DNA from: Alkalicaulis satelles
GTDB lineage: Bacteria; Pseudomonadota; Alphaproteobacteria; Caulobacterales; Maricaulaceae
Assembly (NCBI RefSeq): GCF_008630495.1
Contig: NZ_VWOJ01000001.1
Coordinates: 558,001 to 622,000 of the forward strand
Length of the DNA: 64,000 nucleotides
Direction: 5' to 3'
Numbering within the stretch: the stretch's first letter is position 1; each line of letters opens with the position of its first letter. A model generated the notes under the pieces. It was not told where the DNA came from. It was given only the letters and a program-made list of their open reading frames with translations, and ran no database searches. Below, piece by piece: positions 1 through 64,000 of this stretch. Both the position numbers and the translations under genes were made by a program.

Positions 1-1045
1 CGGCGTCATCGAGCGCCGCGCGCAGGATCAGCCGGCTCATCACCGGCGCGCGCTCCTCGGCGCGCCCGTATTGCAGCGTCTCCTGACACAGGCGCACGCC
101 CCGGTCGACGGCGCGCACCAGGCGCGCGCCCATATTGGCCACGCGCGCATCCGGGCTCATGGCCAGACGGTCTGAGACCAGATGGGCGCTGGCCAGCACG
201 TTTCTGAGATCATGATTGATCCGCGCCACCGCCCCGCCCAGCGCCGCCAGACGCTCGCGCTGGCGGAAGGCGGCGCGCACCTCGTCCTGCATGGCGGCCA
301 GGGCGGTCTCCGCCTCGCCGATCTCGTCGCGCCGGCCTGAGGGGCGGAACGCGTTGGAGGCATTGCCCGGATCCTGCTGGAAGGCCGTGATCGCCTTGGC
401 CAGCCGGCGCATGGGCCGCACGAAAACAAACAAGAGCAAGAGATAGAGCAGCCCCCCGGTCACCCCGGCAATGAACAGCGATATCCCGAAAATCCGCACC
501 GAAAAGGCGATCAGGTCCTCGCGCAGGCCCGCTTCGGGCACGATCACGCTGATCTGTTCGTCAGGGCGGGTGCGCGGCGAGGCGATGATGCGGATATAAC
601 GCCCGTCCGGCCCGAACACCGTGCCCCACAGGGCGAACTGGCGCTGGATAACGGTTTCGCGGGTGAGATCGGCCACGATCATGTCCGCCGCGCTGATATC
701 GCCGCCCAGCACCAGCTCGGTGACCCCGCCATAGACCCGCGCCACCGCCACCGCCTCAGCCCCGGCCAGCAGCTCGCGCACCCGCGCCTCGCTCAGACCC
801 TCGGCTTCGGCGGTTTCAGCCGCCAGCGCAGCCAGATGGGCCGATTCCGCCCGGGTGGTGAGCCATTCGGTGCGAAAGCCGGCCGCGGACGGGATGAAGA
901 TCATCACCTGGGCGATGAGCACCACCAGCACGGTGAAGGCCAGCAGCTTGCCCGGCAGGGAGCGCGCCGCGCCCGCAATGCGGCCCGCCGCCGCCTGCAT
1001 CCAGGCGGCGGGGCGCGAGGCCCTGCGCTGGCGGTCCCTGCTCAA
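1..1045 (-). CDS. Sensor histidine kinase, 3' part cut by window edge
   Basis: Membrane sensor kinase of a two-component system; the signal is not identifiable. The proposed start is TTG at 1045, with a purine-rich GGAAGGGGG stretch just upstream; an in-frame ATG at 1000 is the alternative. Residues ~33-52 and ~187-208 are membrane helices that enclose a ~135-residue extracytoplasmic sensor region. A HAMP-like stretch follows, then an H-box (INHDLRNVLAS) whose His278 would be the phosphorylated residue. The ATPase domain should lie beyond position 1, so the product is partial (348 residues seen). It begins 19 bp after the flavin oxidoreductase stop, so the two are probably co-transcribed. The family call is firm; the partner regulator is not in view. 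Confidence 0.85.
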   Translation of the reverse strand, partial: MSRDRQRRASRPAAWMQAAAGRIAGAARSLPGKLLAFTVLVVLIAQVMIFIPSAAGFRTEWLTTRAESAHLAALAAETAEAEGLSEARVRELLAGAEAVAVARVYGGVTELVLGGDISAADMIVADLTRETVIQRQFALWGTVFGPDGRYIRIIASPRTRPDEQISVIVPEAGLREDLIAFSVRIFGISLFIAGVTGGLLYLLLLFVFVRPMRRLAKAITAFQQDPGNASNAFRPSGRRDEIGEAETALAAMQDEVRAAFRQRERLAALGGAVARINHDLRNVLASAHLVSDRLAMSPDARVANMGARLVRAVDRGVRLCQETLQYGRAEERAPVMSRLILRAALDDA

Positions 1046-1064
1046 TCTGCGCCCCCTTCCGGCG

Positions 1065-2486
1065 TCAGTGAAACGCGTTCAACACCCCGGCCAGCGTTCT
1101 GGCGAACGGACCGAATACCGCTGATTCATAATACTTTCCGCCCGCCCTTTTGAAAATTTCCGCGCGGGTGGGATAGGCCGCGACCATATTGGTCAGATCG
1201 CGCACCGTGCCGCCGCGCGCCATAACGGCGCTGGCCAGGTGGATCAGATCATCGGCGCGCGCGCCGGCCGCATGGGCGCCCAGAAGCTTTGCGCCCTTGC
1301 CGCTGACCAGGATCACCCCGCCGCGCGTATCGCCCTCGGCGATGGCGCGGTCATTGTCCGCGAACGGCCAGCGGGTGACCTGCACCTTGGCGCCGTGAAT
1401 CTCACGCGCCTGGCCTTGCGTCAGGCCTGCATTGGCCAGCGGCGGATCGCAATACACGGCCTGGGGAATGGGCTGACTGGACTGGCGCGTGGGCAGGCCG
1501 AAATAGAGATTGCGGATGATTACCGAGCCGTGCCAGCCGGCCAGATGGGTCAGCCCGCCCTTGCCTGCGATATCGCCCGCCGCCAGCACGCGCTTGTTGG
1601 TGGTGCGCAGCCGGTCATCCACGATCAGCCCGCCTGCGTCGGTCTGAACGCCCGCCGCGTCCAGACCCAGCCCGTCCAGCACGGGTTCGCGCCCCGCAGC
1701 GGCGAGGATATGCGTGCCGGTCACGCTGCGCCCGTCGGCCAGCGTGATCTCCACGGCGCCCGGCCCGCCCGAGGCGCGCATGGGCGCCTCGCCCGTGATC
1801 AGCGTCACGCCATCGGCCTTGAGCGTCTCCAGGACCAGCGCGGCGTGCTCCGGCTCGAAGCGCGCCAGCGGCTCGCCGGGCTCGATGATCGTGACTTGAG
1901 AGCCCAGCCGGGCGAAGGCCTGGCCCAGCTCCACCCCGATAGGACCGGCGCCCAGTATGATCAGGCTCTGCGGCAGGCTTTCCAGCGACCAGATTGATTC
2001 GTTGGTTAAAACCGGGAGCGCATCCAATCCTTCAATGGCCGGTATGCGCGCGCGCGTGCCGCTGGCGATGACGATGCGCCTGGCCGTCACCGAGACGCTG
2101 TCTGACGCCACCGTGCGCGGACCTGTGAAGCGGGCGCGCTCGCGCACCACCTTCACGCCCAGCCCCTCGAATCGCGCCTGGCTGTCATTGGGCTCGATGG
2201 CGGCGATGGCCGCGCTTATGGTCTTGCGCACCTGTGCGAAATCGATCGCCTTGAGTTCGGCCTGAACGCCCCAGCGCGCAGCCTGGCGCACCTCATGGGC
2301 CTTGTGGGCGGCGGTGAGCAGGGCCTTGGACGGCACGCAGCCGTAATTGAGGCAGTCCCCGCCCATCTCGCCGGCCTCGAACAGCACCACCTTGCGCCCC
2401 AGCATGGCCGCGCCCGCGCTGGTGACCAGACCGGCGGCGCCCGCGCCGATGACGGCGAGATCGGCGCGGATGGAGTCGCGGCTCAT
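1065..2486 (-). CDS. FAD-dependent pyridine nucleotide-disulfide oxidoreductase (mercuric reductase-like)
   Basis: A 473-residue class I flavin disulfide reductase. An N-terminal FAD-binding motif GAGAAG lies at residues 14-19 and the redox pair Cys45/Cys50 sits in GGDCLNYGCVPSK. A second GAGPIG dinucleotide-binding motif is mid-protein, followed by a C-terminal dimerisation domain. In lipoamide dehydrogenase and glutathione reductase the C-terminal HPTxxE provides the catalytic His-Glu pair. Here the segment reads YPTRAE (Tyr438, Glu443), so the base is changed, as I recall for uncharacterised mercuric-reductase-like proteins. No N-terminal heavy-metal-binding domain is present, so a role in mercury is not supported. 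The ATG overlaps the stop of the upstream VTT protein gene (ATGA), indicating translational coupling. Substrate unknown. Confidence 0.85.
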   Translation of the reverse strand: MSRDSIRADLAVIGAGAAGLVTSAGAAMLGRKVVLFEAGEMGGDCLNYGCVPSKALLTAAHKAHEVRQAARWGVQAELKAIDFAQVRKTISAAIAAIEPNDSQARFEGLGVKVVRERARFTGPRTVASDSVSVTARRIVIASGTRARIPAIEGLDALPVLTNESIWSLESLPQSLIILGAGPIGVELGQAFARLGSQVTIIEPGEPLARFEPEHAALVLETLKADGVTLITGEAPMRASGGPGAVEITLADGRSVTGTHILAAAGREPVLDGLGLDAAGVQTDAGGLIVDDRLRTTNKRVLAAGDIAGKGGLTHLAGWHGSVIIRNLYFGLPTRQSSQPIPQAVYCDPPLANAGLTQGQAREIHGAKVQVTRWPFADNDRAIAEGDTRGGVILVSGKGAKLLGAHAAGARADDLIHLASAVMARGGTVRDLTNMVAAYPTRAEIFKRAGGKYYESAVFGPFARTLAGVLNAFH

Positions 2487-3220
2487 GACGCCTGCTCCGG
2501 CGAACGCCGCAAGCGCCTGAGCGCCATGGGCGCCAGGGCCAGGGCTGCAAAGGCGGCGATGGCCACGATCACCTCGATGGTCAGCAGCGACCAGAAGGAC
2601 GGTATCCCCTCTTCGGCCACCCGGGACAAGGTTCCGCCCAGCGTGGCGAATACATAGGCCGCCGGAATCACCCCGATCAGGGTCGCCAGCACATAGGCGC
2701 GCAAGGGCACGTTCAGCAGCGCCGTGGCCAGATTGATGCCGAAAAACGGCAGCACCGGAATCAGGCGCAGGATCAGGACATAGGTGAAGGCGTCGCGCGA
2801 AAACCCGTCCTGCAGCTTGCTGATATATTGCGGGAAGCGCGCCCTCACCCAGTCGGCCAGCGCATAGCGGGCGGCCAGGAAAATGATGGTTGCGCCGATG
2901 GTGGAGCTGACCACCGCCACCCCGGTTCCCAGATAGGGCCCGAACAGAAACCCGGCCCCGATGGTGAACCACACCGCGCCGGGCACCGAGATGGACACCG
3001 CCAGCGCATAAAACGCCCCGTAGGCGAGGATTGCCAGCAGGAGATTGTCGCTCACCCACCCGTCCAGCGCCTCAAGAAGCGCCCGCGCGCGGTCGGGATC
3101 GAGATATTGTCCTCCCCCCGCCAGGAGAAAGACGCCCAGCGCCAGGGCCAGCACGCCCAGCGGCGCCAGCCGGCGCCAGAGCGGGGTCTGGCGCGGCGCG
3201 ATGTTATCAGTGTCTGCCAT
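2483..3220 (-). CDS. TVP38/TMEM64 (VTT-domain) membrane protein
   Basis: A 245-residue integral membrane protein of the DedA/TVP38/TMEM64 superfamily. Family members are implicated in lipid scrambling or membrane homeostasis, but the exact bacterial role is unsettled. Several hydrophobic segments are visible. The VTT signature region is rich in Gly and small residues (GAVWFTIGAGFLFGP), followed by GATIIFLAARY. The start is ATG 3220, preceded by an AGGGAG ribosome site; longer in-frame extensions look non-coding. It overlaps the flavin oxidoreductase by ATGA. This VTT-protein plus oxidoreductase pairing recurs in proteobacteria as I recall, which suggests a shared though undefined job. Confidence 0.85.
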   Translation of the reverse strand: MADTDNIAPRQTPLWRRLAPLGVLALALGVFLLAGGGQYLDPDRARALLEALDGWVSDNLLLAILAYGAFYALAVSISVPGAVWFTIGAGFLFGPYLGTGVAVVSSTIGATIIFLAARYALADWVRARFPQYISKLQDGFSRDAFTYVLILRLIPVLPFFGINLATALLNVPLRAYVLATLIGVIPAAYVFATLGGTLSRVAEEGIPSFWSLLTIEVIVAIAAFAALALAPMALRRLRRSPEQAS

Positions 3221-3336
3221 GTCGGGCGGCTCCCTGGCCGAATGTGAGAAGCGGTGAAACTGGCATATAGCGCAGCCGCGCGATACGGCGCACTGGCGTT
3301 TGCGATACATGCCCGGACGCCGCATCGCTGCGCCCC

Positions 3337-3365
3337 TTCACATTCAACTGTAACAGCCGTATATT
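3337..3365 (+). promoter_or_regulatory. Sigma70-type promoter of the small RNA candidate
   Basis: TTCACA (3337-3342), a 17-bp spacer and TATATT (3360-3365). Each hexamer matches the consensus at five of six positions. It points to the plus strand, where no protein gene follows before the terminator at 3419-3459. Predicted transcription start is near 3372. Confidence 0.55.
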
Positions 3366-3371
3366 GAGGGA

Positions 3372-3459
3372 GTGGGGATCGGGCTCTCGCCCGACCCCCG
3401 TTTCTCTAGATCATGACGAAGACCCGGATCCGAACTCGCCAGCTCGTCCGGGTCTTTTT
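3372..3459 (+). ncRNA. Candidate ~88-nt small RNA
   Basis: A promoter and an intrinsic terminator define a transcript of about 88 nt with no credible reading frame. Two structures are visible. A 5' hairpin at 3374-3398 has a GGGG/CCCC base and TCGGGC/GCCCGA arms around a TCTC loop, with one bulged A. The 3' terminator hairpin lies at 3419-3456 and ends in a T run. About 20 unstructured nt lie between them. All protein genes to the left are on the opposite strand, so the terminator has no other obvious client. I do not recognise it as 6S, SRP, tmRNA or RNase P RNA; it is too short for most of these. Expression is unproven. Confidence 0.5.
3419..3459 (+). terminator. Rho-independent terminator
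   Basis: A perfect 10-bp stem (3419-3428 with 3447-3456, AAGACCCGGA and its complement), an 18-nt loop, and a T run at 3455-3459. The T run exists only on the plus-strand side, so it terminates plus-strand transcription. It is the 3' end of the small RNA candidate. Confidence 0.7.
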
Positions 3460-3690
3460 CATGTCCAGAGAGAAGCTAACAGGTAAAAACCACATCAGCT
3501 TCACTCCCTTCAGCAGCGAAGGCTCTTCGCCAGAGGCCGGGGCGCCCATCTCCACCGGCTGGCGCGGGCTGGCTCCGCGCTCCGCTTGTCGCAGCTGAAC
3601 CGTCAAAGTCATATCAGGCGTCTTTGGTGCAATTTAAACGCTAATCCGTGAGGGGTACAGACGCTTGTGACGCCACTGACGCAGGCCCGC
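3460..3690. other. Intergenic stretch without recognisable feature
   Basis: Between the small RNA terminator and the rpmH promoter. Short open frames cross it on both strands, but they lack ribosome sites and family resemblance. No tRNA, DnaA-box cluster or repeat is visible. Confidence 0.4.
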
Positions 3691-3719
3691 TTGACTTGGG
3701 CGGCGCACGCCCGTATCAA
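3691..3719 (+). promoter_or_regulatory. Sigma70-type promoter for rpmH operon
   Basis: TTGACT (3691-3696), 17-bp spacer, TATCAA (3714-3719), about 60 bp before the rpmH start. Position, spacing and hexamers fit a strong vegetative promoter for rpmH-rnpA-yidC-engB. Confidence 0.6.
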
Positions 3720-3778
3720 CCGCGGCTCGCATTTGGACGCCGTCACAGAACAGGCGTCCCCGATACGGAGCAGGACCC

Positions 3779-3913
3779 GTGAAACGTACATTCCAGCCTT
3801 CCAAACTGGTGCGCGCGCGCCGTCACGGTTTCCGCGCCCGCATGGCCACCAAATCGGGCCGTCTGGTCATTGCGCGCCGCCGCGCCAAAGGGCGCAAGCG
3901 GCTGTCCGCCTGA
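3779..3913 (+). CDS. rpmH: 50S ribosomal protein L34
   Basis: The 44-residue protein of the large ribosomal subunit. It starts at GTG 3779 ([18 protein letters not shown]...) and carries the diagnostic Arg/Lys-rich tail. Length and sequence match the family end to end. A GGAG element lies upstream of the GTG. It is the first gene of the conserved rpmH-rnpA-yidC block, behind the promoter at 3691-3719. Its TGA overlaps a CTG codon in the rnpA frame (CTGA, 3910-3913), where rnpA may start. It is too short for many automated gene calls but unambiguous here. Confidence 0.97.
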
Positions 3914-4311
3914 TCGCCCTGACCGGCGCACCAGCCTATCCAGATCGCGCCGCGCGGATCACCGTGCGGCGCGATTTTTTACGTGCGCGCGACGGGGTTC
4001 GCGCCGCGCGGCCCGGCGTCGTGATCCAGGCCCTGCCCCGCAGCGCCGATCCGCACGGCCCGGCGCGCGCCGGCTTCACCGCCACGCGCAAGATCGGACC
4101 GGCGGTGGTGCGCAACCGCGCCAAGCGCCGTCTGCGCGAGGCGGCCCGGCTGCTTCTGCCCCTCCACGGCGCGCCGGGAACCGACTATGTGTTCATCGCG
4201 CGCGCTGCTACGCCTGACCGGGCCTGGCCGTCATTGCTTGACGATGTCGAAAGCGCGTTGATAAGCCTCGCCCCGCGCGTGCGGGCCGGCCGGAACCCCG
4301 ATCCGGCCTGA
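3910..4311 (+). CDS. rnpA: Ribonuclease P protein component
   Basis: Protein subunit of RNase P, which helps the RNA subunit bind and cut pre-tRNA 5' leaders. The RNR signature is clear ([13 protein letters not shown]), preceded by the expected strand and helix region ([14 protein letters not shown]). Start choice is difficult: no ATG exists in this frame. GTG 3964 would remove part of the first structural element, so I place the start at CTG 3910, overlapping the rpmH stop as CTGA and giving 133 residues. TTG/GTG codons further upstream (3667, 3691, 3733) would run through rpmH in another frame. The family usually has 110-150 residues. Function is firm, start uncertain. Confidence 0.85.
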
Positions 4312-4346
4312 GGCGCATACTGGCCTGTAAAAGGATGTCCGCGCCC

Positions 4347-6413
4347 ATGGGTGACCCGAACAATACGCGCAATCTGATCCTGTTCGTCGTCCTGGTCGTC
4401 GCCGTAATGGTGATTTACGACCTGTTCGTCCTGCAGCCCGGATCACGCGAACGCGCCGCGCGCGAGGCCGCTCAGGTCAGCGAACAGCAAACCCCCGCCC
4501 CCAGCGACGATGCGCCCCAGGCGCCGGACGGCGATTTCGCCACCGAACGCGCGCCGTCCGGTCCGGCCGTGGACCTGACCCGTGAAAGCGCCCTGGCGCG
4601 CTCGGAGCGCATCAATATCCGCACCCCGGCCCTGTCGGGCACGATGGCGCTGACCGGCGCCCGGCTCGATGACCTGCAACTGCTGCGCTATGACACCGAG
4701 GTCAATAGCGGCGTGCCGGTGACGCTTCTCAACCCCGAAGGCTCGCCCAACGGCCATTTCATGTTCACCGGCTGGATCGGCGGTTCCGACGCGCCCAGCG
4801 GCCTGCCTGCGCTCAACACGCGCTGGCGTCTGGTGGAGGGCAATGAGCTGACCCCGGATTCGCCCGTCGTGCTGGAATACCAGACGGGTGATCTGGTGTT
4901 CCGCCGCACCGTCTCGGTGGACGAAAACTATCTGTTCTCCTTCACCGACACCGTCACCAATACCGGCGCCGGCACGGTCTCGCTGCGCCGCTTCGGCGTG
5001 GTGCGCCAGGAAAACATCCCGCCCGGCCTTCTCAACTTCTTCATCCTGCATGAAGGCGCCGTGGGCGTGGTGGGCGACCGGCTGGTCGACCGCAAATTCA
5101 ACAATCTCCAGAACGACCGGATGATCGAGCGCACCGGCCAGGGCGGCTGGATGGGCTTTACCTCCAAATACTGGCTGGCGGCGACCGCGCCGGAAGGCCT
5201 GCCGGACATTCGCGGCCAGTTCCGCGTGCTCGACCGGCCCGGCCCGCCGGTGTTCGAGGCCAATTATCTGGGCGAACCCGTGGCGCTGGCGCCGGGCCAG
5301 ACCCTGACCGACACCAGCATGATGTTCGCCGGGGCCAAGTCCTCCTCGCTGCTGTCGCGCTATGAGCGCGAGGCGGGGATACCGCGCCTGTCCCAGGCCA
5401 TCGACTGGGGCATGTTCTGGTTCCTGACCCGGCCCTTCTTTGCGGTCATCCATTATTTCTACGGCCTGATCGGCAATTACGGCCTGGCCCTGATGCTGTT
5501 CGTGCTGCTCATCAAGATCCCGCTCTTCCCGCTCAATAACCGCGCCTTCGCCTCCATGGCCAAGATGCGCGCGGTGGCGCCGCGCATGACCGAGATCCGC
5601 GAGCGTCACAAGGACAATCCGCAAGCCCAGCAGCAGGCCATGCTGGAGCTCTACAAGCGCGAGAAGATCAATCCGCTGGCCGGCTGCCTGCCGATCCTGC
5701 CGCAAATCCCGATCTTCTTTGCGGTCTACAAGACCGTGTTCATCTCGCTGGATGCGCGCCACGCACCCTTCTTCGGCTGGATCCAGGACATGTCGGCGCC
5801 CGATCCGACCACGATCTGGAACCTGTTCGGCCTGCTGCCCTACGATCCGTCTGGCGTGCCGATCATCTCCAACCCGTATCTGGCCATCGGCGTGTGGCCG
5901 ATCATCATGGGCGTGACCATGTGGGCGCAGATGAGCCTGAACCCGCCTCCGCCCGACAAGATCCAGCGCCAGATCTTCGCCTTCCTGCCGGTGGTGTTCA
6001 CCTTCGTGCTGGCGCCGTTCGCCGCCGCTCTGGTGATCTACTGGGCCTGGAACAACACGCTGACCATCGCCCAGCAATACATCATCATGCGCCGTCAGGG
6101 CGTCCAGACCGAGCTGGACAAGGCCATCGCCCGTCTGCGCGCGCGCATGAAAGGCGAGCCCGAGCCGGACTTCTCCGACACCGCCAAGGACGCCAAGCCG
6201 GGCGCAACGCTGGAGGAAAAGGCCGCCGCCGCGACCTCCGCCACGCTCAAGGCCGCCCGTCCCGCCGAGACGCAAGCGCCCGATGAGGACGATGCCGGGG
6301 AAGACGCCAAACCCGCCCCGGCCAAACCGGCCGGAACGCGCACCCGCTCCAACCCCGCCGCCAAGAAAAAGCGTTCCGGCGCTGCGCGGCGCAAGCCGGG
6401 GGGCAAGCGCTGA
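4347..6413 (+). CDS. yidC: Membrane protein insertase YidC
   Basis: Inner-membrane insertase acting with SecYEG or alone. The 688-residue product has an N-terminal membrane anchor (~residues 9-27) and a large periplasmic beta domain. The conserved insertase core follows, with the cytoplasmic helical hairpin (NNRAFASMAKMRAVAPRM) and hydrophobic helices. The tail is long, Ala/Pro/Lys-rich and strongly basic, consistent with ribosome contact. ATG 4347 is preferred over ATG 4335, because an AAGGA site sits ~11 nt before 4347 while 4335 lies on it. YidD, often encoded between rnpA and yidC, is absent. The stop overlaps the proposed CTG start of engB. Confidence 0.96.
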   Translation: MGDPNNTRNLILFVVLVVAVMVIYDLFVLQPGSRERAAREAAQVSEQQTPAPSDDAPQAPDGDFATERAPSGPAVDLTRESALARSERINIRTPALSGTMALTGARLDDLQLLRYDTEVNSGVPVTLLNPEGSPNGHFMFTGWIGGSDAPSGLPALNTRWRLVEGNELTPDSPVVLEYQTGDLVFRRTVSVDENYLFSFTDTVTNTGAGTVSLRRFGVVRQENIPPGLLNFFILHEGAVGVVGDRLVDRKFNNLQNDRMIERTGQGGWMGFTSKYWLAATAPEGLPDIRGQFRVLDRPGPPVFEANYLGEPVALAPGQTLTDTSMMFAGAKSSSLLSRYEREAGIPRLSQAIDWGMFWFLTRPFFAVIHYFYGLIGNYGLALMLFVLLIKIPLFPLNNRAFASMAKMRAVAPRMTEIRERHKDNPQAQQQAMLELYKREKINPLAGCLPILPQIPIFFAVYKTVFISLDARHAPFFGWIQDMSAPDPTTIWNLFGLLPYDPSGVPIISNPYLAIGVWPIIMGVTMWAQMSLNPPPPDKIQRQIFAFLPVVFTFVLAPFAAALVIYWAWNNTLTIAQQYIIMRRQGVQTELDKAIARLRARMKGEPEPDFSDTAKDAKPGATLEEKAAAATSATLKAARPAETQAPDEDDAGEDAKPAPAKPAGTRTRSNPAAKKKRSGAARRKPGGKR

Positions 6414-7084
6414 CCGGTCCGCACGCCCCTGACGCCAGCCCTGAGGCGGATGAAGCTGCGCGCCTGGAGGCGGGGCGGCTTCTGTTCGCCGGACCGTGCG
6501 ATTTCATGCTGGGCGTCACCGCGCTGGACGTGCTGCCCCCGCCAGACCGGCCCGAGATCGCCTTTGCAGGCCGCTCCAATGTGGGCAAGTCCTCGCTGAT
6601 CAATGCGCTCACCGGCCGCAAATCCCTGGCGCGCGCCTCCAATGAGCCCGGGCGCACGCGCGAGCTCAATTTCTTCGATCTGGGCGGGCGCATGCGCATT
6701 GTTGACCTGCCCGGCTATGGTTTCGCCAAGGCGCCCAAGCCGGTGGTGGAGCGCTGGACCGCCCTGACCCAGGATTATCTGCGCGGACGGGTCAATCTCA
6801 AGCGCGTGCTCTTGCTCATCGACGCGCGTCACGGCATCAAGCCGGTGGATGAAGGCGTGATGAAAGCGCTCGATATGGCCGCCGTGATCTATCAGATCGT
6901 GCTGACCAAGGCTGACAAGCTCAAGCCCGCCGAGGCCGAGGCGCGCCAGGCCGAGACCCTGAAGCGCGTGGAGCGCCGCCCCGCCGCCCATCCCTTCGTG
7001 GCGATGACCTCCAGCGCCAAACAGGACGGCATAGCCGAACTGCGCGCCGAACTGGCCGCCCTGGCCCTGGAGACGCGGCCATGA
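6410..7084 (+). CDS. engB: Ribosome biogenesis GTP-binding protein EngB (YsxC/YihA)
   Basis: Small GTPase needed for 50S assembly. The P-loop GRSNVGKSS and the G3 region DLPGYGFA are present, with TKAD as G4 and a TSS-type G5. The first ATG is 6506, but the 20 or so residues just before it (GRLLFAGPCDF) resemble the conserved EngB N-terminus. No ATG, GTG or TTG exists between a TGA at 6284 and that ATG. CTG 6410, overlapping the yidC stop as CTGA, would give 224 residues. With ATG 6506 the product is 192 residues. The stop overlaps the next ATG (ATGA, 7081). Confidence 0.9.
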   Translation: MTGPHAPDASPEADEAARLEAGRLLFAGPCDFMLGVTALDVLPPPDRPEIAFAGRSNVGKSSLINALTGRKSLARASNEPGRTRELNFFDLGGRMRIVDLPGYGFAKAPKPVVERWTALTQDYLRGRVNLKRVLLLIDARHGIKPVDEGVMKALDMAAVIYQIVLTKADKLKPAEAEARQAETLKRVERRPAAHPFVAMTSSAKQDGIAELRAELAALALETRP

Positions 7085-8061
7085 GGCGCGCCCTGGCCGT
7101 CCTGGCGCTGGCGGGCGCCCTGGCCGCGCCGGCCGCGGCAGGCGAGGTGTGCAACGAGACCAGCTTCATGGTCGACGTCGCCAAGGCCTGGCGCACCGGC
7201 GCGGGCCTGTCGGTGGAAGGCTGGACGCGCATCGCGCCGGGCGCCTGTGCGTCCATCGGCCCGGGCGCGGAAAGCGACCAGTTTCTCTATGCGCGCTCCA
7301 CCCCGGCCTATCCCGGCGGCGTGCGCGAATGGCGCGGCGGACTGGATGTGTGCGTCGACGAGACCGATTTCGCGTTTGAAGGCGTGGCCGATTGCGCGGC
7401 GCTGGGCCTGCAGAGCCGTCAGTTCCGCCGCCTCAACGAAGCCGAACGCAGCCGCGCTGTGCTGGTGGAGCTCGATGATTTCGGCGAGCGCGCCGAAGAG
7501 GCCGGCTTGCAGCGCCTGTTGCAGGCCAATGGCTATGACATACGCCTGATCGACGGCTTCGCCGGGCGGCGCACCCGGCGCCAGATCAGCGCGTTCGAAG
7601 CCGATGCCGGGCAGACTTTCGGCGACGACAAACCTGCGCTGATCGAGGCCCTTCACGCGCTCGCCCTGGAGCGCAATAACCGTACAGGCCTTCGCGTGTG
7701 CAATGACGAGAGCGCACCCATGGCCGCCGCCTTTGCGCGCCGTCAGGACGGCGCCGTGCAGGTGCGGGGCTGGTGGCGCATCGAACCGGGCGCCTGCGCA
7801 CGCTTGATCTCCGAACGCCTGGACGCGGACGGGACCTATATCCATGTCCGGCTCCTGGATCCGCGCAGCGAGCGGCTTCTGAGCGGCGTTTCGCAACAGT
7901 TCTGCATAGCGCCGGGCCGCTTCAGCAATGACAATCCCGAGCGCTGTGACCGGCTGGGCTTTCAGCTGGCGGGCTTCCGCCCTGTTCCCGCCCCGGATCC
8001 GGAGACCGGCGGCGTCACCGTGCGGCTGTCCGGTCCCGATTTCGAGGAGGCTGACGCATGA
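7081..8061 (+). CDS. Secreted DUF1036-type protein with two domain copies
   Basis: A 326-residue exported protein with an Ala-rich signal peptide (residues 1-21, ending PAAAG). Two related Cys-containing segments (about residues 20-125 and 205-310) share a pattern: CNxTS/CNDES, then W-R-I-x-PGAC-ax-I, an aromatic Y-[AI]-R/V-R run, and a later FCI/VCV. This matches DUF1036, normally one copy per protein. The centre (~residues 140-185) resembles a peptidoglycan-binding-type repeat (LQRLLQANGYD...IDGFAGRRTRRQI). The function of DUF1036 is not known to me; the periplasm or cell wall is the likely location. It is tightly coupled to engB and to the downstream HAD gene by ATGA overlaps. Confidence 0.75.
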   Translation: MRRALAVLALAGALAAPAAAGEVCNETSFMVDVAKAWRTGAGLSVEGWTRIAPGACASIGPGAESDQFLYARSTPAYPGGVREWRGGLDVCVDETDFAFEGVADCAALGLQSRQFRRLNEAERSRAVLVELDDFGERAEEAGLQRLLQANGYDIRLIDGFAGRRTRRQISAFEADAGQTFGDDKPALIEALHALALERNNRTGLRVCNDESAPMAAAFARRQDGAVQVRGWWRIEPGACARLISERLDADGTYIHVRLLDPRSERLLSGVSQQFCIAPGRFSNDNPERCDRLGFQLAGFRPVPAPDPETGGVTVRLSGPDFEEADA

Positions 8062-8762
8062 GCGCGCCGCGCCAGCCCGCGCTCGGCCCCAAGGACGCCT
8101 GGGTGTTTGATCTGGACAACACGCTCTATCCCGCCGACACGGCGGTGATGAGCCAGGTCGACCAGCGCATGACCGAATTCGTCATGCGGCTTCTCGATGT
8201 GGACCGCGATACGGCCCGTTCGGTGCAGAAACGCTACTGGCGCGATTATGGCACCACGCTCAACGGCCTGATGAGCAATCACGATGTCGATCTGGCCGAG
8301 TTCCTGGACTTCGTGCATGACGTCGATCACTCGGTGATCACGCCCAATGCCGAACTGGCCGGCCATGTGGCCGCGCTCGAAGGCAAGCGCATCGTCTTCA
8401 CCAATGGCTCGCGCAAGCACGCCGAGAAGGTGATCGACCGGCTAGGCCTCAACGGGCTGTTTGACGATCTCTACGATATCGAAGCCGGACGCTTCCTGCC
8501 CAAGCCGCATCTTGAAAGCTTCGAGCGCTTCACGCGCCATTTCTCCATCACGCCGCGCAGCGCGGTGATGTTCGAGGATTCGCCGGCCAATCTTGAAACC
8601 GCCGCGCAGATGGGCTTCACCACGGTGCTGATCCGCGCGCAAGCCGACGACCCGGACGGCCATACCGCCGGGCCCGGCGTCCATCCGCCCCATGTCCACT
8701 ATGCAGCGGACTGCCTGACCGGATTTCTCGGCCAGCTCCGCCTCTCCAGCCTCAAGGCCTGA
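8058..8762 (+). CDS. HAD-family pyrimidine 5'-nucleotidase
   Basis: A 234-residue cytoplasmic HAD-superfamily phosphatase of the SDT1/pyrimidine 5'-nucleotidase type, expected to dephosphorylate UMP, CMP or related compounds. Motif I is FDLDNTLYP (Asp18 nucleophile, Asp20). Motif II is VFTNGS, Lys in motif III lies in FLPKPH, and motif IV is FEDSPANLE. The helical cap between motifs I and II is the C1 type. The start overlaps the DUF1036 gene stop (ATGA) and dapD begins 3 bp after its end, so it sits inside a continuous operon. Substrate preference cannot be read from sequence. Confidence 0.85.
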   Translation: MSAPRQPALGPKDAWVFDLDNTLYPADTAVMSQVDQRMTEFVMRLLDVDRDTARSVQKRYWRDYGTTLNGLMSNHDVDLAEFLDFVHDVDHSVITPNAELAGHVAALEGKRIVFTNGSRKHAEKVIDRLGLNGLFDDLYDIEAGRFLPKPHLESFERFTRHFSITPRSAVMFEDSPANLETAAQMGFTTVLIRAQADDPDGHTAGPGVHPPHVHYAADCLTGFLGQLRLSSLKA

Positions 8763-8765
8763 CCC

Positions 8766-9596
8766 ATGACCGACGCCGCCCTCAAAGACGCCATCGACGC
8801 CGCCTGGGACGATCGCGCCGCCCTCACCCCTGAGAGCCGGGGTCCGGTGCGCGAGGCGGTGGAAACCGCGCTGGCCCTGCTCGACAGCGGCGCGGCGCGC
8901 GTGGCGTCGCCTGACGGCCAGGGCGGCTGGACGGTGCATGAATGGCTCAAGAAAGCCGTGCTGCTGTCCTTCCGCCTCAACGCCAATACGCTCATCTCCG
9001 GCGGTCCCGGCGAAGGCCCCTGGTGGGACAAGGTCCCCTCCAAGTTCGAAGGCTGGGGCGAGGCGGAATTCGCCGCCGCGGGCTTTCGCGCCGTGCCGCC
9101 CGCCGCCGTGCGCCGGGGCGCCTATATCGCGCGCAACGCCGTGCTGATGCCCTCCTACGTCAATATCGGCGCCTATGTGGACGAAGGCGCGATGATCGAC
9201 ACCTGGGCCACGGTGGGCTCCTGCGCCCAGATCGGCAAGAATGTGCACCTGTCCGGCGGCGCCGGGATTGGCGGCGTGCTCGAACCGGTCCAGGCCGCGC
9301 CGGTGATCATCGAGGATAATTGCTTCATCGGCGCGCGCGCCGAAGTGGCCGAAGGCGTGATCGTGCGCGAAGGCGCGGTCCTGTCCATGGGCGTCTATAT
9401 CGGCGCCTCCACCAAGATCGTGGACCGCGCCACCGGCGAGGTGTTCCGCGGCGAGGTGCCGCCCTACGCCGTGGTGGTGCCCGGCGCCCTGCCCGATCCC
9501 AAGGGCGGCCCGTCGCTCTATTGCGCCGTCATCGTCAAGCGCGTGGACGCCCAGACCCGGTCAAAGACGAGCATCAACGCCCTGCTGCGCGATTGA
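8766..9596 (+). CDS. dapD: 2,3,4,5-tetrahydropyridine-2,6-dicarboxylate N-succinyltransferase
   Basis: Catalyses succinyl-CoA-dependent acylation of tetrahydrodipicolinate in the succinylase branch of lysine and meso-diaminopimelate synthesis. The 276-residue length is typical. An N-terminal helical domain is followed by a left-handed beta-helix of hexapeptide repeats (around [21 protein letters not shown] and the [11 protein letters not shown] segment) and a short C-terminal domain. The next pathway-specific enzyme gene in the window, dapE, is only ~1 kb away. A divergently transcribed secreted protein gene and an AT-rich patch separate them. It is the last gene of the plus-strand run from rpmH. 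Confidence 0.96.
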
Positions 9597-9621
9597 GGCG
9601 GGCCGCAAGCCCCCTTAACCC

Positions 9622-10308
9622 CTAGCGCCGGAAATACTCGAAATTGTCGCCCCTCAGGCCGACAAAGCATCTTTGCGAGAACCCGTAACGCTGGAGCACG
9701 GCCAGCGCCTGCCGGGCGCCGGATTCATTATCGCCAAAATCAATCCGGCGTGTGTTCTCGTTGATGCGCCTTGTGCTGCCGAATGGCGGGGTCGGGTTTC
9801 CCAGAACCAGTTGCCATCCGCCGCCAGATCGCCGGACTGCAGCGGTTTCAGCGCTGAAGGCCAGGCAGTACTCGCCTCTCAACTGCCCCTCCGGGGCTTC
9901 CTGGCCCACCAGATGATACGTCATGGGCGGATTGGGCCTGCCGATATAGCAGGCCTGCGTGAAACCATAGTGCTGAACAATGTCCAGCGTGCGGTTCGCC
10001 CGGGCCTGCCCCCTCGCACCCAGATCCCATAGCCACTGATCCCCATCCACAATCTTCCAGCGTCCATCGCGGCGCGCCACCTCCAACTGATCGGGGCGCA
10101 CTGGCAGACAATCCTCACGCTGGAAGACGGGCCTCTCCAATGGCTGCAAGGCCGGGCGTTGAATCTGCGGCGCCGGGCGCATCGCCTGTTGCTGAACGCT
10201 CTGCAGCCCAATCGCTTGTCCGCCGCGCTCCTGATCACGGCCGGCGGATTCAGGATCGGCCCAAGCTGCTGCTGCAAACGACACGAAAACTGCGCTGGTT
10301 ACGCACAA
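9622..10308 (-). CDS. Secreted protein with a duplicated ~75-residue domain, function unknown
   Basis: A ~228-residue exported protein with a hydrophobic N-terminus (...FVSFAAAAWADP). Two copies of one domain are visible at residues ~65-133 and ~146-228. Each starts with acidic-aromatic Cys-Leu (EDCL, EYCL), continues with a GxW[KQ][IL]V core, then AR..L.[IV]...YGF[TS]Q.C[YF][IV]G and an aromatic end. Cys67/Cys120 and Cys148/Cys214 could form one disulfide per copy. A Gln/Pro-rich linker precedes them. The start is TTG 10308, or an ATT at 10326 that has a better ribosome site (GGGAGAAG) and supplies the charged residues a signal peptide needs. I recognise the pattern as recurrent in bacteria but know no function. 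Confidence 0.65.
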   Translation of the reverse strand: MCVTSAVFVSFAAAAWADPESAGRDQERGGQAIGLQSVQQQAMRPAPQIQRPALQPLERPVFQREDCLPVRPDQLEVARRDGRWKIVDGDQWLWDLGARGQARANRTLDIVQHYGFTQACYIGRPNPPMTYHLVGQEAPEGQLRGEYCLAFSAETAAVRRSGGGWQLVLGNPTPPFGSTRRINENTRRIDFGDNESGARQALAVLQRYGFSQRCFVGLRGDNFEYFRR

Positions 10309-10355
10309 TAACCTGTGAGCAAAAATGGCGCTTCTCCCTCTGCCTCAAGGCCCCC

Positions 10356-10378
10356 TTAAGGCCGCGCACGGCCCTTAA
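10356..10378. repeat. Inverted repeat at the start site of the minus-strand promoter
   Basis: TTAAGGCCG and CGGCCCTTAA arms around a CGCA centre, with one bulged base. It lies just downstream of the -10 of the promoter at 10384-10412, so it could be an operator or a 5' leader hairpin for the secreted protein gene at 9622-10308. Confidence 0.4.
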
Positions 10379-10383
10379 ATAAA

Positions 10384-10412
10384 CTTTATTATGCCGTTCG
10401 AGTGCGTGTCAA
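10384..10412 (-). promoter_or_regulatory. Promoter for the duplicated-domain secreted protein
   Basis: On the minus strand a perfect TTGACA (10407-10412) faces an A/T-rich -10 region. ATAAAG gives a 17-bp spacer and TAATAA (10386-10391) a 15-bp spacer. The predicted start is near 10376, ~50-70 nt before the gene. The perfect -35 is unusual in this GC-rich setting. Confidence 0.5.
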
Positions 10413-10427
10413 TCGTAAAAGCATTTA

Positions 10428-10455
10428 TTGTTATTTTGTGAAACCTATAGATAAT
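10428..10455 (+). promoter_or_regulatory. Promoter reading toward dapE
   Basis: TTGTTA (10428-10433), 16-bp spacer, GATAAT (10450-10455). It sits in an AT-rich patch (about 10376-10490) that contrasts sharply with the GC-rich surroundings. It would give dapE a 5' leader of about 200 nt. Confidence 0.45.
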
Positions 10456-10660
10456 TTTTATTTAACTGTACTTTATTTCAAAGAATGCGCCCCAGACTTC
10501 AGCACCGCCAAAAAACAATGCAAGCGTGAAGCGGGGTTTGCACGGCCCGGGTTCCTGGACAGGCCCAAGACTGCATTCCTGAACCTGCGCGCCCAGAACG
10601 CCGCAGGCCAGGCGCGCAAGCCCCATGGCGCCATGACGCGTTTCGCCCTAAATCTGCACC
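10456..10660 (+). other. Long untranslated leader upstream of dapE
   Basis: No supported gene. The GTG-initiated open frame that crosses the region from 10402 has no ribosome site and overruns dapE in another frame. The composition falls from AT-rich to the usual GC-rich by ~10500. I see no riboswitch I can name. Confidence 0.35.
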
Positions 10661-11824
10661 ATGCCCGACACACCCGCCCTGCCCGATCCGATCCCGCTGG
10701 CCCGCCGCCTGATCCAGGCGCCGTCGGTGACGCCTGCCGACGCGGGCGCGCTGGACGTGCTGGAGGAGGCGCTCAGCGCGCTGGGATTCTCCTGCACGCG
10801 CTATCCGTTTGGCGAGGTGGACAATCTCTATGCCCGGCTGGGCGATGCCGCGCCCGTCTTCTGTTTCGCCGGCCATACCGATGTGGTGCCGCCCGGGGCC
10901 GAGACCGCCTGGACCCACCCGCCCTTCGGGGCCGAGATCGACCAGGACCTGCTCTGGGGCCGCGGCGCGGCCGATATGAAAGGCGCCATAGCGTCCATGG
11001 TCGCGGCGGTGGAGGCCTATCTCGCCCGCCACGGCCAGCCCAGGGGCTCCATCGCCTTCCTCATCACCGGCGACGAGGAAGGGCCGGCGGTCAACGGCAC
11101 GAAGAAGCTGCTGGAAGCCATCCATGCGCGCGGCGAGCGGCTGGACCATTGTCTGGTGGGCGAGCCCACCAATCCGGCTTCTGTGGGCGACACCATCAAG
11201 GTGGGCCGGCGCGGCTCGCTCAACGGCGTCATCACGGTGACAGGCCGCCAGGGCCATGTGGCCTATCCCGAGCGCGCCGATAATCCCATCCCGCCCCTGC
11301 TGGCGCTGCTGGGCCGGCTGACCGCGCGCACGCTCGATGACGGCGCGCCCCATTTCCAGCCCTCCAATCTGGAAGTGACCAGCATTGATGTGGGCAATGC
11401 GCCCCACAATGTCATTCCGGAGCAGGCGGCAGCGAAATTCAATATCCGCTTCAACATCGCCCACCAGGGCGGTGATCTGAAGCAATGGATCGAGGATGAG
11501 GCCGCCGCCGTGCGCGCCGGGTTCAATGGCCGCATCGCGCTGGATCTCACCGTCACCGGCGAGGCCTTCCTCACCGACCAGCCCGCCTTCACCGATCTTC
11601 TCAGAACCGCCGTCATCGAGGTCACCGGCAAGGCGCCGGCCCTGACCACGGGCGGGGGCACCTCGGATGCCCGCTTCATCAAGGATTATTGTCCGGTGGC
11701 CGAGTTCGGCCTGGTCGGCGCCACCATGCACCAGATCGACGAGCGCGTGCCTGTAGGTGATATCCGCCAGCTGGCCGCCATCTATACCCGCATTCTGGAA
11801 CGCTATTTCGTGGCCTTCGCCTGA
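10661..11824 (+). CDS. dapE: Succinyl-diaminopimelate desuccinylase
   Basis: A 387-residue M20-family di-zinc amidohydrolase that releases succinate from N-succinyl-LL-diaminopimelate, feeding lysine and peptidoglycan. Metal-ligand motifs are in order: [20 protein letters not shown], the general-base pair GDEEG, VGEPT, and a C-terminal GGTSDARF ending in a metal-binding His near [11 protein letters not shown]. Length and motif order are standard. It shares the pathway with dapD upstream. The stop overlaps the start of the following membrane protein gene (TGATG). A promoter with a ~200-nt leader is proposed at 10428-10455. Confidence 0.96.
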
Positions 11825-12405
11825 TGCGCGCCATGCTGGCCGACACCCGGCTGCGCGTGCGCGGCGTCTTCGCCATGCTGGCCTTCCGCCCCGGATGGCG
11901 GGGCTGTTTCGACATCACCCCTGTTGGCGTGGGCCGCTCGTTCAACGGCGTTCTGCTGGCCCTGCCGGCGTTTTACATGATCGTGGTGGGCGCCAATATG
12001 CTGGTGGCGGACAATCCCGCCCTTTACAGCCCTGACGCGCGCACCGGTTTTGGCGAGGCGGCGCTGGCCTGGCTGCGCATCTGGGCGCTGTTTCCGCTGG
12101 CCGCCTGGCTCACCGTCAGGGTGATGGGCCTCTCAGAGCGCCTGGGCGCCTGGGTGGCGGTGCACAACTGGGCGGTGTTCGTGCTGTTGCACATCCAGGC
12201 CCTGATCTGGACGCTGTATCTGGCCGGGCTGGCCAATGCTGCGGCCCTTCAGGCTTTGATGGGGCTGTATGGCCTGGCCCGGTATTACGTGCACTGGCGC
12301 GTGGCCCATGGCGCTCTCGGCCTGCCGCCCGTGATGGCGGGCGCGGCCGCCGCGATCCCGCTGGTGATCGAGGCCATCGTGCTGGCGGCGCTGGCTTACG
12401 GATAG
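11824..12405 (+). CDS. Multi-pass membrane protein, function unknown
   Basis: A 193-residue protein with about five hydrophobic segments, clearest at SFNGVLLALPAFYMIVVGA, ALAWLRIWALFPLAAWLTV, WAVFVLLHIQALIWTLYLAGL and the C-terminal AGAAAAIPLVIEAIVLAALAYG. I do not recognise a named family or catalytic motif. Translation is probably coupled to dapE through the TGATG overlap. The 3' end runs 10 bp into the convergent truA gene. Co-occurrence with dapE suggests an envelope role, but that is inference only. Confidence 0.7.
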   Translation: MRAMLADTRLRVRGVFAMLAFRPGWRGCFDITPVGVGRSFNGVLLALPAFYMIVVGANMLVADNPALYSPDARTGFGEAALAWLRIWALFPLAAWLTVRVMGLSERLGAWVAVHNWAVFVLLHIQALIWTLYLAGLANAAALQALMGLYGLARYYVHWRVAHGALGLPPVMAGAAAAIPLVIEAIVLAALAYG

Positions 12406-13136
12406 CGCACGAAGGCCAGATAGAGACCGTCCGGCGGGGCCACCGGCCCGCAGCGCGTGCGGTCTGCGGCCTTCAACGCATCGGCGAAATCACCCGGCGT
12501 CCACTTGCCCGAGCCCACCTCCACCAGCGAGCCGGTGATGGAGCGCACCTGACGGTGCAGGAAGCTGATCGCCTCCACGGTGAGCCTGACCTCGCCCCCT
12601 ACCTCGCGCACGGTAATGGCGTCGATGGATTTGACCGGCGAGTCCGCCTGGCACTGGGCGTCGCGAAACGTCGTGAAATCATGGGTTCCCACCAGCGCCT
12701 GGGCCGCAGCGTGCATGGCCGCAGCGTCCAGCGGGCGCGGCACGCGCCAGGCCAGCCCCGCATCCAGCGCCAGCGGCGCGCGCCGGGCGATCATGCGGTA
12801 GACATAGCCGCGTTTGACCGCCGAGAAGCGGGCGTGAAAGCCCTCATCCACCCGGCGCACCGAGAGCACCGCCACCGGGTCCGGGCGCAGATGGTGATTG
12901 AGCGCATCGCGCACGGTGTCTTCGGGCAGATTCTTGACCAGATCCACATGGGCCGACTGGGCCAGCGCATGCACGCCCGAATCCGTGCGCCCTGCGCCAT
13001 AGACATCGCGCGGGGCCCCATCCAGCGCGGCGGCTGCGCGCTCCAGCGCCGCCTGCACCGACGGGCCATTATCCTGACGCTGCCAGCCCACGAAGGGCCG
13101 GCCGTCATACTCGATGGTGAGGTGATAGCGCGGCAT
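12396..13136 (-). CDS. truA: tRNA pseudouridine(38-40) synthase
   Basis: A 246-residue TruA that isomerises uridines 38-40 in the anticodon arm of tRNA. The catalytic motif GAGRTDSGVHA places the nucleophile at Asp52. The conserved N-terminal YDGRPFVGWQRQ and the C-terminal FLHRQVRSITGSLVEVGSGK are present. It follows fmt by 3 bp on the same strand, a pairing common in alphaproteobacteria. Its 3' end overlaps the convergent membrane protein gene by 10 bp. Confidence 0.96.
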   Translation of the reverse strand: MPRYHLTIEYDGRPFVGWQRQDNGPSVQAALERAAAALDGAPRDVYGAGRTDSGVHALAQSAHVDLVKNLPEDTVRDALNHHLRPDPVAVLSVRRVDEGFHARFSAVKRGYVYRMIARRAPLALDAGLAWRVPRPLDAAAMHAAAQALVGTHDFTTFRDAQCQADSPVKSIDAITVREVGGEVRLTVEAISFLHRQVRSITGSLVEVGSGKWTPGDFADALKAADRTRCGPVAPPDGLYLAFVRYP

Positions 13137-13139
13137 GGC

Positions 13140-14072
13140 TCAGCCCAGCTGGAGGCCTGGGGGAACCGGCGTCCCGCGCAGGAATTCTTCCGCCTCCATC
13201 ACGCCGCGGCCCTCGCGCTGCAGGCGGGTCAGGCGCACCGCGCCGCGCCCGCAGGCGATCAGCAGGCGCTCATCCAGCACCTCGCCCGGCGTCCCCTCGC
13301 CGCGTTCGGGCGCTGCGAAATGCACCTTCACCCGCACCGGGCCCCTGGGCGCTTGCAGTTCAAACCAGGCGCCGGGAAAGGGCGACAGCCCGCGAATGGC
13401 GTCCGCCACCTCGCCCGCCGGGCGCGTCCAGTCGATGCGCGCCTCCTCGCGGGTGATCTTGCGGGCATAGGTGACGCCCTCTTCGGCCTGGGGCCGGGCG
13501 CTCAGCGATCCGCGCTCCAGCGCCGCCAGCGTGCGCGGCCAGAGCTGGGCGCCGGTGACCATCAACCTGTCATGCAGCGATCCGGCGGTGTCCGTATCGT
13601 GGATGGGAACCGTCTCGCTCATCAGCACCGGGCCGGTGTCCAGCCCCGCCTCCATCTGCATGATCTGCACGCCGGTGATCTCGTCGCCGGCCATGATGGC
13701 GCGCTGGATGGGCGCGGCCCCGCGCCAGCGCGGCAGAAGCGAGGCGTGCAGGTTGAGACAGCCCAGGCGCGGCGCGTCCAGTGCGCGTTGCGGCAATATC
13801 TGGCCATAGGCCACCACGCAGGCCGCATCCAGCTCCAGCGCCTCGAACGCGGCCAGAACATCCTCATCCCTGAAACTTTCCGGCGTGAACACCGGCAGGC
13901 CGAGCTGGCCGGCGAGCTGATGCACCGGCGTTTTCACGCTCGCCTGGCCGCGCCCGCGCGGGCGTTCGGGCTGGGTGTAGACCGCGGCGATCTCGTGGCC
14001 CGCCCCGGCGATCTCGGCCAGCGAGGCGGCGGCGAACCCGGGCGTTCCCATGAAAGCAAGACGAAGGCTCAT
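13140..14072 (-). CDS. fmt: Methionyl-tRNA formyltransferase
   Basis: A 310-residue enzyme that formylates initiator Met-tRNA using 10-formyltetrahydrofolate. The N-terminal formyltransferase domain has FMGTPGFAAASL, VVAYGQILP and the catalytic NLHASLLPRWRGAAPIQ segment. The C-terminal OB-fold-like domain ends with LRGTPVPPG. It heads a two-gene fmt-truA operon; def, usually the first member, is not present here. It is divergent from the S33-type peptidase gene, with ~110 bp between the starts. Confidence 0.96.
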   Translation of the reverse strand: MSLRLAFMGTPGFAAASLAEIAGAGHEIAAVYTQPERPRGRGQASVKTPVHQLAGQLGLPVFTPESFRDEDVLAAFEALELDAACVVAYGQILPQRALDAPRLGCLNLHASLLPRWRGAAPIQRAIMAGDEITGVQIMQMEAGLDTGPVLMSETVPIHDTDTAGSLHDRLMVTGAQLWPRTLAALERGSLSARPQAEEGVTYARKITREEARIDWTRPAGEVADAIRGLSPFPGAWFELQAPRGPVRVKVHFAAPERGEGTPGEVLDERLLIACGRGAVRLTRLQREGRGVMEAEEFLRGTPVPPGLQLG

Positions 14073-14181
14073 AAGGCGCGGACCTAGCGCAATCGCGCCC
14101 GCCGCGCCAGCGCTCTCATGCGCCTTGACGGATCATCGCCCCTGCTTTCTGCTGGCGGCGGTTTCGAGGGGAGCTCCAGTC

Positions 14182-16293
14182 ATGATCCGTATCATATCGG
14201 CCGCCGCCGCCCTGCTGGCTGCAGGCGCGCTCGCATGGGCCGATCAGCCCGAAGATGAGGGCCTGATCGCCCAGCCGCTCAATGATGCAGGTCTGGACGC
14301 CGATGTGGAAGGCGAGCGCCCCGCGCCCACGCTCAATGATGGCGCCGATATCGGTCCCACCCCCATGGTCTGCCCGTTCAAGGGCGCCATCGACTACGAG
14401 CCCGGCGACATCAGCTGCGGCGTGATCACCGTGCCGGAAAACCGCGAGCGCGACGGCTCGCGCCTGATCCAGCTGCATTATGTGCGCATCGCCGCCACCG
14501 GGCAGGACGAGGACGAGGAGGCCTACCGCGAAGACCCGGTGATCTATCTCACCGGCGGACCGGGCGTGGGCGTGGACGGCTATGTGGCGCGCCTGAAAGA
14601 TCATGACATCGCCAAGACCCGCGATCTCTACATCCTCGAACAGCGCGGCATCGGCGCCAGCACCTCTTTCTGCCCCCACTTCAACCGCCTGGACCCGGCT
14701 CTCAACAACGCACGCGATCTCGACAAGATGATGATCGCCAACGCCGAACGCACCGCGCTGTGCTTCCGCGAAGCGGCGGCGCAGGGCATTGATCTTTCCG
14801 GCTACAACACGGTGGAGAACGCGCGCGACGTGCGCGCCCTGCGCCAGGCGCTGGGCTATGAGCAATGGAATGTCTGGGGCATTTCCTACGGCTCCCATCT
14901 GGGCCAGATGCTGCTGCGCGAGGACCCGGACGGCGTGCGCGCCCTGGTGCTGGACGCCATCGTGCCCAATGACGTGGAAGGCCTGTTCGATTTCGCCCGG
15001 CTGTTCGACACGCTGGTGGCCAATTTCGACCAGGACTGCTCGGGCGCGCGCGCCTGCCGCGATCTGGAAGCGCGCATGTTTGCGGCCATGGAAAGCCTGA
15101 GGGACGATCCGATCTATCTGCCGGCCGCTGACAGCGAGCTGGTTCCGGGCGGCGAAGTGTGGCTGCCGCCGGCCCTTCTGGCCTATCTGCCCTTCTCCAT
15201 GGCCTATGAGGAAGCCACCTATCCCTTTATTCCGGCGGTGATTTCCAATCTCGCCGACGCCCTTCAACGGCGCGATCAACGCGTGCTGGACGGGCTGGCG
15301 GTAGCGCTGTCGTCCGATATGGGACCGGGCGGGGGCTTCAGCATGTCGCCAGGCATGTCCGCGGCGGTCCAGTGCAATGACGGCTATGTCCATGGCGAGG
15401 CGGATACCGCCGAGGCCAATGCCGATAGCCGCTGGGCCGGGCTCGTGATCTCGCCGGCCGGCGCGCGGCGCGCGGCGCAGGTGTGCGAGGAGGCCGGCCT
15501 GTTCCCGCGTCCGCGCGATCAGTACGCGCTGGTCCAGAGCGAGGTCCCCACCCTGATCGTCAATGGCGCCTGGGATCCGATCACCCCGCCCTGGCTGGCG
15601 GTCTATATCCATGAGGCCATGCCCGGCTCGCGCTATGTGGAAACGCCCTATGCGGGCCACGGTCCCACCCGCTCCATGCCCGAATGCGGCGGCCAGGTGA
15701 TGCGCGATTTCTTCGACACGCGTGATCTGGACGGCCTTGACGCCTCCTGCCTTGAGGAAGGTCCGGGCGCGCCGGAATACGAGGACCTGGTCTGGACCAC
15801 CGCCCTGTTCAAAATGCTGGCGCTGACGCCGGATGCGCCCGCCTCCTTCACCCTGCCCCTGATCTGGGCGGGCCTGCCCTCGCTGATCCTGCTCCTGGGC
15901 TTCCTGATGATCCCCGCCGCGCTGCTGGCGCGGGTGATCGACAAGCGCCCGGCCGCAGACATCGCCGCCCTCACCGGCGGGGCGCGCCTGACCGCCTGGC
16001 TCGCCGCGCTCAGCGCGCTGACCGGCGCGGCGCTGATCGGCGCAGGCGTCAGCCGGCTGGTTGAGGATGCCGATACAGCCCTTATCGCCGGGCTCGCCCA
16101 GCCCGCCGGCGCAGGGCTTTGGCTGCTTGTGCTGACGGGTTTGCTGGGGCTTGCGAGCCTTGCTCTGCTGATCCGCACAAAGCTCTCGGGCGAGCGGGTG
16201 CGCATCGGCTCGCTGACCGGGCTGGGCCTGATGGGCCTCAGCGCCGTGGCGCTGACCGCTTTCGCCATCGCCTTCGACCTCACCGCGTTCTGA
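14182..16293 (+). CDS. S33/TAP-like alpha/beta hydrolase peptidase fused to four membrane helices
   Basis: A 703-residue exported serine hydrolase. ATG 14182 follows a GGGGAG site and encodes a signal peptide. The hydrolase has GISYGS (nucleophile Ser235), Asp465 in NGAWDPITP and His493 in PYAGHGP, the order of proline-iminopeptidase/tripeptidyl-peptidase-like S33 enzymes. Oxyanion-region TGGPGVG lies upstream. After the catalytic domain, residues ~554-703 form four hydrophobic helices ending at the C-terminus, an uncommon addition. The enzyme would face the periplasm, anchored by the tail. Substrate unknown, probably oligopeptides. It is convergent with the DUF547 gene. Confidence 0.8.
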   Translation: MIRIISAAAALLAAGALAWADQPEDEGLIAQPLNDAGLDADVEGERPAPTLNDGADIGPTPMVCPFKGAIDYEPGDISCGVITVPENRERDGSRLIQLHYVRIAATGQDEDEEAYREDPVIYLTGGPGVGVDGYVARLKDHDIAKTRDLYILEQRGIGASTSFCPHFNRLDPALNNARDLDKMMIANAERTALCFREAAAQGIDLSGYNTVENARDVRALRQALGYEQWNVWGISYGSHLGQMLLREDPDGVRALVLDAIVPNDVEGLFDFARLFDTLVANFDQDCSGARACRDLEARMFAAMESLRDDPIYLPAADSELVPGGEVWLPPALLAYLPFSMAYEEATYPFIPAVISNLADALQRRDQRVLDGLAVALSSDMGPGGGFSMSPGMSAAVQCNDGYVHGEADTAEANADSRWAGLVISPAGARRAAQVCEEAGLFPRPRDQYALVQSEVPTLIVNGAWDPITPPWLAVYIHEAMPGSRYVETPYAGHGPTRSMPECGGQVMRDFFDTRDLDGLDASCLEEGPGAPEYEDLVWTTALFKMLALTPDAPASFTLPLIWAGLPSLILLLGFLMIPAALLARVIDKRPAADIAALTGGARLTAWLAALSALTGAALIGAGVSRLVEDADTALIAGLAQPAGAGLWLLVLTGLLGLASLALLIRTKLSGERVRIGSLTGLGLMGLSAVALTAFAIAFDLTAF

Positions 16294-16300
16294 CGCGGTG
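16281..16300. terminator. Hairpin between convergent genes
   Basis: CACCGCG and CGCGGTG arms around a 6-nt loop, spanning the stop codon of the S33 peptidase gene and facing the end of the DUF547 gene. There is no T run, so a termination role is tentative. Confidence 0.3.
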
Positions 16301-16304
16301 AGGC

Positions 16305-17063
16305 TCAGTCCGGCCGGTTGAGCGACCAGTCATAGGCGTGGCGCACGATGCGGGGCCTGGCCGAGATCGCCTCGGCCAGCTCCGGCTCGGCGTAACGAAG
16401 CAGGTGCGCGATGACGCCTGCGTCATCACCGCCGAAATCCTCTTCATACCATTTGTAGATCCGTGAAATGACCAGGCCGCGCTGCGTTACGCTGACCCCG
16501 CGCGGATGATTGACATAGGCGCGCGCCGCGGCGTCCAGATCCTGCGCCAGCGTGTCCGCCCGCCAGGCCCGGTTGCGGATATTGGGGCATCCGATAGAGG
16601 CGCAATTGACCGCGTAATGCACCAGCGCCGCCTCGAATTGCGGACGCATAATGCCGTGCTCGATATCATCGAGCGACAGCGCGCGGCCCTCCACCGTCAC
16701 GCGTTCGGCCCGCCACGGGCCGATGGAGAACAGGGTGGGGCGAATCTGCAGGATGGAGCGCGACGGGCTCTCCTCTACGATCAGGCGCACGGTCACGGCG
16801 TTGTAGAGATTGGCCCACAGCGCAAATTGCTCATCGCGCGCGAGCGAACCAACCGGCTGGGCCTCCAGCGCGGCGATATAGGCCTCCAGCGCCGCCCTGC
16901 CGGCCTCATCGCCTCGCAGGGCGTCATAATCAAACCGGTCCACCCCGTCGGCGCCGGGCGTCACATAGGCGTCCAGAAGCCGGTCCCAGGGCGCGTGCAG
17001 ATCATCCTCAGCCATGGCGGCGCCGGACAGGATAAGGGCCATCAAGACGGCGATCAGGCGCAT
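16305..17063 (-). CDS. DUF547 domain protein, exported
   Basis: A 252-residue protein with a signal peptide (MRLIAVLMALILSGAAMAE). It contains a DUF547 domain, recognised by LWANLYNAVTVRLIVE, the LSLDDIEHGIMRP segment and HYAVNCASIGCPN with two conserved cysteines. The pattern is distantly thiol-protease-like, but no activity is established for the family as far as I know. The start is supported by an AGGAGCC site. A 20-bp near-palindrome lies 19-38 bp upstream of the ATG and could control it. The gene stands alone between a convergent peptidase gene and a divergent hydrolase gene. Confidence 0.85.
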   Translation of the reverse strand: MRLIAVLMALILSGAAMAEDDLHAPWDRLLDAYVTPGADGVDRFDYDALRGDEAGRAALEAYIAALEAQPVGSLARDEQFALWANLYNAVTVRLIVEESPSRSILQIRPTLFSIGPWRAERVTVEGRALSLDDIEHGIMRPQFEAALVHYAVNCASIGCPNIRNRAWRADTLAQDLDAAARAYVNHPRGVSVTQRGLVISRIYKWYEEDFGGDDAGVIAHLLRYAEPELAEAISARPRIVRHAYDWSLNRPD

Positions 17064-17081
17064 GGGGGGCTCCTGTGTGTC

Positions 17082-17101
17082 TGTTCATGTGCACATAAAC
17101 A
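17082..17101. promoter_or_regulatory. 20-bp near-perfect palindrome, candidate operator
   Basis: TGTTCATGTG/CACATAAACA pairs at 9 of 10 positions around a GTGCAC centre. It lies between the divergent DUF547 and alpha/beta hydrolase genes, 19 bp upstream of the DUF547 start. The regulator is unknown; it is not a LexA, Fnr or Pho-box pattern. Confidence 0.45.
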
Positions 17102-17188
17102 TAGGGCGCAGCCGCGCGCCGGCCTTGCCCTGAGCCGCAAACTCGCCAGTTTGTGATCTCCCGCACGCCAGAAAGCCCGCCAAACGCC

Positions 17189-18061
17189 ATGACCGATCCC
17201 GTGCGCCAGACCATCGCCCTGACCCAGGGCGACATCGCGCTTCTGACCTGGCCAGCGCCCGGGCGCCCGCGCCTGCTGGCCGCCCACGGCAATGGCTTTA
17301 ACGCCATGAGCCTGAAAGCCATGCTGACGCCGCTGGCCGGCCGGTTCGACATCGTGGCGGCGGATTTGCGCGGCCATGGCCGCACCACACTGCCCACAGA
17401 CCCGGCCAGCCATCATGGCTGGACTATTTTCGCGCGCGACCTGACCGCGCTGATGGGCGCCCTCGACCGCAAGCCGGATCTGCTCGCCGGCCATTCCATG
17501 GGCGCTGCGAGCCTGCTTCTGGCCGCTGGCGCCATGGACAATCCCCCGCCGCTCGCCCTGATCGAGCCGGTCGTGCTTCCTCCAGCGGTGTATCTGGCCG
17601 CCTATTCGCCCCTCTGGCCGCTCTTCCGTCGCCGTGTGGGCCTGGGCGAACGCGCACGCCGGCGCAGCAATGGCTGGCCGGACCGGAAGGCGGTCATGGA
17701 CCGCTACCGCGCCAAACCACCCTTCGAGAGCTGGGCGCCGGGCGTGCTGGAGGATTATCTCCAGGACGGGCTCGTCGACACGCCAGACGGCGTGCGCCTG
17801 GCCTGCGATCCGGCCTGGGAGGGCGCCAATTTCGAAGCCAACCGCCATAACCTGATGGCCGCCGCGCGCAAGGCCGGGCAGCGCCTTCACGTGCTGCAGG
17901 CGGCCAACGGCTCCACAGTCCTTAATCCGTCAGGGCTCAAACAGCGCGGCGCCCGGCTGGAGACGCTTGAGGGCGTCAGCCATCTGGCCCCCATGGAAAA
18001 CCCGGCGGGCGCCAGCGCCTGGGTGGCGCAAATCGCAGCGCGCGAGGGAATCCTGGGGTGA
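17189..18061 (+). CDS. Alpha/beta hydrolase
   Basis: A ~290-residue cytoplasmic alpha/beta-fold hydrolase. HGNGFN gives the oxyanion region, AGHSMGA holds the nucleophilic Ser, and GVSHLAPME near the C-terminus supplies the His. The strand-6 acid is probably in the NRHN/QAANGS region and is not certain. There is no signal peptide. ATG 17189 is chosen because residues upstream of it are not conserved-looking. Substrate unknown (ester or lactone). It is divergent from the DUF547 gene, with the palindrome at 17082-17101 between them. Confidence 0.8.
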   Translation: MTDPVRQTIALTQGDIALLTWPAPGRPRLLAAHGNGFNAMSLKAMLTPLAGRFDIVAADLRGHGRTTLPTDPASHHGWTIFARDLTALMGALDRKPDLLAGHSMGAASLLLAAGAMDNPPPLALIEPVVLPPAVYLAAYSPLWPLFRRRVGLGERARRRSNGWPDRKAVMDRYRAKPPFESWAPGVLEDYLQDGLVDTPDGVRLACDPAWEGANFEANRHNLMAAARKAGQRLHVLQAANGSTVLNPSGLKQRGARLETLEGVSHLAPMENPAGASAWVAQIAAREGILG

Positions 18062-18194
18062 CGCCCGGATTTCACGATAAAAGGGGGATGCGGCAGCCAG
18101 GCCCGGCGCAAGGGTTTGAAACGAAGCTTGGGCTTCCGTGTGACGCTTCGCGTCCTCCACCTGTCCAGTAAACGGGGCCGGAAAGAGACAGCCC

Positions 18195-18851
18195 CTACTC
18201 TTCCATCAGGGCGTCGACGAAACCGTCCAGCCAGGGATGGCGGGTGCGGCGCAGGCGTTCGGCGTGGAGGATCTGGTTGAGCTTTTCCAGCGCCAGGGCG
18301 AAGTCGTCATTGACCACCACATAATCGTACTCGCCCCAGTGAGCGATTTCCGATTTGGCGCGCTCCATGCGGCCATTGATGATCTCGTCAGTGTCCTGGG
18401 CGCGCTTTTTCAGCCGGTCGCGCAAGAGCTTGAGCGAGGGCGGCAGGATGAACACGCGCACCACGTCGTCGGGCGCCTGCTCGGTGAGCTTGCGCGCGCC
18501 CTGCCAGTCAATGTCGAAGACCACGTCGCGGCCCTCGTCCAGGGCTTCTTCCACCGGCCCCTTGGGGGTGCCGTAATAATGGTCGAACACCTTGGCCCAC
18601 TCATAGAACTGGCCGTCGAAGGCCTGTTCGAGAAAGCGCTCTTCTTGGGTGAAGAAGTAATCGCGCCCGTCCTGCTCGCCGGGGCGGGGCGTGCGGGTGG
18701 TGGCCGAGACTGACAGCACCAGATCGGGGTTCTGGGCGATCAGGCGCTGGGACAGCGTGGTCTTGCCCGCGCCCGAGGGGCTGGACAAGACCAGCATCAG
18801 CCCGCGCCGCTGGCCGCGGAAGGCCGGTCCGGACAGGTGATCGCCGCTCAT
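18195..18851 (-). CDS. gmk: Guanylate kinase
   Basis: A 218-residue enzyme that phosphorylates GMP to GDP. The P-loop SSPSGAGKTT lies at residues 23-32. GMP-binding motifs (SATTRTPRPGEQDGRDYFF, then the YGTPKGPVEEAL lid region) follow. The FDIDWQGARKL segment is typical. It starts 3 bp after the YicC-like gene and ends the fabD-to-gmk block on the minus strand, an arrangement shared across alphaproteobacteria. Confidence 0.97.
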   Translation of the reverse strand: MSGDHLSGPAFRGQRRGLMLVLSSPSGAGKTTLSQRLIAQNPDLVLSVSATTRTPRPGEQDGRDYFFTQEERFLEQAFDGQFYEWAKVFDHYYGTPKGPVEEALDEGRDVVFDIDWQGARKLTEQAPDDVVRVFILPPSLKLLRDRLKKRAQDTDEIINGRMERAKSEIAHWGEYDYVVVNDDFALALEKLNQILHAERLRRTRHPWLDGFVDALMEE

Positions 18852-18854
18852 GGC

Positions 18855-19748
18855 CTACTCCACATTCTGCACCTGCTCGCGCAGGCGGTCCACGGCGGCC
18901 TTGAGCGCCAGCCCGATGCGCGTCAGCGCCGGATCTGACGATTTAGAGCACAGCGTATTGGCTTCGCGGTTGAACTCCTGGGACAGGAAATCGAGCTTGC
19001 GCCCGCACGGGCTGCCCGCTTTGAGGAGCGTGCGCGCCTCGGTCACATGGGCGGCCAGCCGGTCCAGCTCCTCGCGGATATCGGCCTTCACCGCCATCAT
19101 CGCCGCTTCCTGGGCCAGGCGCTCGGGCTCGAGGCCGGAGGGCAGAAGCTCGTTGAACTTGGCTTCCAGGCGCGCCTTGATCGCTTCAGGCGAGGCGGCG
19201 TCCAGCCCGGCGGCGTCCCGGGTGAGTGTCCCGATCTCGTCGAGATGGCCGCTCAGCACCGCGCCCATGGCGGCGCCCTCGGCTTCACGCGCGCCCTGCA
19301 GAGCGGCGAGCGCCGCGTCAGCGGCGGCCAGCGCCGCCGCATTGAGCGCTTCAAGCGTCTCGTCAGACACGGTCTCGGCGTCGTCAGACAGGATCACGCC
19401 CTTGAGCGCCATCAGCTCGCCGGCGCTGGCCTGAGCGGCCAGGCCCTGATCGCTCAGCACGCGGGCGGCGCGGGCATAGGCGTCAAGGCGCGCTTCATCG
19501 ATGCGCACGGCGGCTTCAGCCGCCTCGCGGTTCCAGGTCAGGGTCAACGTCACCGAGCCGCGCTGGAAGCGCGCCCGGACCGCCTCGCGCAAGGGGATTT
19601 CCAGCGCATCCAGTCCCGCCGGCAGGCGCAGGCGGACATCCAGCCCCTTGCCATTGACCGAGCGCGCCTCGGCGATGACCGATCCGAAAACGCCTTCACT
19701 GGCGCCGCGGCCAAAGCCGGTCATGCCCGACAGGGGTTTCGCGCTCAT
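18855..19748 (-). CDS. YicC family endoribonuclease-like protein
   Basis: A 297-residue YicC/YloC family protein. The N-terminal MTGFGRG opening and the RSVNGKGLDVRLR segment are diagnostic. The C-terminal DUF1732 region (LDFLSQEFNREANTLCSKSSD) is intact. E. coli YicC has been linked to RNA turnover. ATG 19748 (MSAKPLSGMTGFGRG) overlaps the mltG stop, giving ATGA coupling. Gene order mltG-yicC-gmk is conserved in the group. Confidence 0.92.
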   Translation of the reverse strand: MSAKPLSGMTGFGRGASEGVFGSVIAEARSVNGKGLDVRLRLPAGLDALEIPLREAVRARFQRGSVTLTLTWNREAAEAAVRIDEARLDAYARAARVLSDQGLAAQASAGELMALKGVILSDDAETVSDETLEALNAAALAAADAALAALQGAREAEGAAMGAVLSGHLDEIGTLTRDAAGLDAASPEAIKARLEAKFNELLPSGLEPERLAQEAAMMAVKADIREELDRLAAHVTEARTLLKAGSPCGRKLDFLSQEFNREANTLCSKSSDPALTRIGLALKAAVDRLREQVQNVE

Positions 19749-20797
19749 CGCCGTCCGCCCTGGGCGCGCTCGCGCTCGATGCGCCGCCATACCGCCACAT
19801 GGCGGTTGTGCTCGGCATAGGTGGCCGAGAAGGCGTGCCCGCCCGTGCCGTCAGCCACGAAGAACAGATAATTGGTGTCGGGCGGATTGAGCACGGCCAG
19901 GATGGACGCGCGGCCCGGATTGGCGATGGGCGTCGGGGTCAGCCCGTTGATCTGATAGGTGTTGTACGGGTTGTTGGCGTTATCGAGCTCGGACCGCCTG
20001 ATGCCCCGGCCCAGCGGTTCGCCCTGGGTGATCCCGTAAATGATCGTGGGATCGCTCTGCAGGCGCATGCCCCGGCGCAGCCGGTTGACGAACACCGAGG
20101 CCACCAGCGGGCGCTCCTCGGCCACACCGGTCTCCTTCTCCACGATGGAGGCGATGATGATCGCTTCTTCCGGCGTGGAGAACGGCAGATCGTCCGCCCG
20201 GTTGGGCCAGGCCTGTTCCAGCAAGCTGCGCTGGGCGGCCTCCATCCGGTCGATGACCTCCTGACGCGGCGTGCCCCGGTCAACCATATAGGTCTCGGGC
20301 AGAAGCGCGCCTTCAGCCGGAATGCGGGTGATCTCGCCGGTGAGCACGTCAGAGGCCTCCACCACGCGCACGATCATGGCGGTGGTCAGCCCTTCAGCGG
20401 CGGTGACGGCGTGCATGAGCGTGCGGCCCGAGCGCAAGAGGGCGTAGATGTCCTGCATGGAGGCGGCCTGCGGGATGCGGTACTCGCCCGCCCGCAAGGA
20501 CCGCTCGCCCTGGTCGATCTGCACCATGACGCGGAACAGGCGCGCATCCTCGATCACGCCCTCGCGTTCCAGCTGGCTGGCGATGGCGATCAGGCCCGAA
20601 CCGCGCGGCAGCATCACCACCGTGTCCTCGGCGGCGGGTCCGGCGGCGGTGAATTGCTGATTGAGCCAGACCCAGCCGGCATAGCCCGCCCCCGCCGCGA
20701 TCAGGGCGGCGGCCACAAGCCCGGCGGCGAGCCATAGCAGCAGGCGCGCCACAAGGCCGGACCGGGGCTTGTCTGAACGTGTGGGCGCCTTGCCCAT
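19745..20797 (-). CDS. mltG: Endolytic murein transglycosylase MltG
   Basis: A 350-residue inner-membrane lytic transglycosylase that cuts nascent glycan strands and limits their length. It has one N-terminal membrane helix (~residues 15-38) and a LysM-like region. The YceG catalytic domain holds the conserved Glu in IIASIVEKETG, plus RLRRGMRLQSDPTIIYG and NPYNTYQINGLTPTPIANPG. ATG 20797 gives the expected length. It lies between fabF and yicC, tying lipid and peptidoglycan genes in one transcription unit. Confidence 0.95.
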   Translation of the reverse strand: MGKAPTRSDKPRSGLVARLLLWLAAGLVAAALIAAGAGYAGWVWLNQQFTAAGPAAEDTVVMLPRGSGLIAIASQLEREGVIEDARLFRVMVQIDQGERSLRAGEYRIPQAASMQDIYALLRSGRTLMHAVTAAEGLTTAMIVRVVEASDVLTGEITRIPAEGALLPETYMVDRGTPRQEVIDRMEAAQRSLLEQAWPNRADDLPFSTPEEAIIIASIVEKETGVAEERPLVASVFVNRLRRGMRLQSDPTIIYGITQGEPLGRGIRRSELDNANNPYNTYQINGLTPTPIANPGRASILAVLNPPDTNYLFFVADGTGGHAFSATYAEHNRHVAVWRRIERERAQGGRR

Positions 20798-20817
20798 GAG
20801 CCGGCCTCCAGGAGCCG

Positions 20818-22104
20818 TCAGGCCCGCTTGAACACGACCGAGGCGTTGGTGCCGCCAAACCCAAAGGAATTGGACAGCACGGCGTCGAGCGATTTGCTGA
20901 CCGCCTTGTGGGGGGCGAGATTGATCACGCTGTCCACCGAAGGATTGTCGAGATTGAGCGTGGGCGGGCAAATCCCGTCACGCATGGCCAGGATGGAGAA
21001 GATCGCCTCCACCGCGCCCGCCGCGCCCAGCAGGTGCCCCACCGACGATTTGGTCGAGCTCATCACCAGATCACTGGCGGCCGGGCCGAACAGGCGCTCC
21101 ACCGCGCCCAGCTCGATCTCGTCGCCCTTGGGCGTGGAGGTGCCGTGGGCGTTCACATAGCCGATATCACCCGGCGCCATGCCGGCGCTGGCCAGCGCCG
21201 CGCGCATGGCGCGGAAACCGCCATCGCCGTCCTCGGACGGGGCGGTGATGTGATAGGCGTCGCCCGACAGGCCATAGCCGGCCACTTCGGCGTAGATCGT
21301 CGCGCCGCGGGCCTTGGCCGCCTCGTATTCTTCCAGGACGACCACCCCGGCGCCTTCGCCCATGACGAAGCCGTCGCGGTCCTTGTCCCAGGGACGGGAC
21401 GCTTTCTGGGGCGTGTCGTTGAAGCCGGTGGACAGGGCGCGCGCCGCGCCGAAACCGGCATAACCCAGGCGCGTGATCGCGCTTTCGGCGCCGCCGGCCA
21501 CCATCATGTCCGCATCGCCATAGGCGATCAGCCGGGCCGCGTCGCCAATGGCGTGGGCGCCGGTGGAGCAGGCGGTGACCACGGCATGGTTGGGGCCTTT
21601 GAGGCCGTTGCGGATCGAGACATGGCCGGAGACCAGATTGATCAGCATGGCCGGGATCACGAACGGCGAGAGCTTGCGCGGCCCGCGCTCGTGCAGGGTG
21701 ATGGAGGCCTCGTAAATGGTCTCCAGACCGCCAATTCCCGACCCGATCAGCACGCCAGCGCGTTCGCGCGCGGCGTCATCGGCGGGCTCCCAGCCGGAGG
21801 ATTTGAGCGCTTCGTCCGCTGCGGCGATGCCGTAGAGGATGAAGTCGTCAATGCGCTTCTGTTCGCGGGCGGGCAGCACCGCATCGGGATCAAACACGCC
21901 GGCCATGTCCGGCGATCCGCCCGCACGGCCATCGGCGCGCGGCACGATCCCGGCCACCTGGCTGGACAGATCGGACACGTCAAAGTGCCCGATCCGGGCC
22001 AGGCCCGAATGCCCGGCTGTCAGCCGGGACCAGACATGCCCGACCCCGCAACCCAGAGGAGTTACGAGGCCGAGACCTGTGACGACAACGCGGCGCCTGG
22101 ACAT
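20818..22104 (-). CDS. fabF: 3-oxoacyl-[acyl-carrier-protein] synthase II
   Basis: A 428-residue condensing enzyme of fatty-acid elongation. The nucleophile is Cys179 in VVTACSTGAHAI. The two catalytic histidines are in VNAHGTSTPKGD and SSVGHLLGAAG. The Gly-rich C-terminus NSFGFGGTNASVVF is typical. It starts 19 bp after acpP in the same direction and is followed by mltG. Together with fabD, fabG and acpP it forms the type II synthase core. Confidence 0.97.
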   Translation of the reverse strand: MSRRRVVVTGLGLVTPLGCGVGHVWSRLTAGHSGLARIGHFDVSDLSSQVAGIVPRADGRAGGSPDMAGVFDPDAVLPAREQKRIDDFILYGIAAADEALKSSGWEPADDAARERAGVLIGSGIGGLETIYEASITLHERGPRKLSPFVIPAMLINLVSGHVSIRNGLKGPNHAVVTACSTGAHAIGDAARLIAYGDADMMVAGGAESAITRLGYAGFGAARALSTGFNDTPQKASRPWDKDRDGFVMGEGAGVVVLEEYEAAKARGATIYAEVAGYGLSGDAYHITAPSEDGDGGFRAMRAALASAGMAPGDIGYVNAHGTSTPKGDEIELGAVERLFGPAASDLVMSSTKSSVGHLLGAAGAVEAIFSILAMRDGICPPTLNLDNPSVDSVINLAPHKAVSKSLDAVLSNSFGFGGTNASVVFKRA

Positions 22105-22123
22105 TCGCGAGAGCCGGTCCGGC

Positions 22124-22363
22124 CTATTTGCCGAGCTTTTCGGAGATGAACTTCACCGCGTCGCCCACCGTCTGGATGGTTTCGGCGGCGTCGTCGGGAA
22201 TCTCCACGTCGAACTCTTCCTCGAACGCCATCACGAGCTCGACATTGTCGAGAGAGTCCGCGCCAAGATCATCGATGAAGGCCGCTTTCTCAACGACCTT
22301 GTCTTCTTCAACGTCGAGATGCTCGACCACGATTTTCTTAACGCGTTCAAAAACGTCAGACAT
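22124..22363 (-). CDS. acpP: Acyl carrier protein
   Basis: A 79-residue acidic carrier whose Ser37, in [10 protein letters not shown], receives the 4'-phosphopantetheine arm. The four-helix length and sequence are typical. ATG 22363 has an AAGGG site 6-8 nt upstream. About 180 bp separate it from fabG, so it may also have its own promoter, as this highly expressed gene often does; no convincing hexamers stand out. The ordering fabG-acpP-fabF is conserved. Confidence 0.97.
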
Positions 22364-22543
22364 GTCGGACCCTTTTTGTAATCCTGCGGGCGACCCGGCG
22401 GGTCCCGCACCAAGTGATGCCTTGCGCCGGACCGGACCCGGTGTCGGGACCGTCCGGCAGAGGCGTGGCCATAGCACGCCTCATCTGACCTACGCCAGAG
22501 GGGGGCGCGATGGCAAGCCGCCCGTGCGCCCCGCCAACAGGCG

Positions 22544-23281
22544 TCAGATCATCGCCATGCCGCCGTTCACATGCAGCGTCTGGCCTGTGACATAGGCCGC
22601 TTGGGCGCTGGCGAGATAGACGCACGCCGCCGCGATATCGGCGCCCTTGCCCAGCTGGCCGGCGGGAATGGTGGTCAGGATCGCCTCTTTCTGGGCGTCG
22701 GTGAGCGCATCGGTCATCGGCGATTCGATGAAGCCCGGCGCCACGCAATTGGCCGTCACGCCGCGCGAGGCGACTTCCATGGCCAGCGATTTGGTGAAGC
22801 CGATCATGCCCGCCTTGGAGGCGGCGTAATTGGTCTGGCCGGCATTGCCGGTCACGCCCACCACCGAGGTGATGCCGATAATGCGGCCCCAGCGCTGTTT
22901 CATCATGCCCCGCAGCGCCGCGCGGCACAGGCGGAAATGGGCCTCCAGATTGACCTTGATGACCGTATCCCAGTCCTCGTCCTTCATGCGCATCAGCAGC
23001 TGGTCGCGGGTCACCCCGGCGTTGGAGACCAGGATATCGAGCGAGCCCATGGCCTCGCCGGCCTGCTTGGGCAGGGCGTCCACCGCCTCGGCGTCGGAGA
23101 GATTGCACGCCTGCACATGCACGCGCTCACCCAGTTCGGCGGCCAGGTCCTGCAATTTCTCTTCGCGCGTGCCCGACAGGGTCACTACAGCGCCGGCGCC
23201 ATGCAGGGCGCGGGCGATTTCAGAGCCCAGCCCGCCGGTGGCGCCGGTGACCAGCGCGTTCTTGCCTGTGAGATCAAACAT
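22544..23281 (-). CDS. fabG: 3-oxoacyl-[acyl-carrier-protein] reductase
   Basis: A 245-residue NADPH-dependent short-chain dehydrogenase reducing beta-ketoacyl-ACP. The cofactor motif is TGATGGLG (residues 12-19). The NAG motif lies at 87-89. The catalytic residues are Ser139, Tyr152 and Lys156. The C-terminal GQTLHVNGGMAMI is typical. It starts 4 bp after fabD and precedes acpP. Confidence 0.97.
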   Translation of the reverse strand: MFDLTGKNALVTGATGGLGSEIARALHGAGAVVTLSGTREEKLQDLAAELGERVHVQACNLSDAEAVDALPKQAGEAMGSLDILVSNAGVTRDQLLMRMKDEDWDTVIKVNLEAHFRLCRAALRGMMKQRWGRIIGITSVVGVTGNAGQTNYAASKAGMIGFTKSLAMEVASRGVTANCVAPGFIESPMTDALTDAQKEAILTTIPAGQLGKGADIAAACVYLASAQAAYVTGQTLHVNGGMAMI

Positions 23282-23285
23282 CAGC

Positions 23286-24227
23286 CTATCCTTTCAGGGA
23301 GGCGGCGAAGGCCTCCAGCTCGGCCGGGCCGGTCAGGGCGGCGCCCTCGGCCTCGGCTATGTGACGGCGCAGCATGGTGACCAGCACCTTGGCGCCCGCT
23401 TCAGCAAAGCGCGTGACGCCCTGGCCATGCATGACATCCACGCTCTCGCGCCAGCGCACCCGCCCGGTGACCTGCTCGACCAGCTGGGCGCGGATGGTTT
23501 CAGGATCGCTGACCGGTCCGGCCGACACATTGGTCACCACCGGAACCGACGGCGCGGCGATGCGCGCGTCCTTCAGCGCCTCGGCCATAGCATCGGCCGC
23601 GGGCTGCATCAGGGGGCAGTGGAACGGCGCCGACACCGGCAGCAGCATCGCCTTGCGCACGCCCTCGGCCTTGGCCGCCTCAAGAGCGGCCTCCACCGCC
23701 GCCTTGGCGCCGGAGATCACGATCTGGCCGGGCGCGTTGTCATTGGCGATGGTCACCACGCCCGCCGCAGCGCCCGCCGCGACCGCAGCTTCGGCCTGGG
23801 CGTGTTCAGCGCCCAGGAGGGCGGCCATGGCCCCCTCGCCCACCGGCACGGCCTTCTGCATCGCCTGGCCGCGCAGTTTGAGCAGCCGCGCCGCGTCCTC
23901 CAGCGACAGGGCGCCCGCTGCGCACAGGGCGGAGTATTCGCCCAGGCTGTGACCGGCCACGAAGCGCGCCGCGCTGACATCCACGCCGAACTCCGCCTTC
24001 AGGGCGCGCATGGCCGCCACCGACACCGCCATGATCGCCGGCTGGGCGTTCTCGGTCAGGGTCAGCGTCTCCATCGGCCCTTCGGCCATCAGCCCGGACA
24101 GGTTCTGGCCCAGCGCCTCGTCCACCGCCTCGAACACGGCGCGGGCGGCCGGGAAGGCGTCCCTGAGCGCCTGGCCCATGCCCACAGCCTGGCTGCCCTG
24201 TCCTGGAAATATGAATGCAAGCGCCAT
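23286..24227 (-). CDS. fabD: Malonyl CoA-acyl carrier protein transacylase
   Basis: Transfers malonyl from CoA to ACP. It has FPGQGSQ at the N-terminus and the active Ser94 in AGHSLGEYSA. Further downstream come the conserved Arg region (MLLPVSAPFHCPLM) and the His within it. The product is 313 residues, standard length. ATG 24227 is preceded by a GGGAGG site. It is the first gene of the minus-strand fabD-gmk block; a possible promoter is at 24266-24295. Confidence 0.96.
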   Translation of the reverse strand: MALAFIFPGQGSQAVGMGQALRDAFPAARAVFEAVDEALGQNLSGLMAEGPMETLTLTENAQPAIMAVSVAAMRALKAEFGVDVSAARFVAGHSLGEYSALCAAGALSLEDAARLLKLRGQAMQKAVPVGEGAMAALLGAEHAQAEAAVAAGAAAGVVTIANDNAPGQIVISGAKAAVEAALEAAKAEGVRKAMLLPVSAPFHCPLMQPAADAMAEALKDARIAAPSVPVVTNVSAGPVSDPETIRAQLVEQVTGRVRWRESVDVMHGQGVTRFAEAGAKVLVTMLRRHIAEAEGAALTGPAELEAFAASLKG

Positions 24228-24265
24228 CAGCGGCGTCCTCCCTTGCAGCATTATGGTTAGCCAGC

Positions 24266-24295
24266 GGCATAGACCGGGCGGCGTGACGCTGGCAA
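24266..24295 (-). promoter_or_regulatory. Possible promoter for fabD operon
   Basis: On the minus strand TTGCCA (24290-24295), 18-bp spacer, TATGCC (24266-24271), about 35 bp before the fabD start. It is a moderate match at the expected place. Confidence 0.35.
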
Positions 24296-24378
24296 GGCGG
24301 GTCAGTGATGGGCGGGGGGCGCAGGGCGTGTTAGAATGGGCTTATGAGATAGGCCAGCCGGATATTGCGAGGATGTTC

Positions 24379-24615
24379 ATGTCATCGAATGGCCCGTCCC
24401 AGAACCTTCCTGCTGGAGCTTACGATGCGCTCCTGCGCGACAAGATCAGACAGGCCGAAGAAGACGTCCGGCAAGGTAATGTGGTCGATGGGGAAGAGTT
24501 TTTCGCACGCCTGCGCGCCAAAATTGATCGCGGCATCGCCGACTTTGAAGCGGGGCGAACCTTTAGTCATGAAGAGGTGTTCGCCCAGATCCGTGAAAAA
24601 ACCGGCAAGCCCTGA
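24379..24615 (+). CDS. Small antitoxin-like protein made of a 26-residue tandem repeat
   Basis: A 78-residue, highly charged, probably helical protein. Residues 23-48 and 49-74 are contiguous 26-residue repeats sharing Ile1, Asp7, Gly11, Glu17-Glu18, Phe20-Ala21, Arg24 and Lys26. Each copy resembles the C-terminal toxin-wrapping segment of RelB/ParD-type antitoxins (AGRTFSHEEVFAQIREK). No ribbon-helix-helix or other DNA-binding domain is visible and no toxin gene is adjacent, as fabD and rpsF flank it. ATG 24379 is preceded by GAGG at good spacing; ATG 24373 is less likely. The call as antitoxin-like is inference from motif resemblance. Confidence 0.6.
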   Translation: MSSNGPSQNLPAGAYDALLRDKIRQAEEDVRQGNVVDGEEFFARLRAKIDRGIADFEAGRTFSHEEVFAQIREKTGKP

Positions 24616-24660
24616 GCAGATCGGGCTGGCCTGAACACGCGGCGCTGACGCCTTTCCCGC

Positions 24661-24689
24661 TTGCTCCCCAACCCGCTTTCCCGTATACG
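24661..24689 (+). promoter_or_regulatory. Promoter for rpsF-rpsR-rplI
   Basis: TTGCTC (24661-24666), 17-bp spacer, TATACG (24684-24689), about 140 bp before rpsF. The -10 is good and the -35 only partly matches, which is common in alphaproteobacteria. Confidence 0.45.
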
Positions 24690-24773
24690 CCCCGCTTCAC
24701 CGGCTGCGGTCCCCTGACCATGGCCCGGCTTGCCCTTTGTGGCGAGGCGGGGTCAGCGGGAGCCGACGCGGGA

Positions 24774-24793
24774 CGGTCCGGCCCTTCGGACCG
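24774..24793 (+). promoter_or_regulatory. Hairpin in the rpsF mRNA leader
   Basis: CGGTCCG and CGGACCG arms (7 bp) with a 6-nt loop, 39 nt before the rpsF start. Bacterial rpsF leaders often carry an S6:S18 binding structure for autoregulation. This hairpin is in the right place, but I cannot confirm the conserved motif. Confidence 0.3.
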
Positions 24794-24831
24794 CGCTCGC
24801 GCCGCAGCCCATCAGAAGGGACGAAAGTCTT

Positions 24832-25224
24832 ATGCAGAAATACGAACACGTGTTCATCGCGCGTCCGGACGTGTCGCCGGCGCAGGTGGAATCCGCGATC
24901 GAGGAGCTCAAGGCCCTGGTCGAGGAAAAGGGCGGCAAGGTCAACAAGACCGAGTACTGGGGCCTGCGCACGCTGGCCTACCGCCTGAACAAGAACCGCA
25001 AGGGTCATTACGGCTATCTGGACATGGAAGCGGGCAATGAGGTGCTTGAAGCCCTCGATTACCGCCAGCGCTATGCCGACGACGTGATGCGCCACATGAC
25101 CGTGAAGGTCGACGAGCTCAACGCCGAGCCCAGCGCCGTTCTGCGCAAGGGCGATGACCGCAAGCGCCGCGACCGTGACGGCGGCGGGCGCGGCGAGCGC
25201 AGTGACCGCGGCGACCGGCGCTAG
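24832..25224 (+). CDS. rpsF: 30S ribosomal protein S6
   Basis: A 130-residue S6 that binds S18 on the 30S platform. The core ([33 protein letters not shown]) is followed by a C-terminal tail rich in Arg, Asp and Gly from residue ~105, longer than in E. coli and common in alphaproteobacteria. It is first in rpsF-rpsR-rplI; S18 follows after 11 bp. A leader hairpin and a promoter are proposed upstream. Confidence 0.97.
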
Positions 25225-25235
25225 GAGGACCAGAC

Positions 25236-25490
25236 ATGACCGACATGACCGTTTCCAACGTGCCTGCGCGCCGCGCCTTCCAGCGCCGCCGCAAGGTGTG
25301 CCCGTTCTCCGGCGAAGCGGCGCCGAAGATAGACTACAAGGACGTGAAGCTGCTTCAGCGCTACATGTCCGAGCGCGGCAAGATCGTGCCTGCGCGCATC
25401 ACCGCCGTATCCGCCAAGAAGCAGCGTGAACTGGCCCGGGCGATCAAGCGCGCCCGCGTGCTGGCCCTGCTGCCCTACGCTGTCGATTAA
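25236..25490 (+). CDS. rpsR: 30S ribosomal protein S18
   Basis: An 84-residue small-subunit protein. It has the [10 protein letters not shown] opening, [25 protein letters not shown] and the basic C-terminus [21 protein letters not shown]. It is full length. It forms the conserved heterodimer partner of S6 and lies between rpsF and rplI. A short AGGAGG-like site precedes ATG 25236. Confidence 0.97.
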
Positions 25491-25505
25491 GGGAGGGCGA
25501 GGATC

Positions 25506-26126
25506 ATGCAAGTCGTTCTTCTCGAGCGTGTTGAAAAGCTGGGCGCCATCGGTGACGTGGTCGCCGTGAAGCCGGGCTTTGCGCGCAATTTCCTCCTGCC
25601 CCAGGGCAAGGCGCTGCGCGCCACCGCCGCCAATCTGGAGCGCTTCGAGCGTGAGCGCGAAGTGCTGGAGAAACTCAACGCCGAGCGCGCCGAAAAGGCC
25701 CGCGAAAGCGGCTCTCACCTGGACGGCGCCAGCTTTGTGCTGATCCGCCAGGCGTCCGAGAGCGGCCAGCTCTACGGCTCGGTCTCCACCCGCGACATCG
25801 CCGATGCGGTCTCGTCCGAGGCGCTGACCGTGACGCGCGGCATGGTGGACCTGAACACCCCGATCAAGACGCTGGGCCTGCACGATGTGCGTCTGGTCCT
25901 GCACGCCGAAGTCACCGTGAGCGTCACCATCAACGTGGCGCGCACCGAGGACGAGGCCGAGCGTCAGGCCAAGGGTGAGGACGTGATCGCCGCGGCCGCC
26001 GAAGAGGACCGCGCCCTGGCTGAAGCCCAGGCCGCCGCCCTTCTGGAATCGGGTGTGGAAGGTCAGGACGATGACCGGCCGGAGGCCGAACCGGCCAGCG
26101 AAGACGAGGACGCGGACAAGGCGTAA
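25506..26126 (+). CDS. rplI: 50S ribosomal protein L9 with acidic C-terminal extension
   Basis: A two-domain L9 with an N-terminal domain ([31 protein letters not shown]), a long connecting helix and a C-terminal domain ([28 protein letters not shown]). At 206 residues it exceeds the usual ~150. The extra ~50 residues after ~155 are Ala/Glu/Asp-rich with no defined fold, a feature seen in many alphaproteobacteria. It is the last gene of the S6-S18-L9 operon, followed by a hairpin at 26160-26194. Confidence 0.96.
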
Positions 26127-26159
26127 GCCCTGCCCGCCCTTCTGACCGGATCGCAGACA

Positions 26160-26194
26160 ATGGCGGGCGGCTCCCATGGGGCCGCCCGCTGTTT
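26160..26194 (+). terminator. Probable terminator after rplI
   Basis: GC-rich stem (26163-26174 with 26178-26189, GCGGGCGGC and its complement plus inner pairs), a short loop, then TGTTTGT. The T run is imperfect. Confidence 0.5.
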
Positions 26195-26285
26195 GTGCCG
26201 GCCTGGCGGCGCCCGGTCTTGACCTTGCAGCCGCCGCATGGTCTTGCAGTGCAGCAATCCCATCCAGCTCCCGAAGGACTCCTTC

Positions 26286-27086
26286 ATGACGTCCGTGCGC
26301 GTTGATCTGAGCGGCCAGGCCGCCGTCATCACCGGCTCGAGCTCGGGAATCGGCGCAGCGCTGGCTGAAGGCCTGGCGGCCAATGGCTGCGACATCGTGC
26401 TCAACGGGCTGGGTAAGCCAAGCGAGATCGAGGCGCTGCGCAAACGCCTTGAGAGCACTTACAATGTGCGCGCGCTCTACCACTCCGCCAACATGCTCAA
26501 GCCCGGCGAGATCGCCGATCTGATCGCCTTTGCGCACCGCGAGCTGGGCCGCCTCGACATCCTCGTGAACAATGCCGGCATCCAGCATGTGGCGAAAATC
26601 GAGGATTTCCCGGCGGAGAAATGGGACGCGATCCTGGCGATCAATCTTTCAAGCGTGTTCCACGCCTGCCGCCACGCCGTGCCGCTGATGAAGGCGCAGG
26701 GGCGCGGGCGCATCGTCAATATCGCCTCGGCCCACGGGCTGGCCGCCTCGCCGTATAAATCGGCCTATGTGGCCGCCAAGCACGGCGTGATCGGCCTGAC
26801 CAAGACCATCGCGCTGGAAACCGCCGAGCACGGCGTGACCTGCAACGCCATCAATCCGGGCTATGTGCGCACCCCGCTGGTGGAAAGCCAGATCGCCGAC
26901 ACCGCCCGCGAGCGCGGCATGAGCGAGGAGGAGGTGGTGCGCGACGTCATGCTCCACGCCCAGCCCACCAAGAAATTCGTGGAATACAACCAGCTTCTGG
27001 GCGCGCTGCTCTATCTGGTCTCCGATGACGGCGCCAACGCCAATGGCACCTCCATCTCCGTCGAAGGCGGCTGGCTGGCGAAATAG
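26286..27086 (+). CDS. bdhA: 3-hydroxybutyrate dehydrogenase
   Basis: A 266-residue NAD-dependent short-chain dehydrogenase interconverting (R)-3-hydroxybutyrate and acetoacetate, used when polyhydroxybutyrate is mobilised. It has TGSSSGIG (residues 17-23), NNAG at 95-98, and catalytic Ser148, Tyr161 and Lys165. The C-terminal half has the signature of this enzyme (NAINPGYVRTPLVE, QPTKKFVEYNQL). A patatin-like gene follows after 4 bp, a pairing I recall from other alphaproteobacteria. The pairing supports a storage-polymer role. Confidence 0.9.
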   Translation: MTSVRVDLSGQAAVITGSSSGIGAALAEGLAANGCDIVLNGLGKPSEIEALRKRLESTYNVRALYHSANMLKPGEIADLIAFAHRELGRLDILVNNAGIQHVAKIEDFPAEKWDAILAINLSSVFHACRHAVPLMKAQGRGRIVNIASAHGLAASPYKSAYVAAKHGVIGLTKTIALETAEHGVTCNAINPGYVRTPLVESQIADTARERGMSEEEVVRDVMLHAQPTKKFVEYNQLLGALLYLVSDDGANANGTSISVEGGWLAK

Positions 27087-27090
27087 CGCC

Positions 27091-28095
27091 ATGACCTCAC
27101 CCTCTCCCGCTCCCCGTCCGGTGTCGCTGGCCCTGCAGGGCGGCGGCGCCCATGGCGCCTTCACCTGGGGCGTTCTGGACCGGCTGCTGGAAGACGGGCG
27201 CATCGAGCCGCGCGCCATCACCGCCACCAGCGCCGGCGCCATGAATGCCTGCGCTTTGGCCATGGGCCGCACGCAAGGCGGCGCGGACGGCGCGCGCCAG
27301 GCGCTGGAGCGTTTCTGGGACGCGGTCAGCCGCGCCGGAGCGCCGTTCCGCGCGCCAGGCTGGGGCCGCTTCTTTCCCTGGATCGACGCCTTCACCCGGC
27401 TGACCAGCCCCTATGATCTCAACCCGTTCGGCTATGACCCGCTGGGCGATATCCTCAAACGCCAGATCGATTTCGAGGCGGTGCGCGCCTGCCCGGACCT
27501 GAAGCTCTATCTGTGCGCCACTTGCGTCATCACGGGCCGTGCGCGGGTGTTTTCAGGCGATGAGGTCACGCTGGACGCGGTGCGCGCCTCGGCCGCCCTG
27601 CCCTTCCTGCATCATGCAGTGGAGATTGACGGCGCGCCCTACTGGGATGGCGGCTTCACCGGCAATCCGGCCCTGTGGCCGCTGTTCTACCAGGATACGC
27701 CCGCCGATCTGCTGATCGTCCATATCAATCCGCTGGACCGGCCCGGCACACCGCGCTCGGCCGAAGAGATCATGGACCGGGTCAACGAGATCACCTTCAA
27801 CACCAGCCTGCTGGCCGAGCTGCGCGCCATCGCCTTCGTGCAGGAGCTGCTGGGAACCGGGGCGGTGACCGGCGAGCAGCGCAAACGCCTGCGGGCCATC
27901 AATGTGCATTCCATCAAGGCTGACGAGGCGCTCAAGGCCTGGCCGGCCTCGACCAAATACGACACCAGCTGGTCCTTTCTCACCCGGCTGCGCGATCTGG
28001 GCCGGGAGACGGCCTCGCACTGGCTCAATCAGTGCTCTGATGCGGTGGGAAAGCGCTCCAGCGTCGATCTCAAGGCCGAGTATCTGCAAGGCTGA
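27091..28095 (+). CDS. Patatin-like phospholipase with DUF3734-type C-terminus
   Basis: A 334-residue cytoplasmic patatin hydrolase. The oxyanion loop is GGGAHGAF (residues 17-24). The nucleophile is Ser47 in ATSAGA, where the usual first Gly of GxSxG is Ala. The catalytic Asp is in YWDGGFTGNP. The C-terminal ~110 residues (from NEITFNTSLLAELRAI on) match the domain often attached to patatins beside bdhA. It is probably co-transcribed with bdhA and may act on lipids or on polyhydroxybutyrate-derived esters; the substrate is inferred. The 3' end overlaps the convergent phosphoesterase gene by 26 bp. Confidence 0.88.
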   Translation: MTSPSPAPRPVSLALQGGGAHGAFTWGVLDRLLEDGRIEPRAITATSAGAMNACALAMGRTQGGADGARQALERFWDAVSRAGAPFRAPGWGRFFPWIDAFTRLTSPYDLNPFGYDPLGDILKRQIDFEAVRACPDLKLYLCATCVITGRARVFSGDEVTLDAVRASAALPFLHHAVEIDGAPYWDGGFTGNPALWPLFYQDTPADLLIVHINPLDRPGTPRSAEEIMDRVNEITFNTSLLAELRAIAFVQELLGTGAVTGEQRKRLRAINVHSIKADEALKAWPASTKYDTSWSFLTRLRDLGRETASHWLNQCSDAVGKRSSVDLKAEYLQG

Positions 28096-28867
28096 AGCCG
28101 AGCTCGCGCACGTCGCTCTCAATGAACCGGCCGCCCTCGGCCGCGTAGGCGCGCATTACGGCGCGGTCCTGATCGATATCGATGACGTTGAATCCCGCAG
28201 GCTCGCCGCGCACCCGGCGCGACAGGGCCGTGCCTGCGCCGATGAACCAGCTGACTCGGCCATCCTCACGCTCCAGCGGCAAGGCGAAAACCTGATGGAG
28301 ATGGCCGGTGAGCACCAGATCCACCCCGCTTTCAGCCAGCAGATGCGCAGCGCGTGCGCCGCCTGTGGTGCGCGCGCGGCCCTTGGGGCCGCCGGGCGCA
28401 ATCAGCGGATGGTGACAGGCCACCACGCGCACCCCGTCCACATCGGTGAGCCGGCGCGCCGCTTCACGCACATGGCTGGTGCGGGCCTTGCCCAGCGACC
28501 AGTCCAGCCGCGCCTGCAGCCCGCGCGCGGTGTGCAGCGCCTCCAGCCCCACGCCCTCATTGCGCCAGCCCGGCTGGACCGCGCCGCCCAGCGCCGCTTC
28601 AAAGCGCCGCCAGGGCCGCACGGCGCGCGCCACCACATCGAGATAGGGCGTGTCATGATTGCCCGGCGCGGCCACCACAGGGCCCGGCAGCGCGTCGAAA
28701 AACGCCGCTGCGGCGGCGAACTCGCGCCGGCGGCCGTATTGAGTGAAGTCACCGGCCGCGGCTGTGACGTCGGGCTTCAGGTGCGCGGCGATTTCCAGCA
28801 GCGCATCGGTCAGGGCCGGGTCTTCCGCCCCGAAATGCAAATCGCTGATATGCAGAATACGGGTCAT
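28070..28867 (-). CDS. Metallophosphoesterase
   Basis: A 265-residue calcineurin-like phosphoesterase with all metal-ligand blocks: HISDLHFG (Asp9, His11), AAGDFTQYG, APGNHDTP, ACHHP and TGHLHQ. It resembles the cAMP phosphodiesterase/CpdA-like group in block spacing, but the substrate is not determined. There is no signal peptide. ATG 28867 gives the motif at the very N-terminus as expected. It is downstream of the Rieske gene on the same strand (40-bp gap) and its end overlaps the patatin gene. Confidence 0.88.
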   Translation of the reverse strand: MTRILHISDLHFGAEDPALTDALLEIAAHLKPDVTAAAGDFTQYGRRREFAAAAAFFDALPGPVVAAPGNHDTPYLDVVARAVRPWRRFEAALGGAVQPGWRNEGVGLEALHTARGLQARLDWSLGKARTSHVREAARRLTDVDGVRVVACHHPLIAPGGPKGRARTTGGARAAHLLAESGVDLVLTGHLHQVFALPLEREDGRVSWFIGAGTALSRRVRGEPAGFNVIDIDQDRAVMRAYAAEGGRFIESDVRELGFSLADTRP

Positions 28868-28907
28868 GCGCCCCAGCCTTCCAGCCGGGCGCGTGCAACG
28901 CAACCGC

Positions 28908-29981
28908 TCAACTGCGCCAGCGCAGCGTGACTTCCTTGGTCAGCGGATGGCGGAATTGCCCACCCGCGCCCTGCTCGGCCCAGGCCTGTTTGAGGCGGAA
29001 ATACCATTTGGCCTGGGTGTCGGAGTCATTGATCAGCATCAGGCGCGGATTGTGTTTGAGTCCCTCGCGCTGCAGCTCGACCATGTCGCGGTCCTGCTTG
29101 AGGAAGGCGCGCGCAAAGGGCATGAGGAACGGCTTGAGCACGCTCATCACCGGCAAGTCCCACCAGAAGATCTGGGTCACGCGCGTGGTGTTGGCGTCCA
29201 TGGGGGTGACGGCGGTCAGGCCGCACACATGGCGCTCGCCGATGCGGATCAGCTCGGTGCGGATGCCCGGCAGGGTGAAGGTGATCTCGGTGGTGGGCTG
29301 GCCGCCCAGCAGGCGGTAGATGGACGAATTCTTCGAAGGCGCATGCTCCAGCATGGAGAAGCCGCGCTCCACCGGGCCGAAGCGCTTGGCCTTCTCGTGC
29401 ATGGATTTGCGCGTGCGCCACCACCACGAGCCATGCACATACGGCCCGTGCGCCGGGTCCATCAGACCGATCACGGCGTGATCGACATGGCAGTCGAAAT
29501 CCATGGAGAAAACCAGTCTGGGCCGGGCGTCCGGCGCGGCGGCCGGCGCCAGCGGCGCCTCGAACGCCGGGGTCTCGTCCGGGTTCAGCGCCGGGCCCTC
29601 GACAGGCGCATCCGACAGCCACAGCCAGATCAGGCCCTGCTGTTCGGCCACCGGATAGCGGCGCACGCGGATCTTGCCGGTATCGACTGTCTGGTCTTCG
29701 GTCAGGGAGGGAATGGCGGTGCACGCCCCGTCGGCGCCGAAGCGCCAGCCATGATAGGGGCACTCCACCTCGCGCCCGCCGCCTTCCAGGCGCCCGCATG
29801 ACAGCGGCACGCCGCGATGCGGGCACAGATCGCGAATGGCGCAGGCCCGGCCTGTCTCGTCGCGCCAGAACACCACCGGATGGCCTGCAATCTGGCGCGT
29901 GACCATGGCGCCGCGCTTGAGCTCGCGGGCGGGCATGGCGAAATACCAAAGGCCGGTCAGAAAGGCGGCGTCAGCGTCCAA
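28908..29981 (-). CDS. Rieske [2Fe-2S] oxygenase, alpha-subunit type
   Basis: A 357-residue ring-hydroxylating-oxygenase-like protein. Rieske ligands are Cys53, His55, Cys74 and His77 in CPHRGVPL and CPYHGWRFG. The catalytic domain has a plausible mononuclear iron site (DFDCHVDHAVIGLMDPAH supplies two His). The start is TTG 29981 with a CAGGAGA site 9 nt upstream. No reductase or beta subunit is adjacent, so electron partners are elsewhere. Substrate unknown; the family includes vanillate, sterol and chlorophyll-pathway oxygenases. It lies ~70 bp downstream of phoB, possibly read from the pho operon. Confidence 0.88.
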   Translation of the reverse strand: MDADAAFLTGLWYFAMPARELKRGAMVTRQIAGHPVVFWRDETGRACAIRDLCPHRGVPLSCGRLEGGGREVECPYHGWRFGADGACTAIPSLTEDQTVDTGKIRVRRYPVAEQQGLIWLWLSDAPVEGPALNPDETPAFEAPLAPAAAPDARPRLVFSMDFDCHVDHAVIGLMDPAHGPYVHGSWWWRTRKSMHEKAKRFGPVERGFSMLEHAPSKNSSIYRLLGGQPTTEITFTLPGIRTELIRIGERHVCGLTAVTPMDANTTRVTQIFWWDLPVMSVLKPFLMPFARAFLKQDRDMVELQREGLKHNPRLMLINDSDTQAKWYFRLKQAWAEQGAGGQFRHPLTKEVTLRWRS

Positions 29982-30052
29982 GGCGGTTCTCCTGCAGGCC
30001 GCGTGCGGCGCGGCCTTTCAGGACAAGCGGGTATCACCCCGGGCGCGCCGTG

Positions 30053-30742
30053 TCAGCCCTCAGGATTGAGCGCATAGCCTGCCGAGCGCACCGTGCGGAT
30101 GGGATCGGTCCCGCCCACCTTGTTGAGCGCCTTGCGCAGCCGGCCGATATGCACGTCCACGGTGCGGGTCTCCACATACACGTCCGAACCCCAGACCGCG
30201 TCGAGCAATTGCTCGCGCGAGAACACCCGTCCGGGATGCTGCATGAAGTAATCGAGCAGGCGGAATTCGGTGGGGCCCAGATGGATCTCCTGACCGCCCC
30301 GCACCACCTTGTGGGCCACGCGGTCCATGACGATGTCGCCAGACTGCACGGTGTCCTCGGCCAGGCCCGGACGGATGCGGCGCAGCACCGCGCGCACCCG
30401 CGCAAACAGCTCCTTCATCAGGAAGGGCTTGACGATGTAATCATCCGCGCCGGTGTCGAGCCCCCGGATGCGGTCGGCTTCCTCGCCGCGCGCGGTGAGC
30501 ATGATGATCGGCAGATTGCGGCTTTCCTGACGCCCGCGCAGGCGCCGGCACACCTCGATGCCGGAGATTTTCGGCAGCATCCAGTCCAGCAGCACCACGT
30601 CGGGCTGGCGTTCCTCCACCAGCATCAGCGCCTCCTCGCCATCGGCGGCGACCGAGACGCGGAAGCCTTCTTTTTTCAGATTGTACTGGAGAAGCTCGGA
30701 CAGGGCGTCCTCATCCTCGACGATCAGAACATGCGGCTGCAT
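30053..30742 (-). CDS. phoB: Phosphate regulon response regulator PhoB
   Basis: A 229-residue OmpR-family regulator. The receiver domain has the acidic pair in EDEDAL, phospho-acceptor Asp53 in VVLLDWMLPK and Lys in DDYIVKPF. The C-terminal winged helix has RTVDVHIGRLRKALN. It binds Pho boxes and activates genes under phosphate starvation. It is the last gene of phoR-pstC-pstA-pstB-phoU-phoB, with Pho boxes at 35851-35890 and a weaker one at 37347-37375. The order matches that of many alphaproteobacteria. Confidence 0.97.
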   Translation of the reverse strand: MQPHVLIVEDEDALSELLQYNLKKEGFRVSVAADGEEALMLVEERQPDVVLLDWMLPKISGIEVCRRLRGRQESRNLPIIMLTARGEEADRIRGLDTGADDYIVKPFLMKELFARVRAVLRRIRPGLAEDTVQSGDIVMDRVAHKVVRGGQEIHLGPTEFRLLDYFMQHPGRVFSREQLLDAVWGSDVYVETRTVDVHIGRLRKALNKVGGTDPIRTVRSAGYALNPEG

Positions 30743-30753
30743 ATCAGGCCCCC

Positions 30754-31464
30754 TCAGGCTGACTGTTCGGGACGCGGCCCGCGCGGGCGCTCGGACGCCA
30801 GCTCCCGGCCTGTCACCAGATAGTGGATCACCTCGGCGATATTGGTGGCGTGATCGCCGATACGCTCCAGATTCTTGGCGATGAACAGCAAATGCGCGCC
30901 CGGACCGATCATGACGTGATCATCGCGCATGGCGCGCACCAGCTCGCGGAACAGCGCATTGTAATGCTCGTCCACATCGTCATCACGCTCCCATACCGCG
31001 ACGGCGCGGGCCGTCTCGCCGGTGACATAGGCGTCGAGCACTTCATGCATATGGCTGAGCACCAGCTTGCCCATCCGGTCCACCGAGGCGGCGAAGGCGG
31101 TGGGTTCGCTGTCATTGAGGGCGGGCACGCGCCGGGCGATGGACTTGGCCAGATCGCCCACGCGTTCCAGATCGGTGACGATCTTCAGCGCCGCGATGCA
31201 CACGCGCAGATCCTGGGCGATGGGATGGCGCAGGGCCAGAAGCCGGATGATCTTCTTTTCGATATCGCGCTGCATGGCGTCGACCTGGGCGTCGCGCGCC
31301 ACCACCCCGGCGGCCAGATCGCCGTCCCGGGTGGCGGCCGCTTCCAGCGCGTCGCTGACCAGACTCTCGGCCAGACCGCCCATGGCGGCCACGTCCGCTG
31401 AGAGCTGCTCGAGCTCTTCGGAAAACGCTTTGACGATATGCGGCGCCTTGACCTGATTGGTCAT
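30754..31464 (-). CDS. phoU: Phosphate signalling protein PhoU
   Basis: A 236-residue all-helical protein that links the Pst transporter to the PhoR kinase and represses the regulon in high phosphate. Two PhoU repeats are visible, each with a metal-binding-type E/D-xx-x-D pattern (VARDAQVDAMQRDIE and WERDDDVDEHYNALF) and LERIGDHATNIAE near the end. It lies between pstB and phoB as expected. Confidence 0.96.
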   Translation of the reverse strand: MTNQVKAPHIVKAFSEELEQLSADVAAMGGLAESLVSDALEAAATRDGDLAAGVVARDAQVDAMQRDIEKKIIRLLALRHPIAQDLRVCIAALKIVTDLERVGDLAKSIARRVPALNDSEPTAFAASVDRMGKLVLSHMHEVLDAYVTGETARAVAVWERDDDVDEHYNALFRELVRAMRDDHVMIGPGAHLLFIAKNLERIGDHATNIAEVIHYLVTGRELASERPRGPRPEQSA

Positions 31465-31518
31465 GAGCGGTGCCTTTCAAACGGCCGGCGGTGACCGGTT
31501 AGCTGCGCTTCGAACGGC

Positions 31519-32334
31519 CTAGCCGAAGCGCCCGGTGATGTAATCCTGGGTGCGCTGGTCGCGCGGATTGGTGAATATCTCCTCGGTCGGCCCGTATTCC
31601 ACGAGCGCGCCGAGATGGAAGAAGGCGGTCATCTGCGACACCCGCGCGGCCTGGGCCATGGAGTGGGTGACGATGATCAGGGCGTAGTTCTCGCGCAGCT
31701 CGTCGATCAGCTCCTCGATGCGCGCCGTGGCGATGGGGTCCAGCGCCGAGCACGGCTCGTCCATCAGGATGACTTCGGGATTGACCGCAATGGCGCGCGC
31801 GATGACCAGGCGCTGCTGCTGGCCGCCCGAGAGCGAGGTGCCCGGCTGGTGCAGCCGGTCGGCCACCTCTTTCCACAGCCCCGCCTTGGTCAGGCTGGTC
31901 TCCACAATGGCGTCCAGCTCGTCCTTGCTGGCGGCCAGGCCGTGGATGCGCGGACCGTAAGCCACGTTTTCATAGATGGATTTGGGGAACGGGTTGGGCT
32001 TCTGGAACACCATGCCCACCCGCGCGCGCAGCAGCACCGGATCGATGGAGCGGTCATTGACCTCCTCTCCGTCAATCCTGATGGAGCCGGACACGCGCGC
32101 CGTTTCGATGGTGTCGTTCATCCGGTTGATGCAGCGCAGGAAGGTGGACTTGCCGCAACCCGACGGGCCGATGCAGGCGGTCACCGACCGGTCGGGGATG
32201 TCCATCGCGACACGGTCCAGCGCCAGCGCGCCGCCATAGCGCACCGACAGATCGCTGGCGGCGACCTTGATATTCATGCCCGCAGGGGCGGGATGATACA
32301 CCGTGGCCGGTGCGGGTTGGGCGTCATAGGCCAT
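31519..32334 (-). CDS. pstB: Phosphate ABC transporter ATP-binding protein
   Basis: A 271-residue ATPase of the PstSCAB high-affinity phosphate importer. Walker A is GPSGCGKST, the Q-loop region is FQKPNPFP, the ABC signature LSGGQQQR, Walker [14 protein letters not shown] and the switch His is in [11 protein letters not shown] 32334 is chosen because AGGTGGTG lies at proper spacing; GTG codons at 32340 and 32343 are alternatives. It begins 2 bp after pstA. Confidence 0.97.
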
Positions 32335-32336
32335 GG

Positions 32337-34076
32337 TCACCACCTGCGTTCAAACCGGCGGCGCAGATAGATCGCAGCCGCATTGAGGCTCACCATCAAG
32401 GTAAGCAGGACAAGGATCGCCGCCGCGGTGCGCGCCTCGAAGGCGCGTTCGGCCGCAGACGACCAGAGGAAGATCTGCACCGGCATCACGGTGGACGGCT
32501 CGGTAAAGCCGGCCAGGCCCAGCGACGGCGCATCGGCGATGAAGGCCACCATGCCGATCATCAAAAGCGGCGCGGTCTCGCCCAGCGCCTGGGCCAGGCC
32601 GATGATGGAGCCGGTCAGAATGCCCGGCGCGGCCAGCGGCAGGACATGATGGAACACCGCCTGGGTTTTTGAAGCGCCCACGCCCAGCGCCGCCTCGCGG
32701 ATGGAGGGCGGCACGGCCTTCAGCGCGGCGCGCGACGAAATGATCACGGTGGGCAGGGTCATCAGCGCCAGCACGATGCCGCCCACCAGCGGCGCCGATC
32801 GCGGCAGGCCGAACGTGTTGATGAACACCGCCAGGCCCAGAAGGCCGAACACGATGGAGGGCACGGCGGCCAGATTATTGATATTGACCTCGATCAGCTG
32901 GGTGATGCGGTTTTTCGGCGCAAACTCTTCCAGATAGATCGCCGCCCCCACCCCGATGGGCACCGCCAGCAGCATGGTCACGAACATGGTCAGCACCGAG
33001 CCGATCAGCGCGCCCAGAACACCCGCCAGCTCCGGCTCGCGGCTGTCGGCATAGGTGAACAGCTCGGTATTGAAGCCGCTGCGGGTCATGCCGCGCTCGC
33101 GCAGCGCATCAACCCAGGCGATCTGGCGGTCGCTGATCAGGCGTCCGGCCTGGGGCGTCTCGATGGTCCACAACGTCCAGTCTGAATGGGCGGCTTCGCC
33201 CAGCGGCGCGCTGATCACCATTTCGCCCCGGGCGCTGCGCCGGTCGGCGCTGACATCGCTGACGCGGATCACCGCGCCATCGACCTGCACCAGCAGGCTG
33301 GGGATTTGCGGGCCGATCACCACCGGCGCGCCCTCGTCCAGCCGGTCGCGCAGGCGCTCGGCCTGGGCGCGCGCGCGCCGGGCCTCGGCCTCGTAAATGG
33401 CGCGGATATCGCGGTCGATGGCGTCGGCGAGCGCAGCCTCGGCCCGCTCGGCGCGTTGCTCCAGGATGCGGGCGCGCTCGCGCGCCGCCTCGCGCACATC
33501 ATCGACGAAGGCGTCGAACACCCGCGCCTCAGCGCTCAAGGTGACCGCCCGCCCCTCGCCCGCCTGGATGCGCACCGGCGCCGGGCCGGGCGCGCGGCTT
33601 TCACGCACCGACACGCCCTTGAGATAAAGATCGGCGTCATCATCGATGGGGAAGGTGAAGCTCACGGTCCCGCCCACCAGGGACGGGTCCTGGACCACCC
33701 GGTTGAGCAGGCGCGCAGCATTGACCGAGGAATACAGACCGAACAGCTCGCGCAGCTCGGCGCGGTCCTCCACGTCCGGGAACTGGTCGCGCAGGGCCTG
33801 CTGGATGGCGGCATTGTACCCGCCCCGGCGCAGCGAGGCCTCGCTCATATCCCCGCGCGGATCGATGGCGGCGCGGTCCAGCTCCACCTGAAGCGTCATG
33901 CGCCAGGTGGTCATGGCCGGAACCGACTGGATCAGGATCGAGCCGATCAGAAGCGCCAGGAACGCCACCGCCAGGCAGATCGCAGCGGCGCCATAGAACT
34001 GGAAGCGGCGCTCGGCCCGGTGCCGGCGCGCCAGGCGCGCCTCCACGGCGGTGCGGATGGATGCCGGTCTATTCAT
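32337..34076 (-). CDS. pstA: Phosphate ABC transporter permease PstA, enlarged
   Basis: Inner-membrane subunit of the phosphate importer. At 579 residues it is about twice the E. coli length. One helix at ~27-52 is followed by a large periplasmic insert (to ~335) that includes an Ala/Arg/Glu-rich coiled-coil stretch (~205-245). The canonical five- to six-helix permease core comes after it, with the coupling loop [17 protein letters not shown]. Such insertions are known in alphaproteobacterial PstA. It overlaps pstC by 8 bp. Confidence 0.95.
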
Positions 34077-35760
34077 AGCGTTCCCGGAACCGTTGCACCA
34101 CGCGCAGCGCGATGATGTTGAGCATGAGGGTGAGGACGAACAGCACCAGACCCAGCGCGAAGGCGGCCAGCGTCTTGGAGCTGTCGAACTCCTGGTCGCC
34201 GGTGAGCAGGGTGACGATCTGCACGGTGATGGTGGTCACCGATTCCAGCGGGTTGGCGGTGAGATTGGCGCCCTGCCCGGCGGCCATCACCACGATCATG
34301 GTCTCGCCAATGGCGCGCGACACGCCCAGCAGCACCGCGCCGACAATCCCTGGCAGGGCGGCGGGCAGCACCACATGGCGGATGGTTTCGGACTTGGTGG
34401 CCCCCATGGCGTAGGCGCCGTCGCGCAGGGACTGGGGCACGGCGTTGATCACATCGTCCGACAAAGACGACACGAAGGGGATGATCATCACCCCCATCAC
34501 CAGGCCCGCCGACAGGGCGCTCTGGGTGACCGCGTCCTCATAGCCCAGGAACAGGGCGAAATCGCGCAGGAACGGGCCCACTGTGAGCAGCGCGAAGAAG
34601 CCGTAGACCACGGTGGGCACGCCGGCGAGCACTTCCAGGATCGGCTTGGCCACCGCGCGCACGCGCTTGCTGGCGTATTCGGACATGTAGATGGCGGAAA
34701 ACAGCCCCACCGGCACCGCCACCGACATGGCGATGACCGTGATCAGCGCCGTGCCGGCGAACAGCGGCGCCGCGCCGAACGCGCCCGACTGGCCGATCTG
34801 GTCGGCGCGGATGGCGATTTGCGGGCTCCACTGCAGGCCGAACAGGAAATCGCCCACCCGCCAGCCGATGGAGGCGAAGAAACGCAGCGATTCAAACAAA
34901 AGCGAGAACACGATGCCCAGCGTGGTCAGGATGGCGATGATCGAGGCGAACATCAAAAGCCCGCTGATCGCCGCCTCCACCCGGTTGCGGGCACGGAACG
35001 AGGCTTTCACCCGTGACCGCCCCCAGGCCAGCCCGCCCACGGCCATGGACAGCACCAGGGCGGCCACCGACCAGCGGAAAATATCCTCCACCGGGCGCAT
35101 CGCCAGTGCGGCGGCGCGCAGTTCGGGCGTGTTGCGGCTGGCCAGCCCTTCCCCGAACGCAATGGCGCGCGCATCGGCCAGGAACAGCTCGCGGCGCTCG
35201 CGCGGACTGTTCCAGAACTCGAACCCTGAGCGCGCGCGGATGCCTGCATCACTGGACGGGGCGCGGGCGGCGACCGAGCGGGCGATCTCGCCGCGGCGCT
35301 GGTCCAGGCGCGCGCCGATCTCGGTCAGGCGGGTGGTGTGTCCGGCCAGCGCGCCCTGAAAGGCTTGCGGATCCAGCCCGGAATCGCGCGCGCGGGTGAT
35401 CGCCTCGCGCGCCTCCATGGCGTCCGCATCCGCCTCGGCGGCTTCTTCGAGCAGCGCGATAATCTGCGCGTCCGCATCCAGCTGGCGCTCAAACTCGGCG
35501 ATCAGGGGCGCGGCCTCGCGCTCCAGCTGGCTCATGGCCAGCGTGTTGACCAGGCCTGACCCGAACGCGCCATAGGCCGCCAGCAGCACCAGCGCCGGCC
35601 CGCCGGTCCACAGGGCGATGTAATACCCGTAATAATTGGGCAGCGAATGCAGGCGCGGCCCGCCCTGGGCGCGCACGGACAGGGCCCGGCGCCGCCCGGT
35701 CAGGAAACCGAAGGCGATCAGCACAAGAAGCGTCAGCGCCACAAGGACAGAAATCTGCAT
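34069..35760 (-). CDS. pstC: Phosphate ABC transporter permease PstC, enlarged
   Basis: Partner permease of PstA; 563 residues against ~320 in E. coli. The extra N-terminal part has helices at ~3-20 and ~46-68, a ~150-residue helical extracytoplasmic region (76-222) and another helix at ~231-247. The canonical core follows, with MGATKSETIRHVVLPAALPG as coupling loop. It is downstream of phoR, with tandem Pho-box repeats 91-130 bp before the ATG. The binding protein gene pstS is not in this operon. Confidence 0.95.
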   Translation of the reverse strand: MQISVLVALTLLVLIAFGFLTGRRRALSVRAQGGPRLHSLPNYYGYYIALWTGGPALVLLAAYGAFGSGLVNTLAMSQLEREAAPLIAEFERQLDADAQIIALLEEAAEADADAMEAREAITRARDSGLDPQAFQGALAGHTTRLTEIGARLDQRRGEIARSVAARAPSSDAGIRARSGFEFWNSPRERRELFLADARAIAFGEGLASRNTPELRAAALAMRPVEDIFRWSVAALVLSMAVGGLAWGRSRVKASFRARNRVEAAISGLLMFASIIAILTTLGIVFSLLFESLRFFASIGWRVGDFLFGLQWSPQIAIRADQIGQSGAFGAAPLFAGTALITVIAMSVAVPVGLFSAIYMSEYASKRVRAVAKPILEVLAGVPTVVYGFFALLTVGPFLRDFALFLGYEDAVTQSALSAGLVMGVMIIPFVSSLSDDVINAVPQSLRDGAYAMGATKSETIRHVVLPAALPGIVGAVLLGVSRAIGETMIVVMAAGQGANLTANPLESVTTITVQIVTLLTGDQEFDSSKTLAAFALGLVLFVLTLMLNIIALRVVQRFRERYE

Positions 35761-35850
35761 GATCTTTTCCGGCGCCGGGGCCGCCAGCCTGTCCCGGCCA
35801 GCCCGCCCGGCGCCCTTGCCGCCATTAGCGGCGGACCATGCGCGGTCTCG

Positions 35851-35890
35851 GTCACCCGATTATGACACTCGCACTACACTTTTGTGACAG
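35851..35890 (-). promoter_or_regulatory. Tandem Pho boxes before pstC
   Basis: On the minus strand four 7-bp units start exactly 11 bp apart: CTGTCAC, GTGTAGT, GTGTCAT, GGGTGAC. Against consensus CTGTCAT, units one and three match at six of seven positions. The array overlaps the last codons and TAG of phoR (stop at 35874), so pstC has a PhoB-responsive promoter inside the operon. Confidence 0.7.
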
Positions 35891-37325
35891 CGCCAGCGGT
35901 TTGTTCCACAGGACCGGTCCCGGAAGGGGGCGCGGGCGGCGCCGTGGCCTGGGCCGGCGCCAGCATGAAGAAGGCGGAAAACACCGATCCCGCGCCCGGG
36001 GCGCTCTCCACCGTGAAGCCGCCGCGATGACGGCTGACGATATGCTTGACGATGGCCAGGCCCAGACCCGTGCCCGCGGTGGGGCCGCTCTTCTGGCCGT
36101 CCACCCGGAAAAACCGCTCGGCCAGGCGCGGCAGATAGCGCCGCTCTATGCCCGGCCCGTTATCACGCACCCGCACCACGGCGAAGCGCGCATCCGGGTC
36201 CAGCGGCGGGGCGCTCAGCGTCAGCCGCCCGGACTGGGGATCCATGCGCTCGGGCATGTGCTCGGCGCCGTCGCGCGTGCGCGGGGCCTCAACCCATATC
36301 CGCACCTGCGAGCCGTCGGGAGAATACTTGATGGCGTTCTCCACCAGATTCTCCACCACCTCGTAGATCTGATCGTGATCGCCGCGCACCTGCGCGGGCG
36401 TATCGGCCAGCGTCAGCTCCAGCGTGATCGCCCGGCGCTCGGCCACCAGGCGCAGCGCCTCGGTCACATCGCGCGCCAGATCATTGAGCTCCACCGATCC
36501 GGTGGGCGCCACATGCTCGTTCATCTCCACCCGGCTGAGCGACAACAGGTCGTCGATGAGGCGGCGCATGCGCTCGGTCTGCTCCTTCATGATCGCCAGG
36601 AAGCGGTCGCGCGCCTCCTCGTCGTCATGGGCCGGGCCCTGCAGCGTCTCGAGAAAGCCCGAGAGCGAGGCCAGCGGCGTGCGCAGCTCATGGCTGGCAT
36701 TGGCCAGGAAGTCGGCCCGCATGCGCTCGGCGCGCTTGGACGAGGTGTCGTCGGCCAGCACCAGCATGGCCCGGAACGGCATGGGGCCGGGCACGTCCAG
36801 CCGGATCGGCTCCACAAAGGCGCGCACATGGCTCTCCAGCGGCGCCAGGGTGGAATATTCCACCGCCGCGCCGCGTTCGCCGCGCAGCGCCGCGCTCACC
36901 GCTTCGAGCACGCGCGGCTGGCGCAGGGCGGTGGACAACAGCCCCCGCTCCGCCCCCAGCCCCAGAAAGGCGCGCGCAGACGGATTGGCCCGCTCGATCC
37001 GCCCGCCCGGCCCGATCAGCAAAACCGGGATCGGTAAACGCTCCAGCATCGCCTCGCAGGCATCGATCTCCACAGGCCGCAATGAGGCGCCGGCCTCGGC
37101 CGGGCGCGCGCTGGGCTCGGCAGCGGTCAGGGCGGTGAGATAGTAGACTGCCGCCAGACCGGCCAGGGCCAGCGAGCCGGCCAGGAACACCCCGGCCTCC
37201 ATCTCGCCCGACAGGGCCAGCACCGCCATGATGAAAACACCCAGCCCCGCAGTCAGCGCGATATCGCGCCGCCGCGGACGGTCGGGCGACTTCAAGGGTC
37301 TGCGATTCGTGCGCTCTTCAACCAT
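35874..37325 (-). CDS. phoR: Phosphate regulon sensor histidine kinase PhoR
   Basis: A 483-residue kinase that phosphorylates PhoB. Two N-terminal membrane helices (~22-40 and ~45-66) have almost no periplasmic loop, as usual for PhoR. A PAS domain lies at ~85-195. The H-box is NASHELRTPLASLSGF with His212, and the ATPase motifs NLVENAIKYS, DNGPGIE and GTGLGLAIVKHI follow. ATG 37325 is chosen; ATG 37340 is a possible alternative. It heads the pho operon and ends inside the pstC Pho boxes. Confidence 0.95.
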   Translation of the reverse strand: MVEERTNRRPLKSPDRPRRRDIALTAGLGVFIMAVLALSGEMEAGVFLAGSLALAGLAAVYYLTALTAAEPSARPAEAGASLRPVEIDACEAMLERLPIPVLLIGPGGRIERANPSARAFLGLGAERGLLSTALRQPRVLEAVSAALRGERGAAVEYSTLAPLESHVRAFVEPIRLDVPGPMPFRAMLVLADDTSSKRAERMRADFLANASHELRTPLASLSGFLETLQGPAHDDEEARDRFLAIMKEQTERMRRLIDDLLSLSRVEMNEHVAPTGSVELNDLARDVTEALRLVAERRAITLELTLADTPAQVRGDHDQIYEVVENLVENAIKYSPDGSQVRIWVEAPRTRDGAEHMPERMDPQSGRLTLSAPPLDPDARFAVVRVRDNGPGIERRYLPRLAERFFRVDGQKSGPTAGTGLGLAIVKHIVSRHRGGFTVESAPGAGSVFSAFFMLAPAQATAPPAPPSGTGPVEQTAGAVTKV

Positions 37326-37346
37326 GCCAATTGGTATCATGCCTGT

Positions 37347-37375
37347 GTGACGGGTGCGAAACACCGCCATGACCG
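37347..37375 (-). promoter_or_regulatory. Pho-box-like repeats before phoR
   Basis: Three 7-bp units at 11-bp spacing on the minus strand: CGGTCAT, GTGTTTC, CCGTCAC. The outer two match CTGTCAT/C well and the middle one poorly. The site ends 22 bp before the phoR ATG, which would fit autoregulation by PhoB. Confidence 0.4.
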
Positions 37376-37385
37376 ATCATGGCGG
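37364..37385. repeat. Perfect inverted repeat between phoR and the efflux operon
   Basis: CCGCCATGA and TCATGGCGG arms (9 bp each) around CCGA. It overlaps the phoR Pho-like box and could be an operator for the divergent efflux operon or for phoR. Confidence 0.45.
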
Positions 37386-37545
37386 ATGGCGCGGGCCGCC
37401 AAAATGAACCCGGCCTGTCACCGGCATGAATTTTTCGTAATTCGAGTAATTTTGCTCGTTTTTCGATAAATTTTGATTGACTTTCATGAGGGGGCCGGTA
37501 GGAAGGCTCCATCGGTTTGAAATCCATTGATGTGAGCCTTGCACC
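37386..37545. other. Upstream region of the efflux operon with an AT-rich block
   Basis: About 37430-37490 is markedly AT-rich for this genome and probably holds the promoter of the efflux operon. No single -35/-10 pair stands out. A small CGAG/CTCG hairpin followed by T5 lies within it. Confidence 0.3.
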
Positions 37546-38925
37546 TTGATCCGCTGCACCACCCCCCTTCTTGCCGCCCTGACCGTAACGGCTTGCGCCA
37601 GCCAGCCCATGGGCGCCGCTGCGCTGCCTGACGGCGCGCCCGGACGCTTCGCGGCCCTGCCCGAAACGGTGACGGCTGCGCCCCAGGACTGGATCGCCGC
37701 CTTCGAGGACCCGGTGCTGAGCGCGCTGGTGGACGAAGCCATGCAGGCCAATCCCTCGCTGTCGGCGGCCCGGGCCGGGGTGATCGCAGCCCGCGCCGCA
37801 GCGCGCGGCGCCGGCGGAGCGCGCCTGCCCTCGCTGGACGGCCGTATCGGGGTCACCGACCAGGATGCGCCGGCTCAGTCCGGCACGAGCTATTCCCTCG
37901 GCCTGGAGGCGAGCTGGACCGCAGATGTGTGGGGCCGGCTCAGCGATCAGGCCCGCGCCAGCGCCTTGACCGCTGAAGCCGTGCATGCCGACTGGCGCGG
38001 CGCGCGGCTCAGCGTGGCCGCGGGGGTCGCGCAAGCCTGGTATGGCCTGATCGAGGCGCGCGAGCAGCGCGACCTGGCCCTGGCGGATGTGGAAACGCGC
38101 ACCCGCCAGACCGATATCGTCGAGCGCCGCTTCCAGCGCGGCGTGGCGCGCTCGTCCGATCTGCGCACGGCGCGCTCGGCCCTGGCCTCCAGCGAGGCGG
38201 TGTTGGCCCTGCGCGAGCGCGCGGTGGACACCGCCGCCCGGGCGCTGGAAATCCAGCTGGGCCGCTACCCGGCCAATGCGCTGGCGATTGACGGCGGATT
38301 GCCGGCGCTGGGCGCTGTGGGCGATCCCGGTTCGCCCGAAGCCCTGTTGCAGCGCCGGCCCGACATCGTCGCCGCCGAAGCGCGCATGCAGGCGGCCGGC
38401 TTCTCGGCGGACGCGGCGCGCAAGGCGCTCTATCCGGGTCTGACCCTGCGGGCGGAACTGCGCGATACCGGCGCCTCGCCGGGAGATATCTTCGATGCGC
38501 AGAACCTCACGCGCATCGTCTCGGCCAGCGTTCTCGCGCCGGTCTTCCGCGGCGGCCAGCTGCGCGCCGAGCGCGACCGCCAGGCCGCCCTGGCCGAACA
38601 GGCCTCCGCACGGCTTGTCGAAACCGTGCTGACGGCCCTGCGCGAAGTGGAAAACGCCCTCAGCGCCGATGGGCGCCTGGCGCGGCGCGTGGAAGCGCTG
38701 GCTGCGGCGTCCGCCGAGGCCGACGCCGCGCTGGAGCTGGTGGAGCGCCAGTATGCCTCTGGCGTGGCCACGATCTTTGAACTGATTGACGCCCAGACCC
38801 GGGCCACCCAGGCCCAGGGTCAGCTGATCACAGCCCGCCGCGAGCGGGTCGATAACCGCATCGCCCTGTATCTGGCCACAGCCGGCGGCTTCGCCGCACA
38901 GGGCGGCCAGGCGGGCGAACTGTAG
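37546..38925 (+). CDS. Outer-membrane efflux lipoprotein, NodT/OprM family
   Basis: A 459-residue outer-membrane factor for RND export. TTG 37546 starts a lipoprotein signal ending at Cys17 (TVTAC). Two OEP repeats are visible with the typical coiled-coil stretches (ADVWGRLSDQARAS, and YASGVATIFELIDAQTRATQAQ near the end). It forms the trimeric channel with the adaptor and pump encoded immediately downstream. No adjacent regulator gene; the upstream inverted repeat at 37364-37385 may be the control point. Confidence 0.92.
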   Translation: MIRCTTPLLAALTVTACASQPMGAAALPDGAPGRFAALPETVTAAPQDWIAAFEDPVLSALVDEAMQANPSLSAARAGVIAARAAARGAGGARLPSLDGRIGVTDQDAPAQSGTSYSLGLEASWTADVWGRLSDQARASALTAEAVHADWRGARLSVAAGVAQAWYGLIEAREQRDLALADVETRTRQTDIVERRFQRGVARSSDLRTARSALASSEAVLALRERAVDTAARALEIQLGRYPANALAIDGGLPALGAVGDPGSPEALLQRRPDIVAAEARMQAAGFSADAARKALYPGLTLRAELRDTGASPGDIFDAQNLTRIVSASVLAPVFRGGQLRAERDRQAALAEQASARLVETVLTALREVENALSADGRLARRVEALAAASAEADAALELVERQYASGVATIFELIDAQTRATQAQGQLITARRERVDNRIALYLATAGGFAAQGGQAGEL

Positions 38926-38995
38926 ATACGCAAGACAGGCCCGCGACAGAGGCCAGGGGGACGCTCGCGTCCAAACGAAAAAAACGAGGTTGGTC

Positions 38996-40255
38996 ATGAG
39001 TAAGGTCGTTGGACGTTTCATACTGTTCGGGGTTCCGATCATTTTGCTGATCGTGATTTCCCTGTTCGTGTTCACCATGCTGATCATGCTTGCGCCGCGC
39101 GCGGAGCGCGCCGAACAGGACGTGCGCCCGGCTGCGGTGTTCGTCACCGAGGCCGAAGCCCGCGCGGTCAATCTGAATGTGCGCACGCAAGGCGAAGTGG
39201 CCGCGCTGATCGAGATCGACCTGACCGCCCAGGTGAGCGGGCGGGTGGAGTATGTGAACCCCAACTTCATCCAGGGCGGCTTCTTCGAGGCCGGCGAGGT
39301 GCTGGTGCGGCTCGAAGACCAGGATTACCGCCTGGCCGTCACCCGCGCCGAGGCCCAGGTGGCCCAGCGCCGCCAGGCCCTGATCCGCGAGCAGGCCGAA
39401 TCCGAACTGGCCCGCCAGGAATGGGAGGCCATCGGCCGGGGCGAAGCCACGCCGCTGACCTTGCGCGAGCCGCAACTGGCCGATGCGCGCGCCCAGCTGG
39501 CCGCCGCCGAGGCGAGCCTGGCCGAAGCGCGCCTGAACCTGTCGCGCACGCGCATTTCCGCGCCCTTCGCCGGCCGGGTGCGCGAGAAAATGGTCGATCT
39601 GGGCCAGTTCGTGGGGCCGGGCGCGCGCCTGGGCCGGGTGTTCGCAACCGACGCCGTTCAGGTGCGCCTGCCCCTGAGCGACCGCGAGATCGCCCTGCTG
39701 AACATGCCCACCGCCTTCCAGGCCAGCGAGTCCAGCCCGGCGCCGGAGGTGACGCTCACCGCCCAGTCCGGCGGGGTGATGCGCGAATGGCGCGGCCAGG
39801 TGGTGCGCACCGATGCGGCGATCAATCCCCAGACCCGCACGCTGGGCGTCTTTGTCGAGGTGCGCGATCCTTACGGCGCCGCCGCTGAAGCCGCAGGCGC
39901 GCCGCTGGCGGTGGGCATGTTCGTGGACGCGATGATCCGCGGCCGCGAGATCGCTGATGCGATCGTGCTGCCGCGCAGCGCGCTGCGTGGAAACAATCAG
40001 ATTTTCGTGGCCGAGCGTGACGGCACGCTGGATATCCGCACCGTCCAGGTCATCGATTCCACACCGGAACGCGTTGTGGTGGCCTCCGGCATCGAGTCTG
40101 GAGACCGGGTTATCACATCCACCGTGCGCGCCGCCTCCCAGGGCATGGCGGTGACCGCTCTGGACCCCGATGGCGAGCCCTTGCCCGCCGATGAGCCAGA
40201 CGCCGCCCCGCCGGCGAATGAAGAGGCGTCCCCCGTGGCCGCCGCCGGCCAGTAA
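38996..40255 (+). CDS. RND efflux periplasmic adaptor subunit
   Basis: A 419-residue membrane-fusion protein. An N-terminal anchor helix (~8-35) is followed by a lipoyl-like half motif (QVSGRVEYVNPNF...FFEAGEVLVRLE) and a coiled-coil hairpin (~100-165). The second lipoyl half reads SAPFAGRVREKMVDLGQFV, then the beta-barrel domain. The acidic Pro/Ala-rich C-terminus is unstructured. ATG 38996 has a GAGG site. It lies between the outer-membrane factor and the pump. Confidence 0.93.
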   Translation: MSKVVGRFILFGVPIILLIVISLFVFTMLIMLAPRAERAEQDVRPAAVFVTEAEARAVNLNVRTQGEVAALIEIDLTAQVSGRVEYVNPNFIQGGFFEAGEVLVRLEDQDYRLAVTRAEAQVAQRRQALIREQAESELARQEWEAIGRGEATPLTLREPQLADARAQLAAAEASLAEARLNLSRTRISAPFAGRVREKMVDLGQFVGPGARLGRVFATDAVQVRLPLSDREIALLNMPTAFQASESSPAPEVTLTAQSGGVMREWRGQVVRTDAAINPQTRTLGVFVEVRDPYGAAAEAAGAPLAVGMFVDAMIRGREIADAIVLPRSALRGNNQIFVAERDGTLDIRTVQVIDSTPERVVVASGIESGDRVITSTVRAASQGMAVTALDPDGEPLPADEPDAAPPANEEASPVAAAGQ

Positions 40256-40280
40256 CGCGCGAACGCGAAGGAGACAGATC

Positions 40281-43200
40281 ATGGTGCAACGTCCCGGCGA
40301 GAGCGTTCATAAAGGCATACTGGCCTGGTGGGCGCGCAATTCGGTCGCCGCCAATCTTCTGATGATCATCGCCTTCGTGGGCGGGATTATCGGCTTCCTC
40401 CAGCTGCAGCGCGAGGTCTTCCCCTCCGGCGTGTTCAACGGCGCTTCGGTTTCCGTGGCCTGGCCCGGCGCCGCGCCCCAGGAGGTCGAGGAGCAGATCA
40501 TCCTGCGCATCGAGGAGGCGGTGGCCAATCTGCCGGGCGTAAACCGCATCACCGCCACCGCTTTTGAAGGCCGCGGCGTCGTCAATATCGAGGGCCGGCG
40601 CAATCTCGACGCCAACGAGTTCGTCAACGAGATCAAGCTGCGCGTGGACTCCATCAACAACCTGCCCGCAGACGCGTTCAGGCCGGTGGTGCAGCGCTGG
40701 GAGAGCCAGCAGCAAATGTACATGGTCGCCCTGCACGGCGATGTGGACCGGCGCGAACTTCAGCGCCTGGCGCGCGAAATCCGCGACGAGATCGGCTCCC
40801 AGGTGGGCGAGGCCTCGATCGTCAACACCATGGCCTATCTGCCCGAGGAAGTGGCCATCGAGGTGTCTGAAGACGCCCTGCGCCGCTATGGCCTGACCTT
40901 CTCCGAGGTCGCCCAGGCGATCCGCGCCTCCTCGCTCAACGCCTCGGCCGGAGCGGTGCGCACGGCCCAGGGGCGCATCCAGCTCACCTCGCGCCAGCTG
41001 GCCGACACCGCCGAGCAGTTCGGCGATATCATCATCCGCCAGACGCCCGACGGCTCGACCATCCGGGTGCGCGACGTGGCGCGGGTGACGGACGGGCTGG
41101 TGGATGTGGATTTCTCCGGCACGTTCAACGGCCAGACCATGGTGCTGATCGATGTGCGCACCACCGGCGAGATCGATGTGGTGCGGCTGTCCGCCCAGAT
41201 GGAGCGCTATGTCGAGCGCAAGCGCGGCGAACTGCCGTCCAGCGTGACCCTGTCGAACTGGTTCGACATGTCCGATGCCTACCACTCGCGCATGGACTCC
41301 ATCTCCAACTCGGCGATGATCGGCCTGACCCTGGTGCTGATCGTGCTGGTGCTGTTCCTGCGCCCCATCGTGGCTTTCTGGGTCACGGTGGGCATCGCCA
41401 CAGCCTTCGCCGGCGGGCTGCTCCTGCTGCCCATGCTGGGCGTGACGCTGAACATGCTCTCCCTGTTCGCCTTCCTGATCGTGATCGGGGTGGTGGTCGA
41501 TGACGCGATTATCGTGGGGGAGAATATCCATACCCGGGTTGAACGCGGCGAGCGCGGCCTGACCGCGGCCGTGGTGGGCGTGCAGATGGTGGCCAAGCCC
41601 GTCCTGTTCGCGGTCATCACCACCATGATGGCGTTTGCGCCCTGGATGCTGCTGAGCGGTCCCGAAGTGCAGTTCACCCGCCAGATCTCGCTGGTGGTGA
41701 TTGCGGCGCTGACCTTCTCCCTGATCGAGGCTCTGCTGATCCTGCCCTCTCACCTGTCACACCTGAAACCGCAGCGCCTGGACGGCGCTTTCGGCCCGCT
41801 GCTGCGCACGCAGCGCGCCATTTCGGAGGGACTGGTGACCTTTGCGCGCCGGGTCTACGCCCCGGTGCTGGCGCTGGCCATCCGGATGCGATACTTCACC
41901 GTGCTGGCCTTCGTCATGATGTTCACCCTGGCCATCATGCTGATGAATACCGGCTATGTGCCCTTCCGCTTCATGCCCGAAGTGGAGAACGAGCTGGTGC
42001 AGGTGAACATCACCCTGCCCGAAGGCGCGCCCTGGAGCCGGCTTGAGGACGTGCGCACCCAGCTGGAGCGCGCCGCCGTTCAGCTCAATGACCATTACGC
42101 CGAGCGTTTCCCGGGCTTTGACATGGTGCAGGGCGCCGCGGTGATCGCCAACCAGTCTTCGGTGCGCGCCTGGATCCAGATAACCAGTCCGGAGGACCGG
42201 CCCCAGCCCATCCCCATGTCCGAGATCGCCCAGACCCTGCGCGAAGCCATGGGGCCCGTGCCGGACGCCGAGGAAATCGATTTCGACTTCACGATTTCGG
42301 AAAACATCACCGGCGTCCAGTTCGCGGTCAATCATCCTGATCTGGACGTGCTGCGCGAGGCGGCGGCCGACCTGAAGGCGCATCTGCACACCTATTCGGC
42401 CACCTATGACATCGTGGACAATCTGCAGACCTCGGCCGAGGAAATGCGCTTCAGCCTGCGCCCCGACGCCCGGGCGCTGGGACTGACGCTGGCGGACGTG
42501 ACCAGTCAGGTGCGCCAGGCCTTCTATGGCGTCGAGGTCCAGCGCCTGCCGCGCGGAGGCGAGGATGTGCGCGTCATGGTGCGCTATCCGCGCGAGCTGC
42601 GCGACAGCCTGGATGCGGTGCGCGATCTGCGCATCCGCACCCCCGATGGACGCGAAATCCCGCTGGCCTCGGTGGCCGAGGTGGAGTTCGCCCCCGGCAT
42701 CAGCCGCATCAACCGGCGTGAACGCCAGCGCACCGTCACCGTCAGCGCCCAGCTGTCCGATCCGGACGCAGCAGGCGATATCCGCCGCGACCTGCGGGAG
42801 AATTTCTTCCCCGAATGGAAGGAGCGCCACCCTGGCGTCACCGAAGGCGCGCTGGGCGATGTGGAGGGCCAGGCCCAGTTCATGCAGGAAATCCTGATCC
42901 TGCAGATCCTGGTGATGGGCTCCATGTATGTGCTGCTGGCCATCGCCTTCCGCTCTTACGCCCAGCCCCTGCTGATCATGACGGCGATACCCTTCGCCTT
43001 CGCCGGGGCGGTGTTCGGACACCTGGCCTTCAACATGCCCATCGCCCTGTTCTCCTTCTTCGGGGTGGGCGCTGCGGCGGGCGTGGTGATCAACAATAAT
43101 CTGGTCATGGTCGACTTCGTGAACCGGCTCAGGGAGCGCGGCGTGGGCGCCTTCCAGTCGCTGGTGGAAACCGGCGTGCAGCGCTTCCGCCCGATCCTTC

Positions 43201-43529
43201 TGACCACGCTGACCACCTTCCTGGGCATTCTGCCCATGATGGCCGAGCGCTCCACCCAGGCCCAGTTCCTCAAGCCCATGGTGGTGGCGATCGGGTTCGG
43301 CGTTGTCTTCGCCCTGTTCCTGACCCTGTTCTTCGTGCCCGCGCTCTACGCCATGGGCGTGGACATCAAGCGCGGCGTGCTGAGCCTTTGGCGCGGTGAG
43401 CGGGTGCCGGGCATCGGCTCGGACTGGGACGGTCTGGATGCACAGGGTATTGATGTGGCCGGCGGTCCCGGTGAGGCTGGCGCGCGCCAGCGTCCCGGCG
43501 GCGATACCGCGCCACAGCCCGCCGAATGA
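40281..43529 (+). CDS. RND efflux pump permease (AcrB superfamily)
   Basis: A 1082-residue proton-driven inner-membrane pump. Twelve helices are expected. N-terminal ARNSVAANLLMIIAFVGG marks TM1, and the TM4 proton-relay region is IGVVVDDAIIVGENI. Two large periplasmic loops lie after TM1 and TM7. A C-terminal cytoplasmic tail of ~45 residues follows. ATG 40281 is preceded by GAAGGAG. Together with the two preceding genes it forms a complete tripartite pump; substrates cannot be predicted. Confidence 0.94.
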   Translation: MVQRPGESVHKGILAWWARNSVAANLLMIIAFVGGIIGFLQLQREVFPSGVFNGASVSVAWPGAAPQEVEEQIILRIEEAVANLPGVNRITATAFEGRGVVNIEGRRNLDANEFVNEIKLRVDSINNLPADAFRPVVQRWESQQQMYMVALHGDVDRRELQRLAREIRDEIGSQVGEASIVNTMAYLPEEVAIEVSEDALRRYGLTFSEVAQAIRASSLNASAGAVRTAQGRIQLTSRQLADTAEQFGDIIIRQTPDGSTIRVRDVARVTDGLVDVDFSGTFNGQTMVLIDVRTTGEIDVVRLSAQMERYVERKRGELPSSVTLSNWFDMSDAYHSRMDSISNSAMIGLTLVLIVLVLFLRPIVAFWVTVGIATAFAGGLLLLPMLGVTLNMLSLFAFLIVIGVVVDDAIIVGENIHTRVERGERGLTAAVVGVQMVAKPVLFAVITTMMAFAPWMLLSGPEVQFTRQISLVVIAALTFSLIEALLILPSHLSHLKPQRLDGAFGPLLRTQRAISEGLVTFARRVYAPVLALAIRMRYFTVLAFVMMFTLAIMLMNTGYVPFRFMPEVENELVQVNITLPEGAPWSRLEDVRTQLERAAVQLNDHYAERFPGFDMVQGAAVIANQSSVRAWIQITSPEDRPQPIPMSEIAQTLREAMGPVPDAEEIDFDFTISENITGVQFAVNHPDLDVLREAAADLKAHLHTYSATYDIVDNLQTSAEEMRFSLRPDARALGLTLADVTSQVRQAFYGVEVQRLPRGGEDVRVMVRYPRELRDSLDAVRDLRIRTPDGREIPLASVAEVEFAPGISRINRRERQRTVTVSAQLSDPDAAGDIRRDLRENFFPEWKERHPGVTEGALGDVEGQAQFMQEILILQILVMGSMYVLLAIAFRSYAQPLLIMTAIPFAFAGAVFGHLAFNMPIALFSFFGVGAAAGVVINNNLVMVDFVNRLRERGVGAFQSLVETGVQRFRPILLTTLTTFLGILPMMAERSTQAQFLKPMVVAIGFGVVFALFLTLFFVPALYAMGVDIKRGVLSLWRGERVPGIGSDWDGLDAQGIDVAGGPGEAGARQRPGGDTAPQPAE

Positions 43530-43636
43530 CGCATCCGTGATCGCTGCAGCCGGTTCCGCCCGCGAGACCCGCGCTGTAGCGTCACGCTGTCAGACTTTGC
43601 AAGCGCCAGCCGGCGCGCGCTCGATGGGAGGACGAT

Positions 43637-45670
43637 ATGATCAAGTGGCTTATGGCCGGCGCCGCCGGTCTGGCGCTGGGCGCCAGCAGCGCGGCCTTCG
43701 CCGACGCGCCGCGATTTGGCGATTTCGGTTTTGACGAGACCGGCATGGACCGGTCGGTGCATCCGGGTGACGATTTCTACGCCTTCGCCAACGGCGCCTG
43801 GGACGAACGCACCGAAATCCCGTCCGACCGGGCGCGCTATGGCGTGTTCGACATGCTCTCGCTGGAAGTCGAGCAGCAGGTGCGCTCCATCATCCTGGAC
43901 GCCGCCGAGCATGGCGGGCCGGAGGGCTCCAACGAGCAGATGATCGCCGATCTGTTCGCCAGCTGGATGGATGCCGAAGCGATCGAAGAGGCGGGCCTGG
44001 CCCCCGCCCTGCCCTATCTCAACGCGATTGCGGCGATCTCCAGCCATGAGGACGCCGCCGCCCTGATGGCCCAGCGGCCATACCATGCGCCCTACTCGGT
44101 CTTCATCAGCGCCGACCCGGAAGATCCCAGCCGTTATATCATGCGCTCGGGCCAGTCCGGGCTGGGCCTGCCCACCCGCGACTATTACCTGCTCGACACC
44201 GGCCGCTTCCCCGATTACCGCGAGGCCTATCTGGCCTATATCGGACAGATTTTCGAACTGGCCGGCCTGCCCGGCGGGCCGGACATGGCCCAGGCCATCC
44301 TGGCGCTGGAGACCGCACTGGCCGAGGCGCACTGGACCCGCGAGGATTCGCGCGACGTCTCGCTGACCAATAACCGCATGAGCACGGCGGAGTTCTTCGA
44401 ACTGGCGCCGGGCCTCCATCTGGACCGGGCGCTGGAGGCGCGCGGCCTGCCGGCGGACGGCGAGATCATCGTCGCCCAGCCCAGCGCCATCACCGGCGCA
44501 GGCGAGGTGATCGCCAGCACCGATGTGGAAACGCTCAAAGCCTGGCTGAGCTTCCACTTCCTGTCAGACCGCGCCAGCTGGCTCCCCGCCGCATTCGACC
44601 AGGCCAATTTCGACTTCTTCTCGCGCACCCTGTCGGGCGTGGAAGAGCAGCGCGAGCGCGAGCTGCGCGGCGTGCAGCTGGTCAATGGCGCGCTCGGCCA
44701 TCTGGTCGGCCAGGTCTATGTGGAGCGCTATTATCCGCCCGAAGCCAGCCGCCAGATGGACGAGCTCATCACCAATCTGACCGAGGGCTTCCGCGGCCGT
44801 CTCGAGCGTCTGGACTGGATGGATGACGAGACCCGCGAAGAAGCGCTGACCAAGCTGTCCGCCTTCGAGCCGCGCATCGGCTATCCCGAAGTCTGGAACG
44901 AATTTGACGGGCTGGAGCTGCGCGCGGGCGACTATTTCGGCAATCGCATGCGCATGAGCGATTTCGCCTGGGACGAACAGCTGCGCCGCTTCCCCGATCC
45001 GGTGGACCGGCGCCGCTGGGGATGGCCGCCGCAAATCGTCAACGCCAGCTATAGCCCGTTGATGAACCAGATCACCTTCCCCGCCGGCATCCTGCAGGCG
45101 CCCTTCTTCGACATGCATGCCGATGCGGCGATGAATTACGGCGCCATCGGCGCGGTGATCGGCCACGAGATCGGCCACGGCTTTGACGATAATGGCCGCC
45201 GCTTCGACGCCGAGGGGCGCATCCGCGACTGGTGGACGGCAGAGACCAATGAGCGCTTCGTGGAGCGCTCGGACCGCCTGGTGGAGCAGTATAATGAGTT
45301 CTGCCCGTTCGAGGACGCCTGCGTGAACGGCCGGGTGGCCCTGGGCGAGAATATCGGCGATCTGGGCGGCATGCAGATGGCCTATGAGGCCTATCGCAAC
45401 TACGCCGCCGCCAATTATCCCGATGGCGAGCCGCCGGTGATCAACGGCTTTACCGGCGATCAGCGCTTCTTCCTGGCTTGGGCGCAGGTGTGGCGCACCC
45501 TGTTCCGCGAGGACGCCCTGCGCGCCCAGCTGGCCCGCGGGCCGCACTCGCCGGGCATGTACCGGGTCAATGGCGTGGTGCGCAATCTGGACGCCTGGTA
45601 CGACGCGTTCGGCATCACCGAGGAGCACGAGCTCTACATCCCCAGCGACCAGCGCGTGCGCATCTGGTAG
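43637..45670 (+). CDS. M13 family metallopeptidase (neprilysin-like), exported
   Basis: A 677-residue zinc endopeptidase with a signal peptide (~1-22). The zinc site is HEIGH, His510-Glu511-His514. Glu571 in ENIGDLGG is the third ligand, followed by the Asp four residues later. NASYSPLMNQITFPAGILQ and the C-terminal CxxW-like end (RVRIW) are family hallmarks. GGGAGGA precedes the ATG. It probably degrades peptides in the periplasm. A strong terminator follows at 45694-45722. Confidence 0.94.
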   Translation: MIKWLMAGAAGLALGASSAAFADAPRFGDFGFDETGMDRSVHPGDDFYAFANGAWDERTEIPSDRARYGVFDMLSLEVEQQVRSIILDAAEHGGPEGSNEQMIADLFASWMDAEAIEEAGLAPALPYLNAIAAISSHEDAAALMAQRPYHAPYSVFISADPEDPSRYIMRSGQSGLGLPTRDYYLLDTGRFPDYREAYLAYIGQIFELAGLPGGPDMAQAILALETALAEAHWTREDSRDVSLTNNRMSTAEFFELAPGLHLDRALEARGLPADGEIIVAQPSAITGAGEVIASTDVETLKAWLSFHFLSDRASWLPAAFDQANFDFFSRTLSGVEEQRERELRGVQLVNGALGHLVGQVYVERYYPPEASRQMDELITNLTEGFRGRLERLDWMDDETREEALTKLSAFEPRIGYPEVWNEFDGLELRAGDYFGNRMRMSDFAWDEQLRRFPDPVDRRRWGWPPQIVNASYSPLMNQITFPAGILQAPFFDMHADAAMNYGAIGAVIGHEIGHGFDDNGRRFDAEGRIRDWWTAETNERFVERSDRLVEQYNEFCPFEDACVNGRVALGENIGDLGGMQMAYEAYRNYAAANYPDGEPPVINGFTGDQRFFLAWAQVWRTLFREDALRAQLARGPHSPGMYRVNGVVRNLDAWYDAFGITEEHELYIPSDQRVRIW

Positions 45671-45693
45671 ACCGATCGCCTGAACACGGTGAG

Positions 45694-45722
45694 AAGGCCC
45701 GGCCCCTGCGCCGGGCCTTTTT
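45694..45722 (+). terminator. Rho-independent terminator after M13 peptidase gene
   Basis: Perfect 10-bp stem AAGGCCCGGC with its complement, 6-nt loop, T run at 45718-45722, starting 24 bp after the stop codon. Confidence 0.85.
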
Positions 45723-45798
45723 GCATTCGGGGCGGCGAACACGCTAGGCTGGACGCCTTGAAATCAAACCCTTGTCACCCAGCCATCCAGAGATCTTC

Positions 45799-46311
45799 AT
45801 GACCCATTTGCGCCTGACCGCCCTCACCGCCAGCCTCTTGCTCATCGCCGCCTGCAACGAGACTGGAACCGAGCCGCCGGCCGAAACCGGCCCGAATGAC
45901 TGGCTGCACAATCAGGCTGGCGACACCGAACGCTTCGCGCGCCTGCAGTCCCAGCTTGGCGGCTTCAGCCAGTCCATGTGGGAGGTGGGCGAGCGCTATG
46001 AGCGCATGCACGAGGCCATCAGCCGGGAGAATTTCGAGCTGGCGCTCTATCACTGGGACAAGATTGGCGACGCCACCGCGCGCGGGATCGAGCGCCGCCC
46101 CGGCCGCGCCGCCAACGCCCGGGCGATGTTCCTGGATTCAGAGCATGGCGAAGTGCGCGAGCTGCTTGAAGAGCGCACGCTGGCCAGCGCCTGGGCGGGT
46201 TTCGAACGCGCCCATTACAGCTGCCAGTCCTGCCACGAGGCTGAAGACGCCGCGTTCTTCAATGACCAGCCGGTGTTCGACCTGCGCGCGCCTGAGGACT
46301 ATCGCGACTGA
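45799..46311 (+). CDS. Lipoprotein with a single haem c motif
   Basis: A 170-residue protein with a lipobox ending at Cys19 (LLIAAC). The single CxxCH at Cys142-Cys145-His146 would attach haem c. The middle is helical and charged (EVGERYERMHEAISRENFELALYHWDKIGD), reminiscent of four-helix cytochrome-like proteins. That makes a class II or small soluble-cytochrome fold conceivable; I cannot assign one. It is a periplasm-facing lipid-anchored electron carrier or sensor by inference. It stands alone after the M13 gene terminator. Confidence 0.75.
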   Translation: MTHLRLTALTASLLLIAACNETGTEPPAETGPNDWLHNQAGDTERFARLQSQLGGFSQSMWEVGERYERMHEAISRENFELALYHWDKIGDATARGIERRPGRAANARAMFLDSEHGEVRELLEERTLASAWAGFERAHYSCQSCHEAEDAAFFNDQPVFDLRAPEDYRD

Positions 46312-46392
46312 AGCGCCGCATTACGGATGAAACCGTCACCGCCTCGCGCTACTGTGCCAGGCGGGAATCATTCAACACGGAAAAGACACGCC

Positions 46393-46578
46393 ATGACCTG
46401 CGCTTTACGCATCGCCGCCGCCACGCTGCTGGCCGGTTCGTTCCTGGCGCTGAGCGCCTGCAACACCATCCAGGGGATCGGCCGCGACGTCACCCGCACC
46501 GGCGAAGTCCTCGAAGACCTCACCACCGACGCCTCCGACGTGATCGAAACCGCGCCGGAAGTGCAGCCGGCGCCGTGA
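46393..46578 (+). CDS. Entericidin-like small lipoprotein
   Basis: A 61-residue lipoprotein. The signal peptide ends in the lipobox LSAC (Cys23), followed by NTIQGIGRDVTRTGEVLED. This matches the entericidin EcnA/B pattern (CN-T-x-G-x-G-x-D). Enteric entericidins form an antidote/toxin pair linked to stationary-phase lysis; here only one gene is present. A GGAAAAG site precedes ATG 46393. The Thr/Asp/Glu/Pro-rich tail is longer than in E. coli. Confidence 0.75.
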   Translation: MTCALRIAAATLLAGSFLALSACNTIQGIGRDVTRTGEVLEDLTTDASDVIETAPEVQPAP

Positions 46579-46604
46579 CGGGCGAAGGCGGCGCCCGGAC
46601 GGAC

Positions 46605-46904
46605 CGCCCCCCTCACCTTACCTCTCCCCCATGAATGGGGGAGAGGAGGCTTCAGGCGCTGCACATTATCCGGTTGGGCCAGGCGCTTGCATTTTCGAAA
46701 TAAACTCAACGCCCAAGCCCCCTCTCCCCTCCCTGAGGGGAGAGGATAGGGTGAGGGGTGAGAGCGCCAGCGTCTGAAGGTTTATCTCCATCATCCCCCC
46801 AGCGTTTTCCCGGCGCAAGTCGGGATCCAGACCCGCGGTTCTCCTAGACCCCGGCTTACGCCGGGGAAACGCAAGGAGTGGGGGTGAGTTCAGGGGATCG
46901 CCCG
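46605..46904. repeat. Composite palindromic repeat, copy 1
   Basis: Begins CGCCCCCCTCACC. It carries two strong palindromes: 46621-46646 (12-bp arms, CCTCTCCCCCAT) and 46721-46745 (10-bp arms, CCTCTCCCCT, loop CCCTG). It ends with a conserved tail (GTTTATCT..CATCAT..GCAAGGAGTGGGGGTGAGTTCAGG). About 50 bp inside the tail, containing a CCCCGGC/GCCGGGG hairpin, is absent from copy 3. Confidence 0.8.
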
Positions 46905-47006
46905 CGCCCCCTCACCTTAGAGCCAGGGGGCAAGCTTTTTCCGAATAGAACCCGGCGTCGAAGCCTCCTCTCCCCTCTTCAGAGGGGAGAGGTGAGGTGA
47001 GGGGTG
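46905..47006. repeat. Composite palindromic repeat, copy 2 (short)
   Basis: Starts with GCGCCCCCTCACCTTAG and includes a CCGAATAGAAC block and the palindrome 46967-46992 (12-bp arms CCTCTCCCCTCT, TC centre). It stops after GGTGAGGGGTG, lacking the long tail. It ends 35 bp before the DUF559 gene. Confidence 0.8.
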
Positions 47007-47041
47007 TTTCTCCGCACAGGAGACAATGCCACACTGGCCTT

Positions 47042-47419
47042 ATGGCCCGCCCCAAGCCCATCGCCAACGCCCGCCGCCTGCGGCGCGACATGACCCGGTT
47101 CGAGCGGCGCTTGTGGTCGCTCCTGCGCCAGCGGCCCGAGGGACTTAAATTTCGCCGCCAGCATCCCGCCTGCGGCTTCATCGCCGACTTCGCTTGTGTG
47201 GAGGCGCGCCTGATCATTGAGCTCGATGGCGGCCAGCACGCCGATCAGCAAGCCGCCGACGCCCGGCGCACCGCGGTTCTGGAAGCGAACGGCTGGCAGG
47301 TCATGCGCTTCTGGAACCTGACCCTGGACGAGGCGCCGCTGATGGCCGCCGACCAGATCATCGAGACCGCCCTGACGCGCATTCGGGCGTTTCAGTGGGA
47401 ACAGGCGAGCCCGGACTGA
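47042..47419 (+). CDS. DUF559 Vsr-like endonuclease-fold protein
   Basis: A 125-residue protein of the DUF559 family, related to very-short-patch repair/PD-(D/E)XK-type endonucleases. The basic helical N-terminus (RRLRRDMTRFERRLWSLLR) is followed by FIADFAC (Asp49) and IIELDGGQH (Glu60, Asp62, His66), then a late strand WQVMRFWN. Family activity is not settled to my knowledge. ATG 47042 fits the family start, though the nearest AGGAG is ~20 nt away. Repeat copy 2 ends 35 bp upstream and copy 3 begins 2 bp after the TGA, so the gene is embedded in the repeats. Confidence 0.88.
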   Translation: MARPKPIANARRLRRDMTRFERRLWSLLRQRPEGLKFRRQHPACGFIADFACVEARLIIELDGGQHADQQAADARRTAVLEANGWQVMRFWNLTLDEAPLMAADQIIETALTRIRAFQWEQASPD

Positions 47420-47421
47420 CC

Positions 47422-47710
47422 CGCGCCCCCTCACCTTTATCCTTCGCACAGTCGATTGATCCCCCGGATCAATCTTTGTGAGCTCAGCCCCCATGGTCAT
47501 GGGGGAGAGGGGGCTTCTGGCGCCGCGCTTTATCCTTTGAGCCAGGGATCAAGCACTTTCCGAATAGAACTCGGCGTCCAAGCCTCCTCTCCCCTCCCTG
47601 AGGGGAGAGGGTAGGGTGAGGGGTGAGCGGCGTTTGAAGGTTTATCTGCATCATCTCCCCCTAGCGTTTCCCCGGCGCAAGGAGTGGGGGTGAGTTCAGG
47701 TGATCGCCCG
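47422..47710. repeat. Composite palindromic repeat, copy 3
   Basis: Begins CGCGCCCCCTCACCTTTA, 2 bp after the DUF559 stop. It contains the palindromes 47454-47474 (GATTGATC/GATCAATC), 47488-47505 (CCCCCATG/CATGGGGG) and 47586-47610 (CCTCTCCCCT, loop CCCTG). It shares the CCGAATAGAAC block and the long tail with the other copies. Confidence 0.8.
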
Positions 47711-47880
47711 CCCCCCTTATCCGCCCCTGCGATCCCAGCGCGTACACTGCCCCTCGCCATGGCTCATCGCGCATCCCGTCCCGCAAGCATCCGGCGGCCC
47801 GAAAGCGGCCCGGGCCGCGCCGGGAGGGGGATGGTGATAATGATGATAAGACTCGATGCCGGCCCGTTATCGAAAAACTC
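47711..47880. other. Spacer after the repeat cluster
   Basis: No gene supported. It contains a 14-bp GCGGCCCGGGCCGC self-complementary stretch near 47815 and ends at the stop codon of the SRAP gene. Confidence 0.35.
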
Positions 47881-48549
47881 TCACTCGTCCCCTTCGCCCC
47901 CGGCCTCGATCAGCCCGGCATCATTGGCGCGCACCGCATTGACCCGCCGGCTCACCGGACGGGCGCTCAGGGCGCCCTCGTCCAGCGGGGCGAAGAAGGG
48001 TTCGGGGTCCGTGTCCGGATCCAGCCAGGTTTGGAACGCGTCGGGCGCCAGCATCACCGGAACCCGGTCATGCAGCCAGGCGGTGTCCGGCCCGGCCTGG
48101 CGGGTCAGGATGGCGAAGCTGTCGATGCGGTCCGCCCCCTCGCCCCAGCGTTCCCAGAGCCCGGCGAACACCAGGGGCGCGCCGTCGGTGCGGGTGATGT
48201 ACCAGGGCTGCTTGCCGCCGGGCAGGCTGCGCCATTCGTAAAACCCGTCCGCCGGGATCAGCGCCCGGCGCCGTTTGAGCGCGGCGCGGAATGTGGGCTT
48301 GTCCGCTGCGGTCTCGCTGCGCGCATTGATCAGGGGCCTGGCGCCCGCCGGCCCGGTCCTGGACCAGTGCGGCACGAGCCCCCAGCGTATGCAGGTCAGG
48401 CGCGCCCGGCCGCCGGCGCCCCGGCGCACCACGGGCAGGTCCTGGGTCGGGGCGGCGTTCCAGCTGGGCTGCAGATTGGGCCGGTCTTGGCACTCGAACA
48501 AAGCGCGCAACTGGTCCACAGTCAGGGTGATGACATACCGCCCGCACAT
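47881..48549 (-). CDS. SOS response-associated peptidase (SRAP/YedK/HMCES family)
   Basis: A 222-residue protein that traps abasic sites in single-stranded DNA through a covalent link to its N-terminal cysteine. Cys2 follows the initiator Met (MCGRY). Asn in NARSET, Glu in GFYEW and His in LHDRVPV complete the known active site. Length is typical. It is divergent from the NUDIX gene with only 39 bp between starts. No LexA box is evident there. Confidence 0.95.
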   Translation of the reverse strand: MCGRYVITLTVDQLRALFECQDRPNLQPSWNAAPTQDLPVVRRGAGGRARLTCIRWGLVPHWSRTGPAGARPLINARSETAADKPTFRAALKRRRALIPADGFYEWRSLPGGKQPWYITRTDGAPLVFAGLWERWGEGADRIDSFAILTRQAGPDTAWLHDRVPVMLAPDAFQTWLDPDTDPEPFFAPLDEGALSARPVSRRVNAVRANDAGLIEAGGEGDE

Positions 48550-48588
48550 CGCGCTCTCCCTCGCCCCCGCACTGAAAGCCCGCCGCAC

Positions 48589-49011
48589 ATGAGCGTCAAG
48601 GCGCGCCCTGTGGTCAGCACCGGCGCCATTATCTGGCGCGGCGGCGAGGTGCTGCTGATCCGGCGCGGCAAGCCGCCCTTCCAGGGCGAGTGGTCCATAC
48701 CCGGCGGCAAGGTGGAGTTCGGCGAACGGCTGGAGGAGGCCCTGATACGCGAGGTGCGCGAGGAGACCGGGGTGGAGATCGCCCTGACCGGGCTGATCGG
48801 CGTGTATGAATCCCTTGGGGCTGACTGGCACTATGTCATGGTCGACTACGCCGCGCGCTGGATCAGCGGCGCGCCGCGCGCGGGCGATGATGCGCTGGAC
48901 GCGCGCTTCGTCCCGTACGAAGACGCCCTCGAACTCATCGCCTGGGACACCACGCGCACCGCGCTTCGCGATGCGCTGGCGCAGCGGGACCGGCGGCCCG
49001 GCCCCGCCTGA
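48589..49011 (+). CDS. NUDIX hydrolase
   Basis: A 140-residue NUDIX protein. The box GGKVEFGERLEEALIREVREETG matches Gx5Ex7REUxEExGU fully. The short ADP-ribose/NADH-pyrophosphatase-like layout (PPFQGEWSIPGGKVEFGE) suggests a nucleotide-diphosphate substrate, not resolvable further. ATG 48589 gives the compact family start. It is convergent with the azoreductase gene (7-bp gap). Confidence 0.9.
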   Translation: MSVKARPVVSTGAIIWRGGEVLLIRRGKPPFQGEWSIPGGKVEFGERLEEALIREVREETGVEIALTGLIGVYESLGADWHYVMVDYAARWISGAPRAGDDALDARFVPYEDALELIAWDTTRTALRDALAQRDRRPGPA

Positions 49012-49018
49012 GCCGGCC

Positions 49019-49618
49019 TCAAGCCGCCGCGCGCGCGCCCACGGCGCCCGCGCTGTCCAGCACTTGCGCGCGCTCGGCTTCGGTGCGGAACATCCAGCGC
49101 GAGGCGTCGATCACGCGCACATCGTTAATGCCCATAAAGCCCAGCACATGACGCAAGTAAGGCGTGACAAAGTCCGCCTCCCCGTCCACAGGCACGCCGC
49201 CGCTGGCCACCACCAGCCAGGCCGTCTTGCCTTTCAACAGCCCCTCCGGCCCGGCCTCGCTATAGCGGAAGGTCTCTCTGGCGCGCGCCACCTGGTCGAT
49301 CCAGGCTTTCAGCGGAGCGGGGATGGAGAAATTATACATGGGCGCGCCAATGACGATGTGATCGGCGTGCTTGAGCTCGGCCACCAGCACGTCGGAACCC
49401 GCCAGCAATGCGGCGTGGCTGTCGGTACGCGCTTCGGGCGCGGTGAAATTGGCCGCCACCCAGGCGCTGTCCACAACGCCGGCCGGATCCCGCGCCAGAT
49501 CGCGCAGAACAATCTCGCCCTCAGCCCCCGCCAGCGCAGCGGCCAGGCGCCCGCCCAGCTCGCGGCTGACAGAATCTTCAAGGCGCGCGCTGGAGGCGAC
49601 ATGCAGAATTTTGACCAT
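49019..49618 (-). CDS. azoR: FMN-dependent NADH-azoreductase
   Basis: A 199-residue flavodoxin-like quinone/azo reductase. N-terminal HVASSARLEDSVSREL binds FMN phosphate. APMYNFSIPAPLKAWIDQVAR and the VVASGGVP segment are conserved in AzoR. In vivo it most likely reduces quinones for thiol or electrophile stress protection. A 15-bp palindrome lies ~97 bp upstream (49715-49729), a candidate operator. Confidence 0.92.
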   Translation of the reverse strand: MVKILHVASSARLEDSVSRELGGRLAAALAGAEGEIVLRDLARDPAGVVDSAWVAANFTAPEARTDSHAALLAGSDVLVAELKHADHIVIGAPMYNFSIPAPLKAWIDQVARARETFRYSEAGPEGLLKGKTAWLVVASGGVPVDGEADFVTPYLRHVLGFMGINDVRVIDASRWMFRTEAERAQVLDSAGAVGARAAA

Positions 49619-49714
49619 CTCTAAGCTCTCCCTGTCTGGCCCGGTCGGGGCCGGTCAGGGCGAGAGATGGGGGCGCTGCGCCCGCCAATAAGGAAGGCTT
49701 TGCGAACGACCGGA

Positions 49715-49729
49715 TTTCCAAGTTGGAAA
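49715..49729. promoter_or_regulatory. Perfect 15-bp palindrome upstream of azoR
   Basis: TTTCCAA-G-TTGGAAA, adjacent to the stop of the M28 peptidase gene and ~97 bp before azoR. The T-N11-A dyad shape would suit a LysR- or MarR-type regulator; none is encoded nearby. Confidence 0.4.
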
Positions 49730-51184
<1,455 letters not shown>

Positions 51185-51286
51185 GCTCACTCCCCTGATT
51201 GTGCTTACGCCATGCTAGGCGCTTGGCGCGGCCGTGCAAACCCAAGCCCGGTAGGCGGGCTGTGCGGCGCGGGTTATAACCGCGCC

Positions 51287-52204
51287 ATGACCGACACGCC
51301 CCCTGACGCCCTGAATCCTGATGAAGGCGCGCCCCCCGCCCTGCCAGACCCTGCACCGCCCGGGCCGCGGGTCCGCCATGCGCGCCAGCGCCAGGCGCCG
51401 GTTCCCGGCGAGCGCGAGCCGGGCTATGGCCGTTTTGCGCCCGGCTGGGTGACGCGCACCGCACGCTCCGTTGCGCGCGCCCTGCCCCAGGGCGAGGCGG
51501 GTCTGCGCCTGGCGGGCGCGCTGGCGCCTGCAGCGCTGGCCGCTCACAAGGATCAGGCGGTGGATGTGCAGGCCTTCGGCCTCGCCCTGCGGCTCTATCC
51601 GCGCGCCAGCCTCAGCGAAAAGCGCGCCTTCCTGACCCCGCAATGCTTTGATCCCCATGAGCTGGATGCGCTGCGCGAGGTGATGGGTGCTGGCAAGACC
51701 TTCATCGATGCAGGCGCCGAAGCCGGGCTGTATGCCCTGGTGGCGGCCAGGGCGGGCGGGCCGGCCTGCCGGGTGATCGCGGTGGAGCCGCGCCGGGAAC
51801 ACCGCCAGCGCCTGGCCTTCAATGCCCTCCAGAACGCGTTGTCACGCATCGAGATCACGGGCCTTGCCCTGGCCGATTACGAGGGCGAGCGCGTCCAGCG
51901 CATTGTGACCGGCGCGCCCAGTACAGGCGGGGAAGCGGTGCGCGTCACCACCCTGCCCGGCCTGATGGACGCCATGCGCGTGGACAGGGTTCACGCCCTG
52001 CGGCTGGACTCAGGCGGCGCGGAAGCGGCCGTGCTCGGCGCGTTTTTCGCTGAAACCGGCGCGGCGCGCTGGCCTGAACTGCTGATCCTGAGACGCGCGC
52101 TTCGCCCTGATGCACAGGGTCCGGACGCTGTCGGCCTGGCGCGCGGGCGCGGCTACTCCATCGTCAAAACCACGCGCCGCCACCATATACTTCACCCCGC
52201 CTGA
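51287..52204 (+). CDS. FkbM-type SAM-dependent methyltransferase-like protein
   Basis: A 305-residue protein with a Pro/Ala-rich disordered N-terminus (~1-50) and a Rossmann domain. FIDAGAEAGLYALVAAR resembles FkbM motif I and VIAVEPRREHRQRLAFNA motif II. The C-terminal half keeps VHALRLDSGGAEAAVLGAF, the usual D-x-x-G-x-E block in which the first positions vary. A catalytic role is uncertain because these residues are partly altered. It is followed by the pirin gene after 21 bp. Confidence 0.75.
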   Translation: MTDTPPDALNPDEGAPPALPDPAPPGPRVRHARQRQAPVPGEREPGYGRFAPGWVTRTARSVARALPQGEAGLRLAGALAPAALAAHKDQAVDVQAFGLALRLYPRASLSEKRAFLTPQCFDPHELDALREVMGAGKTFIDAGAEAGLYALVAARAGGPACRVIAVEPRREHRQRLAFNALQNALSRIEITGLALADYEGERVQRIVTGAPSTGGEAVRVTTLPGLMDAMRVDRVHALRLDSGGAEAAVLGAFFAETGAARWPELLILRRALRPDAQGPDAVGLARGRGYSIVKTTRRHHILHPA

Positions 52205-52225
52205 CACCCTCGAAGGAAGCCAGCC

Positions 52226-53164
52226 ATGTCCCAGATCGATCTCATCATTCCCGGCCGCAAGAAGGATCTGGGCGGGTTTGCCGTAGCCCGCATCCTGCCG
52301 GTGGCCAAGCGCCGCCGGGTGGGGCCGTTCGTGTTTTTCGACGAGATGGGGCCGGCGGACTTCGCGCCGGGCAAGGGCATTGACGTGCGCCCGCACCCCC
52401 ATGTGTGCCTGGCCACGGTCACCTATCTGTTTGAGGGCGAAATGGACCACGCCGATTCCCTGGGCGTGCACCAGACCATCCGCCCGGGCGAGGTCAATCT
52501 GATGACCGCCGGGCGCGGCATCACCCATTCAGAGCGCACCGGCCCCGCCGCCCGCAAAGCCGGCCAGCACCTGCACGGCATCCAGATCTGGATCGCCCTG
52601 CCTGGCGACGCTGAAGAGATCGAGCCGGCCTTCCATCATCACGCAGCCGGCGAGCTGCCCGAATTTGAACGCGGCGGGGCGCGCCTGCGCCTGATCCTGG
52701 GCACGGCCTATGAGCACCGCTCGCCGGTCAAAGCCTATTCGCCCATCGTCTATATCCACGCCGAGGCGCCCGCGGGCGCGGCCATTGATCTGCCGCGCGG
52801 GCATGGCGAGCTGGCCGCCTATGTGGTTTCCGGCGCCATCGAGGCCGATGGCGAGCCGGTGAGCTCCGGCCATATGGCCGTGTTCGCCACCGGCGAGGCG
52901 CCCGTGCTGCGCGTGCGCGCCGACAGCCGCATCATGATCCTGGGCGGCGCCAATATCGGCGAGCGCTATCTGGACTGGAATTTCGTCGCCTCCAGCAAGG
53001 CCAGGCTGGAACAGGCCCGCGCCGACTGGCGCGCCAGCATCGCCGGCGGTTTCAGGGACACGCCCTTTGCCCTGCCGCCGGGCGAAAGCGAATGGATCCC
53101 CCTGCCCGGCGACGCCGACACTGGCGCCCCGCCCGAGCCGACCGAGGATTGTCCGACGAGCTGA
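52226..53164 (+). CDS. Pirin family protein
   Basis: A 312-residue bicupin iron protein. The N-terminal cupin holds the metal ligands in DVRPHPHVCLATVTYLFEG (two His), then His in GVHQTIRPG and the GRGITHSE block. The C-terminal pirin domain is present. Some pirins are quercetinases, others regulators; the role here is unknown. Full length and intact. It is convergent with the crotonase gene (7-bp gap). Confidence 0.92.
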   Translation: MSQIDLIIPGRKKDLGGFAVARILPVAKRRRVGPFVFFDEMGPADFAPGKGIDVRPHPHVCLATVTYLFEGEMDHADSLGVHQTIRPGEVNLMTAGRGITHSERTGPAARKAGQHLHGIQIWIALPGDAEEIEPAFHHHAAGELPEFERGGARLRLILGTAYEHRSPVKAYSPIVYIHAEAPAGAAIDLPRGHGELAAYVVSGAIEADGEPVSSGHMAVFATGEAPVLRVRADSRIMILGGANIGERYLDWNFVASSKARLEQARADWRASIAGGFRDTPFALPPGESEWIPLPGDADTGAPPEPTEDCPTS

Positions 53165-53171
53165 GGCGGCG

Positions 53172-54011
53172 CTAGGACCCCCCGCCCATGCGCCGCACCC
53201 GCGCCAGCGGTTTGAAATCGCCCGGACGTTTTTCGCCGCGCGCGGTGATGGCCTCCATGATGTCATCGGGATTCCACAGGCTCGCCTGCAGCACCATGGC
53301 GTGGGCGAGCGCGTCCTCCACCCCATGGTCGCGGGCGTAGAGGAAGGAGCGCTTGGTGCCGCTGATGGTCAGCGGCGCCTTGGACGCGATCTCGGCCGCC
53401 ACGGCGTCCACATGGGCGCGCAGGGCCTCGGGGCTGTCGAGCACGCCGTTATAGAGGCCCAGCCGCTCGGCGCGGTCCGCCTCCAGGCGCGCGCCGGTAT
53501 AGGCCAGCTCGCGCGCCACGCCCTCCGGGATCAACCGGGGCAGGCGCTGGAGCGTGCCCACATCGGCGAACATGGCGATATTGGTCTCCTCGATGCGCAG
53601 CCAGGCCTCATGCGTTCCGTAGCGCAGATCGCAGGCGGTGATCATGTCCACCGCCCCGCCCACGCACGGCCCCTGCACCGCCGCGATCACCGGGAAGCGG
53701 GCACGCTCGAACGCGGTGAACGCCTCCTGCAGCGCGGTCGCGGCGGTCATGAAGGCTTCGCGCGCATCGGGCGACGCCGTGTTCAGCGCGCCCGGATCGG
53801 TGAACACCGAGATGTCCATGCCTGCGCTGAACACCGGGCCTTCGGCGTCCAAGATCAGCACGCGCGTGGCGCCCGCATCCGACAGCGCCATGACCGCCTG
53901 CGGCAATTCGCGCCAGAAGGCGGGCGTCATGGTGTTGCGCTTGTCCGGGCGGTTGAGGGTCAGGCGGGCGATGGGGCCGTCTTGCGTCACGGCGAAGCTG
54001 GTCCAGGTCAT
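53172..54011 (-). CDS. Crotonase family protein, dienoyl-CoA isomerase (ECH1)-like
   Basis: A 279-residue enoyl-CoA hydratase/isomerase fold. Oxyanion elements are SAGMDISVF and QGPCVGGAVDM. Asp150 in FADVGTLQRLP and Glu142, eight residues before, match the catalytic pair spacing of delta3,5-delta2,4-dienoyl-CoA isomerase (Asp204/Glu196 in the rat enzyme). That makes a role in beta-oxidation of unsaturated acyl-CoA likely. No other beta-oxidation gene is adjacent. Confidence 0.82.
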   Translation of the reverse strand: MTWTSFAVTQDGPIARLTLNRPDKRNTMTPAFWRELPQAVMALSDAGATRVLILDAEGPVFSAGMDISVFTDPGALNTASPDAREAFMTAATALQEAFTAFERARFPVIAAVQGPCVGGAVDMITACDLRYGTHEAWLRIEETNIAMFADVGTLQRLPRLIPEGVARELAYTGARLEADRAERLGLYNGVLDSPEALRAHVDAVAAEIASKAPLTISGTKRSFLYARDHGVEDALAHAMVLQASLWNPDDIMEAITARGEKRPGDFKPLARVRRMGGGS

Positions 54012-54173
54012 GGGCGGTCCTTGATGGAAGGGAATATCAGACCCAGCATCGGTGCTGACGGGGCTGCACGCAACGCCTGAACGGCGCCCGCGCCATTGGA
54101 CCGGATGGCGATTATCCTCTAGGGATGAGGGCGCGCGCGGCAGGCGCGCGGATCAGGTGATGGAGGCGTCCCA

Positions 54174-54422
54174 ATGAGTCCGCACTGGACCGGCATTCTG
54201 ATCGTGGCGCTCTTGCTGCTCGTCCTGTTCGGAGGGCGCGGCAAGATTTCCGCCCTGATGGGCGATATGGCCAAGGGCATTACGGCCTTCCGCAAGGGCC
54301 TCAAGGATGACGGCAAGGACGAGGACGGCTCCGGCAAGGATTCCGGCGCGTCCGGCGCCATCGGGTCTGACGGCGCGGCGCCGTCCGAACCGCGCCGCGA
54401 GGACGAGCGCGCCGGGAGCTAG
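54174..54422 (+). CDS. tatA: Twin-arginine translocase subunit TatA
   Basis: An 82-residue pore subunit. A short N-terminal membrane helix (~6-20), the FGG-x-K hinge ([14 protein letters not shown]), an amphipathic helix ([15 protein letters not shown]) and an acidic Ser/Gly-rich tail are visible. A GGAGG site precedes the ATG. It is first of tatA-tatB-tatC, exporting folded proteins. Confidence 0.94.
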
Positions 54423-54425
54423 GCC

Positions 54426-54815
54426 ATGAACCCGGGCATCGGCGCGCCTGAGCTGCTGATCCTTGTCATCATCGCCCTTGTGGTGGTGGGTCCCAAGGAC
54501 CTGCCCCTGATGGTGCGCAAGGCCGGACGCTTCATGGGCAAAATGCGCGCCATGGCCCGCGACTTCCAGCGCAGCTTTGACGATCTGGGCCGCCAGGCGG
54601 AGCTGGACGAGCTGCGCCAGGAGATCAATGCGCTGAAAAAAGCCAATCCCGTCGATGAAGTGCGCGCCGAGCTGAAAAAGGCCGAGGCCGAAGCCATGGC
54701 TGAAGAGCCCGGCGAGGCCGAGCCGCGCCCGGCCGAAATCCGCGAGCATCCGCGCCTGGCCGGCCGCGCGCGCGGCGCTTCGGCCAGCACGCCTGAACCC
54801 CGGCAGACGGACTGA
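54426..54815 (+). CDS. tatB: Twin-arginine translocase subunit TatB
   Basis: A 129-residue receptor subunit. The N-terminal GIGAPELLILVIIALVVVGPKDLP is the TatB helix and GP hinge, followed by an amphipathic helix (MVRKAGRFMGKMRAMARDFQ) and a charged coiled-coil tail. It starts 3 bp after tatA and ends 4 bp before tatC. Confidence 0.95.
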   Translation: MNPGIGAPELLILVIIALVVVGPKDLPLMVRKAGRFMGKMRAMARDFQRSFDDLGRQAELDELRQEINALKKANPVDEVRAELKKAEAEAMAEEPGEAEPRPAEIREHPRLAGRARGASASTPEPRQTD

Positions 54816-54819
54816 CGCG

Positions 54820-55626
54820 ATGGGCGGGCCGCGCAAAGAGGAAGACGAGGTCGAAGCCTCGCGCGCGCCGCTGATGGCGCATCTCGAGGAGCTGCGCTCG
54901 CGCCTGATCGTGACGCTGGGCGCGCTGGCGGCCGGTTTTGTGCTCTGCTTTCTCGCCGCCGAGGCGATCTATAATTTCCTGCTGGTCCCGTTCGAGACCG
55001 CCGCCCGCCAGGTGCGCGGCGAGGATTTGCAGCTGCAGCTGATCTTCACCGCGCCGCTGGAATTTTTCTTCGTCAAGCTGAAGCTGGCCCTGTTCGGGGC
55101 GGTGATTGTAACCTTCCCGATCCTGGCCTATCAGGTCTGGGCCTTCGTGCGCCCAGGCCTCTACAAGAATGAGCGCCTGGCATTTGCGCCTTTCCTGGTG
55201 GCCGCGCCGGTATTGTTCGTGGCCGGGATGGCGCTGGTCTATTATTTCATCCTGCCCTTCGTGATGAGCTTCGCCCTGGGTCAGGAACAGGCGCCCAGCG
55301 ACGGGCGCGCCAGCATCCAGCTGCTCACCCGGGTGTCGGAATACCTCAATCTGGTCACAACGCTGACGCTGGCTTTCGGGATCAGCTTCCAGCTGCCGGT
55401 GCTGCTCTCGCTTCTGGGCAAGGCCGGGCTGATCACCAGCCAGACCCTGATCAAGTCGTGGAAATACGCGGTGGTGGGCATCGCCGCCTTCGCCGCCTTC
55501 GTCACCCCGCCCGACCCGATCAGCCAGATCTTCCTGGGCGCGGCCATGTTCGGGCTCTATGGCCTGTCCATCCTGGCGGTGAAGCTGGTCGAGCCCAAAC
55601 CCGAAGCCGAAGAAGAAACCGCCTAA
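54820..55626 (+). CDS. tatC: Twin-arginine translocase subunit TatC
   Basis: A 268-residue six-helix core receptor for twin-arginine signals. MAHLEELRSRLI with the conserved Glu, PLEFFFVKLKLALFG and the QVWAFVRPGLYKNER loop are diagnostic. The C-terminal tail is acidic. Its end overlaps the convergent permease gene by 4 bp. Confidence 0.96.
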   Translation: MGGPRKEEDEVEASRAPLMAHLEELRSRLIVTLGALAAGFVLCFLAAEAIYNFLLVPFETAARQVRGEDLQLQLIFTAPLEFFFVKLKLALFGAVIVTFPILAYQVWAFVRPGLYKNERLAFAPFLVAAPVLFVAGMALVYYFILPFVMSFALGQEQAPSDGRASIQLLTRVSEYLNLVTTLTLAFGISFQLPVLLSLLGKAGLITSQTLIKSWKYAVVGIAAFAAFVTPPDPISQIFLGAAMFGLYGLSILAVKLVEPKPEAEEETA

Positions 55627-56918
55627 CGCGCCTTGAGCCAGCCCATCATGGCGTACAGCGCTGCAGCGCCTGCGAGATACAGTCCGGTATAGGCGATGGA
55701 CTGCCAGCCGACCTGGCTGAGCAGGACCAGCGAGCCGCCCACCGCCAGCAGCGGAATGGTCCAGCCCCAGGGCACGACAAAACCGCCCTCGGCCTGGGGC
55801 GCGATCCGGCGCAGGCGCGGCATGGCCGCGATGCAGGCCAGATACACCAGCACCCGCACAAACGCGCTGATCATGGCCAGCCAGACAAACGAGCCGAACA
55901 CCGCCAGCACAAAGCCCAGACCTGCGAAGAACACGATGGAATGGGACGGCGTGTGGCGCTTTTCATCCACCTTGCCGAACCAGGCCGGCAGGGTCTGCTC
56001 GCGCGCCATGGCGTAGGTCAGGCGCGGCGCGGTCACCATGGTGCCGGCGATATTGCCGCCCACCGACACGATCACGCCTGCGGTCAGGAACAGCGCGCCA
56101 ACCGGACCGAACAGCACGGCGGCCACATCCACCAGCGCGCGCTCCGATGTGGCCAGATCGGGCAGCACGCCCACCGCCACGGTCTGGATCACCACATAGA
56201 GGACCGCCACCACGCCCAGCGCCCAGAACAGGCCCAAAGGCATGGCGCGGGCGGGATTTTTGGTCTCGCCCGCCGGGATCAGGGCCGATTCCCAGCCCAC
56301 AAACGCGTAGATCACCAGAAGGGCCGCCGCGCCCCAGGCGCTGAAGGCCGGCAGGGCGAACTGGTCGCCCGCCTGCGGGAACAGGCCCGGATCGATGAAG
56401 AATAGCCCCACGCCCGCCAGCGCCAGCAAAGGCAGGAATTTCAGCAAGGTCAGCGCGCCCATGGCCTGCATGGCCGGGCGGGCGCCGGAGATGTTCAGAA
56501 GCGCCAGCGCGCCGACCACCAGTGCGATCAGCACGATGCGCACCGGCCCCTCGGCGGCGTCCGCCCAGAAAAAACCGAACGTGGCGACCAGCAGGTTCAC
56601 ATTGGCGCCAAACGCGGTCACCCGGGTGGCGTAGACCGCCATGCCGGTCTGATAGCCGGCGAACCGGCCAAAGGCGGTGCTGACATAGAGCACCGGTCCG
56701 CCGGTCTCGCGAAAGCGGGTCGCGATCTCGGCGAAGCAGGCGATGATGACGCCCAGAAGCGCTGCGCAGACCAGATAGATCAGCGGGCTCCAGCCGCCCA
56801 TGGCCGCCGCCGCGCCCGCCGGAACGGCGAAAATGCCCGCCCCGATCATGCCATTGACCGCCAGCACCCAGATGCCCCAGGGCGTGATCTGCCGGATCAG
56901 GCCTTCTTCACGCGCCAT
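55623..56918 (-). CDS. APC family amino-acid permease
   Basis: A 431-residue secondary transporter with about twelve helices. NGMIGAGIFAVPAGAAAAMGG marks TM1 and its substrate-binding G-[ST]-G-type break, and FVGWESALIPAGETKNPARAMP the TM6-7 loop typical of APC carriers. ATG 56918 is chosen over in-frame extensions. Substrate unknown. It is divergent from the phosphatase gene and convergent with tatC. Confidence 0.9.
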   Translation of the reverse strand: MAREEGLIRQITPWGIWVLAVNGMIGAGIFAVPAGAAAAMGGWSPLIYLVCAALLGVIIACFAEIATRFRETGGPVLYVSTAFGRFAGYQTGMAVYATRVTAFGANVNLLVATFGFFWADAAEGPVRIVLIALVVGALALLNISGARPAMQAMGALTLLKFLPLLALAGVGLFFIDPGLFPQAGDQFALPAFSAWGAAALLVIYAFVGWESALIPAGETKNPARAMPLGLFWALGVVAVLYVVIQTVAVGVLPDLATSERALVDVAAVLFGPVGALFLTAGVIVSVGGNIAGTMVTAPRLTYAMAREQTLPAWFGKVDEKRHTPSHSIVFFAGLGFVLAVFGSFVWLAMISAFVRVLVYLACIAAMPRLRRIAPQAEGGFVVPWGWTIPLLAVGGSLVLLSQVGWQSIAYTGLYLAGAAALYAMMGWLKAR

Positions 56919-57078
56919 ACGCCTTGCCCCCGCTCTTGTTTCACAGCGCCAGCGTGGACCAGCTTGGCCCTGGCGGGCAAGCCAAGGGGCGCCGGACATG
57001 TCATGGACACGAGACAAAACCCCGCTAGCCTGCAGGCATCAAACACGTTGTTTCGCAGACACGAAGGAGACCGGCGCC

Positions 57079-58671
57079 ATGTCCCGGTATCGTATGCTCA
57101 CCTTTATCGCCGCCCTGGCGCTGGCGCCGGCTCCGGCGCTGGCCGCCGAGGCGCCCCAGGCGCGCAATGTGATCCTGATGATCTCTGACGGGATCGGCTT
57201 TAATGGCTGGCTCGCCGCCGATTATTACGAAGGCCGCGCCGGCGCCCAGCCCTATCAGGTGACCCGCCCCGACGGCACGGCGCCCTATATCGGCGCCTCG
57301 GCCCATTATGCGCTGCGCCTGATCGATGGCGACGGCGCGGTGCTGGCCAATGACCAGATCGATGCTGCGCGCGGCGTGGAGGAGCAATATTACGATCCGC
57401 GCGACCGCTGGACCCGGCTGGAGGGCGCTTTCTACAATGATTTCGGCGATGTCTCGATCGCCTACACCTCCTACACCGACTCCGGCGCGGCCGGCACGGC
57501 GCTGCATTCAGGGCGCAAGACCTCGCCCGGGCGGCTGAACATGAACTGGGACGGCGCGCAGACGCTGGAAACCATCGCCCATATCGCCCATGAGCAGGGC
57601 CGCGCCACCGGCGCCATCGCCACGGTGCAGGTCTCCCACGCCACCCCCGCCTCCACCTGGGCGCAAGTTGAGCATCGCGGGATGTATGCCGAGATTTTCC
57701 GGCAAATGGCCGATGGCCGCCTGGATGTCATGATGGGCGCAGGCCATCCCTTCTTTGACGGCGGCGGGCGCCCCGTCGCCGAGCCTGAAGACCGCGATTT
57801 CCGCTTTGTGGGCGGGCGCCAGACCTGGGAGGCGCTCACTGGAGAGACTGGCCTGAACGGCTACGCCTATATCGAGGCGCGCGAGGAGTTCGAGGCGCTG
57901 GCCGAGGGCCGCGGCGAACTGCCCGGAAGCCTGGTCGGCATTGTGCGCTCCAACGCCGCCACCCAGGCGCTGCGCATGGACTATCCCGAAGACCCGTCCA
58001 ATCCGTCAGGCATGGCCTTCAACCCCGATGTGCCGGATCTGGCCACCATGAGCCTGGCCTCGCTCAACGTGCTCAATCAGAACCCCGACGGCTTCTTCAT
58101 CATGATCGAGGGCGGCGCCGTGGACTGGATGGGCCACGCCAACAACATGCCGCGCTTCATCGAAGAGCAGATGGATTTCAACGCCGCCGTGGCGGCGGTG
58201 ATCGACTGGGTGGAAGCGCACTCCAGCTGGGATGAAACCCTGCTGATCGTGACTTCGGACCATGAAACCGGCGGCATCTGGGGCGAAGGCACGTTCGAGC
58301 CCGCTTCAGGCCTGCCCCAGCAGATCACGCTCGACCAGGACATCCTCAACCAGACCCGGTTTGATCCCGAACGCGACCGTTTCGTTGAATTTCGCGCGGT
58401 GCAGGACCGGGGCGCAGGCGAAATTCCGGGCCACCAGTTCGCCTCTGGCAATCACACCAATGATCTGGTTCCGCTCTGGGCGCTGGGGGCAGGCTCCCAC
58501 CTGTTCACCCAGTTCGAGCGCCATGACGACTTCGCCGCCACGCTGTGGGGCGAGCCCTATGGCTGGGACGGCAATTATGTCGACAACACCGCCGTGTTCC
58601 ACGTCATGAACGCGGTCTTCGCCAGCGAGCACCGCGCCCGCAAGGACGCTCAGCAACAGGCCGCCGAATAA
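57079..58671 (+). CDS. Alkaline phosphatase, exported
   Basis: A 530-residue metal-dependent phosphatase of the PhoA superfamily with a signal peptide (ALAPAPALAAEA). The nucleophile is Ser135 in YTDSGAAGTA. Metal ligands are in ILMISDGIG, IEGGAVDWMGHANN, VTSDHETGG and NHTNDLVPLWA. It is larger than E. coli PhoA owing to insertions. It could supply phosphate under starvation, but no convincing Pho box precedes it. GAAGGAG lies before the ATG. Confidence 0.92.
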   Translation: MSRYRMLTFIAALALAPAPALAAEAPQARNVILMISDGIGFNGWLAADYYEGRAGAQPYQVTRPDGTAPYIGASAHYALRLIDGDGAVLANDQIDAARGVEEQYYDPRDRWTRLEGAFYNDFGDVSIAYTSYTDSGAAGTALHSGRKTSPGRLNMNWDGAQTLETIAHIAHEQGRATGAIATVQVSHATPASTWAQVEHRGMYAEIFRQMADGRLDVMMGAGHPFFDGGGRPVAEPEDRDFRFVGGRQTWEALTGETGLNGYAYIEAREEFEALAEGRGELPGSLVGIVRSNAATQALRMDYPEDPSNPSGMAFNPDVPDLATMSLASLNVLNQNPDGFFIMIEGGAVDWMGHANNMPRFIEEQMDFNAAVAAVIDWVEAHSSWDETLLIVTSDHETGGIWGEGTFEPASGLPQQITLDQDILNQTRFDPERDRFVEFRAVQDRGAGEIPGHQFASGNHTNDLVPLWALGAGSHLFTQFERHDDFAATLWGEPYGWDGNYVDNTAVFHVMNAVFASEHRARKDAQQQAAE

Positions 58672-58695
58672 GATGGCCTGCCCCGCCCTGGCGGA

Positions 58696-61600
58696 TCACT
58701 CCGCCGGGGCGGCGGCGCCTTTGGCCAGGGCCTTGTCCTGTTCCTTGACGAGCTGGCGCGAGACCCAGTTGGGGGTTTTGGTGAAGCGCCCGACGCTGGC
58801 ATAGACCGCGGGCACCACGAACAGGGTGAACAGGGTCGCCACCATCACGCCGGTGAAGATCACCACGCCGATGGTGACCCGGTTCTCCGAGCCCGGCCCG
58901 CTGGCCAGCACCAGCGGCAAGGCGCCGATGGCGGTGGAGATCCCCGTCATCAGGATCGGACGGAAGCGCGTGCCGGCAGCCTCGAGCGTGGCTTCGAGCA
59001 CGTCCTTGCCCTCTTCGCGGACCTGATTGGCGAATTCCACGATCAGAATGCCGTTCTTGGCCGCCAGGCCAATGAGGATGATCAATCCGATCTGGGAGTA
59101 GATATTGAGCGAGGACCCGGCCATGTAAAGGCCGAATAATCCGCCCGCCACCGCCAGCGGCACGGTCAGCATGATCACGGTGGGCTGGATGAAGCTCTCG
59201 AACTGGGCGGCCAGCACCAGAAACACGATCAGCAGCGCCATGGCGAAGGCGAAATAGATCGCGGTGCTGGACTCCAGGAAGTCCCGCGCCGAGCCGGTAT
59301 ACTGCGTGCTCATGTCAGGGGGCAGATTGCGCGAGGCGTAGCTGTCGAGCCACTCCACCGCCTGGCCCAATGTGTACCCGTCCGCAAGCGTGGCCGAGAT
59401 GGTGATGGCGCGCTGGCGGTTCAACCGGTTACGGGTGGAGGCTTCGCCGGTTTCACGCATGGAGACCAGGTTGGACAGCGGCACGAGATCGCCGCCGCGC
59501 GCGCGCACGAACAGGGTTTCCAGATCGCCCCCGCCCGCCCTTTGGGCGGCCCGGTTCTCCATGATTACATTATAGGTTTCGCCCCGGTCGATGAACTGAC
59601 CGACCCGGCGCGCGCCCAGATGGGTCTGGAGCGTGCGGCCCACTTCGGCCACCGGCACGCCGAGCGCAGCCGCGCGCTCGCGGTCCACCTCCACCACCAG
59701 ACGCGGGGCGTTGGGCTCGTAATTCTTGCGCGGACGCTGGAGATTGGGGTTCTCGGCCTGGATCGCCTCGATGAGGGCGTCGGCCTCCGCGTCGATCTGG
59801 TCAAATTCCGGGCCCAGGATGACAAAGGACACGTCGTCCCCGCCGCCCCCGCCGCCAAGACCGCCGCGCATGGTGACGAAGGCGCGCACGCCCGTCAGCT
59901 CGCCAAGACGGCCATTGATCTCGTTGACGATGTCCTGGCCCGGGCGGCGTTCGCCATGGGGAACCATGGTGCCCACCACCATGCCGCTGGCGAAATCGCC
60001 GCCCCCGCCGCCAAAGCCGGGCACCACCACCAGCAGGCGGCGAAGCTCGCCAGCGTCGACATAATCCATCAGCGTCTCTTCCGCCTTGAGAGCCTGCTCG
60101 GAGGTGAACTCGAAGCTGGCGCCCTCATGGGCGGAGAAACGGCCAAAGAAACTGCCCCGGTCCTCGTCCGGCGTCAGCTCATTGGGCAACCGGTCGAACA
60201 TGAAGGCCGATCCGGCCACCGCCAGCACCACCAGCGGCGCGACGATCCAGGGCGCTTTCAACACCAGCTCCAGCGAGGCGAGATAGCTCTTGCGCGCCCT
60301 GGCTGTCGCCTGATCGACCCAGCGGGCGGGACCGCGGGCATTGACGCTCGGCTTGGCCAGCTTGGAGGCCATCATGGGCGACAGGGTCAGCGCCACGAAG
60401 CTCGACAGGATCACCGCGCCGGCGATCGCCACGGCAAGCTCTGTGAAAATGCGTCCGATCAGTCCGGGCAGGAAGATCAGCGGCACGAACACGGCCACCA
60501 GCGTTGCGGTGGTGGCGATCACGGCGAAAAAGACCTGGCGTCCGCCATTGAGCGCCGCGGTGATGCGCGGTTCTCCCAGATCCACCCGCCGCTGGATGTT
60601 CTCGATCACCACGATGGAATCGTCCACCACCAGGCCAATCGCCAGCACCAGCGCCAGAAGCGTGAGGATATTGAGCGAGAAGCCGAAGGCTGACAGCACC
60701 GCAAACGTGCCGATCAGACACACCGGCACCACTGCGGCCGGGACAATGGCCGAGCGGAAACTGCCCAGAAACAGATAGATGACCAGAACCACAAGCGTCG
60801 CCGCCACGCCCAGCGTCAGCCAGACCTCCCGGATGGATTCGCGGATGAACACCGTCTCGTCATTGGCCACGATCAGGTCCATGCCCTCGGGCAGCTGGGC
60901 GCGGATGCGGTCCATTTCGTCATGGATGGACTGGGCCACCTCGACCGCGTTGGACTGGCTCTGGCGGATGAAGCCGAGCCCGATCATGTTCTGCTGATTG
61001 CCCCGGAACAGGGCGCGCGGCTCCTCGGCGGAGAGCTCCACATCGGCCACTTCGGCCAGGCGGATCACCTGACCGTCCGATGTGACGCGCACCGGCAGGC
61101 GCGCAAAGCCTTCAGGATCAGAGAACAGACGCTCCACACGCACGGCGATCTGGGAACCGGATGTCTCCAGCGAGCCGCCGGGCACTTCCACATTCTCGGC
61201 GCGGATGGCGTTTTCGATGTCGGCGGCGGTGACCTGGCGGGCGGCCATGGCCTGCGGGTCGAGCCAGATGCGCATGGCATAGCGGCGATTGCCGCCAATG
61301 CGCACATTGGTGACGCCGTCAATAATGGTCAGGCGGTCCAGAAGGAAGCGGTTGGCGTAGTCGGTCAGCTCTTCCGCCGTCATCGACTCCGACATGAGAT
61401 TATACCACATGAAGGGCCGCGCGTCGGAATCCTGCTTGTTGACCTGAACTTCCTCCACATCGGGCGGCAGGAAACGGCGCGCCTGGCTGACCGCATCGCG
61501 CACATCATTGGCCGCGGCCTCCAGATCACGCGCCAGCGTGAAGGTGACGGTAATGCGCGAACGCCCGTCCTGGGAGCGCGAGGTGATCTCCTCAATGCCG

Positions 61601-61824
61601 TCAATGCCCGACAGCTGGGCCTCGAGCGGTTCGGTCACGCGGTTCTCGACCACCTCGGCGTTGGCGCCGGGAAAATCCGCGCTGATGGAGACAATGGGCC
61701 GGTCCACGTCAGGCAATTCGCGCAAGGGCAGATCGCGCAGGCCCAGCACCCCGAACACAACGATCAGCGCGCTCGCCACGAAGGCGATCATGGGACGGCG
61801 TACGGCGATATCCGAAAGGGTCAT
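58696..61824 (-). CDS. RND efflux pump permease (second system)
   Basis: A 1042-residue pump of the AcrB superfamily. RRPMIAFVASALIVVFGVLG marks TM1. The TM4 proton-relay block is AIGLVVDDSIVVIENI and two large periplasmic loops are present. A Gly-rich patch (FGGGGGDF, LGGGGGGDDV) in the second loop is unusual. The ATG overlaps the adaptor stop (ATGA). No outer-membrane factor gene is adjacent, so it may share the NodT-type channel or another TolC-like protein. Confidence 0.94.
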   Translation of the reverse strand: MTLSDIAVRRPMIAFVASALIVVFGVLGLRDLPLRELPDVDRPIVSISADFPGANAEVVENRVTEPLEAQLSGIDGIEEITSRSQDGRSRITVTFTLARDLEAAANDVRDAVSQARRFLPPDVEEVQVNKQDSDARPFMWYNLMSESMTAEELTDYANRFLLDRLTIIDGVTNVRIGGNRRYAMRIWLDPQAMAARQVTAADIENAIRAENVEVPGGSLETSGSQIAVRVERLFSDPEGFARLPVRVTSDGQVIRLAEVADVELSAEEPRALFRGNQQNMIGLGFIRQSQSNAVEVAQSIHDEMDRIRAQLPEGMDLIVANDETVFIRESIREVWLTLGVAATLVVLVIYLFLGSFRSAIVPAAVVPVCLIGTFAVLSAFGFSLNILTLLALVLAIGLVVDDSIVVIENIQRRVDLGEPRITAALNGGRQVFFAVIATTATLVAVFVPLIFLPGLIGRIFTELAVAIAGAVILSSFVALTLSPMMASKLAKPSVNARGPARWVDQATARARKSYLASLELVLKAPWIVAPLVVLAVAGSAFMFDRLPNELTPDEDRGSFFGRFSAHEGASFEFTSEQALKAEETLMDYVDAGELRRLLVVVPGFGGGGGDFASGMVVGTMVPHGERRPGQDIVNEINGRLGELTGVRAFVTMRGGLGGGGGGDDVSFVILGPEFDQIDAEADALIEAIQAENPNLQRPRKNYEPNAPRLVVEVDRERAAALGVPVAEVGRTLQTHLGARRVGQFIDRGETYNVIMENRAAQRAGGGDLETLFVRARGGDLVPLSNLVSMRETGEASTRNRLNRQRAITISATLADGYTLGQAVEWLDSYASRNLPPDMSTQYTGSARDFLESSTAIYFAFAMALLIVFLVLAAQFESFIQPTVIMLTVPLAVAGGLFGLYMAGSSLNIYSQIGLIILIGLAAKNGILIVEFANQVREEGKDVLEATLEAAGTRFRPILMTGISTAIGALPLVLASGPGSENRVTIGVVIFTGVMVATLFTLFVVPAVYASVGRFTKTPNWVSRQLVKEQDKALAKGAAAPAE

Positions 61825-62939
61825 GACGCAACGCTCCGTGCCGCCGCCGCCACGCGCGGACCGGCTGCTTCAGGTCCATTCTGGATACGCACCGGCATGC
61901 CGTCGCGCAGTCTGTGCACACCGTGAACCACCACCAGATCACCCGGCTCAAGGCCGTCCAGGATCTCAAAATATCCCGCCTGACGCTGGCCCAGCTGAAC
62001 CGTGCGCTGAGCCACGCTGGCGCGCCCGTCCGCTTCCTGAACCACAAACAGGGTGACGCGATCGCCAGTGCGGGTGATGGCGGTTTCGGGCGCAGCCAGG
62101 CGCTCGCGCACATCGCGGCGCAGCTGCACCGTCATCAGCATGCCGGGCCGCAAACGATTGTCGGCATTATCGATGCTGGCGCGCACCGTCACGGTGCGCA
62201 CCACCGGATCGACCCGGCTGCTGATATGTTCGATACGCCCGGCAAAGACCTCGCTGGAGAAGGCGGCGGTGCGCGCATGCACCTCCATGCCCGCTTCGAT
62301 CACGGACAGGAAACGCTCGGGCAGGGTGAAATCCAGCTTGATGATGCTGACATCGTCCAGCTGGGCCACCACATCGCCCGGACGCACCAGCTGGCCCAGG
62401 CTGACATTGCGCAAGCCCACCACGCCGTCGAAGGGCGCGCGGATGATGCGCTCGGCCACGCGCGCTTCCAGAGCCGTGACGCGGGCGCGGGCGCGTTCGG
62501 TGGAGGAGGTCAGTTCGTCAAGCCGGGCGCGCGACGCGATGCCCCGCTCGGCCAGCTCCCGGGTGCGCTCCAGCTCGCGATTGGCTTCACGCAGGGCCGC
62601 GCGCGCTTCGGTCAGGTCCGCTGCCGCTTCAGCGTCAGCCAGTTCAACCAGAATGGAGCCCGCGCGCATCTGGTCGCCCGATTCAAACGCGATGCGGGAG
62701 ATGCGGTCGGAAACCGTAGCGGTCACGACCACCGATTCATTCGCATTGGCGGTGCCCAGCGCCTCGACCACCTCGGCGAATTCACGCGGCTCGGCGGCCG
62801 TCACGGCGACCGGCATGGCCCGGCCCGGCGACATGGCTTCTGGTCCCGCGCTGCCTGTGAGCAGCCCACGGGTCAGAACAGCGCCTGCCATCAAGACGAA
62901 AACACAGGCGACAACAATCAGAAAGGCGGCGCGCTTCAT
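61821..62939 (-). CDS. RND efflux periplasmic adaptor (second system)
   Basis: A 372-residue membrane-fusion protein with an N-terminal anchor helix (~5-24). The lipoyl halves (DRISRIAFESGDQMRAGSILVEL and RAPFDGVVGLRNVSLGQLV) flank a coiled-coil hairpin (~110-165). The beta-barrel domain and a C-terminal GLEPGDLVVVHGVHRLRDGM follow. It heads the two-gene adaptor-pump operon. The gene for a predicted envelope protein ends 87 bp upstream. Confidence 0.93.
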   Translation of the reverse strand: MKRAAFLIVVACVFVLMAGAVLTRGLLTGSAGPEAMSPGRAMPVAVTAAEPREFAEVVEALGTANANESVVVTATVSDRISRIAFESGDQMRAGSILVELADAEAAADLTEARAALREANRELERTRELAERGIASRARLDELTSSTERARARVTALEARVAERIIRAPFDGVVGLRNVSLGQLVRPGDVVAQLDDVSIIKLDFTLPERFLSVIEAGMEVHARTAAFSSEVFAGRIEHISSRVDPVVRTVTVRASIDNADNRLRPGMLMTVQLRRDVRERLAAPETAITRTGDRVTLFVVQEADGRASVAQRTVQLGQRQAGYFEILDGLEPGDLVVVHGVHRLRDGMPVRIQNGPEAAGPRVAAAARSVAS

Positions 62940-63026
62940 GGCGGACTCCAAGCGGGATGCGAGGGGATATGCGCCGTATTGCGATAAAATCAAAGCGGCT
63001 GGCGGTCACAAATTGGTTAGCCGGGC

Positions 63027-63791
63027 TCAGAACCTGCGCCACAAGGACAAAAAAGCGCTGCGCTCCATGCCTGTATTCTGGCGGCTTACCGTGCCCAGAA
63101 CGCCGATCTGCATGCGCGTGCGGCTGCTCAGCGGCCAGATGGCGGAGACTTGCATGCGGTGGCAGGCATAAGCTCTCTGATGCGCCGGCCCGCCCGTCGA
63201 CCAGACCGAAAAACTCTGGCCCATCACCCGCAATCCCCGCCAGATATGGGTGCCCGCCGTCAGGTCGAAGCGCAGTTCGTCCGCCGTGCCGCCGGGCCGG
63301 CGCCGCCAGGCGGCCTGGGCGTCGATAAAAGTGCTGCGCCCGATGGAGCGCCCGCCCAGCACACGCAGTTCAAGATCGCCGCCCCCCTCGCCCAGCGCGG
63401 CGTTGAAGCGGTTCTCGCCCGGCGTGCGCACGCTGGCGGAGAATTGCGTTGAGGCCGCCCAGGGTCCCTGGCGGTAAAGCCGCAGGCGCACGCCGCCCTC
63501 AACCCCGCCAATGCCCTGCCAGGGCTCAAGATAGGAGCGGTCGATCGATTGCACGGCGGCCCGGCCCACAAGGGTTATATGATCGCGCCAGCCATATTCG
63601 GCATAGACCGCGCCCTCGGTCTTGGATTGCACGACGCCGCCCGGCCCGCCGTCCAGACGTTGCCAGGTCTGGGTGGATATCAGAAGCGTTTCGCCGCGCG
63701 CACGGGTCCAAGCGCTTGCCTCGGCTGGCGCGGCTGCGCCCGCTGAAGCCAGACCCGCCAGACCGGCCATGACGCCCGCCCATCGCGCCAT
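63027..63791 (-). CDS. Exported protein, probable outer-membrane beta-barrel
   Basis: A 254-residue protein with a signal peptide (AGLASAGAAAPAEA). The mature part is rich in alternating hydrophobic/polar strands with aromatic ends (VQSKTEGAVYAEYGWRDHITLVG, LTAGTHIWRGLRVMGQSFSVW). It ends in Phe after SLWRRF, as many outer-membrane proteins do. I do not recognise a named family. GGAGG precedes the ATG. Lying before an RND adaptor-pump pair, it might be linked to them, but it is not a TolC homologue. Confidence 0.65.
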   Translation of the reverse strand: MARWAGVMAGLAGLASAGAAAPAEASAWTRARGETLLISTQTWQRLDGGPGGVVQSKTEGAVYAEYGWRDHITLVGRAAVQSIDRSYLEPWQGIGGVEGGVRLRLYRQGPWAASTQFSASVRTPGENRFNAALGEGGGDLELRVLGGRSIGRSTFIDAQAAWRRRPGGTADELRFDLTAGTHIWRGLRVMGQSFSVWSTGGPAHQRAYACHRMQVSAIWPLSSRTRMQIGVLGTVSRQNTGMERSAFLSLWRRF

Positions 63792-63873
63792 GTGCGCGCC
63801 TCCGCGTTCCCGGAGCGCGCATTAAGGACTCGCCAGAGGAGAGAAGTCCAGACCGTTTTCGCCTCAGGCGCGA

Positions 63874-64000
63874 TCAGACATCATAGCCGGGGCATTGCCG
63901 GTCGACGCGCGAGCGGATGGCGGCCCAGCCGATTTCCTTGAAGAATTCATTGGTGAAGGCCTGCTCGCCCTGGCCGTAGACCCGGTCCTGCATGGCCTTG
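63874..64000 (-). CDS. 3' end of an unidentified gene, cut by window edge
   Basis: Only the last 42 codons are in the window, ending in TGA at 63874 (C-terminus ...QCPGYDV). Codon use looks coding (high GC at third positions) and the frame is open to the edge. The segment is helical and charged, with one Cys near the end. No family can be named. It lies 82 bp upstream of the predicted barrel protein gene on the same strand, so it may be in that operon. Confidence 0.5.
   Translation of the reverse strand, partial: KAMQDRVYGQGEQAFTNEFFKEIGWAAIRSRVDRQCPGYDV

Follow-up and report, generated by a model that had tools for sequence, protein, structure and literature searches.

Hairpin repeats with mirrored purine tails beside DUF559 nuclease genes: a candidate cognate nuclease and repeat system

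The DUF559 locus and its repeats

The window analysed here (the whole 64,000-nucleotide stretch of the Alkalicaulis satelles genome) encodes a small PD-(D/E)XK nuclease of the DUF559 family, accompanied by three copies of a hairpin repeat and by a second repeat family (Table 1). The composite repeat that the preliminary description had placed in three copies around this gene was confirmed in the sequence, coordinates included, as was its confinement to this locus within the window, where all four intact copies of the palindrome lie. The shared tail of ~70 bp noted there is also present, but it is part of the second repeat family (GCGTTTTCCCGGCG...) and also flanks other palindrome copies. Only 7 bases separate the DUF559 stop codon from the CCCCTCACC tail of copy 3, and the small GATTGATCCcccGGATCAATC hairpin of that copy recurs as an identical 21 nt near the orthologue in a related genome (G001).

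Table 1 Features of the DUF559 locus, in positions of the window
Feature	Position	Strand	Remarks
Copy 1	46609-46758	.	complete two-hairpin, REPIN-like element: CCCCTCACC tail, hairpin 1, ~75-bp linker, hairpin 2, GGTGAGGGG tail
Hairpin 1 of copy 1	46621-46646	.	CCTCTCCCCCAtgaaTGGGGGAGAGG
Hairpin 2 of copy 1	46721-46745	.	CCTCTCCCCTCcctGAGGGGAGAGG; then mirror tail GGTGAGGGG at 46750-46758
Second repeat family	46794-46910	.	GCGTTTTCCCGGCG...GGGGGTGAGTTCAGGGGATCGCCCGC; makes the repeat composite; again at 47656-47716
Copy 2	46967-47004	+	half element, second hairpin alone; hairpin 46967-46992, 3-nt linker
Mirror tail of copy 2	46996-47004	+	GGTGAGGGG; faces the DUF559 gene
DUF559 PD-(D/E)XK nuclease gene	47042-47419	+	125 aa; conserved E21, D49, E60, D62, H66
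Copy 3	47427-47623	.	CCCCTCACC tail 47427-47435, facing the gene
Extra small hairpin within copy 3	47454-47474	.	GATTGATCCcccGGATCAATC
Hairpins of copy 3	47483-47510; 47586-47610		hairpin 1 (damaged); hairpin 2
Mirror tail of copy 3	47615-47623		GGTGAGGGG

The palindrome CCTCTCCCCN{3,12}GGGGAGAGG occurs 44 times in the 2.89 Mb genome, including the 4 copies of the window, and the reversed control pattern occurs 0 times. The window repeat is thus a genome-wide REP-like family that is not private to the locus, and chance can be excluded because of its counts within this genome and across genomes. It commonly takes the form of two hairpins separated by ~75 bp, with CCCCTCACC outside the first and GGTGAGGGG outside the second, and the likeness between copies fades ~10-40 bp past these outer tails. 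The own-genome sites that we read contain 18 distinct two-hairpin copies (19 rows, with one site listed in both orientations), while some sites carry one hairpin alone. This paired-hairpin layout, two inverted repeats dispersed in the genome in 18 distinct copies, is that of a REPIN. The second repeat family (GCGTTTTCCCGGCG.../CCCCGGCTTNCGCCGGGGAAACGC) adjoins the triplex-type repeat at many of its sites in the same genome. A YedK-like gene that neighbours the locus served as a landmark in a search for an empty site and gave little information, because synteny is broken in most relatives.

The window protein matches Pfam PF04480 (E 4.7e-35), and its active site is conserved among 81 copies (E in 81/81, D in 80/81, E in 80/81, D in 80/81, H in 81/81). 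Its structure model (pLDDT 87) matches NGO0050 of N. gonorrhoeae and the EDxHD homing endonuclease I-Bth0305I (profile E 3.5e-4, Foldseek 2.2e-5), and Vsr more weakly. The protein does not reach the Vsr family cut-off (TIGR00632, 22.1 vs 97.85 bits). Weak matches of the model to mitochondrial ribosome proteins of Tetrahymena and Toxoplasma were also returned (E 0.01 and above). Open reading frames upstream of DUF559 can read through the repeat as a linker, for example as PSPLGEGRGGG (L051, L053, L079, L098, L100). Other readings of the locus seem less likely. Matches to defence systems are weak (in PADLOC a partial one, with E 1.8e-4 at best; in NCBIfam antiphage_ProA, with E 1.1e-4 and well short of its cut-off). 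An Rfam scan of 46300-47900 returned no match above the gathering score, either to an intron around the gene or to another RNA family. Phage or plasmid cargo was rejected, given that relatives of the protein are rare there.

The ratio dN/dS was 0.05-0.16 in 19 of 20 pairs of orthologues or copies, the remaining pair being saturated, which indicates that the DUF559 gene is under purifying selection. Such strong selection would suit a housekeeping nuclease that repairs or removes triplex-induced damage or works on mismatches in the manner of Vsr, with flanking repeats that are regulatory or there by chance and that spread through replication errors. It would also be in line with the rarity of relatives on plasmids (43/72,556 records) and phages (2/50,697 records), and with Caulobacter VsrA, a DUF559 protein whose D102, D115 and H119 are spaced like D49, D62 and H66 here and which the consulted part of its report describes as SOS-linked and as a proposed VSP-repair (mismatch-repair, Vsr-like) enzyme (PMC12907096). 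Nonetheless, we regard this explanation as rather unlikely, since a repair enzyme need not sit between gene-matched copies of its own substrate type, and the hairpin-bounded multi-copy units and the insertions in a conserved gene described below better fit a mobile unit.

Mirrored purine tails and known triplex motifs

The repeat is built from a pyrimidine arm, a loop and a purine arm, followed by a linker, which is either ~3 nt long or a mini-hairpin, and by a purine tail mirroring that purine arm. In the tail G stays G, and A stays A or becomes T, as in GGGAGAAGG to GGATGAGGG, GGGGAGAGG to GGTGAGGGG and AAAGGGGGA to AGGGGGATT. Stem types include CCTCTCCCC, CCTCCCCCG and TCCCCCTTT. Odd hairpins of the CGAAATTCC type, initially taken as a separate repeat type, proved to be mini-hairpin linkers between purine arm and tail.

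We examined this mirror rule in 218 pyrimidine-arm hairpins located within 250 bp of the gene at 104 of 141 loci. The match was at least 8/9 in 203 hairpins and 9/9 in 163, compared with means of 97 and 19 when arms were swapped (highest 113 and 28), a mean of 23 at >=8/9 when flanks were shuffled (highest 39), and 127 and 64 under a direct-repeat rule. The linker between arm and tail measured 3 nt in 96 of the 203, the others being mostly longer and sometimes a mini-hairpin. With the tail aligned on G alone, the bases opposite A were A 361, T 248, G 14 and C 8 (609/631 A or T). The direct-order control gave A 151, T 109, G 35 and C 13 (260/308 A or T), and because this control is also biased, part of the A/T bias must come from nearly symmetric arms. 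Among 48 distinct arm-tail pairs, the bases opposite A were A 67, T 35, G 12 and C 8.

The triplets G.GC, A.AT and T.AT are those of the antiparallel purine-motif triplex. Because B-DNA does not present a mirror symmetry to proteins, and because the tail follows this triplet code, we interpret the repeat as a hairpin onto which a third strand folds back, and we infer that it encodes an antiparallel intramolecular triplex. Strand-folding prediction of the repeat returned the hairpin alone.

The repeats consist of a hairpin with a mirrored purine tail obeying G.GC, A.AT and T.AT, and from this mirror code they therefore appear to belong to the known class of orphan intrastrand triplex, PIT or BoxC repeats. 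Going by the part of their account available to us, Holder et al. 2015 (PMC4666352) catalogued intrastrand triplex motifs, among which TMECO, a stable triplex in vitro, has 3610 occurrences across 262 proteobacterial genomes, with 23 in MG1655. The same part states that TMECO loci are more rearranged than controls, and that in vivo DMS footprinting gave no support for stable triplexes. These motifs (TM/TMECO, PIT, BoxC) are described there with the same plan as our repeats, including a 3-nt loop and a mirrored purine tail, and likewise as a purine-motif class that is intergenic, also found in inverted pairs and proteobacterial in distribution. No mobility gene or function is reported around the motifs in that portion of the paper, and searching the text of PMC4666352 for the terms endonuclease, DUF and Vsr gave 0 hits for each. 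Our data differ from this account, as far as it was available, in that one nuclease family is tied to the motifs, many stem types exist, and stems are matched to the gene that they flank.

Association of the repeats with DUF559 genes

Three partly overlapping sets of loci were compared, with at least five loci recurring (L244-L247 are loci of the order set, and L268 is a locus of the phylum set). The first set derives from 61 genomes (the own genome and 60 relatives), 44 of which carry DUF559, with at least 110 matches listed; it comprises the window and 80 further loci, namely the best 85 of 110 minus 4 situated at the edge of a contig or within another of the stretches used. The second comprises 60 loci and draws on 60 of the 145 DUF559-matching genomes of a phylum sample (29 of the same class, 31 of other classes), and the third holds 80 named loci from a scan of public genomes (the best 80 of 373 confirmed). 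At the 81 loci of the first set, hairpins whose arms are perfect over 9 bp or more reached densities of 3.2 per kb upstream and 6.5 per kb downstream within 100 bp of the gene, and 0.14 and 0.125 at 3.2-9.5 kb, an enrichment of 23-fold and 52-fold, respectively. A hairpin lay within 400 bp of DUF559 at 64 of these loci and on both sides at 36. The second set bears out that DUF559 genes mostly have neighbouring repeats, as 57 of its 60 loci have some hairpin within 300 bp, a few of which are not of the pyrimidine-arm kind.

For a stricter count, a repeat was required to have an 8-nt all-pyrimidine arm, a perfect partner and a perfect 8-nt mirror tail. Such repeats were found within 300 bp of DUF559 at 64/81, 53/60 and 69/80 loci (186/221 in total), and in 10/486, 15/360 and 16/474 control windows (41/1320 in total) of equal size, taken from the same sequences at least 1.5 kb away. 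Repeats therefore lie beside DUF559 genes more often than chance would place them, a comparison that the preliminary description had called for, and on these sequence counts we regard the association as firm. An ORF-based control gave a hairpin within 300 bp in 27 of 42 DUF559 genes vs 100 of 766 other ORFs; it lacks the 39 of 81 DUF559 genes missed by the ORF caller, and matched windows were used instead. Outside Pseudomonadota, strict copies were present at loci of Leeuwenhoekiella (L279), Planctomycetaceae (L298) and two Anaerolineales (L310, L314), and no strict copy was found at the Flavobacterium (L300) and Planctomycetia (L323) loci of the named set. Several of 14 loci inspected by eye had shorter or imperfect arms.

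The arms are also matched to the gene that they flank. In 36 loci with hairpins within 250 bp on both sides, the best pair of upstream and downstream arms was identical in 64%, and arms agreed in 15% of 54 pairs of different DUF559 genes within one genome and in 14% of 2394 pairs from different genomes. The more alike two proteins were, the more alike were their arms (Mantel r 0.19, a value reached by 4 of 2000 permutations). Within the genus, CCTCTCCCC accompanies the window gene and its orthologues, and CCTCCCCCG accompanies a second DUF559 gene (L101, L084, L087). Three genomes with one DUF559 gene each, of the first kind and flanked by CCTCTCCCC (G007, G008, G014), have 0 copies of CCTCCCCCG, as does G012 with two DUF559 genes. 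Against such matching, G011 has 21 copies of CCTCCCCCG and one DUF559 gene of the first kind.

The number of repeats tracks the presence of DUF559, a relation that the preliminary description had proposed to test. Across 398 genomes sampled from the phylum, scored for strong DUF559 matches (E <= 1e-10) and for the pattern CCTCTCCCN{3,8}GGGAGAGGN{2,6}GGWGAGGG, 59 genomes had DUF559 and at least 2 copies, 51 had DUF559 and fewer than 2 (with one repeat type counted), 15 had at least 2 copies without a strong match, and 273 had neither. Repeats were thus fewer without a strong match (odds ratio 21, p 6e-26, with related genomes not independent), and 13 informative family strata gave an odds ratio of 24 (p 5e-11), one of them, f4, with two genomes, one each, running the opposite way. 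Among the 61 genomes, the CCTCCCCCG type averaged 6.4 copies in the 44 DUF559-positive vs 0.8 in the 17 negative genomes (p 0.001), and the CCTTCTCCC type 4.0 vs 0 (p 0.005). Within the genus, the DUF559-free genomes G002, G003 and G004 had 11, 1 and 0 copies of CCTCTCCCC, and the twelve others had 0 to 50.

Some genomes keep repeats without a strong DUF559 match: G197, G351 and G113 have 127, 78 and 39 copies, G351 having a weak match (E 1.3e-5). Such genomes would be expected if another mobiliser spread the repeats and DUF559 genes were passengers trapped between two copies. This is already disfavoured, and highly improbable in our judgement, given the linkage, the cognate arms and the copy-number association across the phylum. 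Nor was the usual candidate found in the genus: the Y1 (HUH)/RAYT transposase PF01797 was detected in 0/15 genus genomes and in 8/61 genomes overall, so that RAYT was dropped as a mobiliser. The earlier proposal of an enzyme class different from RAYT holds here, with a PD-(D/E)XK nuclease and no Y1/RAYT found in any of the 15 genus genomes.

In REP/RAYT systems a conserved GTAG/CGTC tag stands beside the stem. Our loci show no conserved GTAG tag, as the stem-side bases vary widely among loci, with GTAG in some copies such as copy 3 of the window. DUF559 loci resemble REP/RAYT in their inverted repeat pairs and in a gene that lies between repeats of its own type and is under purifying selection; they differ by having a PD-(D/E)XK nuclease in place of the Y1 HUH transposase, no fixed GTAG tag, and a mirror tail.

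The pairing extends to E. coli, where ycjD (b1289 in K-12) is a DUF559 gene with an adjoining triplex motif of one mismatch (read by eye), the imperfect arm of which was missed by the strict scan. Of 5426 complete E. coli genomes, 3365 carry a match to ycjD. Strain 55989, with 29 motifs in the consulted part of PMC4666352, has ycjD, and in strain IHE3034, with one motif, the interval from fabI to sapF is taken up by an efflux operon and does not contain ycjD (two strains). In the available part of another report, ycjD occurs where eefRABCD is absent (PMC12817139). Next to fabI, we observed ycjD or the efflux operon in the same place depending on the E. coli lineage (L243, L324, L376). Copy number in E. 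coli was approximated by BLAST places, in 60 listed rows of 5422 records, one row being a short record. In 38 of the 60 rows the best match had at least 89% cover and at least 90% identity, with 15-31 places (median 20.5), and 21 other rows had 3-24 places (median 6), 11 of them with <=6. The surroundings of the best match were inspected in H89 and H101 of the 38 and in H109, H114 and H116 of the 21. Two of three strains with the best repeat match away from ycjD still had 15 and 21 matches (the match surroundings alone were examined).

Multi-copy units and a possible nuclease and repeat system

DUF559 units were found in several copies within one genome, with three in G036 and two each in G031 and G022. 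These copies are 79-88% alike over 449-556 bp and have different flanks; the shared blocks of G031 and G036 end within ~10 bases of the outer hairpins, and that of G022 ends in such a hairpin. No near-identical transposition was seen among the units compared, and since the best pair is 88% alike, no recent jump with target duplication is visible. One site, in a gene that by its sequence we take to be rsmE, carries an insertion in some genomes and none in others. The site is empty in G000, G005, G006 and G011, holds the repeat pair alone, in frame, in G010, and holds the repeat pair with a gene remnant, also in frame, in G013. A whole unit is present in frame in G009 and G026; the unit of G001 is readable, but the upstream part that was matched contains one TGA, and G012 has the whole unit with a broken frame and N in the stretch. 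The rsmE landmarks were not found in G002, G003, G007, G008 and G014, and G004 gave no match. These empty, repeat-only, remnant and full states, with insertions often in frame, were read at the rsmE loci L355, L357, L363, L365-L368 and L100.

The fact that rsmE and, in E. coli, the fabI-sapF site differ in occupancy between genomes might be explained by a homing-type element, in which DUF559 cuts repeat-free or heterologous alleles, the unit is copied through recombination in an EDxHD-like manner, and the genome-wide repeats are its decayed remains. I-Bth0305I is a functional relative with a solved structure. We consider such homing quite improbable, because copies of one gene type stand at unrelated sites within one genome, and because the own genome holds 18 gene-less two-hairpin repeats vs 2 DUF559 genes.

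Our best reading is a nuclease and triplex-repeat system that may be analogous to RAYT/REP. DUF559 (the YcjD family) would probably be the cognate nuclease that maintains or spreads the triplex repeats, with the hairpin and its fold-back third strand as recognition signal. The steps that follow, from the formation of the triplex in the cell to how the repeat is bound, cut and copied, are inferred. The repeat, as single-stranded DNA (e.g., on the lagging strand), would fold into an antiparallel purine-motif triplex. The 125-aa nuclease would recognise the triplex shape and cut at or beside the repeat. Pairs of repeats could then be copied to new sites through repair or recombination, and rarely the whole hairpin-gene-hairpin unit (~450-550 bp) would be copied too. 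DUF559 would in this way fill the part that RAYT plays for REPs, using unrelated protein and DNA parts. The preliminary guess that DUF559 is a repeat-linked nuclease is supported by these sequence comparisons.

A broader claim can be put forward only tentatively. DUF559 units might represent a class of mobile element that is new and, at ~450-550 bp, one of the smallest in bacteria, with one structure-specific nuclease gene and triplex-hairpin ends, addressed by a three-stranded shape and having seeded the PIT, BoxC and TM repeats of hundreds of bacteria.

The triplex repeats themselves are already known, and their pairing with DUF559 appears to be new: we found no link between the two in the open-access literature, searched mostly by titles and abstract openings, and papers outside it could exist. 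Triplex-forming repeats occur in hundreds of bacterial genomes, including that of E. coli K-12, without a known spreading agent. Our findings suggest that DUF559 is the partner enzyme that these dispersed repeats had long lacked. Linking the widespread DUF559/YcjD nuclease family to them would merge two puzzles into one system that can be tested in E. coli and, if true, would provide an example from nature of an enzyme guided by triple-helical DNA.
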